Shown: one piece after another, positions 1 to 64,000 of the stretch | Layout: the number at the start of each line of letters is the position of its first letter | Numbering within the stretch: the first letter of the stretch is position 1 | From: Candidatus Planktophila vernalis | Lineage (GTDB): Bacteria; Actinomycetota; Actinomycetes; Nanopelagicales; Nanopelagicaceae | Direction of reading: 5' to 3' | Assembly (NCBI RefSeq): GCF_002288185.1 | Contig: NZ_CP016776.1 | Span: forward strand, 1-64,000 | DNA length: 64,000 nucleotides | Translations under genes and position numbers: made by a program | Notes under the pieces: generated by a model | The model's database searches: none | Told to the model about the DNA's origin: nothing | Seen by the model: the letters and a program-made list of their open reading frames with translations, nothing else

Positions 1-58
1 CAGGTTTATAGCTTTTGGGGGTTTTATAAGGGCTCAACCTGGGGTTTAGACCACAGGC

Positions 59-79
59 TGTGGATAACCCTGTGGATAT
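59..79 (-). promoter_or_regulatory. DnaA boxes upstream of dnaA
   Basis: TGTGGATAA at 59-67 is the reverse complement of the consensus box TTATCCACA. TGTGGATAT at 71-79 differs from it by one base. They lie just ahead of the ribosome-binding stretch (agagagggg, 81-89) of dnaA, so DnaA probably represses its own gene here, as is known in many bacteria. The autoregulation is inferred; the boxes are seen. Confidence 0.8.
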
Positions 80-94
80 CAGAGAGGGGCCGAA

Positions 95-1492
95 ATGGCC
101 GTTAAAGAGATTGAGTTAACGACTCTCTGGGATCGCGTTATTGAAGAGGTTGCCGTTGATGCGCCTCAACATCGAGCATTTTTACAACTTACAAAGCCTT
201 TAGGTCTACTCCACAACAACGATCAAACAACATTGCTGGTCGCAGCCCCTAATCTTTTTGCAAAAGATGTTTTAGAAAGCCGCCTGCGCACAGTTGTCTG
301 TGATGTTTTAACTCGCGAACTCGGCGATAAGGCCAACATCGCTGTGACTGTTGATGAATCTTTGGAATCTGCCGAACCACAAACTCCTGAAGTTGATATT
401 GAGTTCGTTGCACCCAAGGTTGGAACAGGTCGCGAAGAAGCTCCGTCGAAAATTGCAGAGGTTTCACAACTTAACTCTCGCTACATCTTCGAAACTTTCG
501 TTATTGGTGCATCAAATCGTTTTGCTCATGCTGCAGCTGTGGCTGTTGCTGAAGCACCAGCTAAGGCATACAACCCGCTATTTATTTATGGTGAGTCAGG
601 CCTTGGAAAAACCCACTTATTACACGCTATTGGGGCCTATGCGAAAGAGCTCTATGGCAGCGTTCGTGTTCGCTATGTTTCATCAGAAGAGTTCACTAAT
701 GACTTTATTAACTCCATCCGCGATGACAAGGCAACTGCTTTCCAGCGCCGCTACCGCGATCTAGATGTTCTACTTGTCGATGACATTCAGTTTTTAGAAA
801 ACAAAGAACGAACACAGGAAGAGTTCTTCCACACTTTCAATACTTTGTATAACGCTAACAAACAGATTGTTATCTCAAGTGATCGACCACCAAAGCAGTT
901 AATAACTTTGGAAGATCGCCTACGTTCTCGTTTTGAGTGGGGTTTGATTACAGATATTCAACCTCCTGAATTAGAAACACGTATTGCAATTCTTCGCAAA
1001 AAAGCTGCGCAAGATAAGTTGAACGCACCTGATGATGTTTTGGAATACATAGCTAGCAAGATTTCAACAAACATCCGCGAACTTGAAGGCGCACTTATTC
1101 GCGTTACAGCTTTCGCATCTTTAAATCGCCAGAGTGTTGATCTTTCACTTGCTGAAATTGTTTTAAAGGATTTAATTCCTAATGAGAACAACCCAGAGAT
1201 AACCGGCGCCACGATCATGGCTCAGACCGCTGCTTATTTCTCACTTACTATTGATGATCTTTGTGGAACATCTCGCTCTCGGGTATTAGTTAATGCCCGC
1301 CAGATTGCGATGTATCTCTGCCGCGAGTTAACCGAACTCTCGCTTCCAAAAATCGGCCAAACATTCGGCGGGCGCGACCACACCACGGTTATGCACGCCG
1401 ACCGCAAAATCCGTCAACTGATGGCTGAGCGTCGTTCGATCTATAACCAGGTCAACGAACTCACCACCAGAATTAAGCAGCAAGCGAGGTAA
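95..1492 (+). CDS. dnaA: Chromosomal replication initiator protein DnaA
   Basis: DnaA is the AAA+ ATPase that binds DnaA boxes, oligomerises at oriC and melts the origin. The 465-residue protein shows the four usual domains: an N-terminal interaction domain (about 1-85), a short acidic linker, the AAA+ core with Walker A GESGLGKT (166-173) and Walker B LLVDD (about 224-228), and a C-terminal helix-turn-helix DNA-binding domain carrying the signature [11 protein letters not shown] near residue 430. The linker is short compared with high-GC actinobacterial DnaA proteins. The ATG at 95 is preceded by a G-rich Shine-Dalgarno-like stretch at 81-89. It is the first gene of the dnaA-dnaN-recF cluster and is followed by oriC. 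Confidence 0.98.
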
Positions 1493-1809
1493 AGGCACCA
1501 AAAGTGTGAAATGTCCGCTTTGACACTCTTTACCCCCAGTTGGGGATAAGTTGTGGACAACTGTGGAGATCTCTAGCTTTTATGTGGATAGGCCAAAGCT
1601 GTTGTTGTGAAGAGTAGGAAGGGGAAGGGTGTAACTATGTTTCTTGTGCACACCTTTTCCCGCCTTATTCACATGTTCTGGAAGTTGAAACACCGCACTG
1701 AACTGGGCTTTTCGTCTCTATCCACACGAAAGCTGCCTGGTTACTACGACTACCTTTATATATATAAATCTAGATGTGAAACGAACCTTTCACTGAATTG
1801 GGGCAGAGC
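1493..1809. other. oriC: Replication origin oriC (dnaA-dnaN gap)
   Basis: This 317-bp gap holds no credible gene. It contains a cluster of DnaA-box-like 9-mers on both strands: TGGGGATAA (1541-1549, one mismatch), TGTGGACAA (1552-1560, complement of the mycobacterial-type box TTGTCCACA), TGTGGATAG (1583-1591, one mismatch), TTGTGCACA (1644-1652, one mismatch), TTATTCACA (1665-1673, perfect TTATNCACA) and CTATCCACA (1718-1726, one mismatch). An AT-only palindrome next to dnaN could be the unwinding element. The position between dnaA and dnaN is the standard one in Actinobacteria. Confidence 0.92.
1755..1768. other. AT-only palindrome, candidate DNA-unwinding element
   Basis: TTTATATATATAAA is a perfect 14-bp AT-only palindrome at the dnaN-proximal end of oriC, 28 bp after the last DnaA-box-like site (1718-1726). 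Such an AT run beside a DnaA-box array is the usual appearance of a duplex-unwinding element. It could also act as a promoter element for dnaN; the sequence alone does not separate the two. Confidence 0.55.
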
Positions 1810-2940
1810 ATGAAGTTCATCGTCGAGCAGTCAGCGTTAGTTGATGGCGTTAATTGGGTTTCCCGCTCTCTTTCAACTAGACCGATCAAAACAGAGCTCC
1901 TTGGAATAGTTATTGATGCAACAGGCGATCAGGTTTATCTCTCAGCATCTGATTTAGAAACAGCAAGCAAGTCTCATTTTCAAGCAGAGATCAAAGATGC
2001 TGGAAAAGTTTTAGTTCCCGGAAAACTTCTAGCGGAAATTTCACGCTCTCTCCCAAATAAACCAATTACTTTTGCGTTAGATGGCACTCGTGTTTTAGTA
2101 ACTAGCGGCAGCGCAAAATTTACTTTGCCCACTCTTGCAGTTGATGAGTATCCAAACCTTCCAGAGCTACCAGATACAACTGGAACGCTAGCTAGCGATG
2201 TATTTGCAACAGCGGTTTCACAAGTTGCTATTGCGGCAGGGCGTGATGATTCATTGCCGACTTTGACTGGTGTTCACGTTGAAATAAATGAGGAAACCGT
2301 CACTTTGGCAGCAACCGATAGATATCGCTTGGCTGTGCGAGAAATCCAATGGGATCCAACAACTCCTAATGTTTCAACTAGCGCGCTACTTCGCGCCCGC
2401 ACTATTGCTGATGCTGCTAAGTCTTTAACTGGAACCAAAACAGTTTCAATCTCTTTTGCACCATCATCTAGCAATGACCGCTTAGCTGGATTTGCTGGTG
2501 ATGGAAAGACAATGACATCACGTATGTTGGATGGAACTTTCCCACCATACCGCCACCTACTTCCACAAGAAGTAACTTCGACTGCACTCATTGAAGTCGC
2601 AACACTTCTAGATTCAGTGCGCCGCGTGGCACTCGTAACAGATAAGACGGTCCCACTGCGCCTTGATTTTAATAACAACACACTCTCCCTTGAAGCAGGA
2701 GCTGGCGAAGAAGCACAAGCGACAGAGGCAATTGAAATCTTGTTAACTGGCGAACCAATCTCAATCGCCTTCAACCCAGTTTTTCTTGCTGATGGTTTAA
2801 CTGCAGTTGGAACCAAGTATGTGCAGATCTCATTTACAGGTCCTAACAAGCCAGCGATTTTGATGGGCAAGAGCGATAAAGATGGCGCACTTGTCGAGAA
2901 CTATCGTTACCTGTTAATGCCAATGCGCTACGCCTCATAA
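1810..2940 (+). CDS. dnaN: DNA polymerase III beta subunit (sliding clamp)
   Basis: The sliding clamp is a ring-shaped homodimer that tethers DNA polymerase III to the template and recruits many partner proteins. The 376-residue protein begins MKFIVEQSALVDGV and ends YRYLLMPMR, the conserved clamp C-terminus. Three repeated clamp folds fit the length. I chose the ATG at 1810. A TTG twelve bases upstream (1798) would add MGQS, but family members begin at MKF, and the G-rich stretch ggggcag at 1800-1806 lies only a few bases ahead of the ATG. The gene follows oriC and is followed after 16 bp by recF. Confidence 0.97.
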   Translation: MKFIVEQSALVDGVNWVSRSLSTRPIKTELLGIVIDATGDQVYLSASDLETASKSHFQAEIKDAGKVLVPGKLLAEISRSLPNKPITFALDGTRVLVTSGSAKFTLPTLAVDEYPNLPELPDTTGTLASDVFATAVSQVAIAAGRDDSLPTLTGVHVEINEETVTLAATDRYRLAVREIQWDPTTPNVSTSALLRARTIADAAKSLTGTKTVSISFAPSSSNDRLAGFAGDGKTMTSRMLDGTFPPYRHLLPQEVTSTALIEVATLLDSVRRVALVTDKTVPLRLDFNNNTLSLEAGAGEEAQATEAIEILLTGEPISIAFNPVFLADGLTAVGTKYVQISFTGPNKPAILMGKSDKDGALVENYRYLLMPMRYAS

Positions 2941-2944
2941 TTTA

Positions 2945-2956
2945 TAGGTTTTATTA
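2945..2956 (+). promoter_or_regulatory. Candidate leaderless promoter of recF
   Basis: TAGGTT at 2945-2950 fits the TANNNT -10 pattern and ends six bases before the recF ATG. Transcription would start at the start codon. It lies in the 16-bp gap after dnaN. It could let recF be expressed independently of dnaN; inferred from spacing only. Confidence 0.45.
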
Positions 2957-4051
2957 ATGCGCATTAATAAGTTGGCGCTGACCAACTTTCGTTCCTATCC
3001 TTCATTGGAGTTGGAGCTTCAACCTGGAGTCACCACCTTTATTGGTGATAATGGTTCCGGCAAAACAAATATTGCAGAGTCTTTAATTTATTTAGCTTTT
3101 CTTTCATCCCACCGTGTTGCCAATAACGTCCCACTTATCTCACTGGGCGCCCAACAAGCAATCATTAGAACTGAGATTGAACGCGATGATCGAATTTTAA
3201 ATATCGATCTTGAGATTAATGCCAATAAAGCTAACCGCGCGCGAATTAACGGCAACCCAACTAGAAGTCAGCGCGAGATTTTAGGCGCTTGCCAGATCGT
3301 TTACTTCTCCCCTGAAGATTTAGATCTAGTGCGCGGAGAACCCGGCGGGCGGCGCGATTTCCTTGATCGCCTGCTCATTACTCGCACCCCACGAATGGCT
3401 GGGGTTATCGCCGATTATGAGCGAGTAGTTAAACAGCGCAACGCGTTATTAAAGACTCGCTCTTCAGCCAGTGCACTGCTGCCGTGGAACGAACAGTTAA
3501 TTAAGTTTGGAGCACAGCTCACTGCTGACCGAATTGCGTTAGTAGAGGCTTTAAACCCTTGGGTTGCAAAGAATTATGCAAACTTAAATGAAGTTAAACC
3601 AGCCTCTATTTCATATAAATGCAGCAGTGAGGGTGTCTCCAACAACTTTGAGAACAATGTGGAAGTTTTAACAAAAAGATTAGAAGAAGTCGCCTATCAA
3701 GAGATCGAACGCGGGGTTTCCTTAATTGGCCCACACCGCGATGATCTACATTTACAAATCGGAGATTTTCCAGCTAAAGGTTATGCCAGCCATGGTGAAT
3801 CATGGTCAATGGCGATTTCACTTCGCATCGGGTCTTTTAATCTTTTAAAGAGTGAGGGCTCAGAACCAATCCTTATTTTAGATGATGTCTTTGCAGAACT
3901 TGATACATCACGTCGTAAACAATTAATGTCTGCAACCCAAATCGCTGAGCAAACAATTATTACCACGGCCGTTGAAAGTGATTTGCCTGCAGAACTGTTG
4001 ACCCAAAAGTTTTATGTGACACCTGGAACTGTTAAGAAAGGAAAGAGTTAA
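2957..4051 (+). CDS. recF: DNA replication and repair protein RecF
   Basis: RecF is an SMC-like ATPase that binds single-strand/double-strand DNA junctions and, with RecO and RecR, loads RecA at gaps. The 364-residue protein has an N-terminal Walker A GDNGSGKTN near residue 31, the conserved stretch YFSPEDLDLVRGEPGGRRDFLD, and a C-terminal Walker B LILDDVFAELD. This order is typical of RecF. Its partner recR is present at 52657. The stop codon overlaps the start of the following DUF721 gene by one base (TAATG), which suggests coupled translation. Confidence 0.96.
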   Translation: MRINKLALTNFRSYPSLELELQPGVTTFIGDNGSGKTNIAESLIYLAFLSSHRVANNVPLISLGAQQAIIRTEIERDDRILNIDLEINANKANRARINGNPTRSQREILGACQIVYFSPEDLDLVRGEPGGRRDFLDRLLITRTPRMAGVIADYERVVKQRNALLKTRSSASALLPWNEQLIKFGAQLTADRIALVEALNPWVAKNYANLNEVKPASISYKCSSEGVSNNFENNVEVLTKRLEEVAYQEIERGVSLIGPHRDDLHLQIGDFPAKGYASHGESWSMAISLRIGSFNLLKSEGSEPILILDDVFAELDTSRRKQLMSATQIAEQTIITTAVESDLPAELLTQKFYVTPGTVKKGKS

Positions 4052-4509
4052 TGACAAAGCGCGACTTAGCTCTTGATCTTTTTAAGACGTTTAAAACAGG
4101 TGTGACAAGAAAACCAAACAAACCTGCACCAACAAAAACAGTTGGACAGGTGGGGGACCCAGAATTAATTGGTGAATTACTTAGTAACATGATTGAAGAA
4201 CGCGAATGGAACAGTGGATTAGCAGAAGGAAACTTGTTTATTACGTGGGCAACTATTGTTGGCGCAGAAATTGCGCAGCACGCAACACCTATTTCAATTT
4301 TGGATTCAACGTTAACAATTCAAACGTCATCAACTGCGTGGGCAACACAATTAACTTTGGTTGCAGATAATTTGTTGGCAACAATTCAAAATGATCCATC
4401 AGGTGCCACGATCCAAAAGCTTCGATTTATCGGTCCCCAAGGCCCCAGCTGGAAAAAAGGGGTCCGGGTTATTCGTAACGCCCGAGGACCTCGAGATACC
4501 TACGGTTAA
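4051..4509 (+). CDS. DUF721 / DciA-like protein
   Basis: This 152-residue protein belongs to the DUF721 family, found between recF and gyrB in Actinobacteria. DciA, a DUF721 protein, is the ancestral helicase operator that helps DnaB onto DNA in bacteria lacking DnaC/DnaI; that role is known for the family and inferred here. The recognisable core (about residues 30-140) contains WATIVGAEIAQHATPISI and a following strand with TSSTAWATQLTLV. The N-terminal 30 residues are basic and Lys/Pro-rich, as expected for a flexible DNA-contacting tail. It starts at the ATG overlapping the recF stop codon. Confidence 0.85.
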   Translation: MTKRDLALDLFKTFKTGVTRKPNKPAPTKTVGQVGDPELIGELLSNMIEEREWNSGLAEGNLFITWATIVGAEIAQHATPISILDSTLTIQTSSTAWATQLTLVADNLLATIQNDPSGATIQKLRFIGPQGPSWKKGVRVIRNARGPRDTYG

Positions 4510-4614
4510 GCCCCAGACCCACTAGGAACCCTCACCCGCACGCTCAAAGTTCGGCTATACCCACACCTAAGGCTTATTTTGGCTATTTCAATTCCGATTT
4601 TCCCACTAGGATAA

Positions 4615-6644
<2,030 letters not shown>

Positions 6645-6645
<1 letters not shown>

Positions 6646-9140
6646 TGGATGAATTGAATCCAAATAATCTCGAGTCTTTCGACAAGATTGAAACCGTTGA
6701 TCTTCAAGTTGAAATGGCGCGCTCATACCTTGACTACGCCATGTCAGTTATTGTCGGTCGAGCACTGCCAGATATTCGCGATGGATTAAAACCAGTTCAC
6801 CGCCGTGTTCTTTATGCAATGTATGACGCGGGATATCGCCCAGATAAGGGTTACTACAAATCTTCTCGTATCGTCGGTGACGTTATGGGTAATTACCACC
6901 CACACGGTGACACTGCGATCTATGACTCTGTAGTTCGCCTTGCCCAGCACTGGTCTTTGCGTTATTTGCTCATTGATGGAAATGGAAACTTCGGTTCACC
7001 TGGAAACGATCCGGCTGCAGCGATGCGTTACACCGAAGCCCGTTTGTCATCCCTTGCAATGGAGATGATGCGCGATATCGATGAAGACACCGTTGATTTT
7101 GTTCCAAACTACGACGGACGCTCACAAGAGCCAACAGTTTTACCTTCTCGCCTGCCTAACCTTCTAGTTAATGGAAGCGCCGGTATTGCAGTTGGTATGG
7201 CTACAAATATTCCACCGCATAATCTTCGTGAAATCGGTGAAGCTGTAATTTTCGCGCTAGAAAATCCAGATATGAAGCAAGAAGAGCTTCTAGCTAAGTT
7301 CTTAACGATTGTTAAAGGTCCTGATTTTCCTACAAAAGGATTAATTGTTGGACGCGGTGGCATTGAAGATGCTTATCGAACAGGACGTGGATCAATCACT
7401 ATGCGCGCAGTTGTGCAAGTAGAAGAGATTAATAAGCGCACCTGTTTGGTTATTAGCGAGCTTCCTTATCAAGTCAACCCAGATAACTTAGCTCTTAAAA
7501 TCGCTGAACTTGTTAAAGATGGAAAAATTAAGGGAATTGCCGATGTGCGCGATGAAGGTAATGAGCGCTTAGGTCAGAGATTAGTAATTGTTTTACAAAC
7601 AAGTGCTATTCCAAAGGTTGTTCTTAATAACCTTTATAAGCAGACACAACTACAAGACACATTTGGTGCGAACATGTTGGCCTTGGTTGATGGCGTTCCA
7701 CGCACATTGCGCCTTGATGAATTCATCCGTTACTACATCGAACACCAGATTGAAGTAATTGTTCGCCGTACTAAGTTCCGCTTAGCTGAAAAAGAAAAGC
7801 GTGCACATATTTTGCAGGGCTACCTCAAAGCACTTGATGCACTTGACGCAGTGATTGCGTTGATCCGTGCATCAACAACGCCTGAAGAAGCTCGTACTGG
7901 TTTGATGAAACTTCTAGATGTTGATGAAATTCAAGCAAACGCTATTTTGGATATGCAACTACGCCGTATTGCAGCCCTTGAGCGCCAGAAGATTAATGAT
8001 GAATATGATGCGCTAATGGCTGACATTGTCATCCTCAACGCTATTTTGATTAGCCCTGAAAAGCAGCGCGATATCGTTAAAACAGAGCTCACTGATTTAG
8101 TTGCAAAGTATGGCGATGATCGTCGCACACAGATTGTTGCAAGTGAAGGTGATTTCAGTGCAGAAGATTTAATCCCAGATCAAGATGTGGTTGTAACAAT
8201 CACTCGTGGTGGGTATTCAAAGCGCACCATGGCAGATCTTTATCGATCACAACGCCGTGGTGGTCGTGGTGTTAAGGGTGCAGCACTCAAAGAGGATGAC
8301 GTTGTTGATCATTTCTTTGTTGCATCAACACATGACTGGTTATTGTTCTTTACAAACCAAGGACGCGTCTATCGCGCCAAGGTGCACGAGCTTCCAGATG
8401 CTGGTCGTGATGCTCGCGGACAACACGTTGCCAACTTAATGGCATTTAAGCCCGAAGAGAAAATTGCAGAAGTGCTTTCCCTAAAGGATTACACAATCTC
8501 TCCATTCTTAGTTCTTGCAACTAAAAAGGGTTTGATTAAGAAAACTCCTCTCGTTGAATTTGATTCACCTCGTACTGGCGGTTTGATTGCAATCTCACTC
8601 AAGCCAGGAGATGAAGTAGTTGGCGCATCACTTGTTAATAACGGTGATGAACTCTTACTTGTTTCTACTAAGGGAATGTCACTGCGTTTCACAGCAGATG
8701 ATGAATCACTGCGCCCAATGGGTCGATCAACTAGCGGTGTTATTGGAATGAAGTTCCGTGCACAGGATTCATTGCTGACAATGGCCAGAGTGAACTCAGA
8801 ACTTGCAGCGAACTCATTTGTTTTCACCGCAACTGATGCTGGTTATGGCAAGAAGACTCCACTTGAGGAATATCGTTTACAAGGCCGCGGTGGAATTGGA
8901 ATTAAAGCTGCCAAGATCGATGAGAGTTCTAGAGGCTCATTAGTGAGCGCACTTGTGCTGCGTGATGAGGATGAAGTCCTAGCAATTACTTCTGCTGGCA
9001 CAGTTATGCGCACACCAGCAGCCGAGGTGCGCCAAACTGGGCGTGATTCAATGGGTGTGCGCCTAGTGAACCTGGATGAAGGCGTGGCATTGGTCTCGGT
9101 GACCAAGAACAGCGAAGATGAGATTTCTTCGAAAAGTTAG
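6645..9140 (+). CDS. gyrA: DNA gyrase subunit A
   Basis: GyrA cuts and rejoins DNA in the gyrase reaction. The 831-residue protein has the winged-helix/tower breakage-reunion domain with the catalytic tyrosine in [10 protein letters not shown], and a C-terminal beta-pinwheel domain that begins with the GyrA box QRRGGRG, the feature that separates gyrase from topoisomerase IV. The quinolone-contact stretch reads [10 protein letters not shown]; threonine sits where E. coli has Ser83. Start and stop are unambiguous; the ATG overlaps the gyrB stop by one base, so the two subunits are probably made by coupled translation. Confidence 0.98.
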
Positions 9141-9165
9141 TATGGTTCGGCTCTGAGTTAAGCAG

Positions 9166-9208
9166 CTAATCCCCATTTTGGGAGTTAGGGAAGTTCAAGG
9201 TAACCTTG
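9166..9208. promoter_or_regulatory. Hairpin and palindrome between gyrA and tRNA-Ile
   Basis: CTAATCCC (9166-9173) pairs with GGGAGTTAG (9180-9188) with one bulged base. This may be a weak gyrA terminator, but no T-run follows. Next to it is a perfect palindrome CAAGGT-A-ACCTTG (9196-9208), 31 bp before tRNA-Ile, which could be an operator overlapping the tRNA promoter. Both structures are visible; their roles are guesses. Confidence 0.35.
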
Positions 9209-9239
9209 CGCTTCTGCAATCGAGATTCATCTTTGTTGC

Positions 9240-9314
9240 GGGCCTATAGCTCAGCCTGGTTAGAGCGCTTCCCTGATAAGGAAGAGGTCGATGGTTCGAG
9301 TCCATCTAGGCCCA
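9240..9314 (+). tRNA. tRNA-Ile (GAT)
   Basis: Cloverleaf read directly: acceptor stem GGGCCTA (9240-9246) with TAGGCCC (9307-9313), discriminator A at 9314, anticodon loop CTGATAA with anticodon GAT at 9275-9277, and T-loop GTTCGAGTC. CCA is not encoded in full. It lies directly ahead of tRNA-Ala, the usual tRNA pair downstream of gyrA in Actinobacteria. Confidence 0.96.
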
Positions 9315-9328
9315 CCCCGCTCTCAAAC

Positions 9329-9401
9329 GGGGACCTAGCTCAATTGGTAGAGCACCGCCTTTGCAAGGCGGGGGTTAGGGGTTCGATTCCCCTGGTCTCC
9401 A
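9329..9401 (+). tRNA. tRNA-Ala (TGC)
   Basis: Acceptor stem GGGGACC (9329-9335) pairs with GGTCTCC (9394-9400) with one G-T pair; discriminator A at 9401. The anticodon stem CCGCC/GGCGG encloses loop TTTGCAA with anticodon TGC (9362-9364); the T-loop reads GTTCGATTC. CCA is not encoded. The ppiA start codon begins only four bases after the discriminator. Confidence 0.96.
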
Positions 9402-9405
9402 CGTT

Positions 9406-9918
9406 ATGACTACTACAGCGACCCTACACACATCACTCGGTGACATTGTCATCGAGCTATTTCCTAACCATGCACCAAAGACTGTTGCAAACTTTGTTGA
9501 GTTAGCAACTGGTGCAAAAGAGTGGACTGATCCAGGCACTGGAAATAAGACAACTGCCAATCTTTATGACGGAACTATTTTTCACCGTGTCATCGACGGT
9601 TTCATGATTCAAGGTGGAGATCCACTTGGTCAAGGAACTGGCGGACCGGGATATCGCTTCGCAGATGAATTCCACGGAGAGTTAGTTTTTGATCGTCCAT
9701 ACATTCTTGCAATGGCTAACTCAGGTCCAGGAACAAATGGTTCACAGTTCTTTATTACTGTTGCACCAACAACGTGGTTAAACCGCAAGCACTCAATCTT
9801 TGGTGAGGTAAAGGATTCTGCTAGCCAGGCTGTAGTTGATGCAATTGCAACTGCAAAGACAGGCGCGCAAGATAAGCCAGTAACACCAATAACAATCAAC
9901 AGCGTTACCGTTGCTTAA
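9406..9918 (+). CDS. ppiA: Cyclophilin-type peptidyl-prolyl cis-trans isomerase
   Basis: Cyclophilins catalyse proline isomerisation during protein folding. The 170-residue protein is a single cytoplasmic cyclophilin domain without signal peptide. The active-site stretch [15 protein letters not shown], the motif [16 protein letters not shown] and [10 protein letters not shown] are all present. PpiA follows the Ile/Ala tRNAs downstream of gyrA in many Actinobacteria. The start is odd: the ATG lies four bases after the tRNA-Ala 3' end, with no room for a Shine-Dalgarno sequence. Cutting the tRNA from a shared transcript would leave a nearly leaderless mRNA. Confidence 0.95.
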
Positions 9919-10444
9919 GCGCTCTGCTACTTATTCTTTAATCGCAATTATTTGCGGTGCATACCTGCTGCAAATGGTTGTTCCAACAATTGAAATGCGT
10001 TTAGTTTTACCTAACATAGATTATTTACTGGCAACCAATGAGTGGTATCGATTATTTTCAGTCTCACTCGTTCATGCCGGTCTACTACACCTTGGTTTTA
10101 ACATGTATGCATTAATGGTTTTAGGCAATCCAATTGAAGAAGCATTTGGTAAGAACAAGATGTTATTTATCTTTTTCTTCTCGTTGCTAATCGGCTCACT
10201 GACTTCTTCCTATTTTGCTTCCCCTACTTCTTATTCAGTGGGTGCATCAGGCGCGGTCTTTGGATTGTTCGGGGCGATTGCCTTAGTTGGAAAGCGCATC
10301 GGCACAGATACACGTTCGATCTATGTAATTATCGGAATTAACTTTGCGATTGGTTTTGTACTTGGGGGAGTTGATTGGAAAGCTCACCTAGGTGGATTAG
10401 TAGGCGGAGTTATTGCAGCCCAGTTGATCCTCAATAAACGCTAA
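9911..10444 (+). CDS. Rhomboid family intramembrane serine protease
   Basis: Rhomboid proteases cut transmembrane proteins within the membrane using a Ser-His dyad. The 177-residue protein has about six membrane segments. It has the family motifs [14 protein letters not shown] (residues 55-68), GASGAVFG with the catalytic serine (about 113), and AHLGG with the catalytic histidine (about 159). The likely start is TTG at 9911, overlapping the ppiA stop region by eight bases; no other start lies nearby, and the membrane core begins soon after. The gene is short because it has no N-terminal cytoplasmic or zinc-binding extension. A rhomboid gene at this position is common in Actinobacteria. Confidence 0.9.
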
Positions 10445-10448
10445 AGAG

Positions 10449-10480
10449 TTATCCACAGCCTTTACCCACAATGTGGATTG
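10449..10480. promoter_or_regulatory. Second DnaA-box cluster
   Basis: Three sites lie within 32 bp in a gene-free gap: TTATCCACA (10449-10457, perfect consensus), TTACCCACA (10462-10470, one mismatch) and TGTGGATTG (10472-10480, complement CAATCCACA). The gap lies between the convergent rhomboid and crgA genes, so these sites are not in a promoter. A role in binding or titrating DnaA is possible but unproven. Confidence 0.6.
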
Positions 10481-10507
10481 AATTACAAGCGTGTAATTAA
10501 GAAGGTA

Positions 10508-10774
10508 TTAACGCCAGCGAGTGGCTAGTGAGAAGCCCACACCGATAAAGCTAAAGCCAACAATCATGTTCCATGCACCGATGCCTGGGATTGGGTATTG
10601 GGTCTGAGTGACATAGAAGATCACAATCCAGAACAGGCCAATCAAGAAGGCAGCGACCATTGTTGGGGCTAACCACTTAGGGCTCTCTAGCGGGCCATGC
10701 GGAGTTTCAACGACAACTTCCTGGTTATGGGCGCGCGCTTCAGCGACTTTCTTACGGAGCTTTGATTTAGGCAT
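10508..10774 (-). CDS. crgA: Cell division protein CrgA
   Basis: CrgA is a small actinobacterial membrane protein that interacts with FtsZ, FtsI and other divisome proteins and influences septum formation. The 88-residue protein has a basic cytoplasmic N-terminus (MPKSKLRKK), then two transmembrane helices with the conserved segment GAWNMIVGFSFIGVGF between and within them. I chose the ATG at 10774 rather than an upstream start at 10819: the protein then begins with the family's MPKSK, and a TATCTT -10 element ends six bases before it. Its place near pknB and pabA is conserved in the phylum. Confidence 0.92.
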   Translation of the reverse strand: MPKSKLRKKVAEARAHNQEVVVETPHGPLESPKWLAPTMVAAFLIGLFWIVIFYVTQTQYPIPGIGAWNMIVGFSFIGVGFSLATRWR

Positions 10775-10780
10775 ACGCGA

Positions 10781-10786
10781 AAGATA
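10781..10786 (-). promoter_or_regulatory. -10 element of leaderless crgA promoter
   Basis: On the minus strand TATCTT ends six bases before the crgA ATG (10774). The whole divergent gap between crgA and pabA is only 16 bp if pabA starts at 10791. Confidence 0.5.
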
Positions 10787-10790
10787 CACC

Positions 10791-11441
10791 ATGAGCAAGA
10801 ATGCTCCTATGGCCACCAAGATCCTCGTCGTCGATAACTACGACTCCTTTGTCTTTAACTTGGTGCAGTACCTACAGCAGCTAGGGGCAGAGTGCACCGT
10901 GGTTCGAAACGATGCCGTGCAGGCCCACGATGCGGCCAACTACGACGGCGTTCTCATCTCACCAGGACCAGGAGTTCCTGAAAAGGCTGGCGTGAGTGTT
11001 GAAATGATTAAGTTTTGCGCCGAGAAAAAGATTCCACTTTTTGGTGTGTGTTTAGGCCATCAAGCAATCGGTGTTGCATTTGGTGCAACTGTTTCGCGCG
11101 CACCAGAACTACTGCATGGGAAAACTTCTTTAGTACATCATCAACAACAAGGTGTTCTTGAAGATCTGCCATCACCATTTACGGCAACTCGTTATCACTC
11201 ACTGTGTGTTGAGCGAGACACGGTTGGTGCAGATTTAGAGATAACAGGAGCAACTGAATCTGGAATTGTTATGTCCATGCGCCATCGCACATTACCAATT
11301 GAAGGTGTGCAGTTTCATCCAGAGTCAGTATTAACTGAACACGGTCATCAGATGTTAGCTAACTGGTTAACTGCATGTGGTGATAAGAATGCAAAAGCTA
11401 AAGCAGTTGGTCTTTCACCAGTAGTTGGTAGCCGTTCTTAA
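10791..11441 (+). CDS. pabA: Glutamine amidotransferase, aminodeoxychorismate/anthranilate synthase component II
   Basis: This class I glutamine amidotransferase releases ammonia from glutamine for the partner synthase that makes aminodeoxychorismate (folate) or anthranilate (tryptophan). The 216-residue protein shows VVDNYDSFVFNLVQYL at the N-terminus, the nucleophile motif GVCLGHQAIG and the His-Glu pair in GVQFHPESVLTEHG. No component I gene is in the window, so PabA and TrpG cannot be separated by context; this locus near pknB usually carries pabA in Actinobacteria. The start is uncertain: ATG at 10791, or ATG at 10809 giving MATKILVVDNYDSF, which matches most relatives. The 3' end overlaps the convergent pknB gene by four bases. 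Confidence 0.9.
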   Translation: MSKNAPMATKILVVDNYDSFVFNLVQYLQQLGAECTVVRNDAVQAHDAANYDGVLISPGPGVPEKAGVSVEMIKFCAEKKIPLFGVCLGHQAIGVAFGATVSRAPELLHGKTSLVHHQQQGVLEDLPSPFTATRYHSLCVERDTVGADLEITGATESGIVMSMRHRTLPIEGVQFHPESVLTEHGHQMLANWLTACGDKNAKAKAVGLSPVVGSRS

Positions 11442-12988
11442 GGTGCTTTATTAACCGTAATGGTTACTGATTTACCAATGGTTTGTGTAGTTCCAGCATC
11501 AGGTGCTTGTCTAATAACAACACCAATAGGTTGGTTTGCATCGTATGCATCAATGGCATTGACTAAGAATCCGGCTTGAACAAGCAGAGTTCTAGCTTGA
11601 ATTGCATCAACTCCGATCAACGCTGGAACAACAACCTGACCACTAGCAATTTGTAATACAACTCCACTACCTGCAGTAATAGTTGAACCAGGCTCAGGAG
11701 TAACTTTTAAAACTGTTCCAAGTGCTTCATCAGATGGAACTGCTTCTGTGCGAGAGACAAGTAAACCAACAGCACTGAGTGCTCCGCGTGCATCAATGAG
11801 AGACATACCTACTAAATCTGCAGGAACAATCGCATCTCCCGGCCCATCTGAGATTGTTAAAACAACCCCAGAGCCCTTTTGTGCACGTGTTGTTGCCAGA
11901 GGTATTTGGCTAGCAACTCGATCAATAGGAATGCGTCCATCGTGCGCACGCTGGATTGTTACAACATAATCTTTCAAAAGAGCCTGGGCATCAACTTGAG
12001 TCAACCCCACAACGTTAGGGATTTGAGGCAGATTATTAGTATCCGCAGCTGGGCGAGTTACAAATAACCCAGCGGCAATAACTGTAATTGCAAGGATTGA
12101 ACTTAAAGCCCCCACTAATACTTTACGGCGTGAGATTTTAACTTTAGGAATAGTTGTAGTTAAGGCTTGCCCAGTTCCCACCTTGAATAAATCATCGAGC
12201 ATCAATCCTGCTGATTGATAACGATCTTCAGGTTTCTTAGCAAGTGCCACAGAGAGAATGACATCAACACCTTCAGGTAGTTCCGGTTGGATCTTGCTAG
12301 GTGCAACAAGAACTCCCGAAACATGTTGGTAGGCGATTGAAACAGGAGTGTCACCAGTAAATGGTGGCTTGCCAGTTAATACTTCATAGAGCAAACATCC
12401 AGTTGAATAAATATCACTGCGCAAATCTGCAACCTCACCCAGAGCTTGCTCAGGGGAAAGGTATTGAGCGGTACCAACAATGTTCCACGTGCTTGTTAGT
12501 GTTGCACCAAGATCTGCAAGTGCACGAGCAATACCAAAATCCATCACCTTCACATCGCCATGATCGGTAATCATGATGTTGGCAGGCTTTATATCTCGGT
12601 GAACAATTCCGCGCTCATGAGAATATTCAAGAGCAGCCAAAATTCCTTCACCGATTTCGAGTGCGCGCTTAAGTGGAACACGCTCACCGTTATGAATCAG
12701 GTCGCGCAAAGTGTGGCCAGAGACTAACTCCATCACTATGTATGGGGCAGGTTCTTCACCTGAGTCATAGACCGCAACAATTCCAGGGTGATTTAAACCA
12801 GCAGCAGCCAGCGCTTCTTTTCTAAAGCGGGCAACAAAAGAAGGATCGCGCGCTAAATCACTTCGCAAAACTTTAATTGCAACTTGGCGAGCAAGTCGAG
12901 TGTCTTCGGCAACATAGACATCAGCCATACCGCCAGTGCCAATCATTTCGCCAAGCTTGTAGCGATCACCAAAGAGCGAGTTAATCAT
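11438..12988 (-). CDS. pknB: PASTA-domain Ser/Thr protein kinase PknB
   Basis: PknB-type kinases sense cell-wall fragments through external PASTA repeats and phosphorylate cell-wall and division proteins. In the 516-residue protein the kinase domain spans about 10-265, with the Gly-rich loop GTGGMAD (18-24), catalytic Lys39, HRDIKPAN (130-137) and DFG (150-152). A single membrane segment lies at about 289-311. Three PASTA repeats follow, beginning near residues 320, 390 and 455; mycobacterial PknB has four. The gene overlaps the upstream phosphatase gene by four bases, so kinase and phosphatase form one operon. The usual partners pknA, pbpA, rodA and fhaA/fhaB are absent from this locus. Confidence 0.95.
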   Translation of the reverse strand: MINSLFGDRYKLGEMIGTGGMADVYVAEDTRLARQVAIKVLRSDLARDPSFVARFRKEALAAAGLNHPGIVAVYDSGEEPAPYIVMELVSGHTLRDLIHNGERVPLKRALEIGEGILAALEYSHERGIVHRDIKPANIMITDHGDVKVMDFGIARALADLGATLTSTWNIVGTAQYLSPEQALGEVADLRSDIYSTGCLLYEVLTGKPPFTGDTPVSIAYQHVSGVLVAPSKIQPELPEGVDVILSVALAKKPEDRYQSAGLMLDDLFKVGTGQALTTTIPKVKISRRKVLVGALSSILAITVIAAGLFVTRPAADTNNLPQIPNVVGLTQVDAQALLKDYVVTIQRAHDGRIPIDRVASQIPLATTRAQKGSGVVLTISDGPGDAIVPADLVGMSLIDARGALSAVGLLVSRTEAVPSDEALGTVLKVTPEPGSTITAGSGVVLQIASGQVVVPALIGVDAIQARTLLVQAGFLVNAIDAYDANQPIGVVIRQAPDAGTTQTIGKSVTITVNKAP

Positions 12989-13758
12989 TGCGCCGCTCCT
13001 AAAACTTCATTGGTTGTTACTTCTTCACCGGTTATATCGGCAACAATAACAGTGACGTTATCTGGTGCACCATTTATATAAGTAGCATCAATGAGGGCTT
13101 TGAGAGCATCAGATCTATCAGATTTCTTTAATAAGGATTTAATCTCTTTCTCAGTTAAAACACTGGATAAACCATCACTACACAAGAGATATCGATCTTT
13201 CTCTTTCACTTCATAGATCTGTAAAACGGGAGTTACTGTGCCCTGACCCATGAGCGCTTGTGTTAAAACAGAGCGCTGTGGGTGATCGGCAACATCAGAT
13301 TGTGAAATAGCACCTTGATCCAGAAGCTCTTGAATCACTGTGTGGTCATTGCTCAATTGTTCCAATGTATTACCGCGCAAGCGATAGCAACGAGAATCTC
13401 CCACGTGTAACAGCGCGATGTTTGAATCAACAACTAATAGCGCAGTCAAGGTTGTTCCCATCCCGCGCACTTCAATTGCCTCTTCTGCGTATTCACCAAT
13501 CTGGGAATCAATTGTGAAAAGTGAGTTAAGAAGTAGATCTTCTACAGAATCAGAATCAATCTCTGAACTTGTAAGTACGGGGCTAAGTTTTTGCAGAGCT
13601 TTAATTGCAATCTTTGATGCAACTTCACCACCAGCATGTCCGCCCATTCCATCAGCAACTGCAATCAGGCGACCAGAAACAAAAGCAGAATCTTCATTTC
13701 CACTGCGCTGTAAACCGTCAGCCGAGCGCGCACTGCTCTGGAAGTAAATAGCGCTCAT
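12985..13758 (-). CDS. pstP: PP2C-family Ser/Thr phosphatase (PstP-like)
   Basis: This metal-dependent PP2C phosphatase should reverse phosphorylation by the PknB encoded next to it. The catalytic fold is recognisable from RSGNEDSAFV near the N-terminus, AVADGMGGHAGGEVAS, HVGDSRCYRL, LLCSDGLSSVL and GAPDNVTVIVADI, which carry the metal-binding aspartates. It has 257 residues and lacks the membrane helix and external tail of mycobacterial PstP, so it appears cytosolic. The start at 13758 (MSAIYFQSS) is preferred over the ATG six bases upstream, because a TAGGCT -10 element ends seven bases before it and relatives begin near this point. Confidence 0.9.
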   Translation of the reverse strand: MSAIYFQSSARSADGLQRSGNEDSAFVSGRLIAVADGMGGHAGGEVASKIAIKALQKLSPVLTSSEIDSDSVEDLLLNSLFTIDSQIGEYAEEAIEVRGMGTTLTALLVVDSNIALLHVGDSRCYRLRGNTLEQLSNDHTVIQELLDQGAISQSDVADHPQRSVLTQALMGQGTVTPVLQIYEVKEKDRYLLCSDGLSSVLTEKEIKSLLKKSDRSDALKALIDATYINGAPDNVTVIVADITGEEVTTNEVLGAAQ

Positions 13759-13791
13759 GGGCATAAGCCTAACCCCTGTTAATCTTTAATC
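13759..13791. promoter_or_regulatory. Divergent leaderless promoters, pstP and glycerophosphodiesterase
   Basis: Within this 33-bp gap, TAATCT (13780-13785, plus strand) ends six bases before the ATG at 13792. TAGGCT (13766-13771, minus strand) ends seven bases before the pstP ATG at 13758. Each places the transcription start at or beside a start codon. The -35 region of each would fall around or inside the other gene's start region. Confidence 0.5.
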
Positions 13792-14469
13792 ATGAAAATA
13801 TATGCCCACCGCGGAGCTTCTATAGATTTCCCAGAGATGACCATGGATGCATATAAAGCTGCCGTTGATCAAGGCGCTGATGGCATGGAGTGCGACGTCC
13901 GCCTGACAAAAGATAACCAGATGTTGTTATGGCATGACGCTGATATGAAGCGCACCGCTGGATATGCAGGTCGCATTGCCGAGATGACGTACCCTCAAAT
14001 TAAGCAGCATTACCCACAAGCAATGTTGCTCGAAGAATTACTAGAACTTGCTCGAGATAACGATATGGAACTTGCGATTGAAACCAAACATCCAGTTCCG
14101 CAAGGAAGTTTGGTTGAAAAGAAAGTTTTAGAACTACTAGAACAAGAAGAGTTAGAAACAGATATTGTCTTAATGTCATTTTCTTGGCTAGCAATTGAAA
14201 ATATTCGAAAGATCAACCCACAACAAAAGACCGTGGCCCTTTTGGAAGATAAATTCAATTTTTTGATGCAACGATTTACATCTGCACCGATTCTTGGTCC
14301 AAGCGTGGAGTATCTACGCTCAAATCCAGAGATGACCCATGCAATCAAGCCTTTATATGTCTGGACCGTTGATGATGCTGACGATATGCGCTTCTGCTTA
14401 GAAAATGGTGTTGAGGTCCTCATTACAAATAACCCGTCATATGCACGCAAGGTGCTCGGGTATCATTAG
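13792..14469 (+). CDS. Glycerophosphodiester phosphodiesterase family protein
   Basis: The protein hydrolyses glycerophosphodiesters from phospholipids to glycerol-3-phosphate and an alcohol. The 225-residue sequence is one TIM-barrel domain of the GDPD family. It opens with YAHRGAS (catalytic His-Arg), then GADGMECDVRLTKD (metal-binding Glu and Asp), LLWHDADMKRT (second catalytic His) and AIETKHP. No signal peptide is visible, so it should act in the cytoplasm. It is transcribed divergently from pstP. Its own -10 element sits six bases before the ATG. Confidence 0.92.
   Translation: MKIYAHRGASIDFPEMTMDAYKAAVDQGADGMECDVRLTKDNQMLLWHDADMKRTAGYAGRIAEMTYPQIKQHYPQAMLLEELLELARDNDMELAIETKHPVPQGSLVEKKVLELLEQEELETDIVLMSFSWLAIENIRKINPQQKTVALLEDKFNFLMQRFTSAPILGPSVEYLRSNPEMTHAIKPLYVWTVDDADDMRFCLENGVEVLITNNPSYARKVLGYH
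14461..14466 (+). promoter_or_regulatory. -10 element of leaderless pheA promoter
   Basis: TATCAT ends six bases before the GTG start of pheA at 14473. It overlaps the last codons of the preceding gene, so pheA could be transcribed independently as a leaderless mRNA. Confidence 0.45.
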
Positions 14470-14472
14470 TCA

Positions 14473-15303
14473 GTGAGCACATACGCGTATTTAGGTCCAA
14501 AAGGAACATTCACCGAAGCTGCTCTTAAAAAGATCACTTCTTCAAATGATTCCCTCATCCCGTATGCAAATGTGACGGCAGCACTAGATGCGGTGCGAGT
14601 TGGTAAAGCGCACTTTGCGCTAGTGCCCATTGAGAACTCTGTTGAAGGTGTTGTTGCAAGAACCCTGGATGAATTAGCAACAGGAACACCACTTTCTATC
14701 GTTGGTGAAGTTACTTTGCCGGTTTCTTTTGCATTAATGTCTAAGCGCGACACAGTTGATATCCGCCGCATTGCTACACACCCACATGCAGAAGCCCAAT
14801 GCCGTGCATATATTGCTAAGAATTATCCAGATGCAGAATTAATCTCAACTGCATCCACTGCAGCAGCAGCTGAAGCTATTGGCCGCGGAGAATTTGATGC
14901 AGCTATTGCAGCTCCAGTTGCAGCAGCACATTACGGACTCACGGTTATTGCAGACAACATCGGAGACATCGTTGGCGCAATCACACGATTTGTTTTGGTC
15001 TCAAAGCCAGCAACACCACCGAAGGCAACTGGCTTTGATCGCACATCGCTAGCCGTCTTTATTGGTATTGATCACGCTGGCGCCTTGCTCGATATCTTGA
15101 CTGAGTTCGCTAAGCGCGACGTTAACTTAACTTTTATTCAGTCACGTCCAACAGGTCTAGAACTTGGCCATTACCATTTCATTATTGATGCCGAGGGCCA
15201 CGTTAACGATGCTCCAGTAAAGGAGACAGTAGAAGCGTTGCGAGCAATCTGTGAAGATATTCGCTTCCTAGGTTCATATCCACGAGAAAAGGCCGGTAAA
15301 TGA
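14473..15303 (+). CDS. pheA: Prephenate dehydratase
   Basis: The enzyme converts prephenate to phenylpyruvate in phenylalanine synthesis. The 276-residue protein has the catalytic dehydratase domain (about 1-180) with [23 protein letters not shown] and the TRF motif in [12 protein letters not shown]-terminal ACT domain (about 195-270) follows for allosteric control by phenylalanine. The usual ESRP of the ACT domain reads QSRP here. There is no chorismate mutase domain, so this is the monofunctional actinobacterial form. The GTG start follows a TATCAT -10 element by six bases. The gene overlaps serS by four bases (ATGA). Confidence 0.95.
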
Positions 15304-16559
15304 TCGACGTTAAATTCATTCGCGAGAACCCAGATGCAGTTCGTGCATCACAAACGGGTCGCGGTGAAGATGCATCAATTGTTGATCAAATAATTGCATC
15401 AGATGAACTACGCCGTGTTGCAATCGAAAAGTTTGAAAAACTACGCGCAGAACAAAACGTTTTATCTAAATCAGTAGGCGCGGCTAAAGGTGATGAAAAG
15501 GCTGCTCTGCTTGAAAACGCTAAAGAGTTGGCTACTGCTGTAAAAGAGGCTGATAGCAAGCGCGCAGAGGCAGAAGAGCACACGAAGGCGTTAGTAATGC
15601 AATTATCTAACGTTCTTGATCCTGGCGCACCTATTGGCGGAGAAGCAGATTTTAAAGTTCTAGAACATGTTGGCACACCACGTAAGTTTGATTTTGAACC
15701 AAAAGATCACGTTGAGCTAGGAAAACTTCTAGGTGCAATTGACACAGAGCGTGGTGCAAAGGTTGCGGGCTCTCGTTCCTATTACTTAACTGGTTCTGGT
15801 GCACTTCTAGAGTTTGCACTCGTTAACTACGCAATCTCTATGGCAGTTAAAGCCGGATTCGTTCCTGTTATTCCACCAGTACTTGTTAATCCAGCTGCAA
15901 TGGAAGGCACAGGATTTCTAGGACAAGCTGCTGAGAATGTTTACAGAATTGAAAAAGATGATGTGTATTTAGTGGGAACTTCTGAAGTTCCACTTGCTGC
16001 AATGCATATGGATGAAGTTCTTAACGGAGACAAACTTCCAATGCGCTATGCCGGCTACTCTTCCTGTTTTCGCCGTGAAGCTGGAACGTATGGAAAAGAT
16101 ACTCGCGGAATTATTCGCGTTCACCAGTTTGATAAAGTCGAAATGTTCTCTTTCTGCCATCCAGATCAAGCTAAGGAAGAGCATGCACGTATTTTGCAGT
16201 GGGAGAAAGACTTCCTTAATGCAATGGAGATTCCTTACCGCGTTATTGATGTGGCATCAGGAGATCTTGGTTCAAGTGCCAACCGTAAATTCGACTGCGA
16301 AGCATGGATTCCTACCCAAGATGCCTACCGCGAAGTCACCAGTACTTCTAACTGCACAGAGTTCCAGGCTCGTCGCCTGAATATCCGTTACAAAGATGCT
16401 GATGGCACAAAGGCTGTTGCAACATTGAATGGAACATTAGTTGCCATTCCACGCATGATTGTTGCGATTCTAGAGAACCATCAAAACGCAGATGGAACTG
16501 TCAATATTCCAAAGGCGCTACAACCATTTCTTGGTAAAGAACGATTTGAGTTGGTGTGA
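15300..16559 (+). CDS. serS: Seryl-tRNA synthetase
   Basis: SerRS charges the serine tRNAs, three of which lie in this window. The 419-residue protein has the N-terminal coiled-coil arm (about 30-105) that grips the long variable arm of tRNA-Ser, and a class II catalytic core with motif 2 around [22 protein letters not shown] and motif 3 near [15 protein letters not shown]. Start and length fit the family. The pheA-serS neighbourhood is common in Actinobacteria. Four-base overlaps at both ends suggest an operon with pheA and the next HAD gene. Confidence 0.97.
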
Positions 16560-17368
16560 GTAAGCGCCCCAAACTTATTGCGACAGATTTAGACGGCACA
16601 ATCGTTCACCACAATGGAACAATCACACAACGCACCATTGATGCTTTCACACGAGCGCGTGATCTCGGCGTTCATATTTATTTTGTAACCGGTCGCCCGC
16701 CGCGCTGGATGAATGAAATTAGAGAAACATTTAGTTTCGGCGAAGCAATTTGTGGCAATGGGGCAATGCTCTATGACTTACAAAAGCGTGAAGTGACTGA
16801 AGAGTGGATGATCTCAAAAGAAGATCAAATGGAAATTGCACGAAGAATGCGTAAGGCAATTCCGCAAATTTCTTTTGCAATTGAAACCCATGATTACTAC
16901 CACCGCGAAAAAGCATATGTTCCTAGGTGGGATGTTGGTTTAGATAACGTTGGCGTGGATAAAATTGAAGATGCAACAAAAGGGCCAGTTTTTAAAATGT
17001 TAGCCCGTTGCAGTGGTGGCGAACTTACTTCGGATGAAATGCTCGAAATAGCACTTCGCGAACTAGATGGTTTAGTCACCGTGACACATTCAAATGCACG
17101 AGAGTCATTACTTGAGATTTCAGCGCTCGGAATATCAAAAGGAACAACACTTGCAAAAGTTGCTGGACGCCTTGGTATCGATGCCGCTGATTGTGTTTCA
17201 TTTGGAGATAACCCAAATGACTTTCCAATGCTGGCCTGGTGTGGTCGCTCATATGCAATGGCCGATGGACACCCAGATGGAATCAAATATGCAAAAGATG
17301 TAGCTCCATCACATGACATCGATGGCGTGGCAATAGTTATTGAGAAGTTGTTAGATCTGCCCGCTTAA
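16556..17368 (+). CDS. Cof-type HAD-IIB hydrolase
   Basis: A haloacid-dehalogenase-superfamily phosphatase, probably acting on a small phosphorylated metabolite; the substrate cannot be read from sequence. The 270-residue protein shows the four HAD motifs: ATDLDGTIV (nucleophile Asp), FVTGRPP, a lysine in [10 protein letters not shown], and [13 protein letters not shown] cap domain of the C2 (IIB) type sits in the middle. The GTG start overlaps the serS stop by four bases; a HAD hydrolase directly after serS is a conserved actinobacterial arrangement. Confidence 0.92.
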
Positions 17369-17416
17369 TTTCTAGCCGATTTTCGACTCCGGCCATCTTC
17401 GGGTAATCTCTCCCAC

Positions 17417-17502
17417 GGAGGGCTCGCATAGCGGCCGAGTGCACCGGTCTTGAAAACCGGCAAACGAAAGTTTCGTGGGTTCAAATCCCACGCCCTCCGC
17501 CA
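17417..17502 (+). tRNA. tRNA-Ser (TGA)
   Basis: Acceptor stem GGAGGGC (17417-17423) with GCCCTCC (17492-17498), discriminator G, encoded CCA (17500-17502). The anticodon arm CCGGT-CTTGAAA-ACCGG gives anticodon TGA, and a long variable arm is present as in all serine tRNAs. A TAATCT -10 hexamer (17404-17409) ends seven bases before the mature 5' end, so the primary transcript may begin almost at the tRNA itself. Confidence 0.97.
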
Positions 17503-17622
17503 TTTTTTCTTTACTTCTGTGGCTGAGTTCATAGCCATTAGGCGTGACTATTCCTAGCCGAATTTTCACTCTAAGAGGAGACTTACCCCTAGTTATTGCC
17601 AATGGTGCCGGGGGAGTTATTC

Positions 17623-18423
17623 ATGTCAGGTGTTTTTTCACCAACGCGCGCAAAGATTAAAGAGCGCACGCTTCGCACAGACAAGTGGTGGTTACAGCCA
17701 CTCGCAACCTTTGGCGTGCTTATGTCTTTTGTTGTTTATGCAACCTTCCGAGCATTTGAAGGTGCGAATTACTACAAGGATCATTTAATCTCACCATTTT
17801 ATTCACCATGTTTGTCAGAGGCCTGTCTTCCTGAAGCAACAATTCTTGGCTTTACTCCAGTAAGTGCAGAAATTTTTAACTTCGCACTTTCTCCAGCTTT
17901 AATTATTTTAATCTTCCCACTTGGTTTCAGAATGACTTGTTACTACTACCGCAAGTCTTATTACCGTTCATTCTGGATGTCACCACCAGCGTGTGCAGTT
18001 GCAGAGCCTCATAAGAAGTACACAGGTGAGACTCGCTTTCCTTTAATTATTCAAAACTCGCATCGCTACTTCTTTTACGCTGGTTTGGTATTAAATGTAA
18101 TTCTTACTTATGACGCAGTGATTTCATTTAAAAACCCAGAAGGAGAATGGGGCCACATGAGTGTCGGTTCACTTGTTCTTCTTGTGAGCTCAACGATGTT
18201 GTGGTTGTACTCAATGTCTTGCCACTCATGTCGTCACACCATCGGTGGACGTTTGAAGAATTTCTCAAAGCACCCAGTGCGCTACAAATTATGGAGTTGG
18301 GTTTCGGTCCTCAACCATTCACATCAACGTTTTGCATGGTTCTCACTCGCCGCCGTTGCATTTGCTGACATTTATGTCCGCCAAGTTGCAACTGGCGCCT
18401 GGACAAACTTTTACTTCTTCTAA
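17623..18423 (+). CDS. sdhC: Succinate dehydrogenase membrane anchor, Sdh1-type
   Basis: This subunit anchors succinate dehydrogenase in the membrane and passes electrons to quinone. The 266-residue protein has five predicted membrane helices and no split into SdhC and SdhD, as in the large anchors of mycobacterial Sdh1. Histidines within helices (for example in QNSHRYFFYAG and NHSHQRFAWFS) are candidate haem ligands. I chose the ATG at 17623 over an upstream frame start at 17596, because a strong Shine-Dalgarno GGGGGAG (17610-17614 and flanks) lies at correct spacing. It heads the sdhCAB operon. Confidence 0.88.
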   Translation: MSGVFSPTRAKIKERTLRTDKWWLQPLATFGVLMSFVVYATFRAFEGANYYKDHLISPFYSPCLSEACLPEATILGFTPVSAEIFNFALSPALIILIFPLGFRMTCYYYRKSYYRSFWMSPPACAVAEPHKKYTGETRFPLIIQNSHRYFFYAGLVLNVILTYDAVISFKNPEGEWGHMSVGSLVLLVSSTMLWLYSMSCHSCRHTIGGRLKNFSKHPVRYKLWSWVSVLNHSHQRFAWFSLAAVAFADIYVRQVATGAWTNFYFF

Positions 18424-18435
18424 GGGGGATCGACT

Positions 18436-20316
18436 ATGACACTAGAGCGCCATAAGTACGATGTCCTTGTTATTGGAGCAGGTGGTGCTGGTTTGCGCGC
18501 TGCCGTTGAAGCAAGAGAGGCAGGATTGCGCGTTGCAATCATCTGTAAATCACTATTTGGTAAGGCCCACACGGTTATGGCCGAAGGTGGCGCGGCTGCA
18601 TCAATGGGAAACGTCAACGATAAAGATAGTTGGATGGTCCACTTTCGCGACACCATGCGCGGTGGAAAATTCCTAAGCCATTTCCGTATGGCAGAGCTGC
18701 ATGCAAAGGAAGCGCCAGATCGTATTTGGGAGCTTGAAACATGGGGCGCTCTCTTTGATCGCACTAAAGAAGGAAAGATTTCACAACGTAACTTTGGTGG
18801 ACATGAATACCCACGCCTTGCTCACGTTGGTGATCGAACAGGTCTAGAACTTATTCGCACCATGCAGCAAAAGATTGTTCAACTGCAGCAAAAAGATGGT
18901 CGCGAAACTGGCGATATGGAAAGTGGAATTAAGGTTTTCGCTGAACTCACTATCACTGACATTCTAAAAGAAAACGGAAAGATCTCCGGTGCTTACGGGT
19001 ACTGGCGTGAATCTGGTGAAGAAGTTTTATTTGAAGCACCTGCAGTTGTCATTGCAACAGGTGGTGTTGGAAAAACTTTCAAGATTACTTCTAATTCATG
19101 GGAAGGTACTGGCGATGGACATGCACTTGCATTAAAAGCTGGTGCAAACCTTGTTGACATGGAGTTCTTACAGTTCCACCCAACTGGAATGGTGTGGCCA
19201 CCATCTGTTCGCGGAATCTTGGTTACCGAATCTGTTCGCGGTGAAGGTGGAGTTCTTACAAATAATCTTGGTGAGCGATTTATGTTCAAATACATTCCAG
19301 ATGTGTTTAAAGATAAATATGCTGACAATGAAGCAGAAGCAGATCGTTGGTATGAAGATCAGGACAACAACCGCCGTCCACCAGAGCTTTTACCTCGTGA
19401 TGAAGTGGCTCGCGCAATTAACACCGAAGTTAAATCAGGTCGCGGCACAGAACACGGCGGAGTTTTCCTAGATGTTTCAAAGCGCATCCCTGCAGAGACA
19501 ATTAAGAAGCGTCTGCCATCAATGTGGCACCAGTTCTATGAACTAGCTGGCGTGGACATTACAAAAGAGGCGATGGAAGTTGGCCCAACATGTCACTATG
19601 TCATGGGTGGCGTTGAAGTAGAACCAGATACTGCAGCAGCAGTTGGCGTTCCAGGGCTATTTGCAGCTGGCGAAGTAGCTGGTGGAATGCACGGTTCAAA
19701 TCGTTTGGGTGGAAACTCATTAACAGATCTATTGGTATTTGGTCGTCGTGCTGGAATGGGCGCTGTTGCCTATGTTAAGAGCAATGGCGCAAATCCAGTC
19801 AGTGAAGGCGCAATTACGGCCGCTGCTAAGAAAATCCAAGCACCATTTGATCGCGAAGGTGGAGAAAACTCCTACTCTTTGCACGCAGAACTACAGGAAA
19901 TCACTCACAACCTTGTTGGAATTATTCGCACCAGGTCTGAGTTAGCTGAAGCAATTGAAAAGATTGCAGCGATTAGAGCACGCAGTGCAAATGTTTCTGT
20001 AAGTGGTGGACGTAAGTTCAACCCGGGATTCCACTTAGCTTTTGACTTAGACAACATGTTGTTAGTTGCTGAATCAACTGCAAAATCTGCGATTAATCGA
20101 GAAGAATCTCGCGGTGGTCACACACGTGATGACTTCCCAACTATGAATGAAAAGTGGCGTCAAAAAAATAATATTTCCTCTTTTGATGGAACAAAAGTAA
20201 ATGTTCGCGAGCAGGCTCTGCCAGCGATTCCAAAGGAACTCTTTGACCTCTTCGACATTCACGAGTTGGAGAAATACATGACACCGGAAGAAATTGCGAA
20301 AGGCGGTTCCAACTAA
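18436..20316 (+). CDS. sdhA: Succinate dehydrogenase flavoprotein subunit
   Basis: SdhA oxidises succinate to fumarate with covalently bound FAD. The 626-residue protein shows the N-terminal dinucleotide fold VIGAGGAGLRAAVEA, the flavin-attachment region KAHTVMAEGGAAASMG, the substrate-binding stretch QFHPTGM, and GGNSLTDLLVFGRRAG. The C-terminal capping and helical domains are present. The sequence is of the Sdh1/Bacillus-type flavoprotein class rather than the E. coli type. A G-rich Shine-Dalgarno sequence (gggggat) precedes the ATG. It overlaps sdhB by one base. Confidence 0.97.
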   Translation: MTLERHKYDVLVIGAGGAGLRAAVEAREAGLRVAIICKSLFGKAHTVMAEGGAAASMGNVNDKDSWMVHFRDTMRGGKFLSHFRMAELHAKEAPDRIWELETWGALFDRTKEGKISQRNFGGHEYPRLAHVGDRTGLELIRTMQQKIVQLQQKDGRETGDMESGIKVFAELTITDILKENGKISGAYGYWRESGEEVLFEAPAVVIATGGVGKTFKITSNSWEGTGDGHALALKAGANLVDMEFLQFHPTGMVWPPSVRGILVTESVRGEGGVLTNNLGERFMFKYIPDVFKDKYADNEAEADRWYEDQDNNRRPPELLPRDEVARAINTEVKSGRGTEHGGVFLDVSKRIPAETIKKRLPSMWHQFYELAGVDITKEAMEVGPTCHYVMGGVEVEPDTAAAVGVPGLFAAGEVAGGMHGSNRLGGNSLTDLLVFGRRAGMGAVAYVKSNGANPVSEGAITAAAKKIQAPFDREGGENSYSLHAELQEITHNLVGIIRTRSELAEAIEKIAAIRARSANVSVSGGRKFNPGFHLAFDLDNMLLVAESTAKSAINREESRGGHTRDDFPTMNEKWRQKNNISSFDGTKVNVREQALPAIPKELFDLFDIHELEKYMTPEEIAKGGSN

Positions 20317-21074
20317 TGGCGCGCAATATCAAACTTCGCATCTGGCGTGGAGATTCAACTGACGGTGGCCTTAAAGATGTTGTCGTAGAGGCTAACGAGG
20401 GCGAAGTTGTTCTCGACGTCATTCACCGTGTTCAAGCAACACAGATGGGCGATTTGGCTGTTCGCTGGAACTGCAAAGCCGGTAAATGTGGATCTTGTTC
20501 CATGGAGATCAACGGAAAGCCCCGTCTTGCATGCATGACACAGGTTGCATCATTTGGTGAAGAAGAGACAATCACAGTCACACCACTTCGAGCATTTCCA
20601 ATCATTAAAGACTTAGTAACAGATGTTTCCTTTAACTACAAAAAAGCAATGGAAGTTCCTGCTTATGAGCATCCAAAAGATTTAGCACCAGGGCAAGCTC
20701 GTATGGAACAGATCGATGTTGAGCGAAGCCAGGAGTTCCGTAAGTGCATCGAATGCTTCCTTTGCCAAGATGTATGTCATGTTGTGCGCGATCACGAAGA
20801 GAATAAGAAGTCTTTTGCCGGGCCTCGTTTCTTCATTCGCATCGCAGAACTAGATATGCACCCACTTGATATGTTGAAGAACCGTAAAAAGAGCGCTCAA
20901 GAAGAGCATGGTCTTGGAATGTGTAACATCACTAAGTGCTGTACTGAGGTATGTCCTGAACACATCAAGATCACCGATAACGCAATTATCCCGATGAAGG
21001 AGCGCGTTGTGGACATTAAATATGATCCTGCACGCTGGCTAGGTTCCAAGATTCGCAGGCGCGAGGGTCTTTAA
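20316..21074 (+). CDS. sdhB: Succinate dehydrogenase iron-sulfur subunit
   Basis: SdhB carries electrons from FAD to the membrane quinone through three iron-sulfur clusters. The 252-residue protein has the [2Fe-2S] ligands in CKAGKCGSC and a following Cys (RLAC). The C-terminal ferredoxin domain contains CIECFLCQDVC and CNITKCCTEVCPEHI for the other two clusters. The operon order anchor-flavoprotein-iron protein is that of Sdh1. The 1-bp overlap with sdhA points to coupled translation. Confidence 0.97.
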   Translation: MARNIKLRIWRGDSTDGGLKDVVVEANEGEVVLDVIHRVQATQMGDLAVRWNCKAGKCGSCSMEINGKPRLACMTQVASFGEEETITVTPLRAFPIIKDLVTDVSFNYKKAMEVPAYEHPKDLAPGQARMEQIDVERSQEFRKCIECFLCQDVCHVVRDHEENKKSFAGPRFFIRIAELDMHPLDMLKNRKKSAQEEHGLGMCNITKCCTEVCPEHIKITDNAIIPMKERVVDIKYDPARWLGSKIRRREGL

Positions 21075-21081
21075 TAGAGAC

Positions 21082-21435
21082 ATGAAACTTCTTCGCAGTT
21101 GGGCCGCGCTAGCTTTATCGTTCTGGGTTGCAACAGCATTGATTCCTGGAATTGATGTTCTAGGAGGATTTACGACATATCTCTGGGTCGCACTTCTCTT
21201 TGGTTTGCTCAATGCAACACTTGGAAGTCTGCTTAAGCTTTTAACGCTACCTGCAGTGATCCTGACTCTTGGACTCTTCCTTGTCGTTGTTAATGCAGCG
21301 ATATTGATGTTACTTGCTGACTGGAGTGAGAGTTTAGATGTCACAAACTTCTGGTCTGCAGTACTTGCAGCCTTAGTTATTAGCGTAGTTACACGCCTTG
21401 TTTCAGGTGTTGCTAAGAAAGCTCTGCCACACTGA
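21082..21435 (+). CDS. Phage-holin-4 (YvlD-like) family membrane protein
   Basis: A 117-residue membrane protein with four hydrophobic segments and the family pattern FGLLNATLGSLLKLLTLPAVILTLG, which marks the phage_holin_4_2/YvlD group. Despite the name, chromosomal members are not phage genes; they are small membrane proteins of unknown role, sometimes linked to envelope stress. It follows sdhB by seven bases and could be in the same transcript. Its stop codon TGA is shared with the CTG that appears to start the next gene. Function is not known. Confidence 0.8.
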   Translation: MKLLRSWAALALSFWVATALIPGIDVLGGFTTYLWVALLFGLLNATLGSLLKLLTLPAVILTLGLFLVVVNAAILMLLADWSESLDVTNFWSAVLAALVISVVTRLVSGVAKKALPH

Positions 21436-21785
21436 AATCGCTAGCCCTAGTCTCACTAGGCGGTGTTTTAGGATCTCTAGTTCGCTACTGGCTGGGTATT
21501 GAACTAAGTGATGGGCGCAGCGCAACGCTGACTGCCAATTTAATTGGTGTTGGCCTTGCTACTTTCTTACTTGTTTACACACAACGACGCGGAAGTGAAA
21601 ACTTACGACATTTCTTACTTCCAGGCTTTTGCGGTGGGCTCACAACTTTTTCAGCAGTAGCGGCCTTAACACTTGAGCCAAGCGAAGGCGGACAGCTTTT
21701 TCTCTTTCACAATGTGATTTTTTCAATGTTCATCATTCTTCTAGTTCTACCTATTGCTAGAAAAGTGATTGCGGTGCGCCCATGA
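21432..21785 (+). CDS. crcB: Fluoride channel subunit FluC/CrcB, first copy, CTG start
   Basis: FluC proteins form dimeric channels that export fluoride. Reading from CTG at 21432 gives 117 residues with family motifs: LGGVLGSLVRYWLG near the N-terminus, TANLIGVGLATFL, and GFCGGLTTFSAVAAL containing the Phe-box TTFS. An in-frame TAA lies just upstream. No ATG, GTG or TTG lies between it and the first conserved motif, so CTG is the only near-standard start. The arrangement CTGA (start overlapping the previous TGA) copies the ATGA overlaps used elsewhere in this operon, including the one that links this gene to the second copy. Translation from CTG is inferred; the coding frame itself is clear. 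Confidence 0.82.
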   Translation: MKSLALVSLGGVLGSLVRYWLGIELSDGRSATLTANLIGVGLATFLLVYTQRRGSENLRHFLLPGFCGGLTTFSAVAALTLEPSEGGQLFLFHNVIFSMFIILLVLPIARKVIAVRP

Positions 21786-22117
21786 GAACTCTTCTTGTCA
21801 TTCTCGGCGCAGCAATCGGTGCACCTGCACGCTTTGCTATAGATCAATACTTTCGAAAGTTCACTAATAAGCCTTACGGAATCTTTGTTGTTAACGTTGT
21901 GGGCTCTTTTGTATTTGGTCTAACAATTAATAGCGCCCAAAACACTTACGCCCTCTTTGCAATTGGTTTTGCAGGTGCCTTCACAACGTGGTCAACATTT
22001 ATGCTGGACTTCTTTTTAGCCTATGAACAAAAAAAATATAAGGACGCAGCGATTAACTTAGGCGCATCCATTGTCTTTGGTCTACTTGCTGCATCCCTAG
22101 GTATGTCTTTAACGTAG
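21782..22117 (+). CDS. crcB: Fluoride channel subunit FluC/CrcB, second copy
   Basis: The second half of a two-gene fluoride channel. The 111-residue protein shows LGAAIGAPARFAIDQ, VNVVGSFVFGLTI and GFAGAFTTWSTFMLDF, matching the FluC motifs GxxGxxxRY, VNxxGSF and GGxTTFSTF, with TTWSTF in place of TTFSTF. Paired FluC genes encode oppositely oriented subunits that form an obligate heterodimer; this is known for the family and fits the adjacent, overlapping genes. The ATG overlaps the first copy's TGA by four bases. The 3' end overlaps the convergent pepP gene by nine bases. Confidence 0.92.
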   Translation: MRTLLVILGAAIGAPARFAIDQYFRKFTNKPYGIFVVNVVGSFVFGLTINSAQNTYALFAIGFAGAFTTWSTFMLDFFLAYEQKKYKDAAINLGASIVFGLLAASLGMSLT

Positions 22118-23551
22118 AGAAGCCATCCAACTTTCAATCTCATCTGGATGATGAGGAATGTTTTCAGACAAGTTAATGAAACCATCCTCTGTCACCAAAA
22201 CATCATCTTCAATACGAATACCAATACCGCGGTATTCAGCTGGGAATAGCTCGTCATCGAGTTGGATATAAAGACCTGGTTCAACAGTTAAGACCATTCC
22301 TGCTTCAAGAACTCCATCGCGATATTGATCTGCGCGTGCTTGGGCGCAGTCGTGAACATCCATGCCGAGCATGTGGCTCACACCGTGAAGAGTCCAGCGC
22401 TTATGTAATCCAACAGCTGGATCCATCGCTTCTTCAAGGCTCATCTTGATAATTCCCATATCAATTAGACCTTGGGCTAAAACGCTGTGACTGGCACGGT
22501 TAATTTCAAGGAATGGAACGCCAGCTTTAATCGCTTCAATTCCAGCTTTTTGCGACTCATAGACCAACATATAAAGGGCGCGTTGAGCTGGTGAGAACTT
22601 TCCATTAATGGGCAATGTGCGAGTGATATCGGCGGTGTAGTAAGAATCAACTTCAACTCCAGCATCAAGGAGTAATAGATCACCAGGTATAACTTCACCG
22701 TCGTTGCGATTCCAGTGCAACACACAAGCATGTGAACCAGAGGCAGCAATAGTGTTATATCCCAAATCATTTCCTTCAACACGAGCGCGGCCATAGAAAG
22801 CGGCATCAATAACACGCTCACCGCGTGGTGTGGCAACTGCTGCAGGAAGAACACGGATCACATCACTAAAGCCACGATGCGTAGCATCAACAGCCTTTTG
22901 CATCTCACGAATTTCATACTCATCTTTAATAAGGCGAGCTACAGAGACAAAATTAATTAACTCTTCATCGCGTGCATGCTTTTTTACCTTTGCATCCACA
23001 ATCTCGTCATAGCCATGAAGTGCAACAGCAGTTTTACCTTTTAGGAAAGCTTCGAGTTCACTTACTTCGCGCACTTCAATGCCATAACGCTGAGCAGCTT
23101 CATCAGTAGTAAAACGGCGACCAACCCAGAGCTCACCATTTTTAGCATCGCGATAGAAAGCATCGGTATCGCGGGTAGATCGTGGGTTAATAAAAAGAAT
23201 AGGGGTATGACCTTCTTTCGTTGGCTCCATAACTAATACAGAACCAGGCTGTGCTTCAACACCTTGCACGCCGGTGTAGTAAGCAAAAGCGCTATGAGGG
23301 CGGAACTGGTAATCAGTGTCATTACTACGTTGTTTTAACTCACCACCTGGCAATACAACTCTTGAGCCAGAGAAAGCAGCTGAAAGATCTGCTCTGCGTG
23401 CAACACAGTAAGGAATTACTTCATCTTGAATGATTCCAGTCAAAGGCGTTGGCGCCCAACCTGTTTTCATGAACTCGCCAAACATCTCTGATGGCGCAAC
23501 GTCATAAACGCGCTTGCTGCCGGTATCCAACGCTTTGTCTGAATTTTCCAT
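22109..23551 (-). CDS. pepP: Xaa-Pro aminopeptidase (aminopeptidase P family)
   Basis: The enzyme removes N-terminal residues preceding proline and works on peptides in the cytoplasm. The 480-residue protein has the N-terminal creatinase-like domain (about 60-190) and the C-terminal pita-bread metallopeptidase domain. Metal ligands appear in LLLDAGVEVDSYYTADITRT (two Asp), HGVSHMLGMDVHD (His), LTVEPGLYI (Glu) and GIGIRIEDDVLVTEDG (Glu). The open frame extends to 23740 through the antisense of a tRNA gene; I chose the ATG at 23551 because a TACGCT -10 element ends six bases before it and the earlier residues look non-coding. Confidence 0.93.
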   Translation of the reverse strand: MENSDKALDTGSKRVYDVAPSEMFGEFMKTGWAPTPLTGIIQDEVIPYCVARRADLSAAFSGSRVVLPGGELKQRSNDTDYQFRPHSAFAYYTGVQGVEAQPGSVLVMEPTKEGHTPILFINPRSTRDTDAFYRDAKNGELWVGRRFTTDEAAQRYGIEVREVSELEAFLKGKTAVALHGYDEIVDAKVKKHARDEELINFVSVARLIKDEYEIREMQKAVDATHRGFSDVIRVLPAAVATPRGERVIDAAFYGRARVEGNDLGYNTIAASGSHACVLHWNRNDGEVIPGDLLLLDAGVEVDSYYTADITRTLPINGKFSPAQRALYMLVYESQKAGIEAIKAGVPFLEINRASHSVLAQGLIDMGIIKMSLEEAMDPAVGLHKRWTLHGVSHMLGMDVHDCAQARADQYRDGVLEAGMVLTVEPGLYIQLDDELFPAEYRGIGIRIEDDVLVTEDGFINLSENIPHHPDEIESWMASLR

Positions 23552-23557
23552 ATGGTG

Positions 23558-23563
23558 AGCGTA
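23558..23563 (-). promoter_or_regulatory. -10 element of leaderless pepP promoter
   Basis: Minus-strand TACGCT ends six bases before the pepP ATG (23551). No Shine-Dalgarno sequence is present. The spacing supports both the chosen start codon and leaderless transcription. Confidence 0.5.
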
Positions 23564-23617
23564 ATGGTGAAGAGAATTGGTAGCCAACCACCCACACGCT
23601 AAACTTCCCTTGTACTC

Positions 23618-23709
23618 GGAGACGTCGCATAGCCCGGTCGAGTGCGCCTCACTGCTAACGAGGTAAGGGGTTAAACCCTTCAGGAGTTCAAATCTCCTCG
23701 TCTCCGCCA
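23618..23709 (+). tRNA. tRNA-Ser (GCT)
   Basis: Acceptor stem GGAGACG (23618-23624) with CGTCTCC (23699-23705), discriminator G, encoded CCA (23707-23709). The anticodon loop CTGCTAA gives anticodon GCT (23654-23656); the base pair next to the loop is an A-C mismatch. A long variable arm (AGGGGTTAAACCCTT) is typical of serine tRNA. A candidate -10 TAAACT lies at 23600-23605. Confidence 0.95.
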
Positions 23710-23733
23710 TAAAGATAATTAAAGGAGTTGGCC

Positions 23734-25002
23734 GTGCCATTGTTTAAAGTAGCAATCGTTGGCGCAGGACCAGCGGGCTATTTTGCAGCGCAAGCTTTAC
23801 ACAATCAACAAAATGAAGATCGCACTTTTGCAATAGACATGATTGAACGCCTTCCCACACCATGGGGATTAGTTCGAAGCGGTGTTGCACCCGATCACCC
23901 AAAGATTAAGACAGTCTCTAAAGTCTTTGAAAAGATTGCAGCTGATCCCAACTTTCGCCTCTTTGCCAACATTGAAATTGGCAGCGAGATAAGCGTTGCC
24001 CAACTCAAAGAGAAATATGACGCAGTTGTTATCGCAACCGGATCACACCTAGGTAAGAGCCTTGGGATACCAGGAGAAGAATTGCCTGGTTCGCTATCGG
24101 CGGCAGATTTTGTCCCTTGGTATAACTCACATCCAGATTATGTTGACGTAAAGGTGCCACTTGATTGCGATACGGCAGTAGTAATTGGCGCGGGTAATGT
24201 TGCAATGGATGTTGCACGTATGTTGGCACTTGAACCAAGTGAGCTAGATCCAACAGATACAGCAGATCATGCAATTGATGCCTTTAAAGCCAGTGCTGTG
24301 CGCGATGTTTATATCAGCGCACGCCGTGGACCAGAGCATGCAGCTTTTACTTCCCCAGAACTTCGAGAACTGCCAAAGCTTGAACACACCAATGTTGTCA
24401 TCAACAAAGCAGATATTGATGCAGCGATAGTTCGTGCAGGAGCAGAGCCTGAAAAAGAAGTGAAAAGTAACTTGGATGCAATGTTATTGATCGCAGAGTC
24501 ACAAAAAAGTGAACATGAGCGCACGATGCGCTTTCTTTTCCAGCACACCCCCAAGCAGATCCTTGGCACAGATCGCGTTGAAGGCGTTGTGTATTCAACC
24601 CCGAGTGGTGATGTGACTATTAAGTGCGGATTAGTTATTACTGCTATTGGCTATCAAGCTGCCGGTATTGATGGTGTGCCATTTGAAAATGGCAAGGTTG
24701 TTAACATCGATGGTCGGGTAAATGAGAATTTGTATGTTGTTGGTTGGGCAAAACGTGGTCCATCAGGAGTCATTGGCACTAATAAATCAGATGCTGCTGC
24801 AGTTGTTGAACTGATGATCAGTGATTTGAAAACACCTAAAGCCGCTGGTGATATTTCGCAGTTATTGACTCACCAAGTAGTTGTGGATCAAAGCGCGTGG
24901 CAAAAGATTAATGAAGCCGAGGTGGCTGCAGGTGAGCCAAAGGGTAAACCTCGGGTTAAGAGTGTTAAGCGCGATGAACTTTTAAAGTTGGGCTTGTCGT
25001 AA
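23734..25002 (+). CDS. fprA: NADPH-ferredoxin reductase FprA
   Basis: FprA transfers electrons between NADPH and ferredoxin through FAD and resembles mitochondrial adrenodoxin reductase. The 422-residue protein shows the FAD motif VGAGPAGYFAAQAL, GVAPDHPKIK, the NADPH motif IGAGNVAMDVARML and the C-terminal GWAKRGPSGVIGTNK. The GTG at 23734 is the likely start: the Shine-Dalgarno sequence AGGAG (23723-23727) sits six bases upstream, whereas the TTG at 23728 directly touches it. Ferredoxin partners are not in the window. Confidence 0.95.
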   Translation: MPLFKVAIVGAGPAGYFAAQALHNQQNEDRTFAIDMIERLPTPWGLVRSGVAPDHPKIKTVSKVFEKIAADPNFRLFANIEIGSEISVAQLKEKYDAVVIATGSHLGKSLGIPGEELPGSLSAADFVPWYNSHPDYVDVKVPLDCDTAVVIGAGNVAMDVARMLALEPSELDPTDTADHAIDAFKASAVRDVYISARRGPEHAAFTSPELRELPKLEHTNVVINKADIDAAIVRAGAEPEKEVKSNLDAMLLIAESQKSEHERTMRFLFQHTPKQILGTDRVEGVVYSTPSGDVTIKCGLVITAIGYQAAGIDGVPFENGKVVNIDGRVNENLYVVGWAKRGPSGVIGTNKSDAAAVVELMISDLKTPKAAGDISQLLTHQVVVDQSAWQKINEAEVAAGEPKGKPRVKSVKRDELLKLGLS

Positions 25003-25078
25003 CCTTTTTCACTCTGCAGTAATCATGTCGTTACCTAAAAAACACTCAAGCTAAATTGAGTACTGCTTAGATAAGGCC

Positions 25079-27094
25079 ATGAAACAAACCCTTATCTCAA
25101 GAAAATTCACTGGCTTTGGCGCACTCGCCACGGCCATCGCATTATTAGTCTCGTTGCTAATTCCAACTGCGCAAGCAAACACATACTCTCTTCCAAACGC
25201 ACCTACCAACGTGACCTCTTATATAGGTGCACGTGGAGTTGTTGTTAAATGGACACCAGGCGCAAATGTTGCACCAGGAGTTACTGGTTACGTTGTCTCT
25301 GCAGGTGCGGGCTCATGCCCAATCTTTGTACCTGCAAGAAATAGCAGCGTTGTAACCATGCCTGTTGTCGATGGACAACCAGGAGGAACACCTGTTGTTC
25401 AGGCTGTGAACGCATATGGCTTTTCAAAGCCAGCGGCATCAAATAAGAGCTACACAGCAGCTCAACTAGCAACTGTTGCATCATCACTCAACAAAGCTGT
25501 TCAAGTTCTCCAGCTCAGCGACCTACACGGTGCAATTGAAGTGGGTGGATCATTTGGTGCAGCCCTTCTAACAAGTAACTGGAACGCAGATCGCGCTGCT
25601 AATAAGGCAACGATTGCGGTCTCATCTGGAGACAACATCGGTGCAGCACCTCCAATCTCAACTGAGTTTGAAGAGCTACCAACGATTGAATCATTAAATG
25701 CTGCAAAGCTAGATGTTTCAGTATTTGGTAACCATGAGCATGATCGCAATATCGATCACCTCAACAAGATGATTGGTGCATCAGATTTCCAGTGGGTAGT
25801 TTCTAACTACAGCGCGGGAGCATTAGATGTTCTTAAGTCAGGAGCAAAGCAGGCTAAGACCTACACAATCATTGAGCGCGGTGGCGTGAAGATTGGTGTG
25901 GTTGGCTCAAATACACCAGAGACAATTGAACAAGTCTTTCCTGGAAACCTTGATTACAAGGATGCATCAGGTGCAAAGAAGACCATTGTTATCGCTCCAG
26001 GCGTAGCAGGCATTAACTCTGCAATTGCAGAGGCAAAGGCAGCTGGCGCAGATGTTGTCATCGCAGTAATCCACCAGGGATGGTTGGAAAATGCAGATGG
26101 TGTTTCAAAGGGTCTCTTTAATGAACTTGCAGCACAAATCAAGGGTGCAGCAGCAATCTATGGTGGTCACAGCCACCAGACATACGCTTCTGTCATTCCT
26201 GGTAGCTCACGCGTTGCACCAACTGTTCTAGGACAGGTTCGCAACGCTGGTGTTGAGTACACACGTACACAGATTTGTATGAAGTCTGGAAAAGTTGTTG
26301 GTCAATCAATCCAGCACGTTCTCAAGGCTGCAGCTGCAACAATCAACACAGGTGTTGTTTCAACAGTCACCACACAAGATGCGGCAGCAGCTGCAATGGT
26401 TAAGAAGTACAAGGATCAACTATCTGCAAAGCTTGATGTAAAAATCGGTAAAGTTTCAGGAGTATTCCCTCGTGGAGGATCACCAGCTGTTGAGCGTTCA
26501 GGTGAAACTCCAATGGGTAACTACATTGCAGATTTGATGCGTGCTAAGTACAAGACAGACTTTGCAATCCAGAATGGTGGCGGTATCCGCGACACATTCC
26601 CGGCAAAGACATATGTACCGGCAGCAACAGGACTTGTTCGCACAGGTGCTGGCCCACTAGATGTAACACTCGGTGATGCGTTCACTGTGTTCCCATTTGG
26701 TAACCAGATTGCAACAACAGTTGTCACAGGTGCAAACCTTTGGAAGGCTCTAGAAAACGGTGTTGGCGGTAACTATCCAGGTGATGGTCGCTTCCCACAG
26801 ATTTCTGGATTCAAGTTCTCATTTGATGCATCTAAGCCAATTGGTTCACGTATCGTCGAAGTTACAAAACTAGACGGAACTGCAATTGCTAAGGATTCAA
26901 AGGAGTACACACTTACAACTCTTGACTTCGTAATCTATGGTGGCGATGGATATGTAAATGTCTTCTCACCAGCACAGGCCAAGGTTCAAGGTGCACTGCT
27001 AGATGTATTCGTAGATGCACTTAAGGCAGATATGGCCGCAGGAAAGGTAACTCAAGTTCCTGCAGCAGATGGCCGCATCAAGAAAGTTGGCTAA
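25079..27094 (+). CDS. Secreted 5'-nucleotidase / 2',3'-cyclic phosphodiesterase family protein
   Basis: A metallophosphoesterase predicted to dephosphorylate nucleotides outside the cell. The 671-residue protein has a signal peptide with cleavage after AQA (about residue 33) and a fibronectin-type-III-like domain (about 40-125). The calcineurin-like catalytic domain carries LQLSDLHGAIE, SSGDNIG, GNHEHD and GGHSHQ, and a 5'-nucleotidase C-terminal substrate domain follows (about 450-660) with NYIADLMRAKY and QNGGGIRDTF. No C-terminal sortase motif or membrane anchor is visible. C-ending codons such as TTC, ATC and AAC seem commoner than in neighbouring genes, which suggests high expression. 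A Rho-independent terminator follows. Likely role: phosphate or nucleoside scavenging, inferred. Confidence 0.9.
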   Translation: MKQTLISRKFTGFGALATAIALLVSLLIPTAQANTYSLPNAPTNVTSYIGARGVVVKWTPGANVAPGVTGYVVSAGAGSCPIFVPARNSSVVTMPVVDGQPGGTPVVQAVNAYGFSKPAASNKSYTAAQLATVASSLNKAVQVLQLSDLHGAIEVGGSFGAALLTSNWNADRAANKATIAVSSGDNIGAAPPISTEFEELPTIESLNAAKLDVSVFGNHEHDRNIDHLNKMIGASDFQWVVSNYSAGALDVLKSGAKQAKTYTIIERGGVKIGVVGSNTPETIEQVFPGNLDYKDASGAKKTIVIAPGVAGINSAIAEAKAAGADVVIAVIHQGWLENADGVSKGLFNELAAQIKGAAAIYGGHSHQTYASVIPGSSRVAPTVLGQVRNAGVEYTRTQICMKSGKVVGQSIQHVLKAAAATINTGVVSTVTTQDAAAAAMVKKYKDQLSAKLDVKIGKVSGVFPRGGSPAVERSGETPMGNYIADLMRAKYKTDFAIQNGGGIRDTFPAKTYVPAATGLVRTGAGPLDVTLGDAFTVFPFGNQIATTVVTGANLWKALENGVGGNYPGDGRFPQISGFKFSFDASKPIGSRIVEVTKLDGTAIAKDSKEYTLTTLDFVIYGGDGYVNVFSPAQAKVQGALLDVFVDALKADMAAGKVTQVPAADGRIKKVG

Positions 27095-27109
27095 TAGCTA
27101 AGTAATCAG

Positions 27110-27152
27110 ACAAAGGGCGTCGGAGCAATCTGGCGCCCTTTGTGCTTTATTT
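27110..27152 (+). terminator. Rho-independent terminator after the nucleotidase gene
   Basis: ACAAAGGGCG (27110-27119) pairs perfectly with CGCCCTTTGT (27134-27143), followed by a T-rich tail GCTTTATTT. It starts 15 bases after the stop codon. Confidence 0.88.
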
Positions 27153-27223
27153 ACGCACAGTTCACGCATTTTGGCACTGAATGAAAAGCAGGTAAGATGC
27201 GCAGGCTGTACAAAACTAAATAA

Positions 27224-27296
27224 GCGCGCGTAGCTCAACGGATAGAGCATCTGACTACGGATCAGAAGGTTAGGGGTTCGAATCCCTTCGCGCGCA
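27224..27296 (+). tRNA. tRNA-Arg (ACG)
   Basis: Acceptor stem GCGCGCG (27224-27230) with CGCGCGC (27289-27295), discriminator A at 27296, CCA not encoded. Anticodon stem TCTGA/TCAGA holds loop CTACGGA with anticodon ACG (27257-27259). The A34 of this tRNA is the known substrate of TadA, encoded at 45340, which converts it to inosine. Confidence 0.96.
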
Positions 27297-27303
27297 CAAG
27301 TTA

Positions 27304-27345
27304 AGCTCTCGGTGCCTTTCACACCGGGGGCTTTTCTTCTTTTTG
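27304..27345 (+). terminator. Rho-independent terminator after tRNA-Arg
   Basis: AGCTCTCGGTG (27304-27314) pairs with CACCGGGGGCT (27322-27332) including G-T pairs, followed by TTTCTTCTTTTTG. It lies eight bases after the tRNA. Confidence 0.85.
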
Positions 27346-27364
27346 TTTAGGTAATACTTATGCC

Positions 27365-27961
27365 ATGTCCAAGATCCTTGTAACAGGCTTTGAGCCTTTT
27401 GCTACTTCATCACTCAACCCTTCAGGCGAAATAGTTAAAGCACTTATCGGTGATGATCTTGTAACAGCGATACTGCCAGTAGTTTTTGGGCAAGCAAGTG
27501 CACAGTTGCGTGAACTTATCGATCTTCACAAACCTAGTGCTGTGCTGTGTCTAGGCCAAGCTGAGGGCAGAAGCGCGATGACACCTGAGCGCATTGCAAT
27601 TAACTTAGATAACGCTCGGATTGCAGATAATGCAGGTAATCAACCTCTAGAGCAGAAAATTAATGCTGATGGCCCTGATGGCCATTTCTCAACGCTTCCC
27701 ATTGAGAAGATGGTTGCATCAATGAAAGCAGCAGGAATCCCTGCTTCAATTTCACTGAGTGCGGGAACATTTGTCTGTAATCACATTTTTTATGTGTTGC
27801 AGGATTACTTAAAGGATTCTCCAATTAAAAGCGGGTTTATGCATGTGCCGTTAATGGATGAACAACGCAAAGAGTTTCCAAACCTGCCAACCATGCCGGT
27901 TAGACAGATGGTTGCAGGGGTGCAGATATCTTTGGATTTATTACGGGTAGAGACCACGTAA
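27365..27961 (+). CDS. pcp: Pyroglutamyl-peptidase I (C15 family)
   Basis: The cysteine peptidase removes N-terminal pyroglutamate from peptides. The 198-residue protein shows VTGFEPFATSSLNPS at the N-terminus, the glutamate region LCLGQAEGRSAMTPERIAIN, the nucleophile in GTFVCNHIFYVL and the catalytic His in GFMHVPLMDEQ. Length and single-domain form fit the family. A TAATAC -10-like element (27352-27357) lies seven bases before the ATG. The last 21 bases overlap the convergent glutamate dehydrogenase gene. Confidence 0.94.
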   Translation: MSKILVTGFEPFATSSLNPSGEIVKALIGDDLVTAILPVVFGQASAQLRELIDLHKPSAVLCLGQAEGRSAMTPERIAINLDNARIADNAGNQPLEQKINADGPDGHFSTLPIEKMVASMKAAGIPASISLSAGTFVCNHIFYVLQDYLKDSPIKSGFMHVPLMDEQRKEFPNLPTMPVRQMVAGVQISLDLLRVETT

Positions 27962-29179
27962 TCTGTGGGCTTCGGCAACACGTGCAACACCGATCATGTG
28001 AGCTGCTTCTCGCCAAGAAACCTTTTTATCTTTAGCCATATGCTCGACTTCTCTAAATGACTTCATCATGATGTCATTAAGGTTTTGCTTAACCTCATCA
28101 GCGCTCCAGAAGTAGTTTTGCTTATCCTGGACCCATTCAAAGTAAGAAACGATTACACCGCCTGAGTTAGCCAAGATATCTGGCACAACCAACACTTTGT
28201 TGTCATTAAGAATCTGATCTCCGCCAGGAGTTGTTGGGGCGTTAGCGCCTTCAACAATGATCTTGGCTTTAATTCCGCTGGCAGTTTTCTCAGTAACAGA
28301 GTCAGCTAAGGCTGCAGGGATAAGAACATCAACATCTAAGTGAAGTAGTTCTTCCTGTGTGATTTTGTCTGTGCCAGGCATATTCAGGTTGCCGTTTGCT
28401 TGGAAGTATTTCCACAGATCTGCAACAGATGAGAATCCTGTAACACCACCGCTAACATCACTAACTGCAACAACTTTAAGACCTAGGTTTTCAAGGGCGA
28501 TAGCAGCCCAGTAACCCACTTTTCCAAAGCCTTGAATAGCAACAGTTGCACCTTTTTGATCAATTCCTTTAACTCTAAGTGCTTCTATGGTTGAGATTGC
28601 AACACCATCACCAGTTGCAGATGTGCGACCAAGTGAGCCACCTAAAACAATTGGTTTGCCAGTAACAACTCCTGGAACAGAAAAGCCTGCATTAACTGAA
28701 TATGTGTCCATCATCCAGGCCATGTTGCGCTCATCAGTTCCAACATCAGGTGCTGGAATATCGCGCTCTGGTCCAATGATGGGCAAGATCTCTGATGTGT
28801 AGCGACGGGTGAGGCGCTCGTTCTCTCCTAAAGAAAGTGTGTGCGCATCAACTGCAATGCCACCTTTAGCGCCGCCGTAAGGCAAGTTAGTAAGTGCGCA
28901 TTTCCATGTCATCAACATGGCAAGAGCAACGGTTTCATCCATATCTATATCTGGGTGAAAGCGAACACCGCCCTTTGAAGGACCACGTGTTGTTGAGTAT
29001 TGAACGCGAAAACCTTTATACATCTCCACATTTCCGTTATCGCGCCTAAGTGGAACTGCTACTTCAAGGATGCGACGAGGTGTGGAAAGGGTTTGCCAAT
29101 CATTTTCGGTAAGTTGTAGTAATTCAACAGCTCGACGCAACTGCGTCCGAGCGGTTTGAAGAGCTGACTCCGTTGTCAT
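27941..29179 (-). CDS. gdhA: Glutamate dehydrogenase (Glu/Leu/Phe/Val family)
   Basis: This enzyme interconverts glutamate and 2-oxoglutarate plus ammonia. The 412-residue protein fits the short hexameric NAD-type class. The N-terminal catalytic domain has GGVRFHPDIDMDE, MTWKCALTNLPYGGAKGGI (catalytic Lys) and DIPAPDVGTDERNMAWMMD. The nucleotide fold contains VAIQGFGKVGYWAA and the C-terminus has EGANAPTTP. A purine-rich stretch (ggaaagaag) precedes the ATG. It lies 20 bp downstream of the class III aminotransferase on the same strand, so the pair is probably co-transcribed: transamination would yield glutamate and this enzyme would regenerate 2-oxoglutarate. Cofactor choice cannot be set from reading alone. 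Confidence 0.93.
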   Translation of the reverse strand: MTTESALQTARTQLRRAVELLQLTENDWQTLSTPRRILEVAVPLRRDNGNVEMYKGFRVQYSTTRGPSKGGVRFHPDIDMDETVALAMLMTWKCALTNLPYGGAKGGIAVDAHTLSLGENERLTRRYTSEILPIIGPERDIPAPDVGTDERNMAWMMDTYSVNAGFSVPGVVTGKPIVLGGSLGRTSATGDGVAISTIEALRVKGIDQKGATVAIQGFGKVGYWAAIALENLGLKVVAVSDVSGGVTGFSSVADLWKYFQANGNLNMPGTDKITQEELLHLDVDVLIPAALADSVTEKTASGIKAKIIVEGANAPTTPGGDQILNDNKVLVVPDILANSGGVIVSYFEWVQDKQNYFWSADEVKQNLNDIMMKSFREVEHMAKDKKVSWREAAHMIGVARVAEAHRLRGLYP

Positions 29180-29199
29180 TTTCTTCTTTCCGTTAGTTT

Positions 29200-30594
29200 T
29201 TATGAACGCAAAGCTTTAGCAAAGGATTCGAAATCCTCCACCAAAATATCAACTTCCTTTTGACCGTGAGCCAACGAGATTAACCACTGCTCATCTAATC
29301 CCGGAGGCGTAATGATTCCGCGGTTAAGTGACCACAGCCATGAAAGCTCAGCAACAGCAAAGTCTGTGGCTTTGTAATCACGGTAGTTACGAACAGGCTC
29401 TGTGGACCAAGTAATACAGCCCTTCACACCAAAACCAACAGTGTGTGCTGGTAGTTGGTACTGCTCAATGATTGCATTGATGCGATCTAGTGCTTGTTGG
29501 TTAAAACCTTCAGCCTTTGCAAGTGATTCTTCGGTAAAGATCACATCAGCTGCGCGAACACCAGCCATTGCAAGGGGATTACCGTTAAATGTTCCAAAGT
29601 GGGCCATTTTTCCATTAGTAACAAAGTCCATGTACTTCTTCTTGCCACCAAAGGCAGCCAAAGTAAGTCCGCCACCAATTGATTTTGCAAGGGTAATTAA
29701 GTCTGGAGTAACACCTAAGCGCTGGGCAGCGCCTTGATGTCCTGCAGTTAAACCTGTTTTAACTTCATCAAAGATCAAAACAACGTTGTATTCATCGCAA
29801 AGTTCGCGAACTCGCTCTAAGTAACCTTCATCAGGCAAAACGATGCCTAGGTTTTCTAGAACTGGTTCAAGGATGAAACAAGCAATAGAAGATCCATGCT
29901 TTTTGAATGTGCGCTCTAGAGCATCTGCGTTGTTATAAGGAACAACGTAGATCTCACCAGGCACGATTCCTTCTGGAACGTGTGCGATTGGATCATTCTC
30001 ATCACCGATCTTGTCGATAGGTGGTTTACTAGAGACTACAAATGGGTCATAGCTACCGTGATAACCGCCCTCAATTTTAACTATTGCATTCTTATCTGTT
30101 GCAGCGCGTGCTGTGCGAACGGCATACATTGTTGATTCAGTTCCTGAGTTAGTGAAACGAACTAGATCAATACCAAAGCGGCGACAGATGCGCTCTGCAG
30201 CATCAGTTGAAATAGGAGAAGGGGTGACAAAGAGAGTTCCACTCTCGAGTGCCTTCTTTACCTCTTCAACGATTACTGGGTTCAGGTGACCTGCCAGCAT
30301 GGCACCAAAGCCCATGGAGAGATCGAGGAGCTGGCGACCATCAACATCTGTCATCCAGGCGCCCTTAGCGCTCACGATGGAGATTGGATATGGGTCCCAG
30401 TGCTGGAAGCTTGAAGTTACGCCCATAGGCAATGACTTGAGAGCACGACGACTTTCTTCAGCGCTCTTGCCAGTTTGCTTGGTGAATAACTCCCATTCAG
30501 CTTTCAGGAGTTCGGCTACTCGCTCAGGTGAGACAGGAGTAGATGTTGAAGGAACGAATCTAAATGTTTCTCTGTGATTAGTTTGGGTAATCAT
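29200..30594 (-). CDS. Class III aminotransferase, glutamate-1-semialdehyde aminomutase-like
   Basis: A PLP-dependent class III enzyme. The 464-residue protein shows GFGAMLAGHLNPVI, TNSGTESTMYAVRTAR (cofactor phosphate), the GSA-aminomutase-like segment EGGYHGSYD, FDEVKTG (PLP aspartate) and TLAKSIGGG with the Schiff-base lysine. The closest recognisable group is HemL-like, but the protein is longer at the N-terminus than true HemL. It sits beside glutamate dehydrogenase rather than haem genes, so a catabolic aminotransferase acting on an amino acid or amine is more likely than tetrapyrrole synthesis. The substrate is unknown. A 7-bp inverted repeat upstream may be its operator. Confidence 0.8.
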   Translation of the reverse strand: MITQTNHRETFRFVPSTSTPVSPERVAELLKAEWELFTKQTGKSAEESRRALKSLPMGVTSSFQHWDPYPISIVSAKGAWMTDVDGRQLLDLSMGFGAMLAGHLNPVIVEEVKKALESGTLFVTPSPISTDAAERICRRFGIDLVRFTNSGTESTMYAVRTARAATDKNAIVKIEGGYHGSYDPFVVSSKPPIDKIGDENDPIAHVPEGIVPGEIYVVPYNNADALERTFKKHGSSIACFILEPVLENLGIVLPDEGYLERVRELCDEYNVVLIFDEVKTGLTAGHQGAAQRLGVTPDLITLAKSIGGGLTLAAFGGKKKYMDFVTNGKMAHFGTFNGNPLAMAGVRAADVIFTEESLAKAEGFNQQALDRINAIIEQYQLPAHTVGFGVKGCITWSTEPVRNYRDYKATDFAVAELSWLWSLNRGIITPPGLDEQWLISLAHGQKEVDILVEDFESFAKALRS

Positions 30595-30664
30595 TGGTAA
30601 AACTTGTACGGCAAAGGTTTCAGCTTTTGAAACTCGTTTGAGAAGTACTCTCCCGGTTCATTTT

Positions 30665-30682
30665 TTAGTCCGTTTGGACTAA
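30665..30682. promoter_or_regulatory. Perfect inverted repeat upstream of the aminotransferase gene
   Basis: TTAGTCC-GTTT-GGACTAA is a perfect 7-bp inverted repeat centred about 80 bp upstream of the aminotransferase start. It could bind a dimeric regulator of the aminotransferase-dehydrogenase unit. On the minus strand it is followed by an A-run rather than a T-run, so it is not a terminator in that direction. No regulator gene is adjacent. Confidence 0.4.
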
Positions 30683-30743
30683 GGCTTAAGTATCTCATGC
30701 CGTTTTTTAAATGCAACCCCCAAAAAAACCGGGTGTGTCATGC

Positions 30744-30771
30744 GGGAAAAAAGGGAAAAAAGGGAAAAAAA
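30744..30771 (+). repeat. Tandem 9-bp repeat GGGAAAAAA x3
   Basis: Three exact copies of GGGAAAAAA start at 30744, 30753 and 30762, forming a homopurine tract in the gap between two minus-strand transcription units. Read on the minus strand, the tract is TTTTTTCCC repeated, just after the short stem GCG-TTAG-CGC at the permease stop. It could therefore act as a terminator tail for the exporter operon. The gap 30595-30783 contains no credible gene. Confidence 0.7.
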
Positions 30772-30783
30772 GTTAAAAAAGCG

Positions 30784-31596
30784 TTAGCGCAAGAAAAGTG
30801 CACGCAATCGGCGGGATGTTACAAAAAGTCCTATTCCGATCATTACAACAAAATAAGTAACATGCACGAAAACTCCAGAGTTTATTTCCCCAAACCAAAA
30901 AGCGCGTACTAGCTCAATTCCATGCCATAGAGGCAAAGCCATGATGACTTTTTCTAGCCAATCTGGATAAACAGAGATTGGATAGAGAGATCCGGAGAAC
31001 AAAGTCATTGGAAGTAAGACAAAGTTAATGAAGCCCATTTGTTGGTAAGTCTTAAAGTAAGAAGTGATTGCCATTCCAAATGAGGCAAAACCAAATGCAA
31101 CAAGAGAAGCTGCAGGGATTGCCAAGATTGCCCAGACGCTTGGCGTTAATCCAAGAGCTGTAACAACAGTTAGGAAGCCAATGGAGTACACAAGGCCTCT
31201 AATCAAAGCCCAAGTGATTTCACCCAGTGCGATATCAAGAGGCCCAAGTGGAGTTGAAAGCATTGTCTTATACAACTTTGATTCATTAAGTTTCCAGAAA
31301 ACATTCCAGGTTGAATCATAAATCGCACCGTTCATTGCACTATTTGCAAGTAACCCTGGTGCGATGAACAAGGTGTAATCAATAGTTTTGCTTCCTGTGG
31401 TCACATCTCCAACAAGGCTTCCCATTCCATAGCCAAAAGCCAACAAGAAAAGAACCGGCTCAACAAAACCTGTAACAACGGGAATCCAATTAGTAGATCT
31501 AAAGGCAATCCAACCGCGCTCTAGCAACACGTAAGGCCGACCCGCATACATAGCTGTTGATTTACGGTTCATTGCGATATCTACAGCGTTACTCAC
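30784..31596 (-). CDS. ABC-2 type exporter permease (second)
   Basis: A 270-residue membrane protein of the ABC-2/DrrB permease family with six predicted helices. Family features include SAMNGAIYDSTWNVFWKLNESKLYKTMLSTPLGPLDIALGEI and the conserved helix region LPMTLFSGSLYPIS near the C-terminus. It differs from the other 270-residue permease beside it, so the two likely form a heterodimer with two copies of the ATPase. It is the last gene of a three-gene operon joined by 4-bp overlaps. The exported substrate (lipid, sugar or drug) cannot be inferred. Confidence 0.88.
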   Translation of the reverse strand: MSNAVDIAMNRKSTAMYAGRPYVLLERGWIAFRSTNWIPVVTGFVEPVLFLLAFGYGMGSLVGDVTTGSKTIDYTLFIAPGLLANSAMNGAIYDSTWNVFWKLNESKLYKTMLSTPLGPLDIALGEITWALIRGLVYSIGFLTVVTALGLTPSVWAILAIPAASLVAFGFASFGMAITSYFKTYQQMGFINFVLLPMTLFSGSLYPISVYPDWLEKVIMALPLWHGIELVRAFWFGEINSGVFVHVTYFVVMIGIGLFVTSRRLRALFLR

Positions 31597-32405
31597 TTTG
31601 ATAACCGCCGTTCAAATTGGCGAGTAGCAAGGACTAGACCAATGACAAGCAAGGTAAGAAGGAACACAAGGTGCACAACAACCATTGTGCTGCTAATTCC
31701 ATAATCAAAAGCAGACTCACGGCCTAGCTCGGTTGCATGCCACAGTGGTGAAATCCATCCAATAGGCTGCAAATACACCGGCATTGATGTCAAAGGAAAG
31801 AAAGTTCCAGAAAACAAGAACATCGGCATAATGACCAAGCGACCTAGTATGTTGAAGAATTGATCTTCTTTTTCAATTTTTGCTGCTGCAAACAACATCA
31901 GTGCACCAAAAGCACCGCCACCTAAAACGGCAATAGGCACTAGCAAGATACTGATTCCAAAGTCAACAACATTAAAGGCAAGCAAGAGAATGTAGTAAGC
32001 GATTACCGCAAAGAGCGCACGGCAAAGGGCGGCAAGATAAACACCGATTGCGATCTGTCGACCAGTTATTGGAGTTGAGTTTTGCGCGAAGAAAAGCTTG
32101 CGCCATTTAAAGCCCTCAATAGTAGGAAAGACCGTTTCATCCATGATTCCCGTGATGGCAGTGTTAGCCAATAGGGCAGGTGCGATGAAAGCTATGTATT
32201 TAATGCCATTTGTTCCACTTGTGCCCGATCCTTGTTCAACCATAACGCCAATACCAATACCCACTGCGATTAAGTAAAACAGTGGATTTCCGATATCCAC
32301 GGCTGCGATGATGGTTCGCCACTTAGACATGGATTTCAAACGTGCCGCAGCTATATACAAAGCTCCAAAACGTTCAATAGTAGGAACATCAATACCCGCG
32401 TTCAT
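31593..32405 (-). CDS. ABC-2 type exporter permease (first)
   Basis: A 270-residue DrrB-like permease with six predicted membrane helices, overlapping the ATPase gene and the second permease by four bases each. It has the corresponding ABC-2 features SGITGIMDETVFPTIEGFKWRKLFFA-like coupling region (about residues 95-125) and MPMFLFSGTFFPLTSMP. The likely product is one half of the membrane channel of the exporter. Confidence 0.88.
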   Translation of the reverse strand: MNAGIDVPTIERFGALYIAAARLKSMSKWRTIIAAVDIGNPLFYLIAVGIGIGVMVEQGSGTSGTNGIKYIAFIAPALLANTAITGIMDETVFPTIEGFKWRKLFFAQNSTPITGRQIAIGVYLAALCRALFAVIAYYILLLAFNVVDFGISILLVPIAVLGGGAFGALMLFAAAKIEKEDQFFNILGRLVIMPMFLFSGTFFPLTSMPVYLQPIGWISPLWHATELGRESAFDYGISSTMVVVHLVFLLTLLVIGLVLATRQFERRLSK

Positions 32406-33328
32406 TCAATCAAAGTTCTTCCAGTTAGGCGCAAGAAGACATCTTCAAGTGAGCTTCTGCGAACAAGTGAAGTAGTTGCATGCATTCCAGCGTGAGTGAT
32501 TTTTTCAAGGAGTTTTTCGCCATCTTCTGTGTACATCAAGATGCGATCTGGCAGGGTCTCCATGCGCTCACACATCGTTGCAAGTTGCGGAGCAACCTCT
32601 TTATTGCGATCACTTCCAAATCGAACTTCTAGTACCTCTTTACTTGAATACTGCTTAATCAAAGATGCGGGTGATCCTTCGGCCATGATTGAACCTTTGT
32701 CCATCACAACTAGGCGATCACATAATTGTTCTGCTTCATCCATAAAGTGTGTAGTTAGAACAAGTGTTACACCTTGTTCCTTCAGACGGAACAAGCGATC
32801 CCAGAGAATATGGCGCGCTTGAGGATCTAAACCAGTAGTTGGTTCATCCAATAACAAAATATCTGGTTCACTCACAAGGCCGCGGGCAATTGTTAAACGG
32901 CGCTTCATTCCACCACTGAGCGCTTCGACCTTCACATCACGCTTTTCTTCTAATTGTGCAAACTCAAGAAGTTCTTCGATCTTGTTTTTAATAAACTTCT
33001 TTGACAAACCAAAGTAACGCCCATAAATATAAAGGTTTTCACTCACAGTGAGTTCGCCATCGAGATTATCTTGCTGGGGTACAACTCCAAGGTGGGCACG
33101 TACAAGAGGCCCAAATAATTCAGGATCTTTACCGAGGATTTCTACGGTTCCACTTGTGCGCTGTGATGTTGCGGCAAGAACACGCATAGTCGTTGATTTA
33201 CCCGCACCGTTGGGGCCAAGGAGTCCAAAGGACTCACCCTTAGCCACATCGAAGTCGATGCCGTTTACAGCGGTGAAATCCCCAAAAACCTTGGTTAAAC
33301 CACGTACAGATATGAGTGGATTAGACAT
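32402..33328 (-). CDS. ABC exporter ATPase, DrrA-like
   Basis: The ATP-hydrolysing subunit of the exporter. The 308-residue protein has one ABC domain with Walker A GPNGAGKSTTMRVL, Q-loop PQQDNL, signature LSGGMKRRL, Walker B DILLLDEPTTGLDP and the switch His in LTTHFMDEAEQL. A C-terminal DrrA-type extension of about 90 residues follows. The first gene of the three-gene operon; a TAGAAT -10 element ends six bases before its ATG. Confidence 0.94.
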   Translation of the reverse strand: MSNPLISVRGLTKVFGDFTAVNGIDFDVAKGESFGLLGPNGAGKSTTMRVLAATSQRTSGTVEILGKDPELFGPLVRAHLGVVPQQDNLDGELTVSENLYIYGRYFGLSKKFIKNKIEELLEFAQLEEKRDVKVEALSGGMKRRLTIARGLVSEPDILLLDEPTTGLDPQARHILWDRLFRLKEQGVTLVLTTHFMDEAEQLCDRLVVMDKGSIMAEGSPASLIKQYSSKEVLEVRFGSDRNKEVAPQLATMCERMETLPDRILMYTEDGEKLLEKITHAGMHATTSLVRRSSLEDVFLRLTGRTLIE

Positions 33329-34796
<1,468 letters not shown>

Positions 34797-34797
<1 letters not shown>

Positions 34798-36209
34798 TGT
34801 CTAAACCCACAATCATCCTTGCAACCAGCAATGGTGTTGGAATGGGCCATTTGGCACGAGCTAGCGCCGTTGCACTGGCATTAAAGCCAGTTGCTAATCC
34901 AATTATTGTTTCAATGGCTGGCGGCATTGCAGAGATTCCTTCCTTTATGGGTATTCGCTGCGAATACATCCCAGGACGAGATCGCTTATGGATGTCTCGC
35001 GAAAAGTGGGATGCATACCTACGCGATCGTCTTTTAGCGTTAGTTGATGAAACCGATGCAAAAGTTTTATCGTTTGATGGTGTTGTTCCTTATCCAGGTG
35101 TAATAGCTGCACGTAATGTAAACCCGAAGTTAAAACTTGTCTGGGTTCGTCGTGGACTATGGCAAAAGAAGCCACAGCGCTTCATTTTAGGTTTACAAGC
35201 AAAGATGATGGATGCAATTGTTGAACCAGGAGATATTGCCCGCGCTTATGATTTTGGTCCAACATCAAAGCGCAAAGACTCTGTTTTAACATCTCCTGTT
35301 TCACTTTTTAGAAAAGAAGATGCGCTATCTCGCGAAGATGCTCGCAAAGCCTTAGGTCTTGATCAAAACCGTCCAGTTGCTTTAGTTCAACTTGGCACAG
35401 GCGATAGCGATGTGAACCACAAAATGACAGCAGCTCTTGAAGGCCTACTTGGCTGGAAAGATTTACAAGTGATTTTAACTAAGGCTCCGATTGATAAAGA
35501 TGGAAACTCTTTAGCTCCAGAGGGCCTAGACATTAAAGTGGCGCGCTATTTCCCACTAGCAAAGGTGTTGCATGCATTTGATGCAGGTATTTGTGCAACG
35601 GGATATAACGGTGTGCACGAATTGTTGCCCGCACAAGTACCAACAGTCTTTGTTTCAAATATCCGTGGAACCGATGATCAAGAGGCTCGTGCCCGTTGGT
35701 GTCATGATTTTGGTTATGCACTACGTGCAGATCAAGCAGATTTAGCTGACATTACAAAGACCGTTAAGAAATTGCAGGATCCACAAGTACGTGCAGCCTT
35801 ATCGGCAAAGTGCGCAGAACTTCCTCAAACAACTGGTGGACAAGAGATTGCAGATATTTTGTATGCACTTGCTACTGAGCAAGTAGCAGCAAAAGCCAAG
35901 ACTTTTACTTTCATCCGCTTAATGGCACAAGATCACATCAATCGTGGATTACGCCATGTTGCTAACTTAGGGTTACGAAGAGTTGCGCTGGTATATCGAT
36001 TCCTTAACCCACATATTGTTGTTCAAGTTACTAAGCAAGATCCTCCTACATTTGGAGATTCAACCGATTCTGCCGAACTACATAAGCTGATTAAATCTGC
36101 CAGCAGATTTGAACATTTGATTACTGGTGCATCACCTGCTTATGTGGCGAAGCGTAAAGAGATCGCAAAAACTGCTTATGGCGATTTAGTGGAGATCATT
36201 AAGAAGTAA
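34797..36209 (+). CDS. GT-B fold glycosyltransferase, MurG/GT28-like
   Basis: A 470-residue protein with the two-domain GT-B pattern. The N-terminal domain opens with the Gly-rich motif SNGVGMGHLARA. The C-terminal donor-binding half contains ATGYNGVHELLPAQVPTVFVSN followed by DDQEARA, similar to family-28 glycosyltransferases such as MurG. The last 110 residues extend beyond the catalytic core and are basic. I do not recognise a specific substrate; teichoic-acid-like, lipid or polysaccharide glycosylation are possible. The start ATG overlaps the guaB1 stop by one base; the link to guaB1 is transcriptional and need not mean shared function. Confidence 0.72.
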
Positions 36210-36252
36210 TTGCTAGCTGTTAGTAAAACATGCGAGATCTCTTGCCTGCACA

Positions 36253-36258
36253 TAGAAT
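36253..36258 (+). promoter_or_regulatory. -10 element of leaderless nitroreductase promoter
   Basis: TAGAAT ends six bases before the ATG at 36265. It lies in a 55-bp gap with no other feature seen. Confidence 0.5.
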
Positions 36259-36264
36259 ATGTAA

Positions 36265-36840
36265 ATGATGAAAGCACAGACAGCAGTAGAAATTAATGAA
36301 GTATTAGCCAATAGACGTAGCCCACGCTCCTTAGATGCAACGGCAGTTCTATCAAAAGATGATCTATTGGCAGTTTTAGAAGCTGCACGCTGGGCGCCTT
36401 CTGCATCTAATGGGCAACCATGGAGATTTTATGTCGGCCAACGCGGGGATGAAGTATTTGCACAGATACTTGATTCGCTTGCTCCTTTTAATCAGGGATG
36501 GGCCCACCGATCATCTGTGTTAATAGTTGTTGCTGGCGTTCACACGCGCGAAGACGGAACACCTAATAAGGGCTATCTCTATGACTGCGGTCTTGCTGTT
36601 GCTCAAATGGTTGTTGAAACACACGACCGCGGACTTGTTGCTCATCAAATGACTGGCTTTGATCCAGAAAAAGCTGCGCAAAATCTAGGAATAGATGCAT
36701 CACTTCTTCCTGTTGCAGTTATAGCAATTGGTAAACAAGCATCAGCCGAGCAATTAGAGGGACCTTTGCTGGAGCGTGAAAATGCACCGCGTGAGCGCAA
36801 AGCGCTAGAAGAGATTGTGGTTAAAGGTTTACCGAATTAA
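36265..36840 (+). CDS. Nitroreductase family protein
   Basis: A flavin-dependent oxidoreductase of the NADH oxidase/nitroreductase fold. The 191-residue protein shows RRSPRSLD (FMN phosphate binding), RWAPSASNGQPWRFYV and a C-terminal LLPVAVIAIGK. Members reduce quinones, nitro compounds or enones with NAD(P)H; the natural substrate here is unknown. A second ATG follows the first directly; the -10 spacing favours the first. The stop overlaps the convergent kynA stop by four bases. Confidence 0.88.
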   Translation: MMKAQTAVEINEVLANRRSPRSLDATAVLSKDDLLAVLEAARWAPSASNGQPWRFYVGQRGDEVFAQILDSLAPFNQGWAHRSSVLIVVAGVHTREDGTPNKGYLYDCGLAVAQMVVETHDRGLVAHQMTGFDPEKAAQNLGIDASLLPVAVIAIGKQASAEQLEGPLLERENAPRERKALEEIVVKGLPN

Positions 36841-37631
36841 AAGCGTGAACGGATCTCCCACAGATCTTTAAAGACTGGTGCAAACAAAGTACTCGCTAGA
36901 TATTCCACACCGCTAGAACCACCAGTACCAATTTTGTGTCCAATGGTTCGCTCCACCATCTTCACGTGGCGATAGCGCCACTCTTGCATACCCTCGTCAA
37001 TATCAACTAAGCGCTCACAAATCATTGCACTCTCTGGGTCTTTAGTATGAACTTCCAGTAATACATCCTGAACACGCAAATTAGCCTCATAAGGCAATGA
37101 ACGATCGCGTTCTAATACATCGGTTGGAATTGCATGTCCGCGCTTTGCTAAATAAGCCAAAGCTGAATCCCAGACTGAATTACCTGCAGTGATTAGCGCA
37201 ATCTCAGCTTGAATTGCCGGTGGCAGGTGTCCAGCCATTTTTGTATCGCGCCGACCAAGCAAAGCTTCTACTTTTCTAAATTGCGCGGACTGGAAACCAC
37301 TTGAGGATGAAAGATATGAACGGAAAGCATTGAACTGCAAAGGCGTCATAGTTTCCAAGATATCGATCTGTGTCACACAGACTTTAAGAATTGTGCGGAT
37401 ACGTCCCAAAATCGCTAGAGAATAATGAGTGTCCCCAGATTCCATTGCACGCTGTGCTTCTGCGAATTCATGAATGATTTGTTTGAACCACAGTTCATAA
37501 GTTTGGTGAATGATGATAAAAAGCATTTCATCATGTTCAGGTCCTTGTGAGAGAGGGCGTTGTAGGCTTAAGAGTTCATCTACGGCTAAATAAGATGTGT
37601 ATGTCAGTGCTGAATCGAAGTTTTCGCTCAT
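36837..37631 (-). CDS. kynA: Tryptophan 2,3-dioxygenase
   Basis: The haem enzyme opens the tryptophan ring to give N-formylkynurenine, the first step of tryptophan breakdown. The 264-residue protein shows the family stretches MLFIIIHQTYELWFKQIIHE, TPLQFNAFRSYLSSSSGFQS and RYRHVKMVERTIGHKIGTGGSSGVEYL, which include the haem and substrate contacts. The gene overlaps kynU by four bases, so the two enzymes are made from one message. The formamidase that should act between them is not in the window. Confidence 0.96.
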   Translation of the reverse strand: MSENFDSALTYTSYLAVDELLSLQRPLSQGPEHDEMLFIIIHQTYELWFKQIIHEFAEAQRAMESGDTHYSLAILGRIRTILKVCVTQIDILETMTPLQFNAFRSYLSSSSGFQSAQFRKVEALLGRRDTKMAGHLPPAIQAEIALITAGNSVWDSALAYLAKRGHAIPTDVLERDRSLPYEANLRVQDVLLEVHTKDPESAMICERLVDIDEGMQEWRYRHVKMVERTIGHKIGTGGSSGVEYLASTLFAPVFKDLWEIRSRF

Positions 37632-38899
37632 GTGACTCGTGAACCGCCCTCTTTGATTGTTTTGTATTGGCCAGATGCCACTAGGTCACGCGTACGAGCA
37701 AATCCATCCCACACTTCAACAAAGGAAGTTGGAAGTGGTGAGATAGCCAAACGGATTGAATTAGGTGTGCGGTAGTCAGGAATTACATTAGAAATCTCGC
37801 GCATAGCAACACATATCTGAGCTGCATCAGGGTGCACTAATGAAATATGTCCACCGCGCTCTTTAGGATCTCTTGAAGTATTGAGCACAAATCCAAGTGG
37901 AGCTAACCAGGCGTCATAGAGATCAATCATCATCTGTGTGCCAACTGCGGCCTTTTGTGCAATTGCATCTATGCCAGCCTCATTAATCATTGAAAAAGCT
38001 GTCTGAACACAGCGAATACCGATCAGTGATGGACTAGCAATCTGGAAGCCACGAATGTTTTGTGCTCGCTCAAATACTGGCCCCATTTCAAACTGAGCAT
38101 CTTGTGCAAACCAACCCTGGATGGGAACTTGTAATTCTTTTTGGATCTTCTTGCTTACATACAACCAAGCAGGTGAACCTGGACCGGAGTTTCCATATTT
38201 ATATGTGCAACCAACACAGAGATCAACTCCATTTGCATCAAGGTTTAACTCAATCGCACCAACTGCATGGCTGGCATCCCAAACCACTAAAGCACCAATT
38301 GCACGTACTTGATCGGTAATTGATTTGATATCGGTTCTAGCACCAGAGCGATATTGAATAACTTGTAAGGTAACAAGTGCAACATCATCGTTGAGATACG
38401 GCGCAAGAACTTGGGTGGTGATGCGCTCATGTGTTGCTACCCCAGGGTCTTCGTTTTGAATAAGGACAAGTTTTAAGCCGAACTGCTTAGCAATTCCATC
38501 AAGGATGTATCGATCTGTTGGAAAGTTTGCTGCATCTGTAATGATTGTTTTGCGGCCAGGACGTGCATGCACCGCTGCAAGGCAGAGTTGATAAAAGTTA
38601 ACTGATGTTGTGTCACAGACAAGAATTTGTCCAGGGCCTGCGCCTAAGGCTGCTTGGCCTAACAAATCACCTGTTGGTTGAGCTTCATCAACCCAATGGC
38701 CCCAGCCAGTTACAACTTCTGCGCCCCATTCAGTCATCAGATTGTTTACGGCAGAAATTGTCTCTTTTGGAAGACGACCTAATGAATTTCCATCCAAATA
38801 ACACATCTCGGGGTCTGTAACGACGAATTGTGATTTGAAATGAGCGAGAGGATCGTTTTTATCTAGCTCTAAGGCGTACGCGCGGTCAGTAACGTTCAT
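37628..38899 (-). CDS. kynU: Kynureninase
   Basis: The PLP enzyme cleaves kynurenine to anthranilate and alanine. The 423-residue protein has MCYLDGNSLGRLPKET, WGHWVDEAQPTGD, the aspartate region VWDASHAVGAIEL and the PLP lysine in VGCTYKYGNSGPGSPAWLYV. It is the first gene of the kynU-kynA unit. The TACCTT -10 element (minus strand, 38906-38911) ends six bases before the ATG and supports the chosen start. It is transcribed divergently from the ABC-F gene. Confidence 0.95.
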   Translation of the reverse strand: MNVTDRAYALELDKNDPLAHFKSQFVVTDPEMCYLDGNSLGRLPKETISAVNNLMTEWGAEVVTGWGHWVDEAQPTGDLLGQAALGAGPGQILVCDTTSVNFYQLCLAAVHARPGRKTIITDAANFPTDRYILDGIAKQFGLKLVLIQNEDPGVATHERITTQVLAPYLNDDVALVTLQVIQYRSGARTDIKSITDQVRAIGALVVWDASHAVGAIELNLDANGVDLCVGCTYKYGNSGPGSPAWLYVSKKIQKELQVPIQGWFAQDAQFEMGPVFERAQNIRGFQIASPSLIGIRCVQTAFSMINEAGIDAIAQKAAVGTQMMIDLYDAWLAPLGFVLNTSRDPKERGGHISLVHPDAAQICVAMREISNVIPDYRTPNSIRLAISPLPTSFVEVWDGFARTRDLVASGQYKTIKEGGSRVT

Positions 38900-38923
38900 G
38901 AAGGAAAGGTACGCTCTCCCATC
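38900..38923. promoter_or_regulatory. Overlapping divergent promoters, kynU and ABC-F gene
   Basis: The whole divergent gap is 24 bp. Minus-strand TACCTT occupies 38906-38911 and plus-strand TACGCT 38910-38915; they share the central TA. The spacings to the start codons are six bases (kynU) and eight bases (ABC-F). Two polymerases could not use both at once. Confidence 0.5.
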
Positions 38924-40693
38924 ATGGCGCGCAATGTTGTAAATATCGAAGAGGTCTCAAAGGCCTTTGATATTAAAGAGCTTTTAATAGGCGTCTCTTT
39001 AGGTGTTTCTGAGGGCGATCGCATCGGCATTGTTGGTCGAAATGGCTCAGGAAAATCCACGCTCATGAAGATTATTGCAGGCGTTGAAACACCAGATTCT
39101 GGCCGTGTTACTAAATCAAACTCAGCACGCATAGGTTTGCTATCTCAAGTGGATTCAGCAAATCCTGAGAGCACTGTGGGAGAAGTTGTATTAGGGGACA
39201 CCGCAAAACATGAGTGGGCAAGTGAGCCAAATATCCGTGAAGTTTTCACTGGGCTCTTTGGTTCCTTTGATGATCATATTTTTGATCGCAAGTTCGGACA
39301 GCTATCGGGTGGAGAGCGCAGACGCGTTGGATTAGCAAAGCTACTGATTAATGAACTAGATCTCATTCTGCTGGATGAACCAACAAACCATTTAGATGTT
39401 GAAGGTGTTGCCTGGCTTGCACAGTATTTAAAAAATCGAAAAGGATTAGCGGTAACTGTTGTAACGCACGATCGATGGTTTCTTGATGCAGTCACTGATC
39501 GCACTTGGGAAGTAGTTGGCGGAAAAGTTGAAGAATATGATGGCGGATACAGTGCTTTTGTTTTAGCTAAAGCTGAACGAGCCCGCCAAACATCAGTCAT
39601 GGATCAGCGCCGGAATATGTTGATTAAGAAAGAACTTGCCTGGCTTCGCCGAGGAGCACCAGCTCGCACGACTAAACCAAAATTTCGAGTCGATGCAGCT
39701 AATGTATTAATCGCAGGAGAACCCGAACCGCGCGATCAAGGAGCATTACTTAAGTTTGCCCTCAACAGACTAGGTAAGACTGTGTATGAGGCCCACCATG
39801 TTCAGGTAAAACTTGGAGATAATGAATTAATCAATGATTTGTATTGGAATGTTGGTCCAGGAGATCGCATTGGCATTGTGGGCATTAATGGCGCAGGTAA
39901 AACAACTCTAATGAAGACTCTGGTTGGTGAAATCCAACCAACGGCGGGAAAGCTTGTAACTGGAATTACCGTTAAAGCAGCATTCCTTACGCAGCATTTA
40001 GATGAGTTAGATCCAACTTGGCGAGTATTAGAAGCCGTTGAAAAAGTTGCTAACCGTGTTGAAATCGGTGGGGGACGTGAACTATCAGCTTCACAACTCT
40101 GTGAGCGTTTAGGTTTTGACCGTGAATCACAATGGACTCCTGTTGGCGACTTATCTGGTGGTGAAAAACGTCGCTTACAACTCACGCGTCTACTCATGGA
40201 TAGTCCGAATGTTTTGTTACTTGATGAGCCAACAAATGACTTTGATATTGAAACTCTGACGGAACTTGAAGATTTACTCGATGGCTACGGCGGAACCTTG
40301 ATTGTTATTTCGCACGATAGGTATTTCTTAGAACGTGTGTGTGATCGCTTTGTTGGTTTGTTGGGGGATAAGAATGTGAGAGATCTTCCACGAGGAGTCG
40401 ATGAGTACTTAGAGCTTCGCCATGAAGCCCTACAACCCGACATCAGCGCTCCCAAAGAGAAGAAAACTTCGAGTGCGGCAGAAGAACGCCAACTTAAGAA
40501 AGACAAAGTTCGCCTTGAGCGACAAATGGAGAAGGCGGATTCGCGGATAGCAGAACTTGAGGGCGAACAAGAAACCGCCTCATTTGATGCAGAACGTTTG
40601 CTTGAAATCACCAATGAGTTAGCGCAATTACGGGGTGAGAAAAACAGACTCGAAGAAGAATGGCTTCAGGTCACAGTTTTACTTGAGGGGTAA
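38924..40693 (+). CDS. uup: ABC-F family ATPase, Uup-like
   Basis: A soluble ABC-F protein with two ATPase domains and no membrane part; family members act on the ribosome or, for Uup, in genome stability and ribosome-related stress. The 589-residue protein has Walker A GRNGSGKST and GINGAGKTT, two LSGGE(R/K)RR signatures and two Walker B motifs: LLDEPTNHLD and the Uup-type LLDEPTNDFDIETL. The linker between the domains is followed by a second ABC domain and a C-terminal coiled coil (about 510-585), also Uup-like. It is divergent from kynU. Confidence 0.88.
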   Translation: MARNVVNIEEVSKAFDIKELLIGVSLGVSEGDRIGIVGRNGSGKSTLMKIIAGVETPDSGRVTKSNSARIGLLSQVDSANPESTVGEVVLGDTAKHEWASEPNIREVFTGLFGSFDDHIFDRKFGQLSGGERRRVGLAKLLINELDLILLDEPTNHLDVEGVAWLAQYLKNRKGLAVTVVTHDRWFLDAVTDRTWEVVGGKVEEYDGGYSAFVLAKAERARQTSVMDQRRNMLIKKELAWLRRGAPARTTKPKFRVDAANVLIAGEPEPRDQGALLKFALNRLGKTVYEAHHVQVKLGDNELINDLYWNVGPGDRIGIVGINGAGKTTLMKTLVGEIQPTAGKLVTGITVKAAFLTQHLDELDPTWRVLEAVEKVANRVEIGGGRELSASQLCERLGFDRESQWTPVGDLSGGEKRRLQLTRLLMDSPNVLLLDEPTNDFDIETLTELEDLLDGYGGTLIVISHDRYFLERVCDRFVGLLGDKNVRDLPRGVDEYLELRHEALQPDISAPKEKKTSSAAEERQLKKDKVRLERQMEKADSRIAELEGEQETASFDAERLLEITNELAQLRGEKNRLEEEWLQVTVLLEG

Positions 40694-40708
40694 GTTAAAA
40701 TCCTCTCT

Positions 40709-41239
40709 ATGAGTCAACTATCGCACGCTATAGAAGTAATCCTTTTTCGCTCTCGCTTTTTACTTGCTCCTCTCTATTTGGGATTGGTTGGCGCACTAGT
40801 TCTGCTTGGTTACCGCTTCATCATCGAATTCATCCATTTGGCAGAAAAAATCGGCAAAGCAACACCACAGAGCTTTACTCTTGATCTGCTCGCTTTATTG
40901 GATTTAACTTTGCTCGCCAACCTTATTTTGATGGTTATTTTTGCAGGATATGAGAACTTCGTTTCCCGCATTGACGTTGCAACTGAGTCAAAAGATCGTC
41001 CACACTGGATGGGAACAATTGACTTTAGCGGTTTGAAAATTAAGTTAATTGGTTCATTAGTAGCGATTTCAGTAATTGAACTTCTTAAAGACTTTATTGA
41101 ACTATCTGGTCAGGATGAAGTTGGTGGCGGAACTAAATGGCGAATCGTCATTCACCTTACTTTCGTCGCCTCTGGTGTTTTGTTTGCTCTCATGGATTGG
41201 ATCGCTGACAAGCGAGAATTCTCCGGCACGCATCAGTAA
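40709..41239 (+). CDS. YqhA family membrane protein (UPF0114)
   Basis: A 176-residue membrane protein matching the YqhA/UPF0114 family, with four predicted helices and the characteristic FRSRFLLAPLYLGLVGALVLLGYRF at the N-terminus and LLDLTLLANLILMVIFAGYENFVS in the middle. The function of the family is unknown. TAAAAT ends seven bases before the ATG, so a leaderless transcript is plausible. The next gene begins at the base after its stop codon. Confidence 0.88.
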   Translation: MSQLSHAIEVILFRSRFLLAPLYLGLVGALVLLGYRFIIEFIHLAEKIGKATPQSFTLDLLALLDLTLLANLILMVIFAGYENFVSRIDVATESKDRPHWMGTIDFSGLKIKLIGSLVAISVIELLKDFIELSGQDEVGGGTKWRIVIHLTFVASGVLFALMDWIADKREFSGTHQ

Positions 41240-42181
41240 ATGCGTTTAGATTTATTAGCCGCGCTTTCAGGCTTAATGATTGCCTTGCAGGCGCGTGCAA
41301 ATGGTGAACTCTCGCATCGACTCAATAATGGTCTAGAAGCAGCACTTGTTTCTTTTGGTTCAGGATTAATCATTATTGCGGTGATTACCGCCTTCAATCC
41401 AGCAATAAAAGAAGGCATTAGGAATCTACGTGCTGCTGTTGCCAACAAAGAGATTGCACAATGGAAACTACTTGCTGGAGCGTTAGGTGGAAGTTTTGTT
41501 GCGATTCAAACACATATCGTTCCGCTGATTGGTGTTGCAATCTATTCAGTAGCATCAATTGCAGGTCAAACTGCAATGTCACTTATCGTGGATCGAATTG
41601 GTCTTACTGGTGGCGGTAAGAAGCTAATCTCTAAACGCCGGGTGGCAGCCGCGGTTCTAACTGTTCTAGCAGTCTTTGTTTCAGTATTTGATCGCATTGA
41701 TGCCAAGAACCTTTCACTTTTTGCTGTGGTCCTTGGCTGTATTGCTGGGGCTGTGGTGGGTGTGCAGCGGGCACTTAATGGTCAGATAAATGAGCACTCA
41801 CACCAAAGCTTCACCACTTCACTTCTTAACTTCATTACAGGAACATCACTGCTTGTAATTCTCATTTTAGGTGGAGTTCTAATTGGAAAGATTGAACTTG
41901 TTCCACTTCCTGCTGGTCCCTGGTGGATATACACCGGCGGTGTAATTGGAGTTATCTATATCGCTTTTACATCAACAATTGTTCAACACCTAGGCGTTTT
42001 AACTTTCACGCTCTTTAGTGTTGGCGGACAACTGGTTGGATCGTTGGTAATTGACTTGATTTCGCCAACCAATGGCGTGAACGTGAGCGCTTATCTAGTA
42101 ACTGGAATTGTAATGACGTACTTGGGTGTTATCGCCGGTGGCGTAAGTAGTTCACGAGTGCAGAAACCAAAGAGGCTGTAA
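41240..42181 (+). CDS. DMT superfamily transporter, DUF606/YdcZ type
   Basis: A 313-residue protein with about ten membrane helices made of two repeated DUF606 halves. Each repeat opens with a similar Gln-Arg/Ala-Asn-Gly motif: ALQARANGELS near residue 15 and GVQRALNGQIN near residue 175. The drug/metabolite transporter superfamily exports small molecules; this subfamily is uncharacterised. It starts immediately after the YqhA-type gene. Its last 53 bases overlap the convergent DedA gene, an unusually long overlap. Confidence 0.85.
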   Translation: MRLDLLAALSGLMIALQARANGELSHRLNNGLEAALVSFGSGLIIIAVITAFNPAIKEGIRNLRAAVANKEIAQWKLLAGALGGSFVAIQTHIVPLIGVAIYSVASIAGQTAMSLIVDRIGLTGGGKKLISKRRVAAAVLTVLAVFVSVFDRIDAKNLSLFAVVLGCIAGAVVGVQRALNGQINEHSHQSFTTSLLNFITGTSLLVILILGGVLIGKIELVPLPAGPWWIYTGGVIGVIYIAFTSTIVQHLGVLTFTLFSVGGQLVGSLVIDLISPTNGVNVSAYLVTGIVMTYLGVIAGGVSSSRVQKPKRL

Positions 42182-42734
42182 TAAAGAAAGCTGCAATTGC
42201 ATAAGACCAGGTTTTAACCCAAGGCAATGAAGCTGCGTAATATCCTGCAAGAGTTATTCCTACGCCCCATAACAATGCCCCAAGAATATTTGCTGAAAGA
42301 AATCTGTAGTAGTTCATCTTTGATGCACCGGCAATAGGTGGGACAAAGGTGCGAATCCACGGGAAGAATCGTGCAGCAACTACTGCCCACCATCCAGTTT
42401 GTTCGTAGAAGCGCTCAGACCGGGCAATCATCTTTTGCATGCGCGCAGAGTCATGCTTATCTAAATAAGGTCGTCCAACTAAGCGACCAATTACAAAACC
42501 GACTTGATCACCCAAGAACGCTGCGATGAAGATGACGGTTACAAGGATCACGATATTTACTTCACCGTGAGCTGCTGCAACCAAACCCGCACTAAAGAGG
42601 ATTGAATCACCCGGTAGGAAAAAGGCAAATAAAACACCGGTTTCAAAGAAAACAATCGCCCCAACAACTAAGTAGATCAAATATGGTGCAAGGCTAGATA
42701 GTTGAGCATCAAATGATGCAGCTAGTTCAATCAC
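42129..42734 (-). CDS. DedA family membrane protein
   Basis: DedA proteins belong to the VTT/SNARE-associated membrane family; members are implicated in flipping undecaprenyl phosphate or phospholipids. The 201-residue protein shows GVLFAFFLPGDSILFSAGLVAA, GDQVGFVIGRLVGR and the signature region ARFFPWIRTFVPPIAGASKMNYYRF. It overlaps the upstream malic enzyme gene by four bases and the convergent transporter gene by 53 bases at its C-terminal end. Confidence 0.92.
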   Translation of the reverse strand: MIELAASFDAQLSSLAPYLIYLVVGAIVFFETGVLFAFFLPGDSILFSAGLVAAAHGEVNIVILVTVIFIAAFLGDQVGFVIGRLVGRPYLDKHDSARMQKMIARSERFYEQTGWWAVVAARFFPWIRTFVPPIAGASKMNYYRFLSANILGALLWGVGITLAGYYAASLPWVKTWSYAIAAFFITASLVSALVNYLRHRR

Positions 42735-44107
42735 ACTGACTTCTTAACCGCCGCAGCTACAGCTTTAGTCACATTTGGATCAAAGACGCTGGGCACAATA
42801 AAGGATGCGTTCAGTTGCTCTGGAGAGACACAGTCAGCGATAGCTTCTGCTGCTGCAACTAATAGTTGATCAGTGATTTTGTGGGCATTGGCATCGAGTA
42901 AACCGCGAAAGATTCCAGGAAATGCCAAAACATTATTAATTTGATTTGGTTGATCACTGCGACCTGTGGCAACGACAGTTGCATATTTACGTGCCACGAC
43001 TGGATCAATCTCAGGATCTGGATTGGCCAGAGCAAAAATAATTGATCCTTTAGCCATAGTTGCAATGTCAGCTTCTTTAAGAATGTTTGGTGCGCTCACG
43101 CCGATGAATACATCAGCACCAACAAGTGCCTCTGGCATTGCGCCAATAAAGTTATTTGGATTGCTGTTATCAATAAACCATTGCTGCATTGAATCTTCAG
43201 ACTTCAAGTCATTGTGGATTACACCGTGATGATTAAAGCCAATAATGTTCTTTGCCCCGCTAAGTGTGAGCAGTCGAGCAATTGCATTACCTGCAGCGCC
43301 AACGCCACTTAAAACAATTTTGACTGAACCAAGATCCTTTTTAACAAACTTAAGAGCATTTCGAAGAGCAGCTAGAACAACAATGGCGGTTCCATGTTGA
43401 TCATCATGGAAAACTGGAATATCAAGTAGCTCACGTAGGCGACGCTCGACTTCAAAGCATCGAGGAGCCGAGATATCTTCTAAGTTAATTCCGCCGTAAA
43501 CTGGTGCGATCAACTGAACTGTGCGAACAATTTCATCGACATCTTGTGTATCCAGACAAACAGGCCAGGCGTCAACATCTGCAAAGCGCTTAAATAGCGC
43601 AGCTTTTCCTTCCATTACAGGCAGAGCTGCTGCTGGGCCGATATTTCCAAGGCCTAGTACTGCAGATCCATCGGTAACAACTGCCACGGTATTGCGCTTA
43701 ATAGTTAGGCGGCGAGCATCTGCTGGGTCAGCAACAATTGCTTGGCAAATGCGGGCAACGCCAGGTGTGTAAGCGCGCGAGAGATCATCACGGGTCTTTA
43801 ATGGAACTTTAGATTGAATTTCAATCTTTCCACCAAGGTGGAGAAGGAATGTTCGATCACTGACTTTGCGAACTGTCAGTTCAGGATTCTTTGCAAGAGC
43901 GATAGTAATTTGATCAGCGTGGGCTGAATCAATGGTGTCACACGTAATATCTAAAACAACTTTTTCTAAAAGAGACTCAACAACATCGAGCGCGGTAATG
44001 GTTGCACCAGCTGCAGTAATAACAGTTGTTGCAAGTGCTACAGGTTGAGCAGAAGGTGGACCCTCAACACGGATAGTAATTCCATATCCTGGGGAAGTGG
44101 CTGCCAT
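42731..44107 (-). CDS. NAD(P)-dependent malic enzyme with N-terminal ACT domain
   Basis: The enzyme decarboxylates malate to pyruvate. The 458-residue protein carries an ACT-like regulatory domain (about 1-75), then the malic enzyme catalytic domain with YTPGVARICQAI, VAVVTDGSAVLGLGNIGP and EDISAPRCFEVE. An NAD-binding domain with VLSGVGAAGNAIARLL follows, and NDV-type nucleotide and cofactor contacts lie near FALANPDPEID. This ACT-malic enzyme form is typical of Actinobacteria and Gram-positive bacteria. It lies between upp (one base upstream) and dedA in an apparent operon. Confidence 0.93.
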   Translation of the reverse strand: MAATSPGYGITIRVEGPPSAQPVALATTVITAAGATITALDVVESLLEKVVLDITCDTIDSAHADQITIALAKNPELTVRKVSDRTFLLHLGGKIEIQSKVPLKTRDDLSRAYTPGVARICQAIVADPADARRLTIKRNTVAVVTDGSAVLGLGNIGPAAALPVMEGKAALFKRFADVDAWPVCLDTQDVDEIVRTVQLIAPVYGGINLEDISAPRCFEVERRLRELLDIPVFHDDQHGTAIVVLAALRNALKFVKKDLGSVKIVLSGVGAAGNAIARLLTLSGAKNIIGFNHHGVIHNDLKSEDSMQQWFIDNSNPNNFIGAMPEALVGADVFIGVSAPNILKEADIATMAKGSIIFALANPDPEIDPVVARKYATVVATGRSDQPNQINNVLAFPGIFRGLLDANAHKITDQLLVAAAEAIADCVSPEQLNASFIVPSVFDPNVTKAVAAAVKKSV

Positions 44108-44746
44108 TTATACGACTCCATATAAACGATCGCCGGCATCGCCAAGTCCTGGAACGATGTAACCATGTTCATTTAATTTCTCATCAAGTGCGCCAGTAAC
44201 AATATTGATTGGAACTTTACTTGCAGAGAACTCGTCCTCAACAGCTTTCACACCTTCGGGTGCTGACAAGATACAAATTGCGGTGATCTCAGTTGCTCCA
44301 AGGTCAAGCAGATAATGAAAAGCTGCAATTAATGTTCCACCAGTTGCAAGCATTGGATCTAAAACAAATACATGACGACCAGATAAATCTTCAGGTAAAC
44401 GATTTGCGTATGTGCTTGCCTTCAAAGTTTTTTCATCACGGACCATGCCAAGGAAACCAACTTCAGCATTTGGCATTAACTTGCTCATGCCTTCGAGCAT
44501 TCCAAGGCCGGCACGCAAAATTGGAACTACTACTGGGCGAGGCTCGGCCATTTTTAGGCCCTTAGTCTTAGTAACTGGAGTTGTTATCTCAACAGTGTGT
44601 GTGCGAATTTCACGGGTAGCTTCATAAGCCAGAAGTGTTACGAGCTCTTCTACCAAACGACGAAATGTTGGGGAATCAGTACGTTCATCGCGCAAAACCG
44701 TCAATTTGTGGGCAATAAGCGGGTGATTGGCAACGTGAACTTTCAT
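44108..44746 (-). CDS. upp: Uracil phosphoribosyltransferase
   Basis: The salvage enzyme joins uracil and PRPP to give UMP. The 212-residue protein begins [29 protein letters not shown] and shows [17 protein letters not shown] and the PRPP loop [11 protein letters not shown] chose ATG at 44746 over the ATG at 44752: a TAAGGT -10 element ends seven bases before it, and relatives begin at this methionine. It is divergent from the tadA-associated gene across 54 bp. Confidence 0.95.
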
Positions 44747-44800
44747 AGGCATTACCTTACAGGGCTTTCAATCCTTTCCAATGAGTGGAATCATCTGAGC

Positions 44801-45343
44801 ATGGCTGATTTCGATGATGACCTCGTAGAAGACATCGAAGAGTTTGACGTTTTAGCCGAAGATGCGCCAAAAGTAATCAGTGTCACAAATGAGTTAGATA
44901 TAGCCGTAGCTGCATGGCATGAAGACGGACGTTGGACTTTAGGGATACTTCCAGATCCAAATGACATTGGCCAAATAATTTCACGGCTTAAAGCACAACA
45001 AACAAATGGTGGATCCATTGCACTTATTTCAATTGATGAAGAATTCTTTATTTTAATTCGCGTTCTAGGCGCCCACATTTCTCTTTTCCTTAGTGATGCA
45101 ACAGCCGCACTAGATTATGAAGTTGCAGAAGAGTTGTTAGAGATTGCAGACATTCCACTCCCAGAAGATGATGACGAATCATCTCCAATTGGGCAATTAG
45201 AAATTTTGGCAGATCTTGGTATGAATGGCATGGAGATTTCAGCACTCTGTGATGACGCAGAGTTATTTCCTGATGAACAACTTGAAGCGATTGCTAATCG
45301 ATTAGGATTTGGCGATCAGTTTGCAGAGTTATTAGAACTGTGA
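44801..45343 (+). CDS. tRNA adenosine deaminase-associated protein
   Basis: A 180-residue acidic protein found beside tadA in Actinobacteria; its role is unknown. The sequence begins MADFDDDLVEDIEEFD, followed by a domain with VAAWHEDGRWTLGILP and a C-terminal SPIGQLEILADLGMNGMEISALCDDAELFPDEQL, the family's recognisable end. The open frame extends upstream to 44597 antisense to upp, but the ATG at 44801 fits the family start and clears the upp gene. It overlaps tadA by four bases, so the two are very likely co-translated. Confidence 0.88.
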   Translation: MADFDDDLVEDIEEFDVLAEDAPKVISVTNELDIAVAAWHEDGRWTLGILPDPNDIGQIISRLKAQQTNGGSIALISIDEEFFILIRVLGAHISLFLSDATAALDYEVAEELLEIADIPLPEDDDESSPIGQLEILADLGMNGMEISALCDDAELFPDEQLEAIANRLGFGDQFAELLEL

Positions 45344-45798
45344 ACGATAAAGATTTAATGCGCGCAGCTTTAGCTGTTGCGCAACAAGCTAGTGCCAGCG
45401 GAGATGTTCCAGTCGGTGCTGTGATTGTTAATAGCTCGGGTGAAATAGTTGCAACTGGGCATAACGAGCGCGAATTAAATATTGACCCAACTGCACATGC
45501 AGAAATTGTTGCTATTCGAAAAGCTGCACAAGCTTTGGGGCAATGGCGCTTAGAAGATCACACAATTGTTGTGACTCTTGAACCTTGTCCTATGTGTGCT
45601 GGTGCTATTGCACAATCTCGGATCTCCACATTAGTTTTTGGTGCCTGGGATGAAAAGGGCGGTGCTGTTGGCTCCGTTTGGGACGTTATTCGCGATCCTC
45701 GCGCTCTTAACAAGCTAGAAGTGCGTGGTGGAGTGCTTGAAGAAGAGTGCTCAGCGATGTTAAAAGAATTTATACAAGGAGTTCGTAAGAAGGATTAA
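45340..45798 (+). CDS. tadA: tRNA-specific adenosine deaminase
   Basis: TadA converts A34 to inosine in tRNA-Arg(ACG), whose gene lies at 27224, allowing it to read CGN codons. The 152-residue protein has the zinc deaminase motifs TAHAEIVAI (ligand His, proton-shuttling Glu) and EPCPMCAGAI (two Cys ligands). The GTG start overlaps the preceding gene's stop. Its last 29 bases overlap the convergent APC permease gene. Confidence 0.95.
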   Translation: MNDKDLMRAALAVAQQASASGDVPVGAVIVNSSGEIVATGHNERELNIDPTAHAEIVAIRKAAQALGQWRLEDHTIVVTLEPCPMCAGAIAQSRISTLVFGAWDEKGGAVGSVWDVIRDPRALNKLEVRGGVLEEECSAMLKEFIQGVRKKD

Positions 45799-48106
45799 GA
45801 ATCACCATAGATCCTTCATCTTCACCGACCATACCTTCAGCACGCATCTGTGAACCTACTTCAAGACCTGCAATGTCTCGACGTCCAAGGAACTGCAAGG
45901 AGACTCCACCTGTTTCATCCCAAATCTCAACTTGAAGGGCTGGGGCAGCACCGCGGGGAGCAGTCTTAATTGATGTGACTCGACCTTGAACTTGAGCGCG
46001 CTTTCTCCACTGAATCTCACCAATTTTGGTGACATTTTCTGCGTAATGGCTGATTGGTTCGATGTTAACTGGCGCATCTGTCTTAGGAGTTGGCGTAGTT
46101 GATTTAACTACTTTTCTAACTTCACGTGGATGGTTTAGTTCAATCGTTGCACCGGAAGTAATACGAGCAACATCGAAAGGAACGATCGTTGCAACAACGC
46201 GTGGGAGCTGTGAAATTGGTGCAGCAATTTCTTCTGCAGTTTGATCATGCAGTAAACGACCTAAGAATCCTGAATAAGCACGACGTGGAAGTAAGAGAGT
46301 TAACTCAACATCTGGTTTTTCAGTCATACGAATTGCATAATCCAATGCTGCATTTGCAAGTCGACGATCAGGGCAATCAATTAACTCAAGTGTTACATCA
46401 TCTAATGCATCTGATTTAGCCCAAGCTTTTTGAATTTGCTCAGCTCGGCGATCATCAATAACAAAGTGAACTGCAGTTAAATTGCGTGGCTTAAGGCTGC
46501 GTGCATAACGAATGGCGCCAACAGTTGCAATATCAACGCTATCTACCAAGATTGTTACGTCATGGCGAGCGATTGAAGTGGCACGTTCTTGATGGCGTTT
46601 TACTGAAAGCGCTTCCTGCTCGCGTGTGTACTGACGACGTAAACGTAGGAAAGCCATAACCAAAATTGGGGCTGTTATAAGAACGAGCCAAGCACCTTGT
46701 GTGAACTTAACTACAGAGAAAATAATTACAACAAGTAGAGAGATTGTTCCTGCAAGACCATTGATAAAGACCTTTGCTCGCCACTGACCTGTTTTATGGC
46801 GAAGTGCGTGGCGAGTCATTCCAAAGCCAGCCAAGGTAAATCCTGTAAATACGCCGAGTGCATAAAAAGCTACAAGGTGTTCAACTGAGCCAGCAGTGAT
46901 AAGAACTAAGAAAATTCCACCACCAGCCAGAAGCAAGATTCCATTAGAGAATGCAAGGCGGTGACCACGCTTAGTTAATTGACGTGGCAGATAACCATCA
47001 GTTGCAACAAAATTAACCAAGAGTGGGAAAGCACTATAAGTCGTATTAGCTCCAGCAAAGAGAATAAGCATCGTTGCCAACTGAACCATCACGAACATAA
47101 TCTGGCCAATAGTTCCATCGCCCATGATTGCTTTGGCGATCTGAGAGATAACTGTTGGAGTTCCAGATTCATATGGAACAGCGTGGATTTTGTGAGCAAA
47201 CCAAGAAACTCCAAGAACCAAAGTTCCAAGCAATGTGCTCATGATGTAGAGAGTTCTCCGAGCATTTACATGTTCAGGAGTCTTAAACAGGGCAACTCCA
47301 TCAGAGATGGCTTCAAGGCCAGTCAGAGATGAGCCACCATTAGCAAAGGCACGGAGCAGGATAAAGATGGCTGCAAATGTGAGAAGACCTTGCTCTTGGC
47401 CAATTTCAATTGCACCAGGTTGTTCAACGCTCAACTTAATCAAAGTGCCATTGAACTGCTTATAGAGCCCAACAGAGAAAACAATAAACATGCAACCAAC
47501 GAAGAAATAAGTTGGAAGTGCAAAGGCCTTGCCGGCTTCTTTAACGCCGCGCAAATTTCCATACGTTAACAAGACAATGACAACCAAAATCATTGGAATC
47601 TTGTATGGGCTCAGCGATGGGAAAGTTGAAATAATTGCTGCGACTCCAGCTGCAGATTGAATTGCGATTGTCACGATGTAATCAAGCATTAGTGCGACAG
47701 CTGCAATTTGTGCAACGACAGGACCAAAGTTATCTCGCGAAACTATGTATGCCCCACCAACTTTTGTATAAACATTGATGACATCTCGATAAGACAAAGT
47801 AATGATTAAAAGAATGACTAAAACAATTGCAGTCATCGGCATTAATATTGCAAATGCTGCTAAACCAAATGCAGGTAACAATGCAATTAAAATCTGCTCT
47901 GAACCATATGCTGAAGATGAAATACAGTCGCTAGATAAAATTCCTAATCCATAGCGCTTACTAAGGCGCTGATGGTTAAGTGAGTGACGGTTAAGAGGAT
48001 TACCTAACAGTCGACGTTTGATTGTGTAGAAAAAGGAGTCTTTGAGATGAGCATGGTCTTTAAGAACTTCTGGGGCCTGCGCATCATCGGTCCACGACTT
48101 AGGCAC
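45770..48106 (-). CDS. APC family permease with C-terminal USP-like and OB-like domains
   Basis: A 778-residue protein. Residues about 50-490 form a 12-helix APC-superfamily transporter with the early motif GILSSDCISSSAYGSEQ. After the last helix comes a soluble region (about 515-640) with alternating strands and helices that resembles a universal-stress-type fold. The C-terminal 85 residues include KRAQVQGRVTSIKT, LQVEIWDETGGVSLQFLGRR and MRAEGMVGE, an OB-fold pattern like the separate OB-fold protein encoded near APC/Trk genes in other Actinobacteria. The GTG start has Shine-Dalgarno AGAGGAG. The substrate is unknown; amino acid or potassium are the usual guesses. Confidence 0.82.
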   Translation of the reverse strand: MPKSWTDDAQAPEVLKDHAHLKDSFFYTIKRRLLGNPLNRHSLNHQRLSKRYGLGILSSDCISSSAYGSEQILIALLPAFGLAAFAILMPMTAIVLVILLIITLSYRDVINVYTKVGGAYIVSRDNFGPVVAQIAAVALMLDYIVTIAIQSAAGVAAIISTFPSLSPYKIPMILVVIVLLTYGNLRGVKEAGKAFALPTYFFVGCMFIVFSVGLYKQFNGTLIKLSVEQPGAIEIGQEQGLLTFAAIFILLRAFANGGSSLTGLEAISDGVALFKTPEHVNARRTLYIMSTLLGTLVLGVSWFAHKIHAVPYESGTPTVISQIAKAIMGDGTIGQIMFVMVQLATMLILFAGANTTYSAFPLLVNFVATDGYLPRQLTKRGHRLAFSNGILLLAGGGIFLVLITAGSVEHLVAFYALGVFTGFTLAGFGMTRHALRHKTGQWRAKVFINGLAGTISLLVVIIFSVVKFTQGAWLVLITAPILVMAFLRLRRQYTREQEALSVKRHQERATSIARHDVTILVDSVDIATVGAIRYARSLKPRNLTAVHFVIDDRRAEQIQKAWAKSDALDDVTLELIDCPDRRLANAALDYAIRMTEKPDVELTLLLPRRAYSGFLGRLLHDQTAEEIAAPISQLPRVVATIVPFDVARITSGATIELNHPREVRKVVKSTTPTPKTDAPVNIEPISHYAENVTKIGEIQWRKRAQVQGRVTSIKTAPRGAAPALQVEIWDETGGVSLQFLGRRDIAGLEVGSQMRAEGMVGEDEGSMVILNPSYELLV

Positions 48107-48175
48107 TTATAACTCCTCTTTCAATTGCAATTAATGCAACTTAATGAGCATCACTCTACCTCAGCCCGCACAATC

Positions 48176-48218
48176 TTCACTGTTTTAAGCCTAAAGCGTA
48201 TGCTTCACCTATGCATAC
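48176..48218 (+). promoter_or_regulatory. Promoter and inverted repeat at the aldehyde dehydrogenase start
   Basis: TTCACT (48176-48181), 17 bp spacer and TATGCT (48199-48204) form a promoter whose start point, seven bases on, would be the A of the ATG at 48211. GTATGC (48198-48203) and GCATAC (48213-48218) form an inverted repeat that joins the -10 element and the first codons; it could be a regulator site. Confidence 0.5.
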
Positions 48219-49629
48219 ACAGTTATATATCGATGGCCAGTGGGTTGAGGGCGCTAGCAAGGTAGCCGTTCATGATCCAAGTGATAACTCAGTAATTGCC
48301 GAAGTTTCTTTGGCCTCTGATGCACAGTGCGAAGCAGCTATCGCCGCCGCCGATGCAGCAGCAGAATCCTGGGCAAAGACTGCTCCACGATATCGCTCTG
48401 AGATTTTGCGCAAAGCATTTGAAATTATGACTGGTGAAATTGAAGCGATTGCTACTTTGATTTCTCGCGAAAATGGAAAAGCGATGCCGGATGCTCGCGG
48501 TGAAGCGGCATATGCAGCTGAGTTTTTCCGTTGGTTTGCTGAAGAGACAGTTCGCACACCAGGGGATTTCCGTAAATCACCATCAGGGGACAAGCGAATC
48601 CTTGTTACACATCAACCAATTGGTCTTTCTATTCTTATTACGCCTTGGAATTTCCCAGCAGGTATGGCAACTCGAAAGATTGGACCGGCAGTTGCTGCTG
48701 GTTGCACAATGATTTTAAAGCCAGCAACTGAAACTCCTTTAACTGCGATGTATATCGTGGATTTAATGGAGCGCGCTGGTTTGCCTAAGGGAGTCCTGAA
48801 TTTAGTTCTGCCTGAAAAAACTGGCCCAGCAATTTCAAAGATGTTGCATGATCCACGTGTTAAGAATCTTTCATTTACGGGTTCAACTGAAGTTGGTCGT
48901 GTACTCCTAAAAGAGGCTGCAGATAAGGTAATTCGCTGCTCTATGGAGCTAGGTGGAAATGCACAAGTAGTTGTTCATGATGATGCAGACCTTGCAGTGA
49001 CAATTCCGCAGTTGCTTCTTGCCAAGATGCGCAACGGTGGTGCTGCCTGCACATCAGCCAATCGCATCTATGTGCAGCGTGGCATTTCAGAGGCATTCAT
49101 TAATGAAATGACTAAGTCCATGAGCTCATTTGTGATGGGTCGCGGAACTGATGCCACAACAACCCTTGGAGCATCAGTCTCAATGAAGGAGCGCAACAAG
49201 ATTGCGCAAATCGTTGATGAATCAGTAGCAGCAGGTGCAAAGGTAAAAGTTGGTGGCGTTAAGCCTGAAGGCGATGGTGCGTTCTATCCAGCCACAGTTT
49301 TAATCGTTGATAAAGACAACCCAATCCTTCTCCATGAAATCTTTGGGCCAGTTGCACCGATCATTATTTTTGACACTGATGAAGAAGGCATCAAACTTGC
49401 TAATGACACCGAGTTTGGTCTTATTAGTTATGTCTTTTCTTCAAATCTCACACGTGCCCTGCGCACAGCAGAGGCGATGGAATCAGGAATGGTTGCCATT
49501 AATAAAGGTGTTATCTCAGATCCAGCAGCTCCCTTTGGTGGCGTGAAGCAATCAGGTTTGGGCCGTGAAGGTGGCTTTGATGGCATCCATGAGTTCTTGC
49601 AGACGAAGTACATCGGGGTCGAGATCTAA
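48211..49629 (+). CDS. gabD: NAD(P)-dependent aldehyde dehydrogenase, succinate-semialdehyde type
   Basis: The enzyme oxidises an aldehyde, probably succinate semialdehyde, to the acid. The 472-residue protein shows the nucleotide and catalytic motifs of the family: ITPWNFPAGMATRKIGPA, FTGSTEVGRVLL, MELGGNAQVVV (catalytic Glu) and GGAACTSANRIYV (catalytic Cys), and the C-terminal PFGGVKQSGLGREGG. The usual GQTCVCANR of SSADH reads GGAACTSANR. Without a GABA aminotransferase nearby the substrate remains a guess. The mRNA appears leaderless. Confidence 0.85.
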   Translation: MHTQLYIDGQWVEGASKVAVHDPSDNSVIAEVSLASDAQCEAAIAAADAAAESWAKTAPRYRSEILRKAFEIMTGEIEAIATLISRENGKAMPDARGEAAYAAEFFRWFAEETVRTPGDFRKSPSGDKRILVTHQPIGLSILITPWNFPAGMATRKIGPAVAAGCTMILKPATETPLTAMYIVDLMERAGLPKGVLNLVLPEKTGPAISKMLHDPRVKNLSFTGSTEVGRVLLKEAADKVIRCSMELGGNAQVVVHDDADLAVTIPQLLLAKMRNGGAACTSANRIYVQRGISEAFINEMTKSMSSFVMGRGTDATTTLGASVSMKERNKIAQIVDESVAAGAKVKVGGVKPEGDGAFYPATVLIVDKDNPILLHEIFGPVAPIIIFDTDEEGIKLANDTEFGLISYVFSSNLTRALRTAEAMESGMVAINKGVISDPAAPFGGVKQSGLGREGGFDGIHEFLQTKYIGVEI

Positions 49630-49633
49630 ATTG

Positions 49634-49658
49634 CTTACAAAGTTCGAAGCTTTGTAAG
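49634..49658. repeat. 9-bp inverted repeat at a convergent gene junction
   Basis: CTTACAAAG (49634-49642) and CTTTGTAAG (49650-49658) form a perfect stem around a 7-base loop, five bases after the gabD stop. The repeat also encodes the last codons of the orphan gene on the minus strand. No T-run follows on either strand, so it would be a weak terminator; it may be a protein-binding site or the edge of the inserted segment. Confidence 0.6.
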
Positions 49659-50150
49659 AATGTCTTTGTCGTTCGTCCTAAGTTTTTTGATTATTCCTTT
49701 TATTGGGTTTCCACCGTTGGCGTAATAGGCAAGGGTGTAATACGGATAGGTATCTACACAAATCCCTCCTTCACTTTCTTGATTTTCACCAGGTAATGGG
49801 AAGTTCTGAATAACATCAACATCACTTTGTGCAAAGAATTTTCTCAGTCTTTGTGTATCAATCAATTGGATACCCATCAACTGCATTTTGCGCATCTCTG
49901 AGGAAAATTCAACAGATCCAATTTTTCTTGCCTTGTATGTGACCTGATTACTTTGAAGAGTGTAAATGACCTCGCCATTTGCAATCCTTTTGTTTAAGGA
50001 AGAGTTTTCGAGCAACAGATTGGCTTGTGCCTTGTAATTTTCCTTGTTGCTTTCAAGCAAATATCTATAGAGGGCTCGTCGGTCAGCTTCACTTAGCCAC
50101 TCACCAAGCCTCAGACATTCCTCGAAGTAACTCACAGTCTTATTGTGCAC
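49635..50150 (-). CDS. Hypothetical protein, soluble (orphan pair, downstream gene)
   Basis: I do not recognise this 171-residue protein. The N-terminal half is helical and charged (about 1-60, with EADRRALYRYLLESNKENYKAQ resembling a coiled coil). The rest is mixed, with a tyrosine-rich stretch VDTYPYYTLAYYANGG near residue 130 and a basic C-terminus. There is no signal peptide or membrane segment. The GTG start overlaps the upstream orphan gene by 11 bases, so the two are almost certainly co-expressed. The pair lies between gabD and tRNA-Ser, unlike the conserved gene blocks on either side. Confidence 0.65.
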   Translation of the reverse strand: MHNKTVSYFEECLRLGEWLSEADRRALYRYLLESNKENYKAQANLLLENSSLNKRIANGEVIYTLQSNQVTYKARKIGSVEFSSEMRKMQLMGIQLIDTQRLRKFFAQSDVDVIQNFPLPGENQESEGGICVDTYPYYTLAYYANGGNPIKGIIKKLRTNDKDILTKLRTL

Positions 50151-50637
50151 CTATTACACAATTCTCAGCTTCATATTTTCCAGAGTTTCCTTCTACTCTG
50201 ATCTCTTTTCCGCCTTTTATTCTGACATAGCCCTTGGCAGAACCCCTATATGAAGACTCGTCTCCAAATTCGCATTTAGTAAAGAGATTCTTAAAAACCG
50301 CCTTGCCCGATGATTTTGAAATCGCTGCAGCCTTACGGGATATAAAATTACTCACAGTTATCTCCCGATTATTTTCGAGCATCTGAATCTGAGCGGTAAT
50401 AACTGTGTATTCCTGTGGAGCCGTACATTCAGAAGTTATGTTTAGTTTTATGGCGTCAATACCCTGTCGCTCCTTGATACTCGTAGAGTGGTGGGGTCTT
50501 TCAACTTTAAGCGTGCAGGTTGGTTCAGGGTTGTTAACAATATTGAATATAACAAATTGAGCAAGCATTAAACCGACCACTGCGATGGTGGGGACCTTGG
50601 GAGTTAAGAGAATTGATTTAGGAATAGTTATTGGCAT
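50140..50637 (-). CDS. Hypothetical membrane-anchored protein (orphan pair, upstream gene)
   Basis: A 165-residue protein of no family I recognise. One membrane helix lies at about residues 15-34 (IAVVGLMLAQFVIFNIV), with a short basic N-terminus, which predicts a periplasm-facing C-terminal domain. That domain contains four cysteines (41, 71, 122, 160) that could form two disulfides, and alternating hydrophobic strands, suggesting a small beta-rich fold. TAGTTT (-10) ends six bases before the ATG, with an overlapping AGGA, so this is probably the first gene of the two-gene unit. Confidence 0.68.
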   Translation of the reverse strand: MPITIPKSILLTPKVPTIAVVGLMLAQFVIFNIVNNPEPTCTLKVERPHHSTSIKERQGIDAIKLNITSECTAPQEYTVITAQIQMLENNREITVSNFISRKAAAISKSSGKAVFKNLFTKCEFGDESSYRGSAKGYVRIKGGKEIRVEGNSGKYEAENCVIGAQ

Positions 50638-50653
50638 TCCTAAAAACTAGGCA

Positions 50654-50677
50654 AAGGTCCTGACGACCTTAATCAGG
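50654..50677. terminator. Alternative hairpins downstream of tRNA-Ser
   Basis: AAGGTC (50654-50659) and GACCTT (50665-50670) form a 6-bp stem. CCTGA (50659-50663) and TCAGG (50673-50677) form a competing stem. On the minus strand, in the direction of tRNA-Ser transcription, the first is followed by a T-rich stretch (TAGTTTTT) after four bases, so it may end the tRNA transcript. The T-run overlaps the orphan gene's -10 element. Confidence 0.4.
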
Positions 50678-50713
50678 TTATCCCCAGCCCATCGGTGGCG
50701 GCTGAAATACATC

Positions 50714-50801
50714 TGGCGGAGGATGAGGGATTTGAACCCTCGATAGGTTGCCCTATACACGCTTTCCAAGCGTGCGCACTCGGCCGCTATGCGAATCCTC
50801 C
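50714..50801 (-). tRNA. tRNA-Ser (GGA)
   Basis: Read on the minus strand: acceptor stem GGAGGAT (50801-50795) with ATCCTCC (50724-50718), discriminator G, encoded CCA (50716-50714). The anticodon arm CACGC-TTGGAAA-GCGTG gives anticodon GGA, and there is a long variable arm. It is divergent from the SRP RNA gene 41 bp away. Confidence 0.96.
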
Positions 50802-50842
50802 CGAGGGGAGCACTCTATCGGTGGCTATAACTATGATTACGC

Positions 50843-50935
50843 CAGATCCCTCGTACGGCGTTATCCGTACTGAACTCCCCCAGGGCAGGAATGCAGCAAG
50901 GGTAGGTCCGCTCTGGCGGGTGTGCGAGGGGTCCT
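50843..50935 (+). ncRNA. ffs: Signal recognition particle RNA, small bacterial type
   Basis: The outer stem GATCCCTCG (50845-50853) pairs with CGAGGGGTC (50925-50933). Inside, CCCCCAGGGCAGGAATGCAGCAAGGGTAGG has the appearance of helix 8 with its conserved loop and asymmetric internal loop, where Ffh binds. Size is about 90 nt, the 4.5S type. It lies 36 bp before dnaX, a common position. The exact ends are approximate. Confidence 0.88.
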
Positions 50936-50970
50936 ATTAAATTGCGTCGAAGAGTAGAGGAGAGCACACG

Positions 50971-52653
50971 ATGTCTTTAGCGTTGTATCGCAAGTATCGT
51001 CCCTCTGTTTTTGCAGATGTCATCGGACAGGAACATGTAACAGTTCCACTTTCAAATGCGTTGGAATCTGGGCGCACACATCACGCATATTTATTTAGTG
51101 GTCCACGTGGTTGCGGAAAAACTTCCAGCGCTCGCATTATGGCGCGCTCACTTAACTGCGTTAAAGGACCAACACCTAATCCATGTGGTGAGTGCCAATC
51201 ATGTAATGATCTAGTTGCAAACGGTCCAGGTTCACTTGATGTTATTGAACTAGATGCGGCAACTCATGGTTTAGTAGATGATGCACGCGATCTTCGCGAT
51301 AAAGCTTTCTTTGCACCAGTACAAAGCCGTTACAAGATCTACATCATCGATGAGGCGCACCAACTCGGACCGGGTGCTGCAAATGCACTTTTGAAAGTTG
51401 TTGAAGAACCGCCTCCCCACGTTATTTTCATCTTTGCTACAACAGAGCCAGAAAAGCTGATTGCAACTATTCGCTCTCGTACACACCACTATCCATTCCG
51501 TTTAGTTCCACCTGGAATCTTGGCTGCGCACTTAGAAAAGATTTGTAATCATGAAGGCGTCAGTGTTGCTAAAGGCGTTATTCCACTTGTAGTACGGGCC
51601 TCTGGTGGCTCAGTGCGTGATGCACTCTCTGTGTTGGGTCAGCTATTAGCCGGTGCTGGCAAAGATGGCGTGAGCTATGAAATTGCAATTCAATTATTAG
51701 GTTTCACCGATGGCGCATTGCTCGATGATGCCATCGATGCAATTGCTGCCCATGATGGGGCAACGCTGTTTAAAACTATTGATCGAGTTATTGAATCTGG
51801 CCATGATCCACGTCGCTTTACAAGTGACATGTTGGAGCGTATTCGAGACCTAATGATTGTTGATGCTCTTAAAGATTCAGGAAGCAATGCAATCCTGCGC
51901 GATATTCCAGATGATCAAATGGAGAGAATGCGCAATCAAGCTAACCGAATTGGAACAGCTAATCTTTCACGGGCTGCAGATATTGCTGCCGAAGGTTTAA
52001 CGCAGATGCGCGGTGCCACAGCACCACGTTTAATGCTGGAACTGATCTGCGGACGCATACTTTTGCCTATTGGTGACAATGGTGAATCAGGAATGCTTTC
52101 ACGTATTGAGCGATTAGAGCGCGCGGAAAACATTGCACCGATGACAACACCAGCTCCAGCAAAATCTGTTGAGAAAAAAGAAGCACCTGCTGCGCCAGTA
52201 AAGGCTGAAGCTGCGCCAGCAGAAGTGAAGGTAGAAGCACCAGCAGCTAAGGTAACGAGCGCCCCTGGGGCCTTTGATATTGCAGCCCTACGTCGTGCTT
52301 GGCCAGATGTAATTGAAGATGTGAAGAAGCGCCGCAGACTGACATGGTCACTACTTTCTGCTTCCGCACAAGTACTTGCCGTGGATGACAAAGCAATCAC
52401 AATCGGAATTGTTAACGCAGGAGCCAGAGATTCATTTGTTCGATCAGAATCAGATGAGATTTTGCGCAAGGCATTTGTGGATGTAGTTGGCATTGATCGA
52501 AAGATTGAATGTGTTGTGGATCCATCCATTGATACCAATACACCCGCAGCACGTGAGACTCGCACATCAGAGGCTCCTTCAGATAAGAACCTACTTTCAG
52601 GGGCGGCACTTCTTGCCCAAGAACTTGGCGCAAAAGTAATTGAGAGTAAATAA
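50971..52653 (+). CDS. dnaX: DNA polymerase III subunits gamma and tau
   Basis: DnaX is the motor of the clamp loader that opens the DnaN clamp. The 560-residue protein starts SLALYRKYRPSVFADVIGQEHV and has Walker A GPRGCGKTSSAR, zinc ligands around CVKGPTPNPCGECQSC, Walker B-like IYIIDEAHQL and sensor TTEPEKL. The clamp-loader core ends near residue 370. An Ala/Pro/Lys-rich linker (about 385-430) precedes a C-terminal domain with LRRAWPDVIEDVKKRRR, the tau-type region. No obvious slippery sequence was noted for gamma production. A Shine-Dalgarno gaggaga precedes the ATG. Confidence 0.96.
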   Translation: MSLALYRKYRPSVFADVIGQEHVTVPLSNALESGRTHHAYLFSGPRGCGKTSSARIMARSLNCVKGPTPNPCGECQSCNDLVANGPGSLDVIELDAATHGLVDDARDLRDKAFFAPVQSRYKIYIIDEAHQLGPGAANALLKVVEEPPPHVIFIFATTEPEKLIATIRSRTHHYPFRLVPPGILAAHLEKICNHEGVSVAKGVIPLVVRASGGSVRDALSVLGQLLAGAGKDGVSYEIAIQLLGFTDGALLDDAIDAIAAHDGATLFKTIDRVIESGHDPRRFTSDMLERIRDLMIVDALKDSGSNAILRDIPDDQMERMRNQANRIGTANLSRAADIAAEGLTQMRGATAPRLMLELICGRILLPIGDNGESGMLSRIERLERAENIAPMTTPAPAKSVEKKEAPAAPVKAEAAPAEVKVEAPAAKVTSAPGAFDIAALRRAWPDVIEDVKKRRRLTWSLLSASAQVLAVDDKAITIGIVNAGARDSFVRSESDEILRKAFVDVVGIDRKIECVVDPSIDTNTPAARETRTSEAPSDKNLLSGAALLAQELGAKVIESK

Positions 52654-52656
52654 TTA

Positions 52657-53259
52657 ATGTCAGGTATGTATGAAGGTGCAATTCAAGATCTCATCGATGC
52701 GCTAGGTCGTCTGCCAGGAATTGGTCCAAAGTCGGCTCAACGTATTGCTTTTCATATTTTGCAAGCAGATGCTGAGATAGCAACTGCGCTCGTGGACTCC
52801 ATTCGCACAGTAAAAGAGCGCGTGAAGTTTTGTGTGGAATGTGGAAACGTTTCTGAAGAAGATCAATGCCGCATCTGTCGTGATCCACGCCGTGATAACA
52901 CGTTGATCTGTGTTGTTGAAGAGAGTAAAGATGTGATTGCAATTGAGCGCACACGAGAATTTCGCGGTAAGTATCACGTTCTGGGTGGTGCAATAAGTCC
53001 TATCGATGGAATTGGTCCAGAGCAGCTGCGTATCCGCGAACTCATGGCACGCCTTGCAGATCCTGGAATCGTTGAAGTTATTTTGGCTACCGATCCAAAC
53101 TTGGAAGGTGAAGCCACAGCTACCTATCTATCGCGCATGATTAAGCCGTTAGAAATAAAGGTCTCTCGGTTAGCGAGTGGTCTGCCAGTAGGTGGGGATC
53201 TGGAATATGCCGATGAAGTCACGCTGGGCCGTGCATTTGAAGGCCGCCGCGACGTTTAA
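52657..53259 (+). CDS. recR: Recombination mediator protein RecR
   Basis: RecR forms a ring clamp that, with RecO and RecF, helps load RecA at gaps. The 200-residue protein has the helix-hairpin-helix [22 protein letters not shown], a zinc finger [16 protein letters not shown] and a TOPRIM domain with [13 protein letters not shown] and [14 protein letters not shown]. The ATG at 52657 gives [10 protein letters not shown]; most relatives begin at the MYEG methionine (52666), so the true start may be nine bases later. It follows dnaX by three bases. Confidence 0.95.
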
Positions 53260-53349
53260 TCTCGTTATTTGATACGTACTCCATCTCAGTATCTAAGATT
53301 TCCCGAAAAACGGTTAGCGCGATTTAAATCTATGCGCCACCATTAACCC

Positions 53350-54621
53350 ATGGGACTCATCGTTCAGAAGTATGGCGGCTCCTCTGTGGCCGATGCCGAG
53401 GGCATGAAGCGCGTTGCCAATCGCATTGTGGCAGCCAAGCGTGATGGCAATCAGGTCGTTGTCGTTGTTTCTGCGATGGGCGATACAACCGATGAACTTA
53501 TTGATTTAGCTAAACAGATCACTCCAATTCCATCAGGGCGAGAACTAGATATGTTGCTTACAGCCGGTGAGCGAATTTCGATGGCTCTTCTTGCAATGGC
53601 GATTACAAATTTAGGACATGAAGCCCGTTCATTTACTGGTTCTCAAGCTGGTGTGATTACAACATCTGCACATGGTCGCGCTCGCATTATCGATGTGACA
53701 CCAGGACGCATTCAAGAAGCGTTGGCAGAAGGTGCGATTGCAATCGTTGCTGGCTTTCAAGGAATTTCACAAGATACAAAAGATGTAACAACACTTGGCC
53801 GCGGCGGCAGTGACACAACTGCAGTTGCATTAGCTGCGGCCCTAGAGGCCGATGTTTGCGAGATCTATACAGATGTTGATGGAATCTTTAGTGCTGATCC
53901 ACGTGTTGTTCCAACAGCGCGAAAGTTAAAGACAGTTACTTATGAAGAAATGTTGGAACTAGCAGCAAGTGGTGCAAAGGTTCTGCACTTGCGCTGCGTT
54001 GAGTATGCCCGCCGTTATGACTTACCTATTCACGTACGTTCATCTTTTACAACAAATGAAGGAACATGGGTGGTCAAAGATCATCCACAAGGAGGAGAAA
54101 TGGAACAAGCAATCATCTCAGGCATCGCCCACGATAAGAGCGAAGCAAAGATCACGATTGTCGGCGTACCGGACCGAACTGGTGTTGCTGCACGTATCTT
54201 CCAAGCCATTGCCGATGCTGACATCAACATCGACATGATTGTTCAAAACGTCTCTGCTGCCGCTACAGGCCTCACTGATATTTCATTTACTTTGCCAAAA
54301 GATGAAGGCGCAGATGCAACAGCTATTTTGCAAAAGCTTCAAGGTGAAGTTGGTTTTGCATCTATTCAATACGATGATCAAATCGGTAAATTGTCATTAA
54401 TTGGCGCTGGAATGCGCTCACACCCAGGTATTACAGCAACCTTCTTTGGTGCAATGTCAGAGGCTGGAATCAATATTGAAATGATTTCAACTTCAGAGAT
54501 TCGTATTTCTATTATCTGCCGCCAAGCAGATCTAGAGCGTGGTGCTAAAGCTGCACACGCAGCCTTTGGTCTTGATGCTGATAGCAATGAAGCCGTTGTA
54601 TATGGAGGAACTGGCCGATGA
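53350..54621 (+). CDS. lysC: Aspartate kinase
   Basis: The first enzyme of the lysine, methionine and threonine pathway phosphorylates aspartate. The 423-residue protein begins [24 protein letters not shown]. The kinase domain includes [18 protein letters not shown], and two C-terminal ACT domains (about 265-345 and 350-420) provide feedback control. In Actinobacteria an internal start often yields a separate regulatory subunit; an ATG at 54100 (in [10 protein letters not shown]) is well placed for this. It overlaps asd by four bases. Confidence 0.96.
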
Positions 54622-55685
54622 GTAAAAAGAAAAGCTCAAAGAAACCATCACTGGCAGTCGTTGGAGCAACTGGCGCTGTTGGCACAGTCATGCTCAGTAT
54701 CTTGTCGGAGCGCAAAGATGTTTGGGGCGAGATTCGCTTAATTGCATCTGCACGCAGTGCGGGTAAGAAGTTGATGTGTCGCGGTGAAGAGCTAACCGTT
54801 GTTGCGCTATCGCCTGAAGCATTCGATGGAATTGATGTTGCGATGTTTGATGTGCCAGATGAAGTTTCAGCACAGTGGGCTCCCATTGCAGTTGAACGCG
54901 GAGCAGTTGTAGTAGACAACTCTGCAGCATTTCGCATGGATCCAAAGGTTCCATTGGTTGTTCCAGAAATAAATCCAAAGGATGCCAAGAAGCGTCCTAA
55001 GGGAATCATCTCCAATCCAAACTGCACGACTCTTTCAATGATTGTTGCGATGGGTGCACTCAATAAGAAATTTGAATTAAAAGAACTCGTTGTTGCTTCC
55101 TACCAGGCAGCTTCAGGTGCTGGTCAACCAGGTATTGATTCATTGCGCGAGCAAATCTCACTCGTGGCAGGAACAAATGCTGGCGAAGTAGCTGGCGATG
55201 TTCGTAAATTTGTTAAAGATTTAGGTGCATTCCCAGCTCCACTTGCACTTAACGTAATTCCTTGGGCCGGATCTCTTAAAGAAGATGGTTACACATCTGA
55301 AGAGTTAAAGGTGCGCAATGAATCCCGCAAGATTCTTGGAATGCCTAAGTTAAAGGTTTCAACTACTTGTGTGAGAGTCCCAGTTCTAACAACTCACTCA
55401 TTAGCTGTTCACGCCACATTTAAGAAGGAAGTCACACGCAAAGCCGCGCAAAAGGTTCTTGAAAAAGCTGCTGGAGTGACATTGCTAGATGATCCAGAGA
55501 ATAAGAAGTTTCCAACACCTAATGATGCAGTCGGAACAGATGCAACATGGGTTGGGCGCGTGCGTCAATCACTCGATGATAAGAAATCTATTGATTTGTT
55601 CCTTTGTGGCGACAACCTGCGCAAGGGTGCTGCTCTAAACACCGCGCAGATCGCTGAATTACTAGCAGTAGAGTTCACCGCATGA
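54618..55685 (+). CDS. asd: Aspartate-semialdehyde dehydrogenase
   Basis: The enzyme reduces aspartyl phosphate to aspartate semialdehyde with NADPH, directly following LysC. The 355-residue protein has a lysine-rich N-terminal tail ([10 protein letters not shown]), the nucleotide motif [16 protein letters not shown], the catalytic Cys in [13 protein letters not shown] and substrate-binding [12 protein letters not shown]. The tail is about ten residues longer than in most relatives. Overlaps at both ends (with lysC and yqeY) mark one operon. Confidence 0.96.
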
Positions 55686-56134
55686 GTATTAAAGAAACGC
55701 TGCAAAAGGATTTAACAGAGGCTATCCGTGGTCGCAATGAAATCACTTCAGGCACTATCCGCATGGTTCTAACGGCAATCACTAATGAAGAAGTGGCCGG
55801 CAAAGAAGCACGCGTTCTTAGTGATGAAGAAGTAATCACTGTTCTATCTCGCGAAGCTAAGAAGCGCCGCGAAGCAGCCGAAGCTTTTGAAACTGCTGGT
55901 CGTACTGACAAAGCAGCGCTTGAAAAGAGTGAGGGTGAAGTTATTGCAAAGTATCTTCCAGCCCAGCTCAGTGAAGCAGATATTGCAGCAATCATTGCTG
56001 AGGCAATTGCATCAACTGGTGCACAGGGCCCAGGCGATATGGGCAAAGTAATGGGAGCAGTAAAGCCAAAAATCGCAGGAAAAGCCGATGGCGGCGTGGT
56101 TTCTGCACTAGTGAAAGCAGCGTTAAATAAATGA
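55682..56134 (+). CDS. GatB/YqeY domain protein
   Basis: A 150-residue protein that is a stand-alone GatB/YqeY domain, the part of tRNA-dependent amidotransferase that contacts tRNA. The N-terminus has [27 protein letters not shown], and the C-terminus has [30 protein letters not shown], both typical. Its own function is unknown. It overlaps asd and the next small gene by ATGA. Confidence 0.93.
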
Positions 56135-56289
56135 CAAAGTATGAATATGCAACTGTGCCACTACTTTCACATGCAACTAAGCAGATTCTTGATACATGGG
56201 GTTCTGATGGTTGGGAACTCGTCCAAGTTGTTCCAGCACCAGGAACTGGCGAGCAGCTAGTTGCTTACATGAAGAGAGTGATCGCATGA
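56131..56289 (+). CDS. Small DUF4177-like protein
   Basis: A 52-residue protein encoded between yqeY and ridA, overlapping each by four bases (ATGA at both ends). The sequence [28 protein letters not shown] and LVAYMKRVIA matches the DUF4177 pattern: two strands, a short helix ending in GWELVQV, and a C-terminal strand. In mycobacteria a similar tiny gene sits between the same neighbours. The overlaps on both sides argue strongly that it is translated. Function unknown. Confidence 0.88.
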   Translation: MTKYEYATVPLLSHATKQILDTWGSDGWELVQVVPAPGTGEQLVAYMKRVIA

Positions 56290-56753
56290 ATCCAGTAGAT
56301 GTCCGTGCAAAGCTAAAAGAACTTGGTTTAGAGCTGCCAGTTGCTGCAAAGCCAGTTGCTGCTTATGTTCCAGCGATTCGCACAGGAAATATTGTTTTCA
56401 CTGCCGGACAACTTCCACTTGTGAACGGTGAAATGGCTGGAGTCGGAAAAGTTGATGGAGAAATAACTCCAGAGCGCGCAAAGGAATTAGCACAGGTGTG
56501 TGCACTCAATGCATTAGCTGCAGTTGAAACTGTTGCAGATGTAAACAAGATTACAAAGATTGTTCGAGTTGTTGGCTACGTCAATGGTGTTCCTGGCTAT
56601 ATCAACGCACCAGTGGTTGTTAATGGGGCAAGTGAGCTGTTCTTGGCAATCTGGGGCGATGGTGCAAAGCATGCACGTAGCGCGGTTGGAATTGCAGAAT
56701 TGCCATTGAATTCACCTGTTGAAATTGAACTCACAGTAGAAATTACAGACTAA
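56286..56753 (+). CDS. RidA family protein
   Basis: RidA proteins hydrolyse reactive enamine/imine intermediates from PLP enzymes. The 155-residue protein belongs to the longer subgroup seen in Actinobacteria, with AAYVPAIRTGNIVFTAGQLPL and the end GIAELPLNSPVEIELTVEI. The conserved arginine of canonical RidA lies at RSAVGIAELP. The start at 56286 overlaps the preceding gene; the longer frame from 56211 covers that gene and is not used. The stop abuts the convergent crp gene. Confidence 0.92.
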   Translation: MNPVDVRAKLKELGLELPVAAKPVAAYVPAIRTGNIVFTAGQLPLVNGEMAGVGKVDGEITPERAKELAQVCALNALAAVETVADVNKITKIVRVVGYVNGVPGYINAPVVVNGASELFLAIWGDGAKHARSAVGIAELPLNSPVEIELTVEITD

Positions 56754-57437
56754 CTACTTACCGCGCTTAGCTAGGCGTTCAAAATCTGTAATCAAAACTG
56801 CACGTCCATCAAGCTTTAACCAGTTACGTCCTGCGAAGTCTGCAAGGGCTTTATTAACTGTTTCGCGAGATGCGCCAACAAGTTGCGCAAGCTCTTCCTG
56901 TGTTAAATCATGGTGAACGTATAAACCTTCATCAGTTTTCTTACCAAAGCGCTCACCTAGATCAATTAACGCTTTTGCAACACGTCCTGGAACATCAGAG
57001 AAAACAAGATCGCCCACAGCTTCATTTGTGCGACGAAGGCGTTGTGCCAAGCGAGCTAGTAAATGAAGTGCGACATCAGGATTTTCGCGAAGCCAAGGAA
57101 GAAGCTTTGCTTGTCCAAGACTTAAAAGTTTTGCATCGGTAACTGCAGTTGCAGTTGATGTGCGTGGGCCTGGATCAAAGAGGCTGAGTTCGCCAAACAT
57201 TTCGCCAGGTCCAAGAATTGATAGAAGATTTTCACGTCCATCACCACTTGAAGTTCCAAGCTTGAGCTTTCCTTCAACAATTACGTATAGGTGATCACCA
57301 TCTGCGCCTTCGGCAAATAATACGCTTCCCTTGGATATCTTCACTAAATCCATCTGTGCGCGAAGAGAAGCCGAAGCGGCTTCATCAAGGGCGGTAAAGA
57401 GCGGTGCTCTGTGTACGGCATCTAAATCTATGGTCAC
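56754..57437 (-). CDS. crp: Crp/Fnr family transcription regulator
   Basis: A cyclic-nucleotide-responsive regulator like mycobacterial CRP (Rv3676). The 227-residue protein has a cNMP-binding domain (about 10-125) with GDHLYVIVEGKLKL, PGEMFGELSLFDPGPRTSTATA (the phosphate-binding cassette) and a C-terminal winged helix with LTQEELAQLVGASRETVNKALADF. The intact cassette (GELSLFD..RTSTA) suggests it still binds cAMP. The GTG start follows a TAAAGT -10 by seven bases. It is divergent from nth across 18 bp, an arrangement also found in mycobacteria. Confidence 0.95.
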   Translation of the reverse strand: MTIDLDAVHRAPLFTALDEAASASLRAQMDLVKISKGSVLFAEGADGDHLYVIVEGKLKLGTSSGDGRENLLSILGPGEMFGELSLFDPGPRTSTATAVTDAKLLSLGQAKLLPWLRENPDVALHLLARLAQRLRRTNEAVGDLVFSDVPGRVAKALIDLGERFGKKTDEGLYVHHDLTQEELAQLVGASRETVNKALADFAGRNWLKLDGRAVLITDFERLAKRGK

Positions 57438-57455
57438 GGGTAGTACTTTAGCCTC
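57438..57455. promoter_or_regulatory. Overlapping divergent leaderless promoters, crp and nth
   Basis: The whole divergent gap is 18 bp. TACTTT (57444-57449, plus) ends six bases before the nth ATG. TAAAGT (57445-57450 read on the minus strand) ends seven bases before the crp GTG. The two -10 hexamers are almost the same base pairs read in opposite directions, so polymerase can open only one at a time. Confidence 0.55.
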
Positions 57456-58154
57456 ATGCCCGCAGATAGCGAAACCCGAAAAGAGGCTCGGGCTGTGTAT
57501 CGTATTTTGAGCAAGACATACCCAGAGATCCGCTGTGAACTAGATTTTAAGAATCCACTGGAGTTAATAGTTGCTACCGTCTTGAGCGCACAGTGCACAG
57601 ATAAGAGAGTTAACACCATTACCCCGGCTCTGTTTAAGAAGTATAAAACTGCAAAAGCATATGCAGGAGCAGATATTCATCAACTCGAAGAACTGGTGTT
57701 TCAAACTGGTTTTTATCGTGCAAAGGCCCGTCATATAAAGGGAATTGGTATCAAATTACTCGAGGATTTCAATGGAGAAGTTCCCAGCACTCTTGAAGAG
57801 TTAATTACTCTGCCAGGAGTTGGTCGCAAAACTGCAAACGTTGTTTTAGGTCATGCTTTTGATATTCCTGGAATCACAGTTGACACACATTTTGGTCGCT
57901 TATCTCGTCGCTTTGGTTGGACTAAAGAGATGGATCCAGTAAAGGTAGAACGCATAGTTGGTGAGTTAATTCCTCAAAAGGAATGGACAAACTTGTCACA
58001 GCGAATGATTTGGCATGGTCGACGTATCTGCCATTCACGCAAGCCTGCTTGCGGTGCATGCCCCGTTGCAAAGATGTGCCCAAGTGTTGGTATTGGTGAA
58101 ATGGATGTTGCCAAGGCAAAGTTGTTAGTTAAGACGGATAAGGACTTTCGATGA
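57456..58154 (+). CDS. nth: Endonuclease III
   Basis: A bifunctional DNA glycosylase/AP lyase that removes oxidised pyrimidines. The 232-residue protein has the helix-hairpin-helix [17 protein letters not shown] with the catalytic lysine, the catalytic Asp in [15 protein letters not shown] and a C-terminal [4Fe-4S] loop [17 protein letters not shown] (spacing C-x6-C-x2-C-x5-C). It overlaps the next gene by four bases. A TACTTT -10 element six bases upstream supports the ATG. Confidence 0.96.
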
Positions 58155-58675
58155 AGAGAGTAGCTATTGCAGTTGCAGTGTTACTGCTTGCTGGATGCTC
58201 TTCTCCTTCAGAAAAAGTTGCCGGTCAAGTTGTTTCCTGTGAAAGTATTTTAAGTAGCACAACAGAAAACTCACTGGTTCTTAATTGTTTAGATGGTGGT
58301 GCTGGTGCCTCAATAGATTCAATCAAGGGTCCAGCAATTATTAATGTGTGGGGATCATGGTGTGGTCCATGTGAAGAGGAGATGCCTATATTGCGATCTT
58401 TCTATGAAAAAGCTCAAGGTAAAGTCTTGTTAATAGGTGTTGATGTTGAAGAGGCTTCAATTGAAGATGGCCGTGAGTTTGTAGAAAACAATGGAATTAC
58501 TTGGCCCAATCTTTTTGATGCAGATGGCAAATCCCGTGCTTACTTTGGAATGGGAGTTCCGGTTACATGGTTTATTGCACCCGATGGAAGCGTGGCCTAT
58601 AAACATATTGGTGTGCTGAAAAATGAAATTGAATTGATTTCACTTACATCTAAGCACTTAGGCGTGAAGCTTTAA
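58151..58675 (+). CDS. TlpA/ResA-like thioredoxin-fold lipoprotein
   Basis: An extracytoplasmic thiol-disulfide protein. The 174-residue sequence starts with a lipoprotein signal [16 protein letters not shown]; the lipobox LAGC ends at Cys16. The thioredoxin-like domain has the redox motif WCGPC (Cys71, Cys74) and the cis-Pro region [12 protein letters not shown]. Two more cysteines (30 and 46) precede the active site and may form a structural disulfide. Nth followed by such a gene is a conserved actinobacterial pair. A role in cytochrome c maturation or protein folding is possible. The 3' end overlaps the convergent acs gene by four bases. Confidence 0.92.
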
Positions 58676-60633
58676 TCCTCAGATTTTGCGCTCTGTAAGC
58701 CCTCTGAAATCAACTTCATAACATTTGGATCAGCCAATGTTGTGGCATCTCCTACTACTCGGTTTTCAGCGACATCTTTGAGAAGTCTGCGCATGATTTT
58801 GCCACTTCGAGTCTTGGGAAGCTCATTCACAATCAAAATCTGACGAGGCTTAGCAATTGCACCAATTTCCTTAGTAACGTGATTACGTAGCGCTTTATTG
58901 AGTTCTTCTCCATCGGCATGTTCAATGCCTCCACGCAATATCACGAACGCAACAATTCCTTGGCCCGTCATTGCATCTGCAGCGCCAACAACGGCAGCTT
59001 CTGCAACTGCTTCATGCGAAACGAGTGCAGACTCAACTTCAGTAGTTGAAATGCGGTGACCGGAAACATTCATAACATCATCGACTCGGCCTAATAGCCA
59101 GATAGCACCGTCATTATCAAGCTTTGCACCGTCACCGGCAAAGTAAATTCCTTCAAAGCGAGACCAATACGTCTCTTTATATCGTTCATTCTCACCCCAA
59201 ATACCGCGCAGCATTGATGGCCAGGGTTGATCAAGAATTAAGTAACCACCATGTCCTTTACCAACTGGCACTGCATTGTCATCGACTACTTTGGCACTTA
59301 TTCCAGGAAGGGCAGTCATTGCTGAACCTGGTTTAGTTGCAGTTACTCCAGGCAATGGTGAAATCATGATTGCACCAGTTTCAGTTTGCCACCATGTGTC
59401 AACAATTGGACAACGGTTTCCACCAATAACTTCTCGGTACCACATCCACGCTTCAGGATTAATTGGTTCACCAACAGAGCCCAGTAAGCGAAGTGATGAA
59501 AGATCATGTGCTTGAGGAAATTCATCGCCCCACTTCATCCATGTGCGAATAAGAGTTGGTGCTGTATACAAAATAGTGACGCCATATTTAGCGATTAATT
59601 CAAAGATTCGTCCTTTGTGCGGAGTATCTGGAGTTCCTTCATACATCACTTGTGTTGCACCGTTAATTAGTGGCCCATAAACAATGTATGAATGACCAGT
59701 TACCCAGCCAACATCTGCTGTGCACCAATAAACATCGGTTTCAGGTTTAATGTCGAAAACCATTTTGTGGGTGTATGCCACCTGCGTTAGGTAGCCGCCG
59801 GTAGTGTGAAAAATACCTTTTGGCTTAGCCGTGGTGCCTGATGTATACAAAATGAAGAGCGGGTGCTCAGAATCAAAGCTTTCTGCCACATGTTCACTTG
59901 ATTGGCGGCCAACAATTTCATGCCACCAAACATCGCGCTCAGTCCAAGCAGTTTCTTGCTTTGTGCGTTGCACAACTAAAACCTTTTCAACATTATGTTT
60001 ACCTTTGAGCGCCTCATCAACTGCAGGCTTTAATGCAAAAGCTGCACCTTTTCTAAATCCACCATCGGCAGTAATAACAATTTTTGCATCTGCATCTTGA
60101 ATACGTGACAACAGCGCATCTGCAGAAAAACCGCCAAAGACAACAGAGTGCGGTGCACCCATGCGTGCACAAGCCAACATTGCAACTGCGGCCTCTGGAA
60201 TCATTGGCATATAAATTGCGACGCGATCTCCAGCTTTAACTCCAAGTTCAATCAATGCATTAGCTGTTTTCTTAACGTCAGTTAATAACTCGGCATAAGT
60301 GATTGTGCGTGTGTCTCCAGGTTCGCCTTCAAAATGAAAAGCAACACGGCTTCCGCGACCTTCACTCACATGTCGGTCAAGTGCATTCACTGAGGCGTTT
60401 AATTTTCCACCGATAAACCATTTGGCATACGGTGGTTGCCAATCCAAAGTTTTATTCCAAGGCGTATCCCACTGCAATGACTTTGCTTGTTCATCCCAAA
60501 AAGCTAGACGATCTTTTTCAGCACGAGCATAAAGATCAGGCTGCGCATTTGCAGCTGCAGCAAACTGGGCACTTGCAGGAAATGTGCGATCTTCGCTCAA
60601 TAAGTTTTCTAAGGACTCATGGTCTTGGCTCAT
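58672..60633 (-). CDS. acs: Acetyl-CoA synthetase
   Basis: The enzyme activates acetate to acetyl-CoA through acetyl-AMP. The 653-residue protein has the adenylation motifs LFILYTSGTTAKPKGIFHT, WWQTETGAIMISPLPG, IYFAGDGAKLDNDG and the C-terminal PKTRSGKIMRR, whose lysine is the known acetylation site that switches off the enzyme in other bacteria. The tryptophan in the acyl pocket (VDTWWQTETG) fits acetate. A TAATCT -10 lies eight bases ahead of the ATG and a purine-rich AAAGG slightly further up. Confidence 0.96.
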   Translation of the reverse strand: MSQDHESLENLLSEDRTFPASAQFAAAANAQPDLYARAEKDRLAFWDEQAKSLQWDTPWNKTLDWQPPYAKWFIGGKLNASVNALDRHVSEGRGSRVAFHFEGEPGDTRTITYAELLTDVKKTANALIELGVKAGDRVAIYMPMIPEAAVAMLACARMGAPHSVVFGGFSADALLSRIQDADAKIVITADGGFRKGAAFALKPAVDEALKGKHNVEKVLVVQRTKQETAWTERDVWWHEIVGRQSSEHVAESFDSEHPLFILYTSGTTAKPKGIFHTTGGYLTQVAYTHKMVFDIKPETDVYWCTADVGWVTGHSYIVYGPLINGATQVMYEGTPDTPHKGRIFELIAKYGVTILYTAPTLIRTWMKWGDEFPQAHDLSSLRLLGSVGEPINPEAWMWYREVIGGNRCPIVDTWWQTETGAIMISPLPGVTATKPGSAMTALPGISAKVVDDNAVPVGKGHGGYLILDQPWPSMLRGIWGENERYKETYWSRFEGIYFAGDGAKLDNDGAIWLLGRVDDVMNVSGHRISTTEVESALVSHEAVAEAAVVGAADAMTGQGIVAFVILRGGIEHADGEELNKALRNHVTKEIGAIAKPRQILIVNELPKTRSGKIMRRLLKDVAENRVVGDATTLADPNVMKLISEGLQSAKSED

Positions 60634-60741
60634 AAATAGAGAGATTACCTTTCATAGCCAGTTATCAACAGAGTTTTGGTTGGGGTAGTTCTCACAGTTT
60701 TGGGGCATCGAGAATGCCAAACACGAAAGGAGGTCTCACAC

Positions 60742-60849
60742 ATGGGAATAACGTCTATCTTCTTGTTGATATTTAAGTTCTTCGGCAATGCCACATTGGT
60801 CTCAGCCCTGTTCCGTTTTGCGGGCTCGGTCTTTAAGACCTACATCTAG
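60742..60849 (+). CDS. Unrecognised 35-residue hydrophobic cationic peptide
   Basis: I recognise no family. The peptide starts MGITSIFLLIFKFFGN and ends FRFAGSVFKTYI. It has three basic residues (K12, R25, K32), no acidic ones, no cysteines, and six to seven phenylalanines; it could form one membrane helix or an amphipathic helix. Evidence that it is a gene: the strongest Shine-Dalgarno sequence in the window, AAAGGAGG (60726-60733), eight bases before the ATG, and a Rho-independent terminator 16 bases after the stop. It stands alone between acs (divergent) and fba. Possible roles are a small membrane subunit, a type I-toxin-like peptide or a leaderless antimicrobial peptide; none can be chosen from sequence. 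Confidence 0.75.
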   Translation: MGITSIFLLIFKFFGNATLVSALFRFAGSVFKTYI

Positions 60850-60864
60850 GTAGGTCAATGAACT

Positions 60865-60897
60865 AAGCCCCTGGTCCACCCGAGCCAGGGGCTTTTT
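60865..60897 (+). terminator. Rho-independent terminator after the small peptide gene
   Basis: AAGCCCCTGG (60865-60874) pairs perfectly with CCAGGGGCTT (60885-60894) and a T-run follows. It is the strongest terminator in the window and isolates the small gene from fba. Confidence 0.93.
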
Positions 60898-61008
60898 CGC
60901 GCCTCTTTTGTGGGATTCGGGCCAAAGTGAGAGGATTGGCCGTAAGCCTCTAGACGGTTCAAAGATGCACTCGCTTATAGGGATTACACCAAGTAACTAG
61001 GAGTCATC

Positions 61009-62043
61009 GTGCCAATTGCAACCCCAGAAATTTATGCGGATATGTTGGATCGCGCCAAGAAAGGCGCTTTTGCATACCCAGCAATTAACGTTTCATCATC
61101 ACAAACACTCATCGCTGCTATTCGTGGTTTCGCCGAAGCAGAATCAGATGGAATCATTCAATTTTCGTGGGGCGGGGCTGAATACGCTTCAGGTTCAACA
61201 GTTAAGAACATGGTTGATGGCGCAGTTGCTCTTGCTGAGTTCGCACATGTTGTTGCAAAGAACTACAAAGTAAACATTGGTATTCACACAGATCACTGCC
61301 CAGCAGAAAAGCTTGATGGCTTCATGCGTCCACTTCTAGCATTTGGTGCAGATCGTCTTAAGTCAGGCAAGGCTCCACTGTTTAACTCGCACATGTGGGA
61401 TGGCTCTGCAGTTGATATGAAAGAAAACATGCGCATCGCAAAGGAAATGTTGACGATGTCTGTTGCTGCAAAGACAATTCTTGAAATTGAAATCGGTGTT
61501 GTTGGCGGAGAAGAAGATGGCATTGAAGCAAAACATGATGCCAAGCTCTACTCAACTCCTGAAGATGCACTACTAACAGTTGAAACTCTTGGAACGGATG
61601 TAAATGCACGCTACTTAGTAGCTGCAACATTTGGAAATGTTCACGGCGTATACAAGCCAGGAAACGTTGTTTTGCAACCAAAGATCTTGGCAACACTGCA
61701 AGAGGCAGTATCAAAGAAACTAGGTCTTGCCGCTGGAAGTAAGCCAATGGACTTGGTTTTCCACGGTGGTTCTGGCTCACTACTTTCAGAGATCCGCGAA
61801 TCCCTTGATTACGGCGTTATTAAGATGAATGTTGATACAGATACCCAATACGCCTTTACTCGCCCAGTTGTTGATCACATGCTCAAGAACTACGACGGTG
61901 TGTTAAAGATTGACGGCGAAGTTGGTAACAAGAAGGCTTATGACCCACGTGCGTGGGGTAAGGCTGCTGAAGCTGGCATGGCCGCTCGTGTTGCACATGC
62001 GTGTGAAGATCTACGTTCGACCGGAACTTCATCACTTAAGTAA
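61009..62043 (+). CDS. fba: Class II fructose-bisphosphate aldolase
   Basis: The zinc enzyme splits fructose-1,6-bisphosphate in glycolysis and works in reverse in gluconeogenesis. The 344-residue protein shows AYPAINVSSSQTLIAAIRGF, the zinc-binding NIGIHTDHCPAEK, GGEEDGIEAKHDAKLYS and the phosphate-binding HGGSGS, with the C-terminal KMNVDTDTQYAFTRP. The length fits the long (class IIA-like) actinobacterial form. The GTG start is set by the Shine-Dalgarno aggag (61000-61004). fba, purA and purD lie together in other Actinobacteria as well. Confidence 0.96.
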   Translation: MPIATPEIYADMLDRAKKGAFAYPAINVSSSQTLIAAIRGFAEAESDGIIQFSWGGAEYASGSTVKNMVDGAVALAEFAHVVAKNYKVNIGIHTDHCPAEKLDGFMRPLLAFGADRLKSGKAPLFNSHMWDGSAVDMKENMRIAKEMLTMSVAAKTILEIEIGVVGGEEDGIEAKHDAKLYSTPEDALLTVETLGTDVNARYLVAATFGNVHGVYKPGNVVLQPKILATLQEAVSKKLGLAAGSKPMDLVFHGGSGSLLSEIRESLDYGVIKMNVDTDTQYAFTRPVVDHMLKNYDGVLKIDGEVGNKKAYDPRAWGKAAEAGMAARVAHACEDLRSTGTSSLK

Positions 62044-63357
<1,314 letters not shown>

Positions 63358-63360
63358 GAA

Positions 63361-64000
63361 ATGAAAATCCTCCTAGTCGGAAGCGGCGGTCGTGAACACG
63401 CCTTAGGACTAGGACTACACGCAGATCCAGAGTGCACAGAACTACATGCTGCACCAGGTAATCCAGGGATTGCACAGTTTGCAACATGTCATCCATTAGT
63501 AATAAGTGATAACCAAGCGATTCTAGATTTGGCACAAAAACTTGATGTCGAATTAGTAGTTATTGGCCCTGAAGTTCCTTTAGTAAACGGTGCTGCAGAC
63601 CTATTGCGGGCCGCTGGAATATCAGTCTTTGGCCCATCTAAAGCTGCAGCTCAGTTAGAAGGCTCTAAAAACTTTGCAAAAGAGGTGATGGCAGATGCTG
63701 GTGTGCCAACTGCCCATAGTTTTACTTGCACAAATCAAGCCGAGATTGAAAAAGCACTCGATACATTTGGTGCGCCATATGTAGTTAAAGATGATGGCTT
63801 AGCTGCAGGTAAAGGCGTTGTTGTTACAAGAGATCGCCAAGAAGCCTTAGATCACGCATTATCTTGCAAGCGAGTGGTTATTGAAGAGTTCTTAGATGGT
63901 CCAGAAGTTTCACTCTTTGGAATAAGCGATGGCAAAACAGTTATTCCAATGCAACCAGCGCAAGATTTTAAACGCGCACTCAATGGTGATCAGGGACCAA
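63361..64000 (+). CDS. purD: Phosphoribosylamine-glycine ligase, N-terminal part
   Basis: The gene runs off the window: 213 codons are visible from the ATG at 63361, three bases after the purA stop. The encoded start [16 protein letters not shown] is the N-domain signature, followed by [21 protein letters not shown] and the start of the ATP-grasp domain with [33 protein letters not shown] and [14 protein letters not shown]. The enzyme adds glycine to phosphoribosylamine in purine synthesis. The full family length is about 420 residues, so about half is missing only because of the window edge. Confidence 0.95.

Follow-up and report, generated by a model that had tools for sequence, protein, structure and literature searches.

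A putative bidirectional -10 element between the divergent leaderless-type genes crp and nth in Candidatus Planktophila vernalis and its genus

The crp-nth locus

The window analysed here is the first 64 kb of the single-contig genome of Candidatus Planktophila vernalis (Nanopelagicaceae, Actinomycetota; 1,364,004 bases), and within it the genes crp and nth diverge from a very short intergenic gap (Table 1). The product of crp, a Crp/GlxR-type regulator, scores 105 bits with the NCBIfam CRP equivalog model, short of its 266-bit cut-off. Despite the presence of such a regulator, a search of the whole genome for a class III adenylate cyclase (PF00211) gave no match, while the control search in Corynebacterium glutamicum was positive. 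On the other side, the overlap between nth, encoding endonuclease III, and the following gene for a TlpA/ResA-like oxidoreductase suggests that the two probably share a single transcript, and the label of a 'repair/thiol operon' given to this unit by an earlier reading of the DNA letters (the sequence-only reading) is a fair one. The flanking genes are also tightly placed: the stop codons of crp and of a RidA/YjgF-like gene abut at 56753-56754 with zero bases between them, and an acetate-CoA ligase gene (58672-60633, minus strand) overlaps the 3' end of the TlpA-like gene by 4 bp (58672-58675).

Table 1 Features of the crp-nth locus, with three divergent gaps of the same geometry elsewhere in the genome
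Feature	Position	Strand	Details
crp, Crp/GlxR-type regulator	56754..57437	-	227 aa; GTG start; Pfam cNMP_binding and HTH_Crp_2; mRNA expected to be leaderless
Weak -35 candidate for nth, TCTAAA	57421..57426	+	17-bp spacer; within crp codons 4-6
Intergenic gap crp/nth	57438..57455		18 bp between start codons; GGGTAGTACTTTAGCCTC
Heptamer TACTTTA (TANNNTA)	57444..57450		-10 core common to both predicted promoters
TACTTT, predicted -10 of nth	57444..57449	+	Ends 6 nt before the ATG at 57456; spacer of 6 bases, 57450-57455
TAAAGT, predicted -10 of crp	57445..57450	-	Ends 7 nt before the GTG at 57437-57435; spacer of 7 bases, 57444-57438
nth, endonuclease III	57456..58154	+	232 aa; ATG start; TIGR01083, 260 bits (cut-off 212); mRNA expected to be leaderless
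Weak -35 candidate for crp, TTCGCT	57468..57473	-	17-bp spacer; within nth codons 5-6
TlpA/ResA-like thiol-disulfide oxidoreductase	58151..58675	+	4-bp overlap of its ATG with the nth stop
MobA-like transferase / TIGR03767 metallophosphoesterase	genome 968323-968346		TAGGATA; 18-bp gap
Biotin ligase (birA) / carboxyltransferase	genome 1088805-1088828		TACCGTA; 18-bp gap
IU nucleoside hydrolase / ribokinase	genome 1099518-1099541		TAGCCTA; 18-bp gap

Two hexamers of the form TANNNT occupy the centre of the gap on opposite strands, with five bases in common and seven spanned together, at exactly the positions and spacings, to the base, that the sequence-only reading had given. Overlap of opposite-strand -10 elements in the same base pairs is the hallmark of a bidirectional promoter with a shared -10, and the placement of TANNNT at 6 (nth) or 7 (crp) nt before the start codon is that of a leaderless actinobacterial promoter. 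The gap, read by eye, contains no Shine-Dalgarno sequence on either strand. The T at -18 that is usual, although not required, in bidirectional promoters is absent for nth, position 57438 being a G on the plus strand. The two start codons lie 19 positions apart in the window, as against 18 at loci with 17-bp gaps, so that the crp transcript may have an additional base at its 5' end or a start displaced by one base; if both mRNAs begin at their start codons, the predicted distance between transcription start sites (TSSs) is 19 in the window and exactly 18 at the 17-bp gaps. A sigma-70 consensus scan of 56900-58000 returned no promoter; it is uninformative for TANNNT promoters because it demands matches to TTGACA and TATAAT that have no counterpart in these -10s.

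Leaderless-type signals and conservation of the shared core

In Actinobacteria, a TANNNT some 12 bp upstream of the start codon is described as the mark of leaderless genes, with no conserved -35 at leaderless promoters in Mycobacterium tuberculosis, and about a fifth of actinobacterial genes are predicted to be leaderless (PMC3160421, PMC3898074). A literature search on Nanopelagicales and Planktophila found no paper on leaderless genes, transcription start sites or intergenic promoters. We surveyed the signal in 40 separate 20-kb stretches together with the window (41 pieces, 864 kb), in which 769 genes were called from codon usage alone with upstream sequence ignored, by a crude caller that misses genes. 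Of the 166 divergently placed genes, 28% have a TANNNT that ends 6 nt upstream of the start and 9% one that ends 7 nt upstream, as against 0-4% at each remaining distance within 0-30 nt. Among all 728 genes with a defined upstream neighbour, it was found at 6 nt in 99 and at 7 nt in 43, and at the 24 starts facing divergent gaps of 10-40 bp the share rises to 71%. Depending on the class, 4-21% of starts are preceded by a simple Shine-Dalgarno motif, which coincides with the TANNNT signal in two cases only. This positional enrichment marks a TANNNT placed exactly 6-7 nt upstream of the start as a common leaderless-type signal of the Ca. P. vernalis genome.

Alignment of the gap in relatives, which the sequence-only reading had proposed as a check, bears out the shared -10 in every locus of the genus that was fetched. 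Matches to crp were found in 81 of 101 genomes of the genus, and the fetched subset of 51 genus-labelled loci uniformly shows a crp/nth gap of 17-19 bp (18 bp in 33 loci, 17 bp in 11 and 19 bp in 7) that contains TA[C/G]TTTA (C in 41 loci, G in 10). The crp start is GTG in all 51, the nth start is ATG in 49 and GTG in 2, and the gaps comprise 28 distinct sequences. This count by genus label, along with a second by homology distance, was made because a first rule for choosing start codons favoured TANNNT and so nearly forced the heptamer. When gap length was extrapolated solely from protein homology, 81 loci fell at 17-19 bp, and every one of them carries TA[C/G]TTTA; seven further loci at extrapolated distances of 25-38 bp are without the heptamer, and leaderless-type starts place their gaps at 55-56 bp. 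The fused form, as we call this arrangement, occurs in all 76 loci in which Crp identity exceeds 83.6%. Across the 81 fused loci, of which 25 have a 17-bp gap, heptamer positions 1, 2, 4, 5, 6 and 7 and the preceding G are invariant, position 3 is C (60 loci) or G (21), and most other columns of the gap vary.

These loci belong to two pooled collections, one of which holds 80 of at least 531 relatives. Together they contain 169 crp loci: 81 fused, 12 without a divergent nth, and 76 unfused loci with a divergent nth. In this last group TANNNT lies at 6/7 nt on both genes in 50 loci, whose start codons are 44-185 bp apart, on nth alone in 19 and on crp alone in 7. The collections overlap and the loci are related, so that independence of the counts cannot be assumed; they comprise 71 distinct coding sequences and 38 distinct gaps. 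As a control on start choice, the 6/7-nt spacing yields TANNNT for crp in 57 and for nth in 69 of the 76 unfused loci, compared with 0-3 and 1-8, respectively, for eight wrong spacer pairs. Thirteen other genera of the family contributed 38 loci, none of which is fused, and 31 of which bear separate 6/7-nt leaderless-type -10s on the two genes. The crp -10 is often TAAAGT in relatives too, as in GTCAC followed by GGGGGGACTTTACTAGC, and nth then has a separate -10 (TAGCCT, TAACCT or TAATCT) further to the right. Because no other sampled genus carries the fusion, the fused form is most simply explained as derived, through a putative loss of about 50 bp.

The relatives also provide a natural control. 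The first T of the heptamer is required by the nth direction alone and the last A by the crp direction alone. Both are fixed in the fused loci; among the 31 loci of the family whose promoters are separate, T stands beside the crp -10 in only 2 and A after the nth -10 in only 3 (2 and 4, respectively, in all 50 separate-promoter loci), and the base after a leaderless-type -10 is A in 26 of 148 instances in the Ca. P. vernalis genome. That these two bases are fixed when fused and free when separate is, to judge from the alignments, the strongest sign of constraint in both directions.

This contrast bears directly on a rival account, namely that a single -10 is in use and that the other gene is read, with a leader, from a promoter inside its neighbour. 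TANNNT alone is indeed only weakly informative, and would fit such an account as well. The account is nevertheless improbable: on each side, the base needed in one direction only is held when fused and free in relatives with separate promoters, each gene has its own 6/7-nt TANNNT in most unfused relatives, and a leader would find no Shine-Dalgarno sequence in the gap. Conservation of the core could also reflect the binding site of a regulator, for example a palindrome around GTAC, given that AGTACT is palindromic in the window's copy. We rejected a palindromic operator because GTAC is not conserved: it is broken by TAGTTTA in 21 of the 81 fused loci (10 of the 51 genus loci), where TANNNTA remains intact. 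Other gene pairs, moreover, carry TACCGTA, TAGCCTA or TAGGATA with the same anchors and spacing, and we give a regulator site very little credence as the reason for the conserved bases.

Other divergent pairs, predicted strength and competition

The geometry at crp/nth can be written as CAY-N5,6-TANNNTA-N5,6-RTG, a pattern that occurs at 8 places in the genome versus 14 for the reversed control pattern; across 40 genomes of the phylum there is likewise no clear excess in the raw count among the matches listed. With no such excess in the raw counts, the argument depends on how the pattern relates to gene starts and on its conservation. At each of the 8 places at least one side opens a frame of at least 77 codons, and 4 of the 8 join two long divergent frames. 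Within the 41 pieces the pattern lies at 5 places, with at least one end at a called start in 4 and both ends in 2, whereas at the 249 places matched by 12 control dinucleotide pairs at least one end coincides with a called start in 2 and both ends in none. TANNNT is short, and a resemblance arising by chance in an AT-biased gap deserves consideration, but the difference between 2 of 5 and 0 of 249, taken with the conservation, reduces its probability almost to nothing.

Three further pairs show the same geometry (Table 1). The carboxyltransferase beside birA is one that we take to be PccB/AccD5-like. TACCGTA is present in all 30 birA/carboxyltransferase loci fetched from the genus (57 of 59 genomes had a match), including loci with BirA identity down to 50%; the gap is 18 bp in 28 of them and 15 bp in the other 2, where the extrapolated start is one codon early. 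Four further birA loci of the genus have TACCTTA. The shared core of this pair extends to several genera of the family: the strict pattern was found in 25 of 30 fetched loci (48 of 61 genomes with a match), while 2 carry a heptamer within a gap of 20 bp and 3 are without one. In other families of the class the strict pattern is absent from all 25 loci inspected (the best 25 of 58 genomes with a match), 16 of which have a divergent birA with larger, roughly extrapolated gaps of 32-281 bp. For the nucleoside hydrolase/ribokinase pair, 30 genus loci (32 of 59 genomes with a match) comprise 23 with an 18-bp gap and TAGCCTA, 1 with TACCCTA, 4 with TAGCCTA and a longer ribokinase side, and 2 that are not divergent.

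Other short divergent gaps depart from this geometry to varying degrees. In the window, a 24-bp gap at 38900-38923 contains TACCTT (minus strand, 6 nt) and TACGCT (plus strand, 8 nt), which overlap by 2 bp with different spacing, and a 33-bp gap at 13759-13791 has two leaderless-type -10s that lie 8 bp apart. Near-fits in very short divergent gaps comprise one of 20 bp with TACTCTA (stretch L100, 9114-9133) and one of 17 bp with TAGGCTT (stretch L091, 12064-12080).

By a score built from the frequencies of the middle bases, which is not a measure of strength, TACTTT ranks lowest of 148 leaderless-type -10s and TAAAGT stands at the 21st percentile. Weak -35 candidates lie inside the opposite coding sequences (Table 1). 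Codon 6 of nth is GAA in 68 of the 70 distinct sequences that have Glu there, the highest value of seven conserved Glu columns, and crp codons 2-6 show a codon uniformity of 0.85-1.0, although only inside the subsets (34-54%) that share the residue. Mean codon uniformity over codons 2-16 versus 17-60 is 0.55 versus 0.46 for nth and 0.63 versus 0.48 for crp. Such codon conservation near the starts is no more than suggestive of intragenic -35s.

The sequence-only reading held that two leaderless promoters occupy the same base pairs, that they exclude each other, and that polymerase occupancy would thereby set Crp against the repair/thiol unit. Its first element agrees with the predicted promoters in all of the genus loci, and its second follows from the geometry, as has been stated for bidirectional promoters of Escherichia coli (PMC12825309). 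Its third, a regulatory switch, is unlikely in our estimation. Steric exclusion is to be expected, the layout is kept throughout the genus loci, and E. coli bidirectional promoters can be repressed in one direction when the other is activated; yet in that work basal activity was too low for competition at any of the five promoters assayed, and competition arose once one direction was activated (PMC12825309). At crp/nth, the low scores of the -10s point the same way, the same geometry joins pairs of enzymes as well, and no GlxR/Crp-like site with up to two mismatches to the consensus occurs in the 64-kb window, where 3.07 would be expected by chance. Regulation of Crp against the nth unit is thus unsupported.

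Proposed origin of the shared element and known systems

The interpretation that we favour, and consider very probable, is that positions 57444-57450 serve as one bidirectional -10 that starts two leaderless mRNAs, one running rightwards through nth and the TlpA-like gene and the other leftwards through crp, and that this element was derived by compaction. Sigma factor in one orientation would melt TACTTT, with transcription starting at or next to the nth ATG, and in the opposite orientation would melt TAAAGT, with a start at the crp GTG or no more than one base away from it. The T-A-T anchors on each strand would come from TANNNTA, which would set the starts about 18 bp apart. Because the heptamer with its spacings nearly fills the gap, 17-19 bp would be close to the floor for two divergent leaderless genes.

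In the proposed ancestral state there were two separate leaderless-type -10s, that of crp often being TAAAGT already. The former nth promoter would have disappeared with a deletion of roughly 50 bp; a T in front of ACTTTA, with a start codon 6-7 nt beyond the other side, would then have allowed nth to be read from the reverse face of the crp -10. Once formed, the fused core would have been held in both directions. Only one polymerase could engage it at a time, probably at little cost to either gene at the weak strength predicted, and the main effects would be economy of DNA and a ceiling common to both genes. Our expectation from the sequence is of two weak, nearly independent promoters with a joint ceiling set by one core.

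More tentatively, and with somewhat less than even confidence, we suggest that in the streamlined Nanopelagicaceae genome reduction ends in fused leaderless -10 cores instead of merely passing through them, with separate promoters brought together repeatedly on one TANNNTA at about 18 bp and the result kept for tying genes together, in a fixed ratio or in mutual exclusion. The idea of gene tying stems from the linked functions of two of the pairs, biotin ligase with a biotin-dependent carboxyltransferase and nucleoside hydrolase with ribokinase.

Bidirectional promoters with a shared, nearly symmetrical -10 have been described in E. coli and Salmonella by Warman, Grainger and colleagues, with TSSs 7-25 bp apart and most commonly 18, the distance at which positions -7 and -11 coincide reciprocally (PMC10268837, PMC12825309). 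The crp/nth element resembles them in its overlapping opposite-strand -10s, in a TSS distance predicted to be near 18 bp and in the coincidence of -7 and -11; the chromosomal enterobacterial examples also lie mostly between divergent genes (PMC12825309, PMC10268837). It differs in that both mRNAs are predicted from the sequence to be leaderless, so that the gap has room for scarcely anything beyond the promoter core, and in that the -18T, usual in the enterobacterial examples, is missing on the nth side.

A divergent promoter beside crp has a counterpart in E. coli, where an adjoining divergent RNA promoter, which is Crp-dependent and makes a short RNA, can occlude crp; here the divergent gene is nth, and the search of the window found no Crp site. 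The leaderless TANNNT promoters of Actinobacteria are described as one-direction signals (PMC3160421, PMC3898074), whereas at crp/nth one TANNNTA would serve two genes. Similar in layout is the divergent pair prpD/Rv1129c of M. tuberculosis, with leaderless mRNAs mapped on both sides, according to a figure legend that does not say whether its -10s overlap; the same source calls closely juxtaposed divergent promoters common (PMC3898074). With that pair already in print, the divergent leaderless layout as such is not new. The lysG/lysE pair is reported to have overlapping promoters in a 108-bp gap together with a separate leaderless promoter (PMC5648196). In a literature search we recognised no precedent for a leaderless bidirectional promoter, which does not prove that there is none. 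The kind of promoter is thus known; what appears to be new is that it is predicted to be leaderless on both sides, derived by compaction, and common to the genus loci examined.

The authors of the enterobacterial work suggest that promoters pass through a bidirectional state early in their evolution and that this state is subsequently lost or modified (PMC10268837). The crp/nth element, in contrast, looks derived from two promoters and is common to a genus. It would thus offer a case of a bidirectional promoter that can be traced to two one-way promoters and then became genus-wide, and is thus relevant to the question of whether selection favours such promoters or only tolerates them. A lower limit of about 17-18 bp between divergent leaderless genes is suggested as well, and the two-promoter and fused gaps of relatives constitute natural constructs for gauging polymerase competition at a global regulator.
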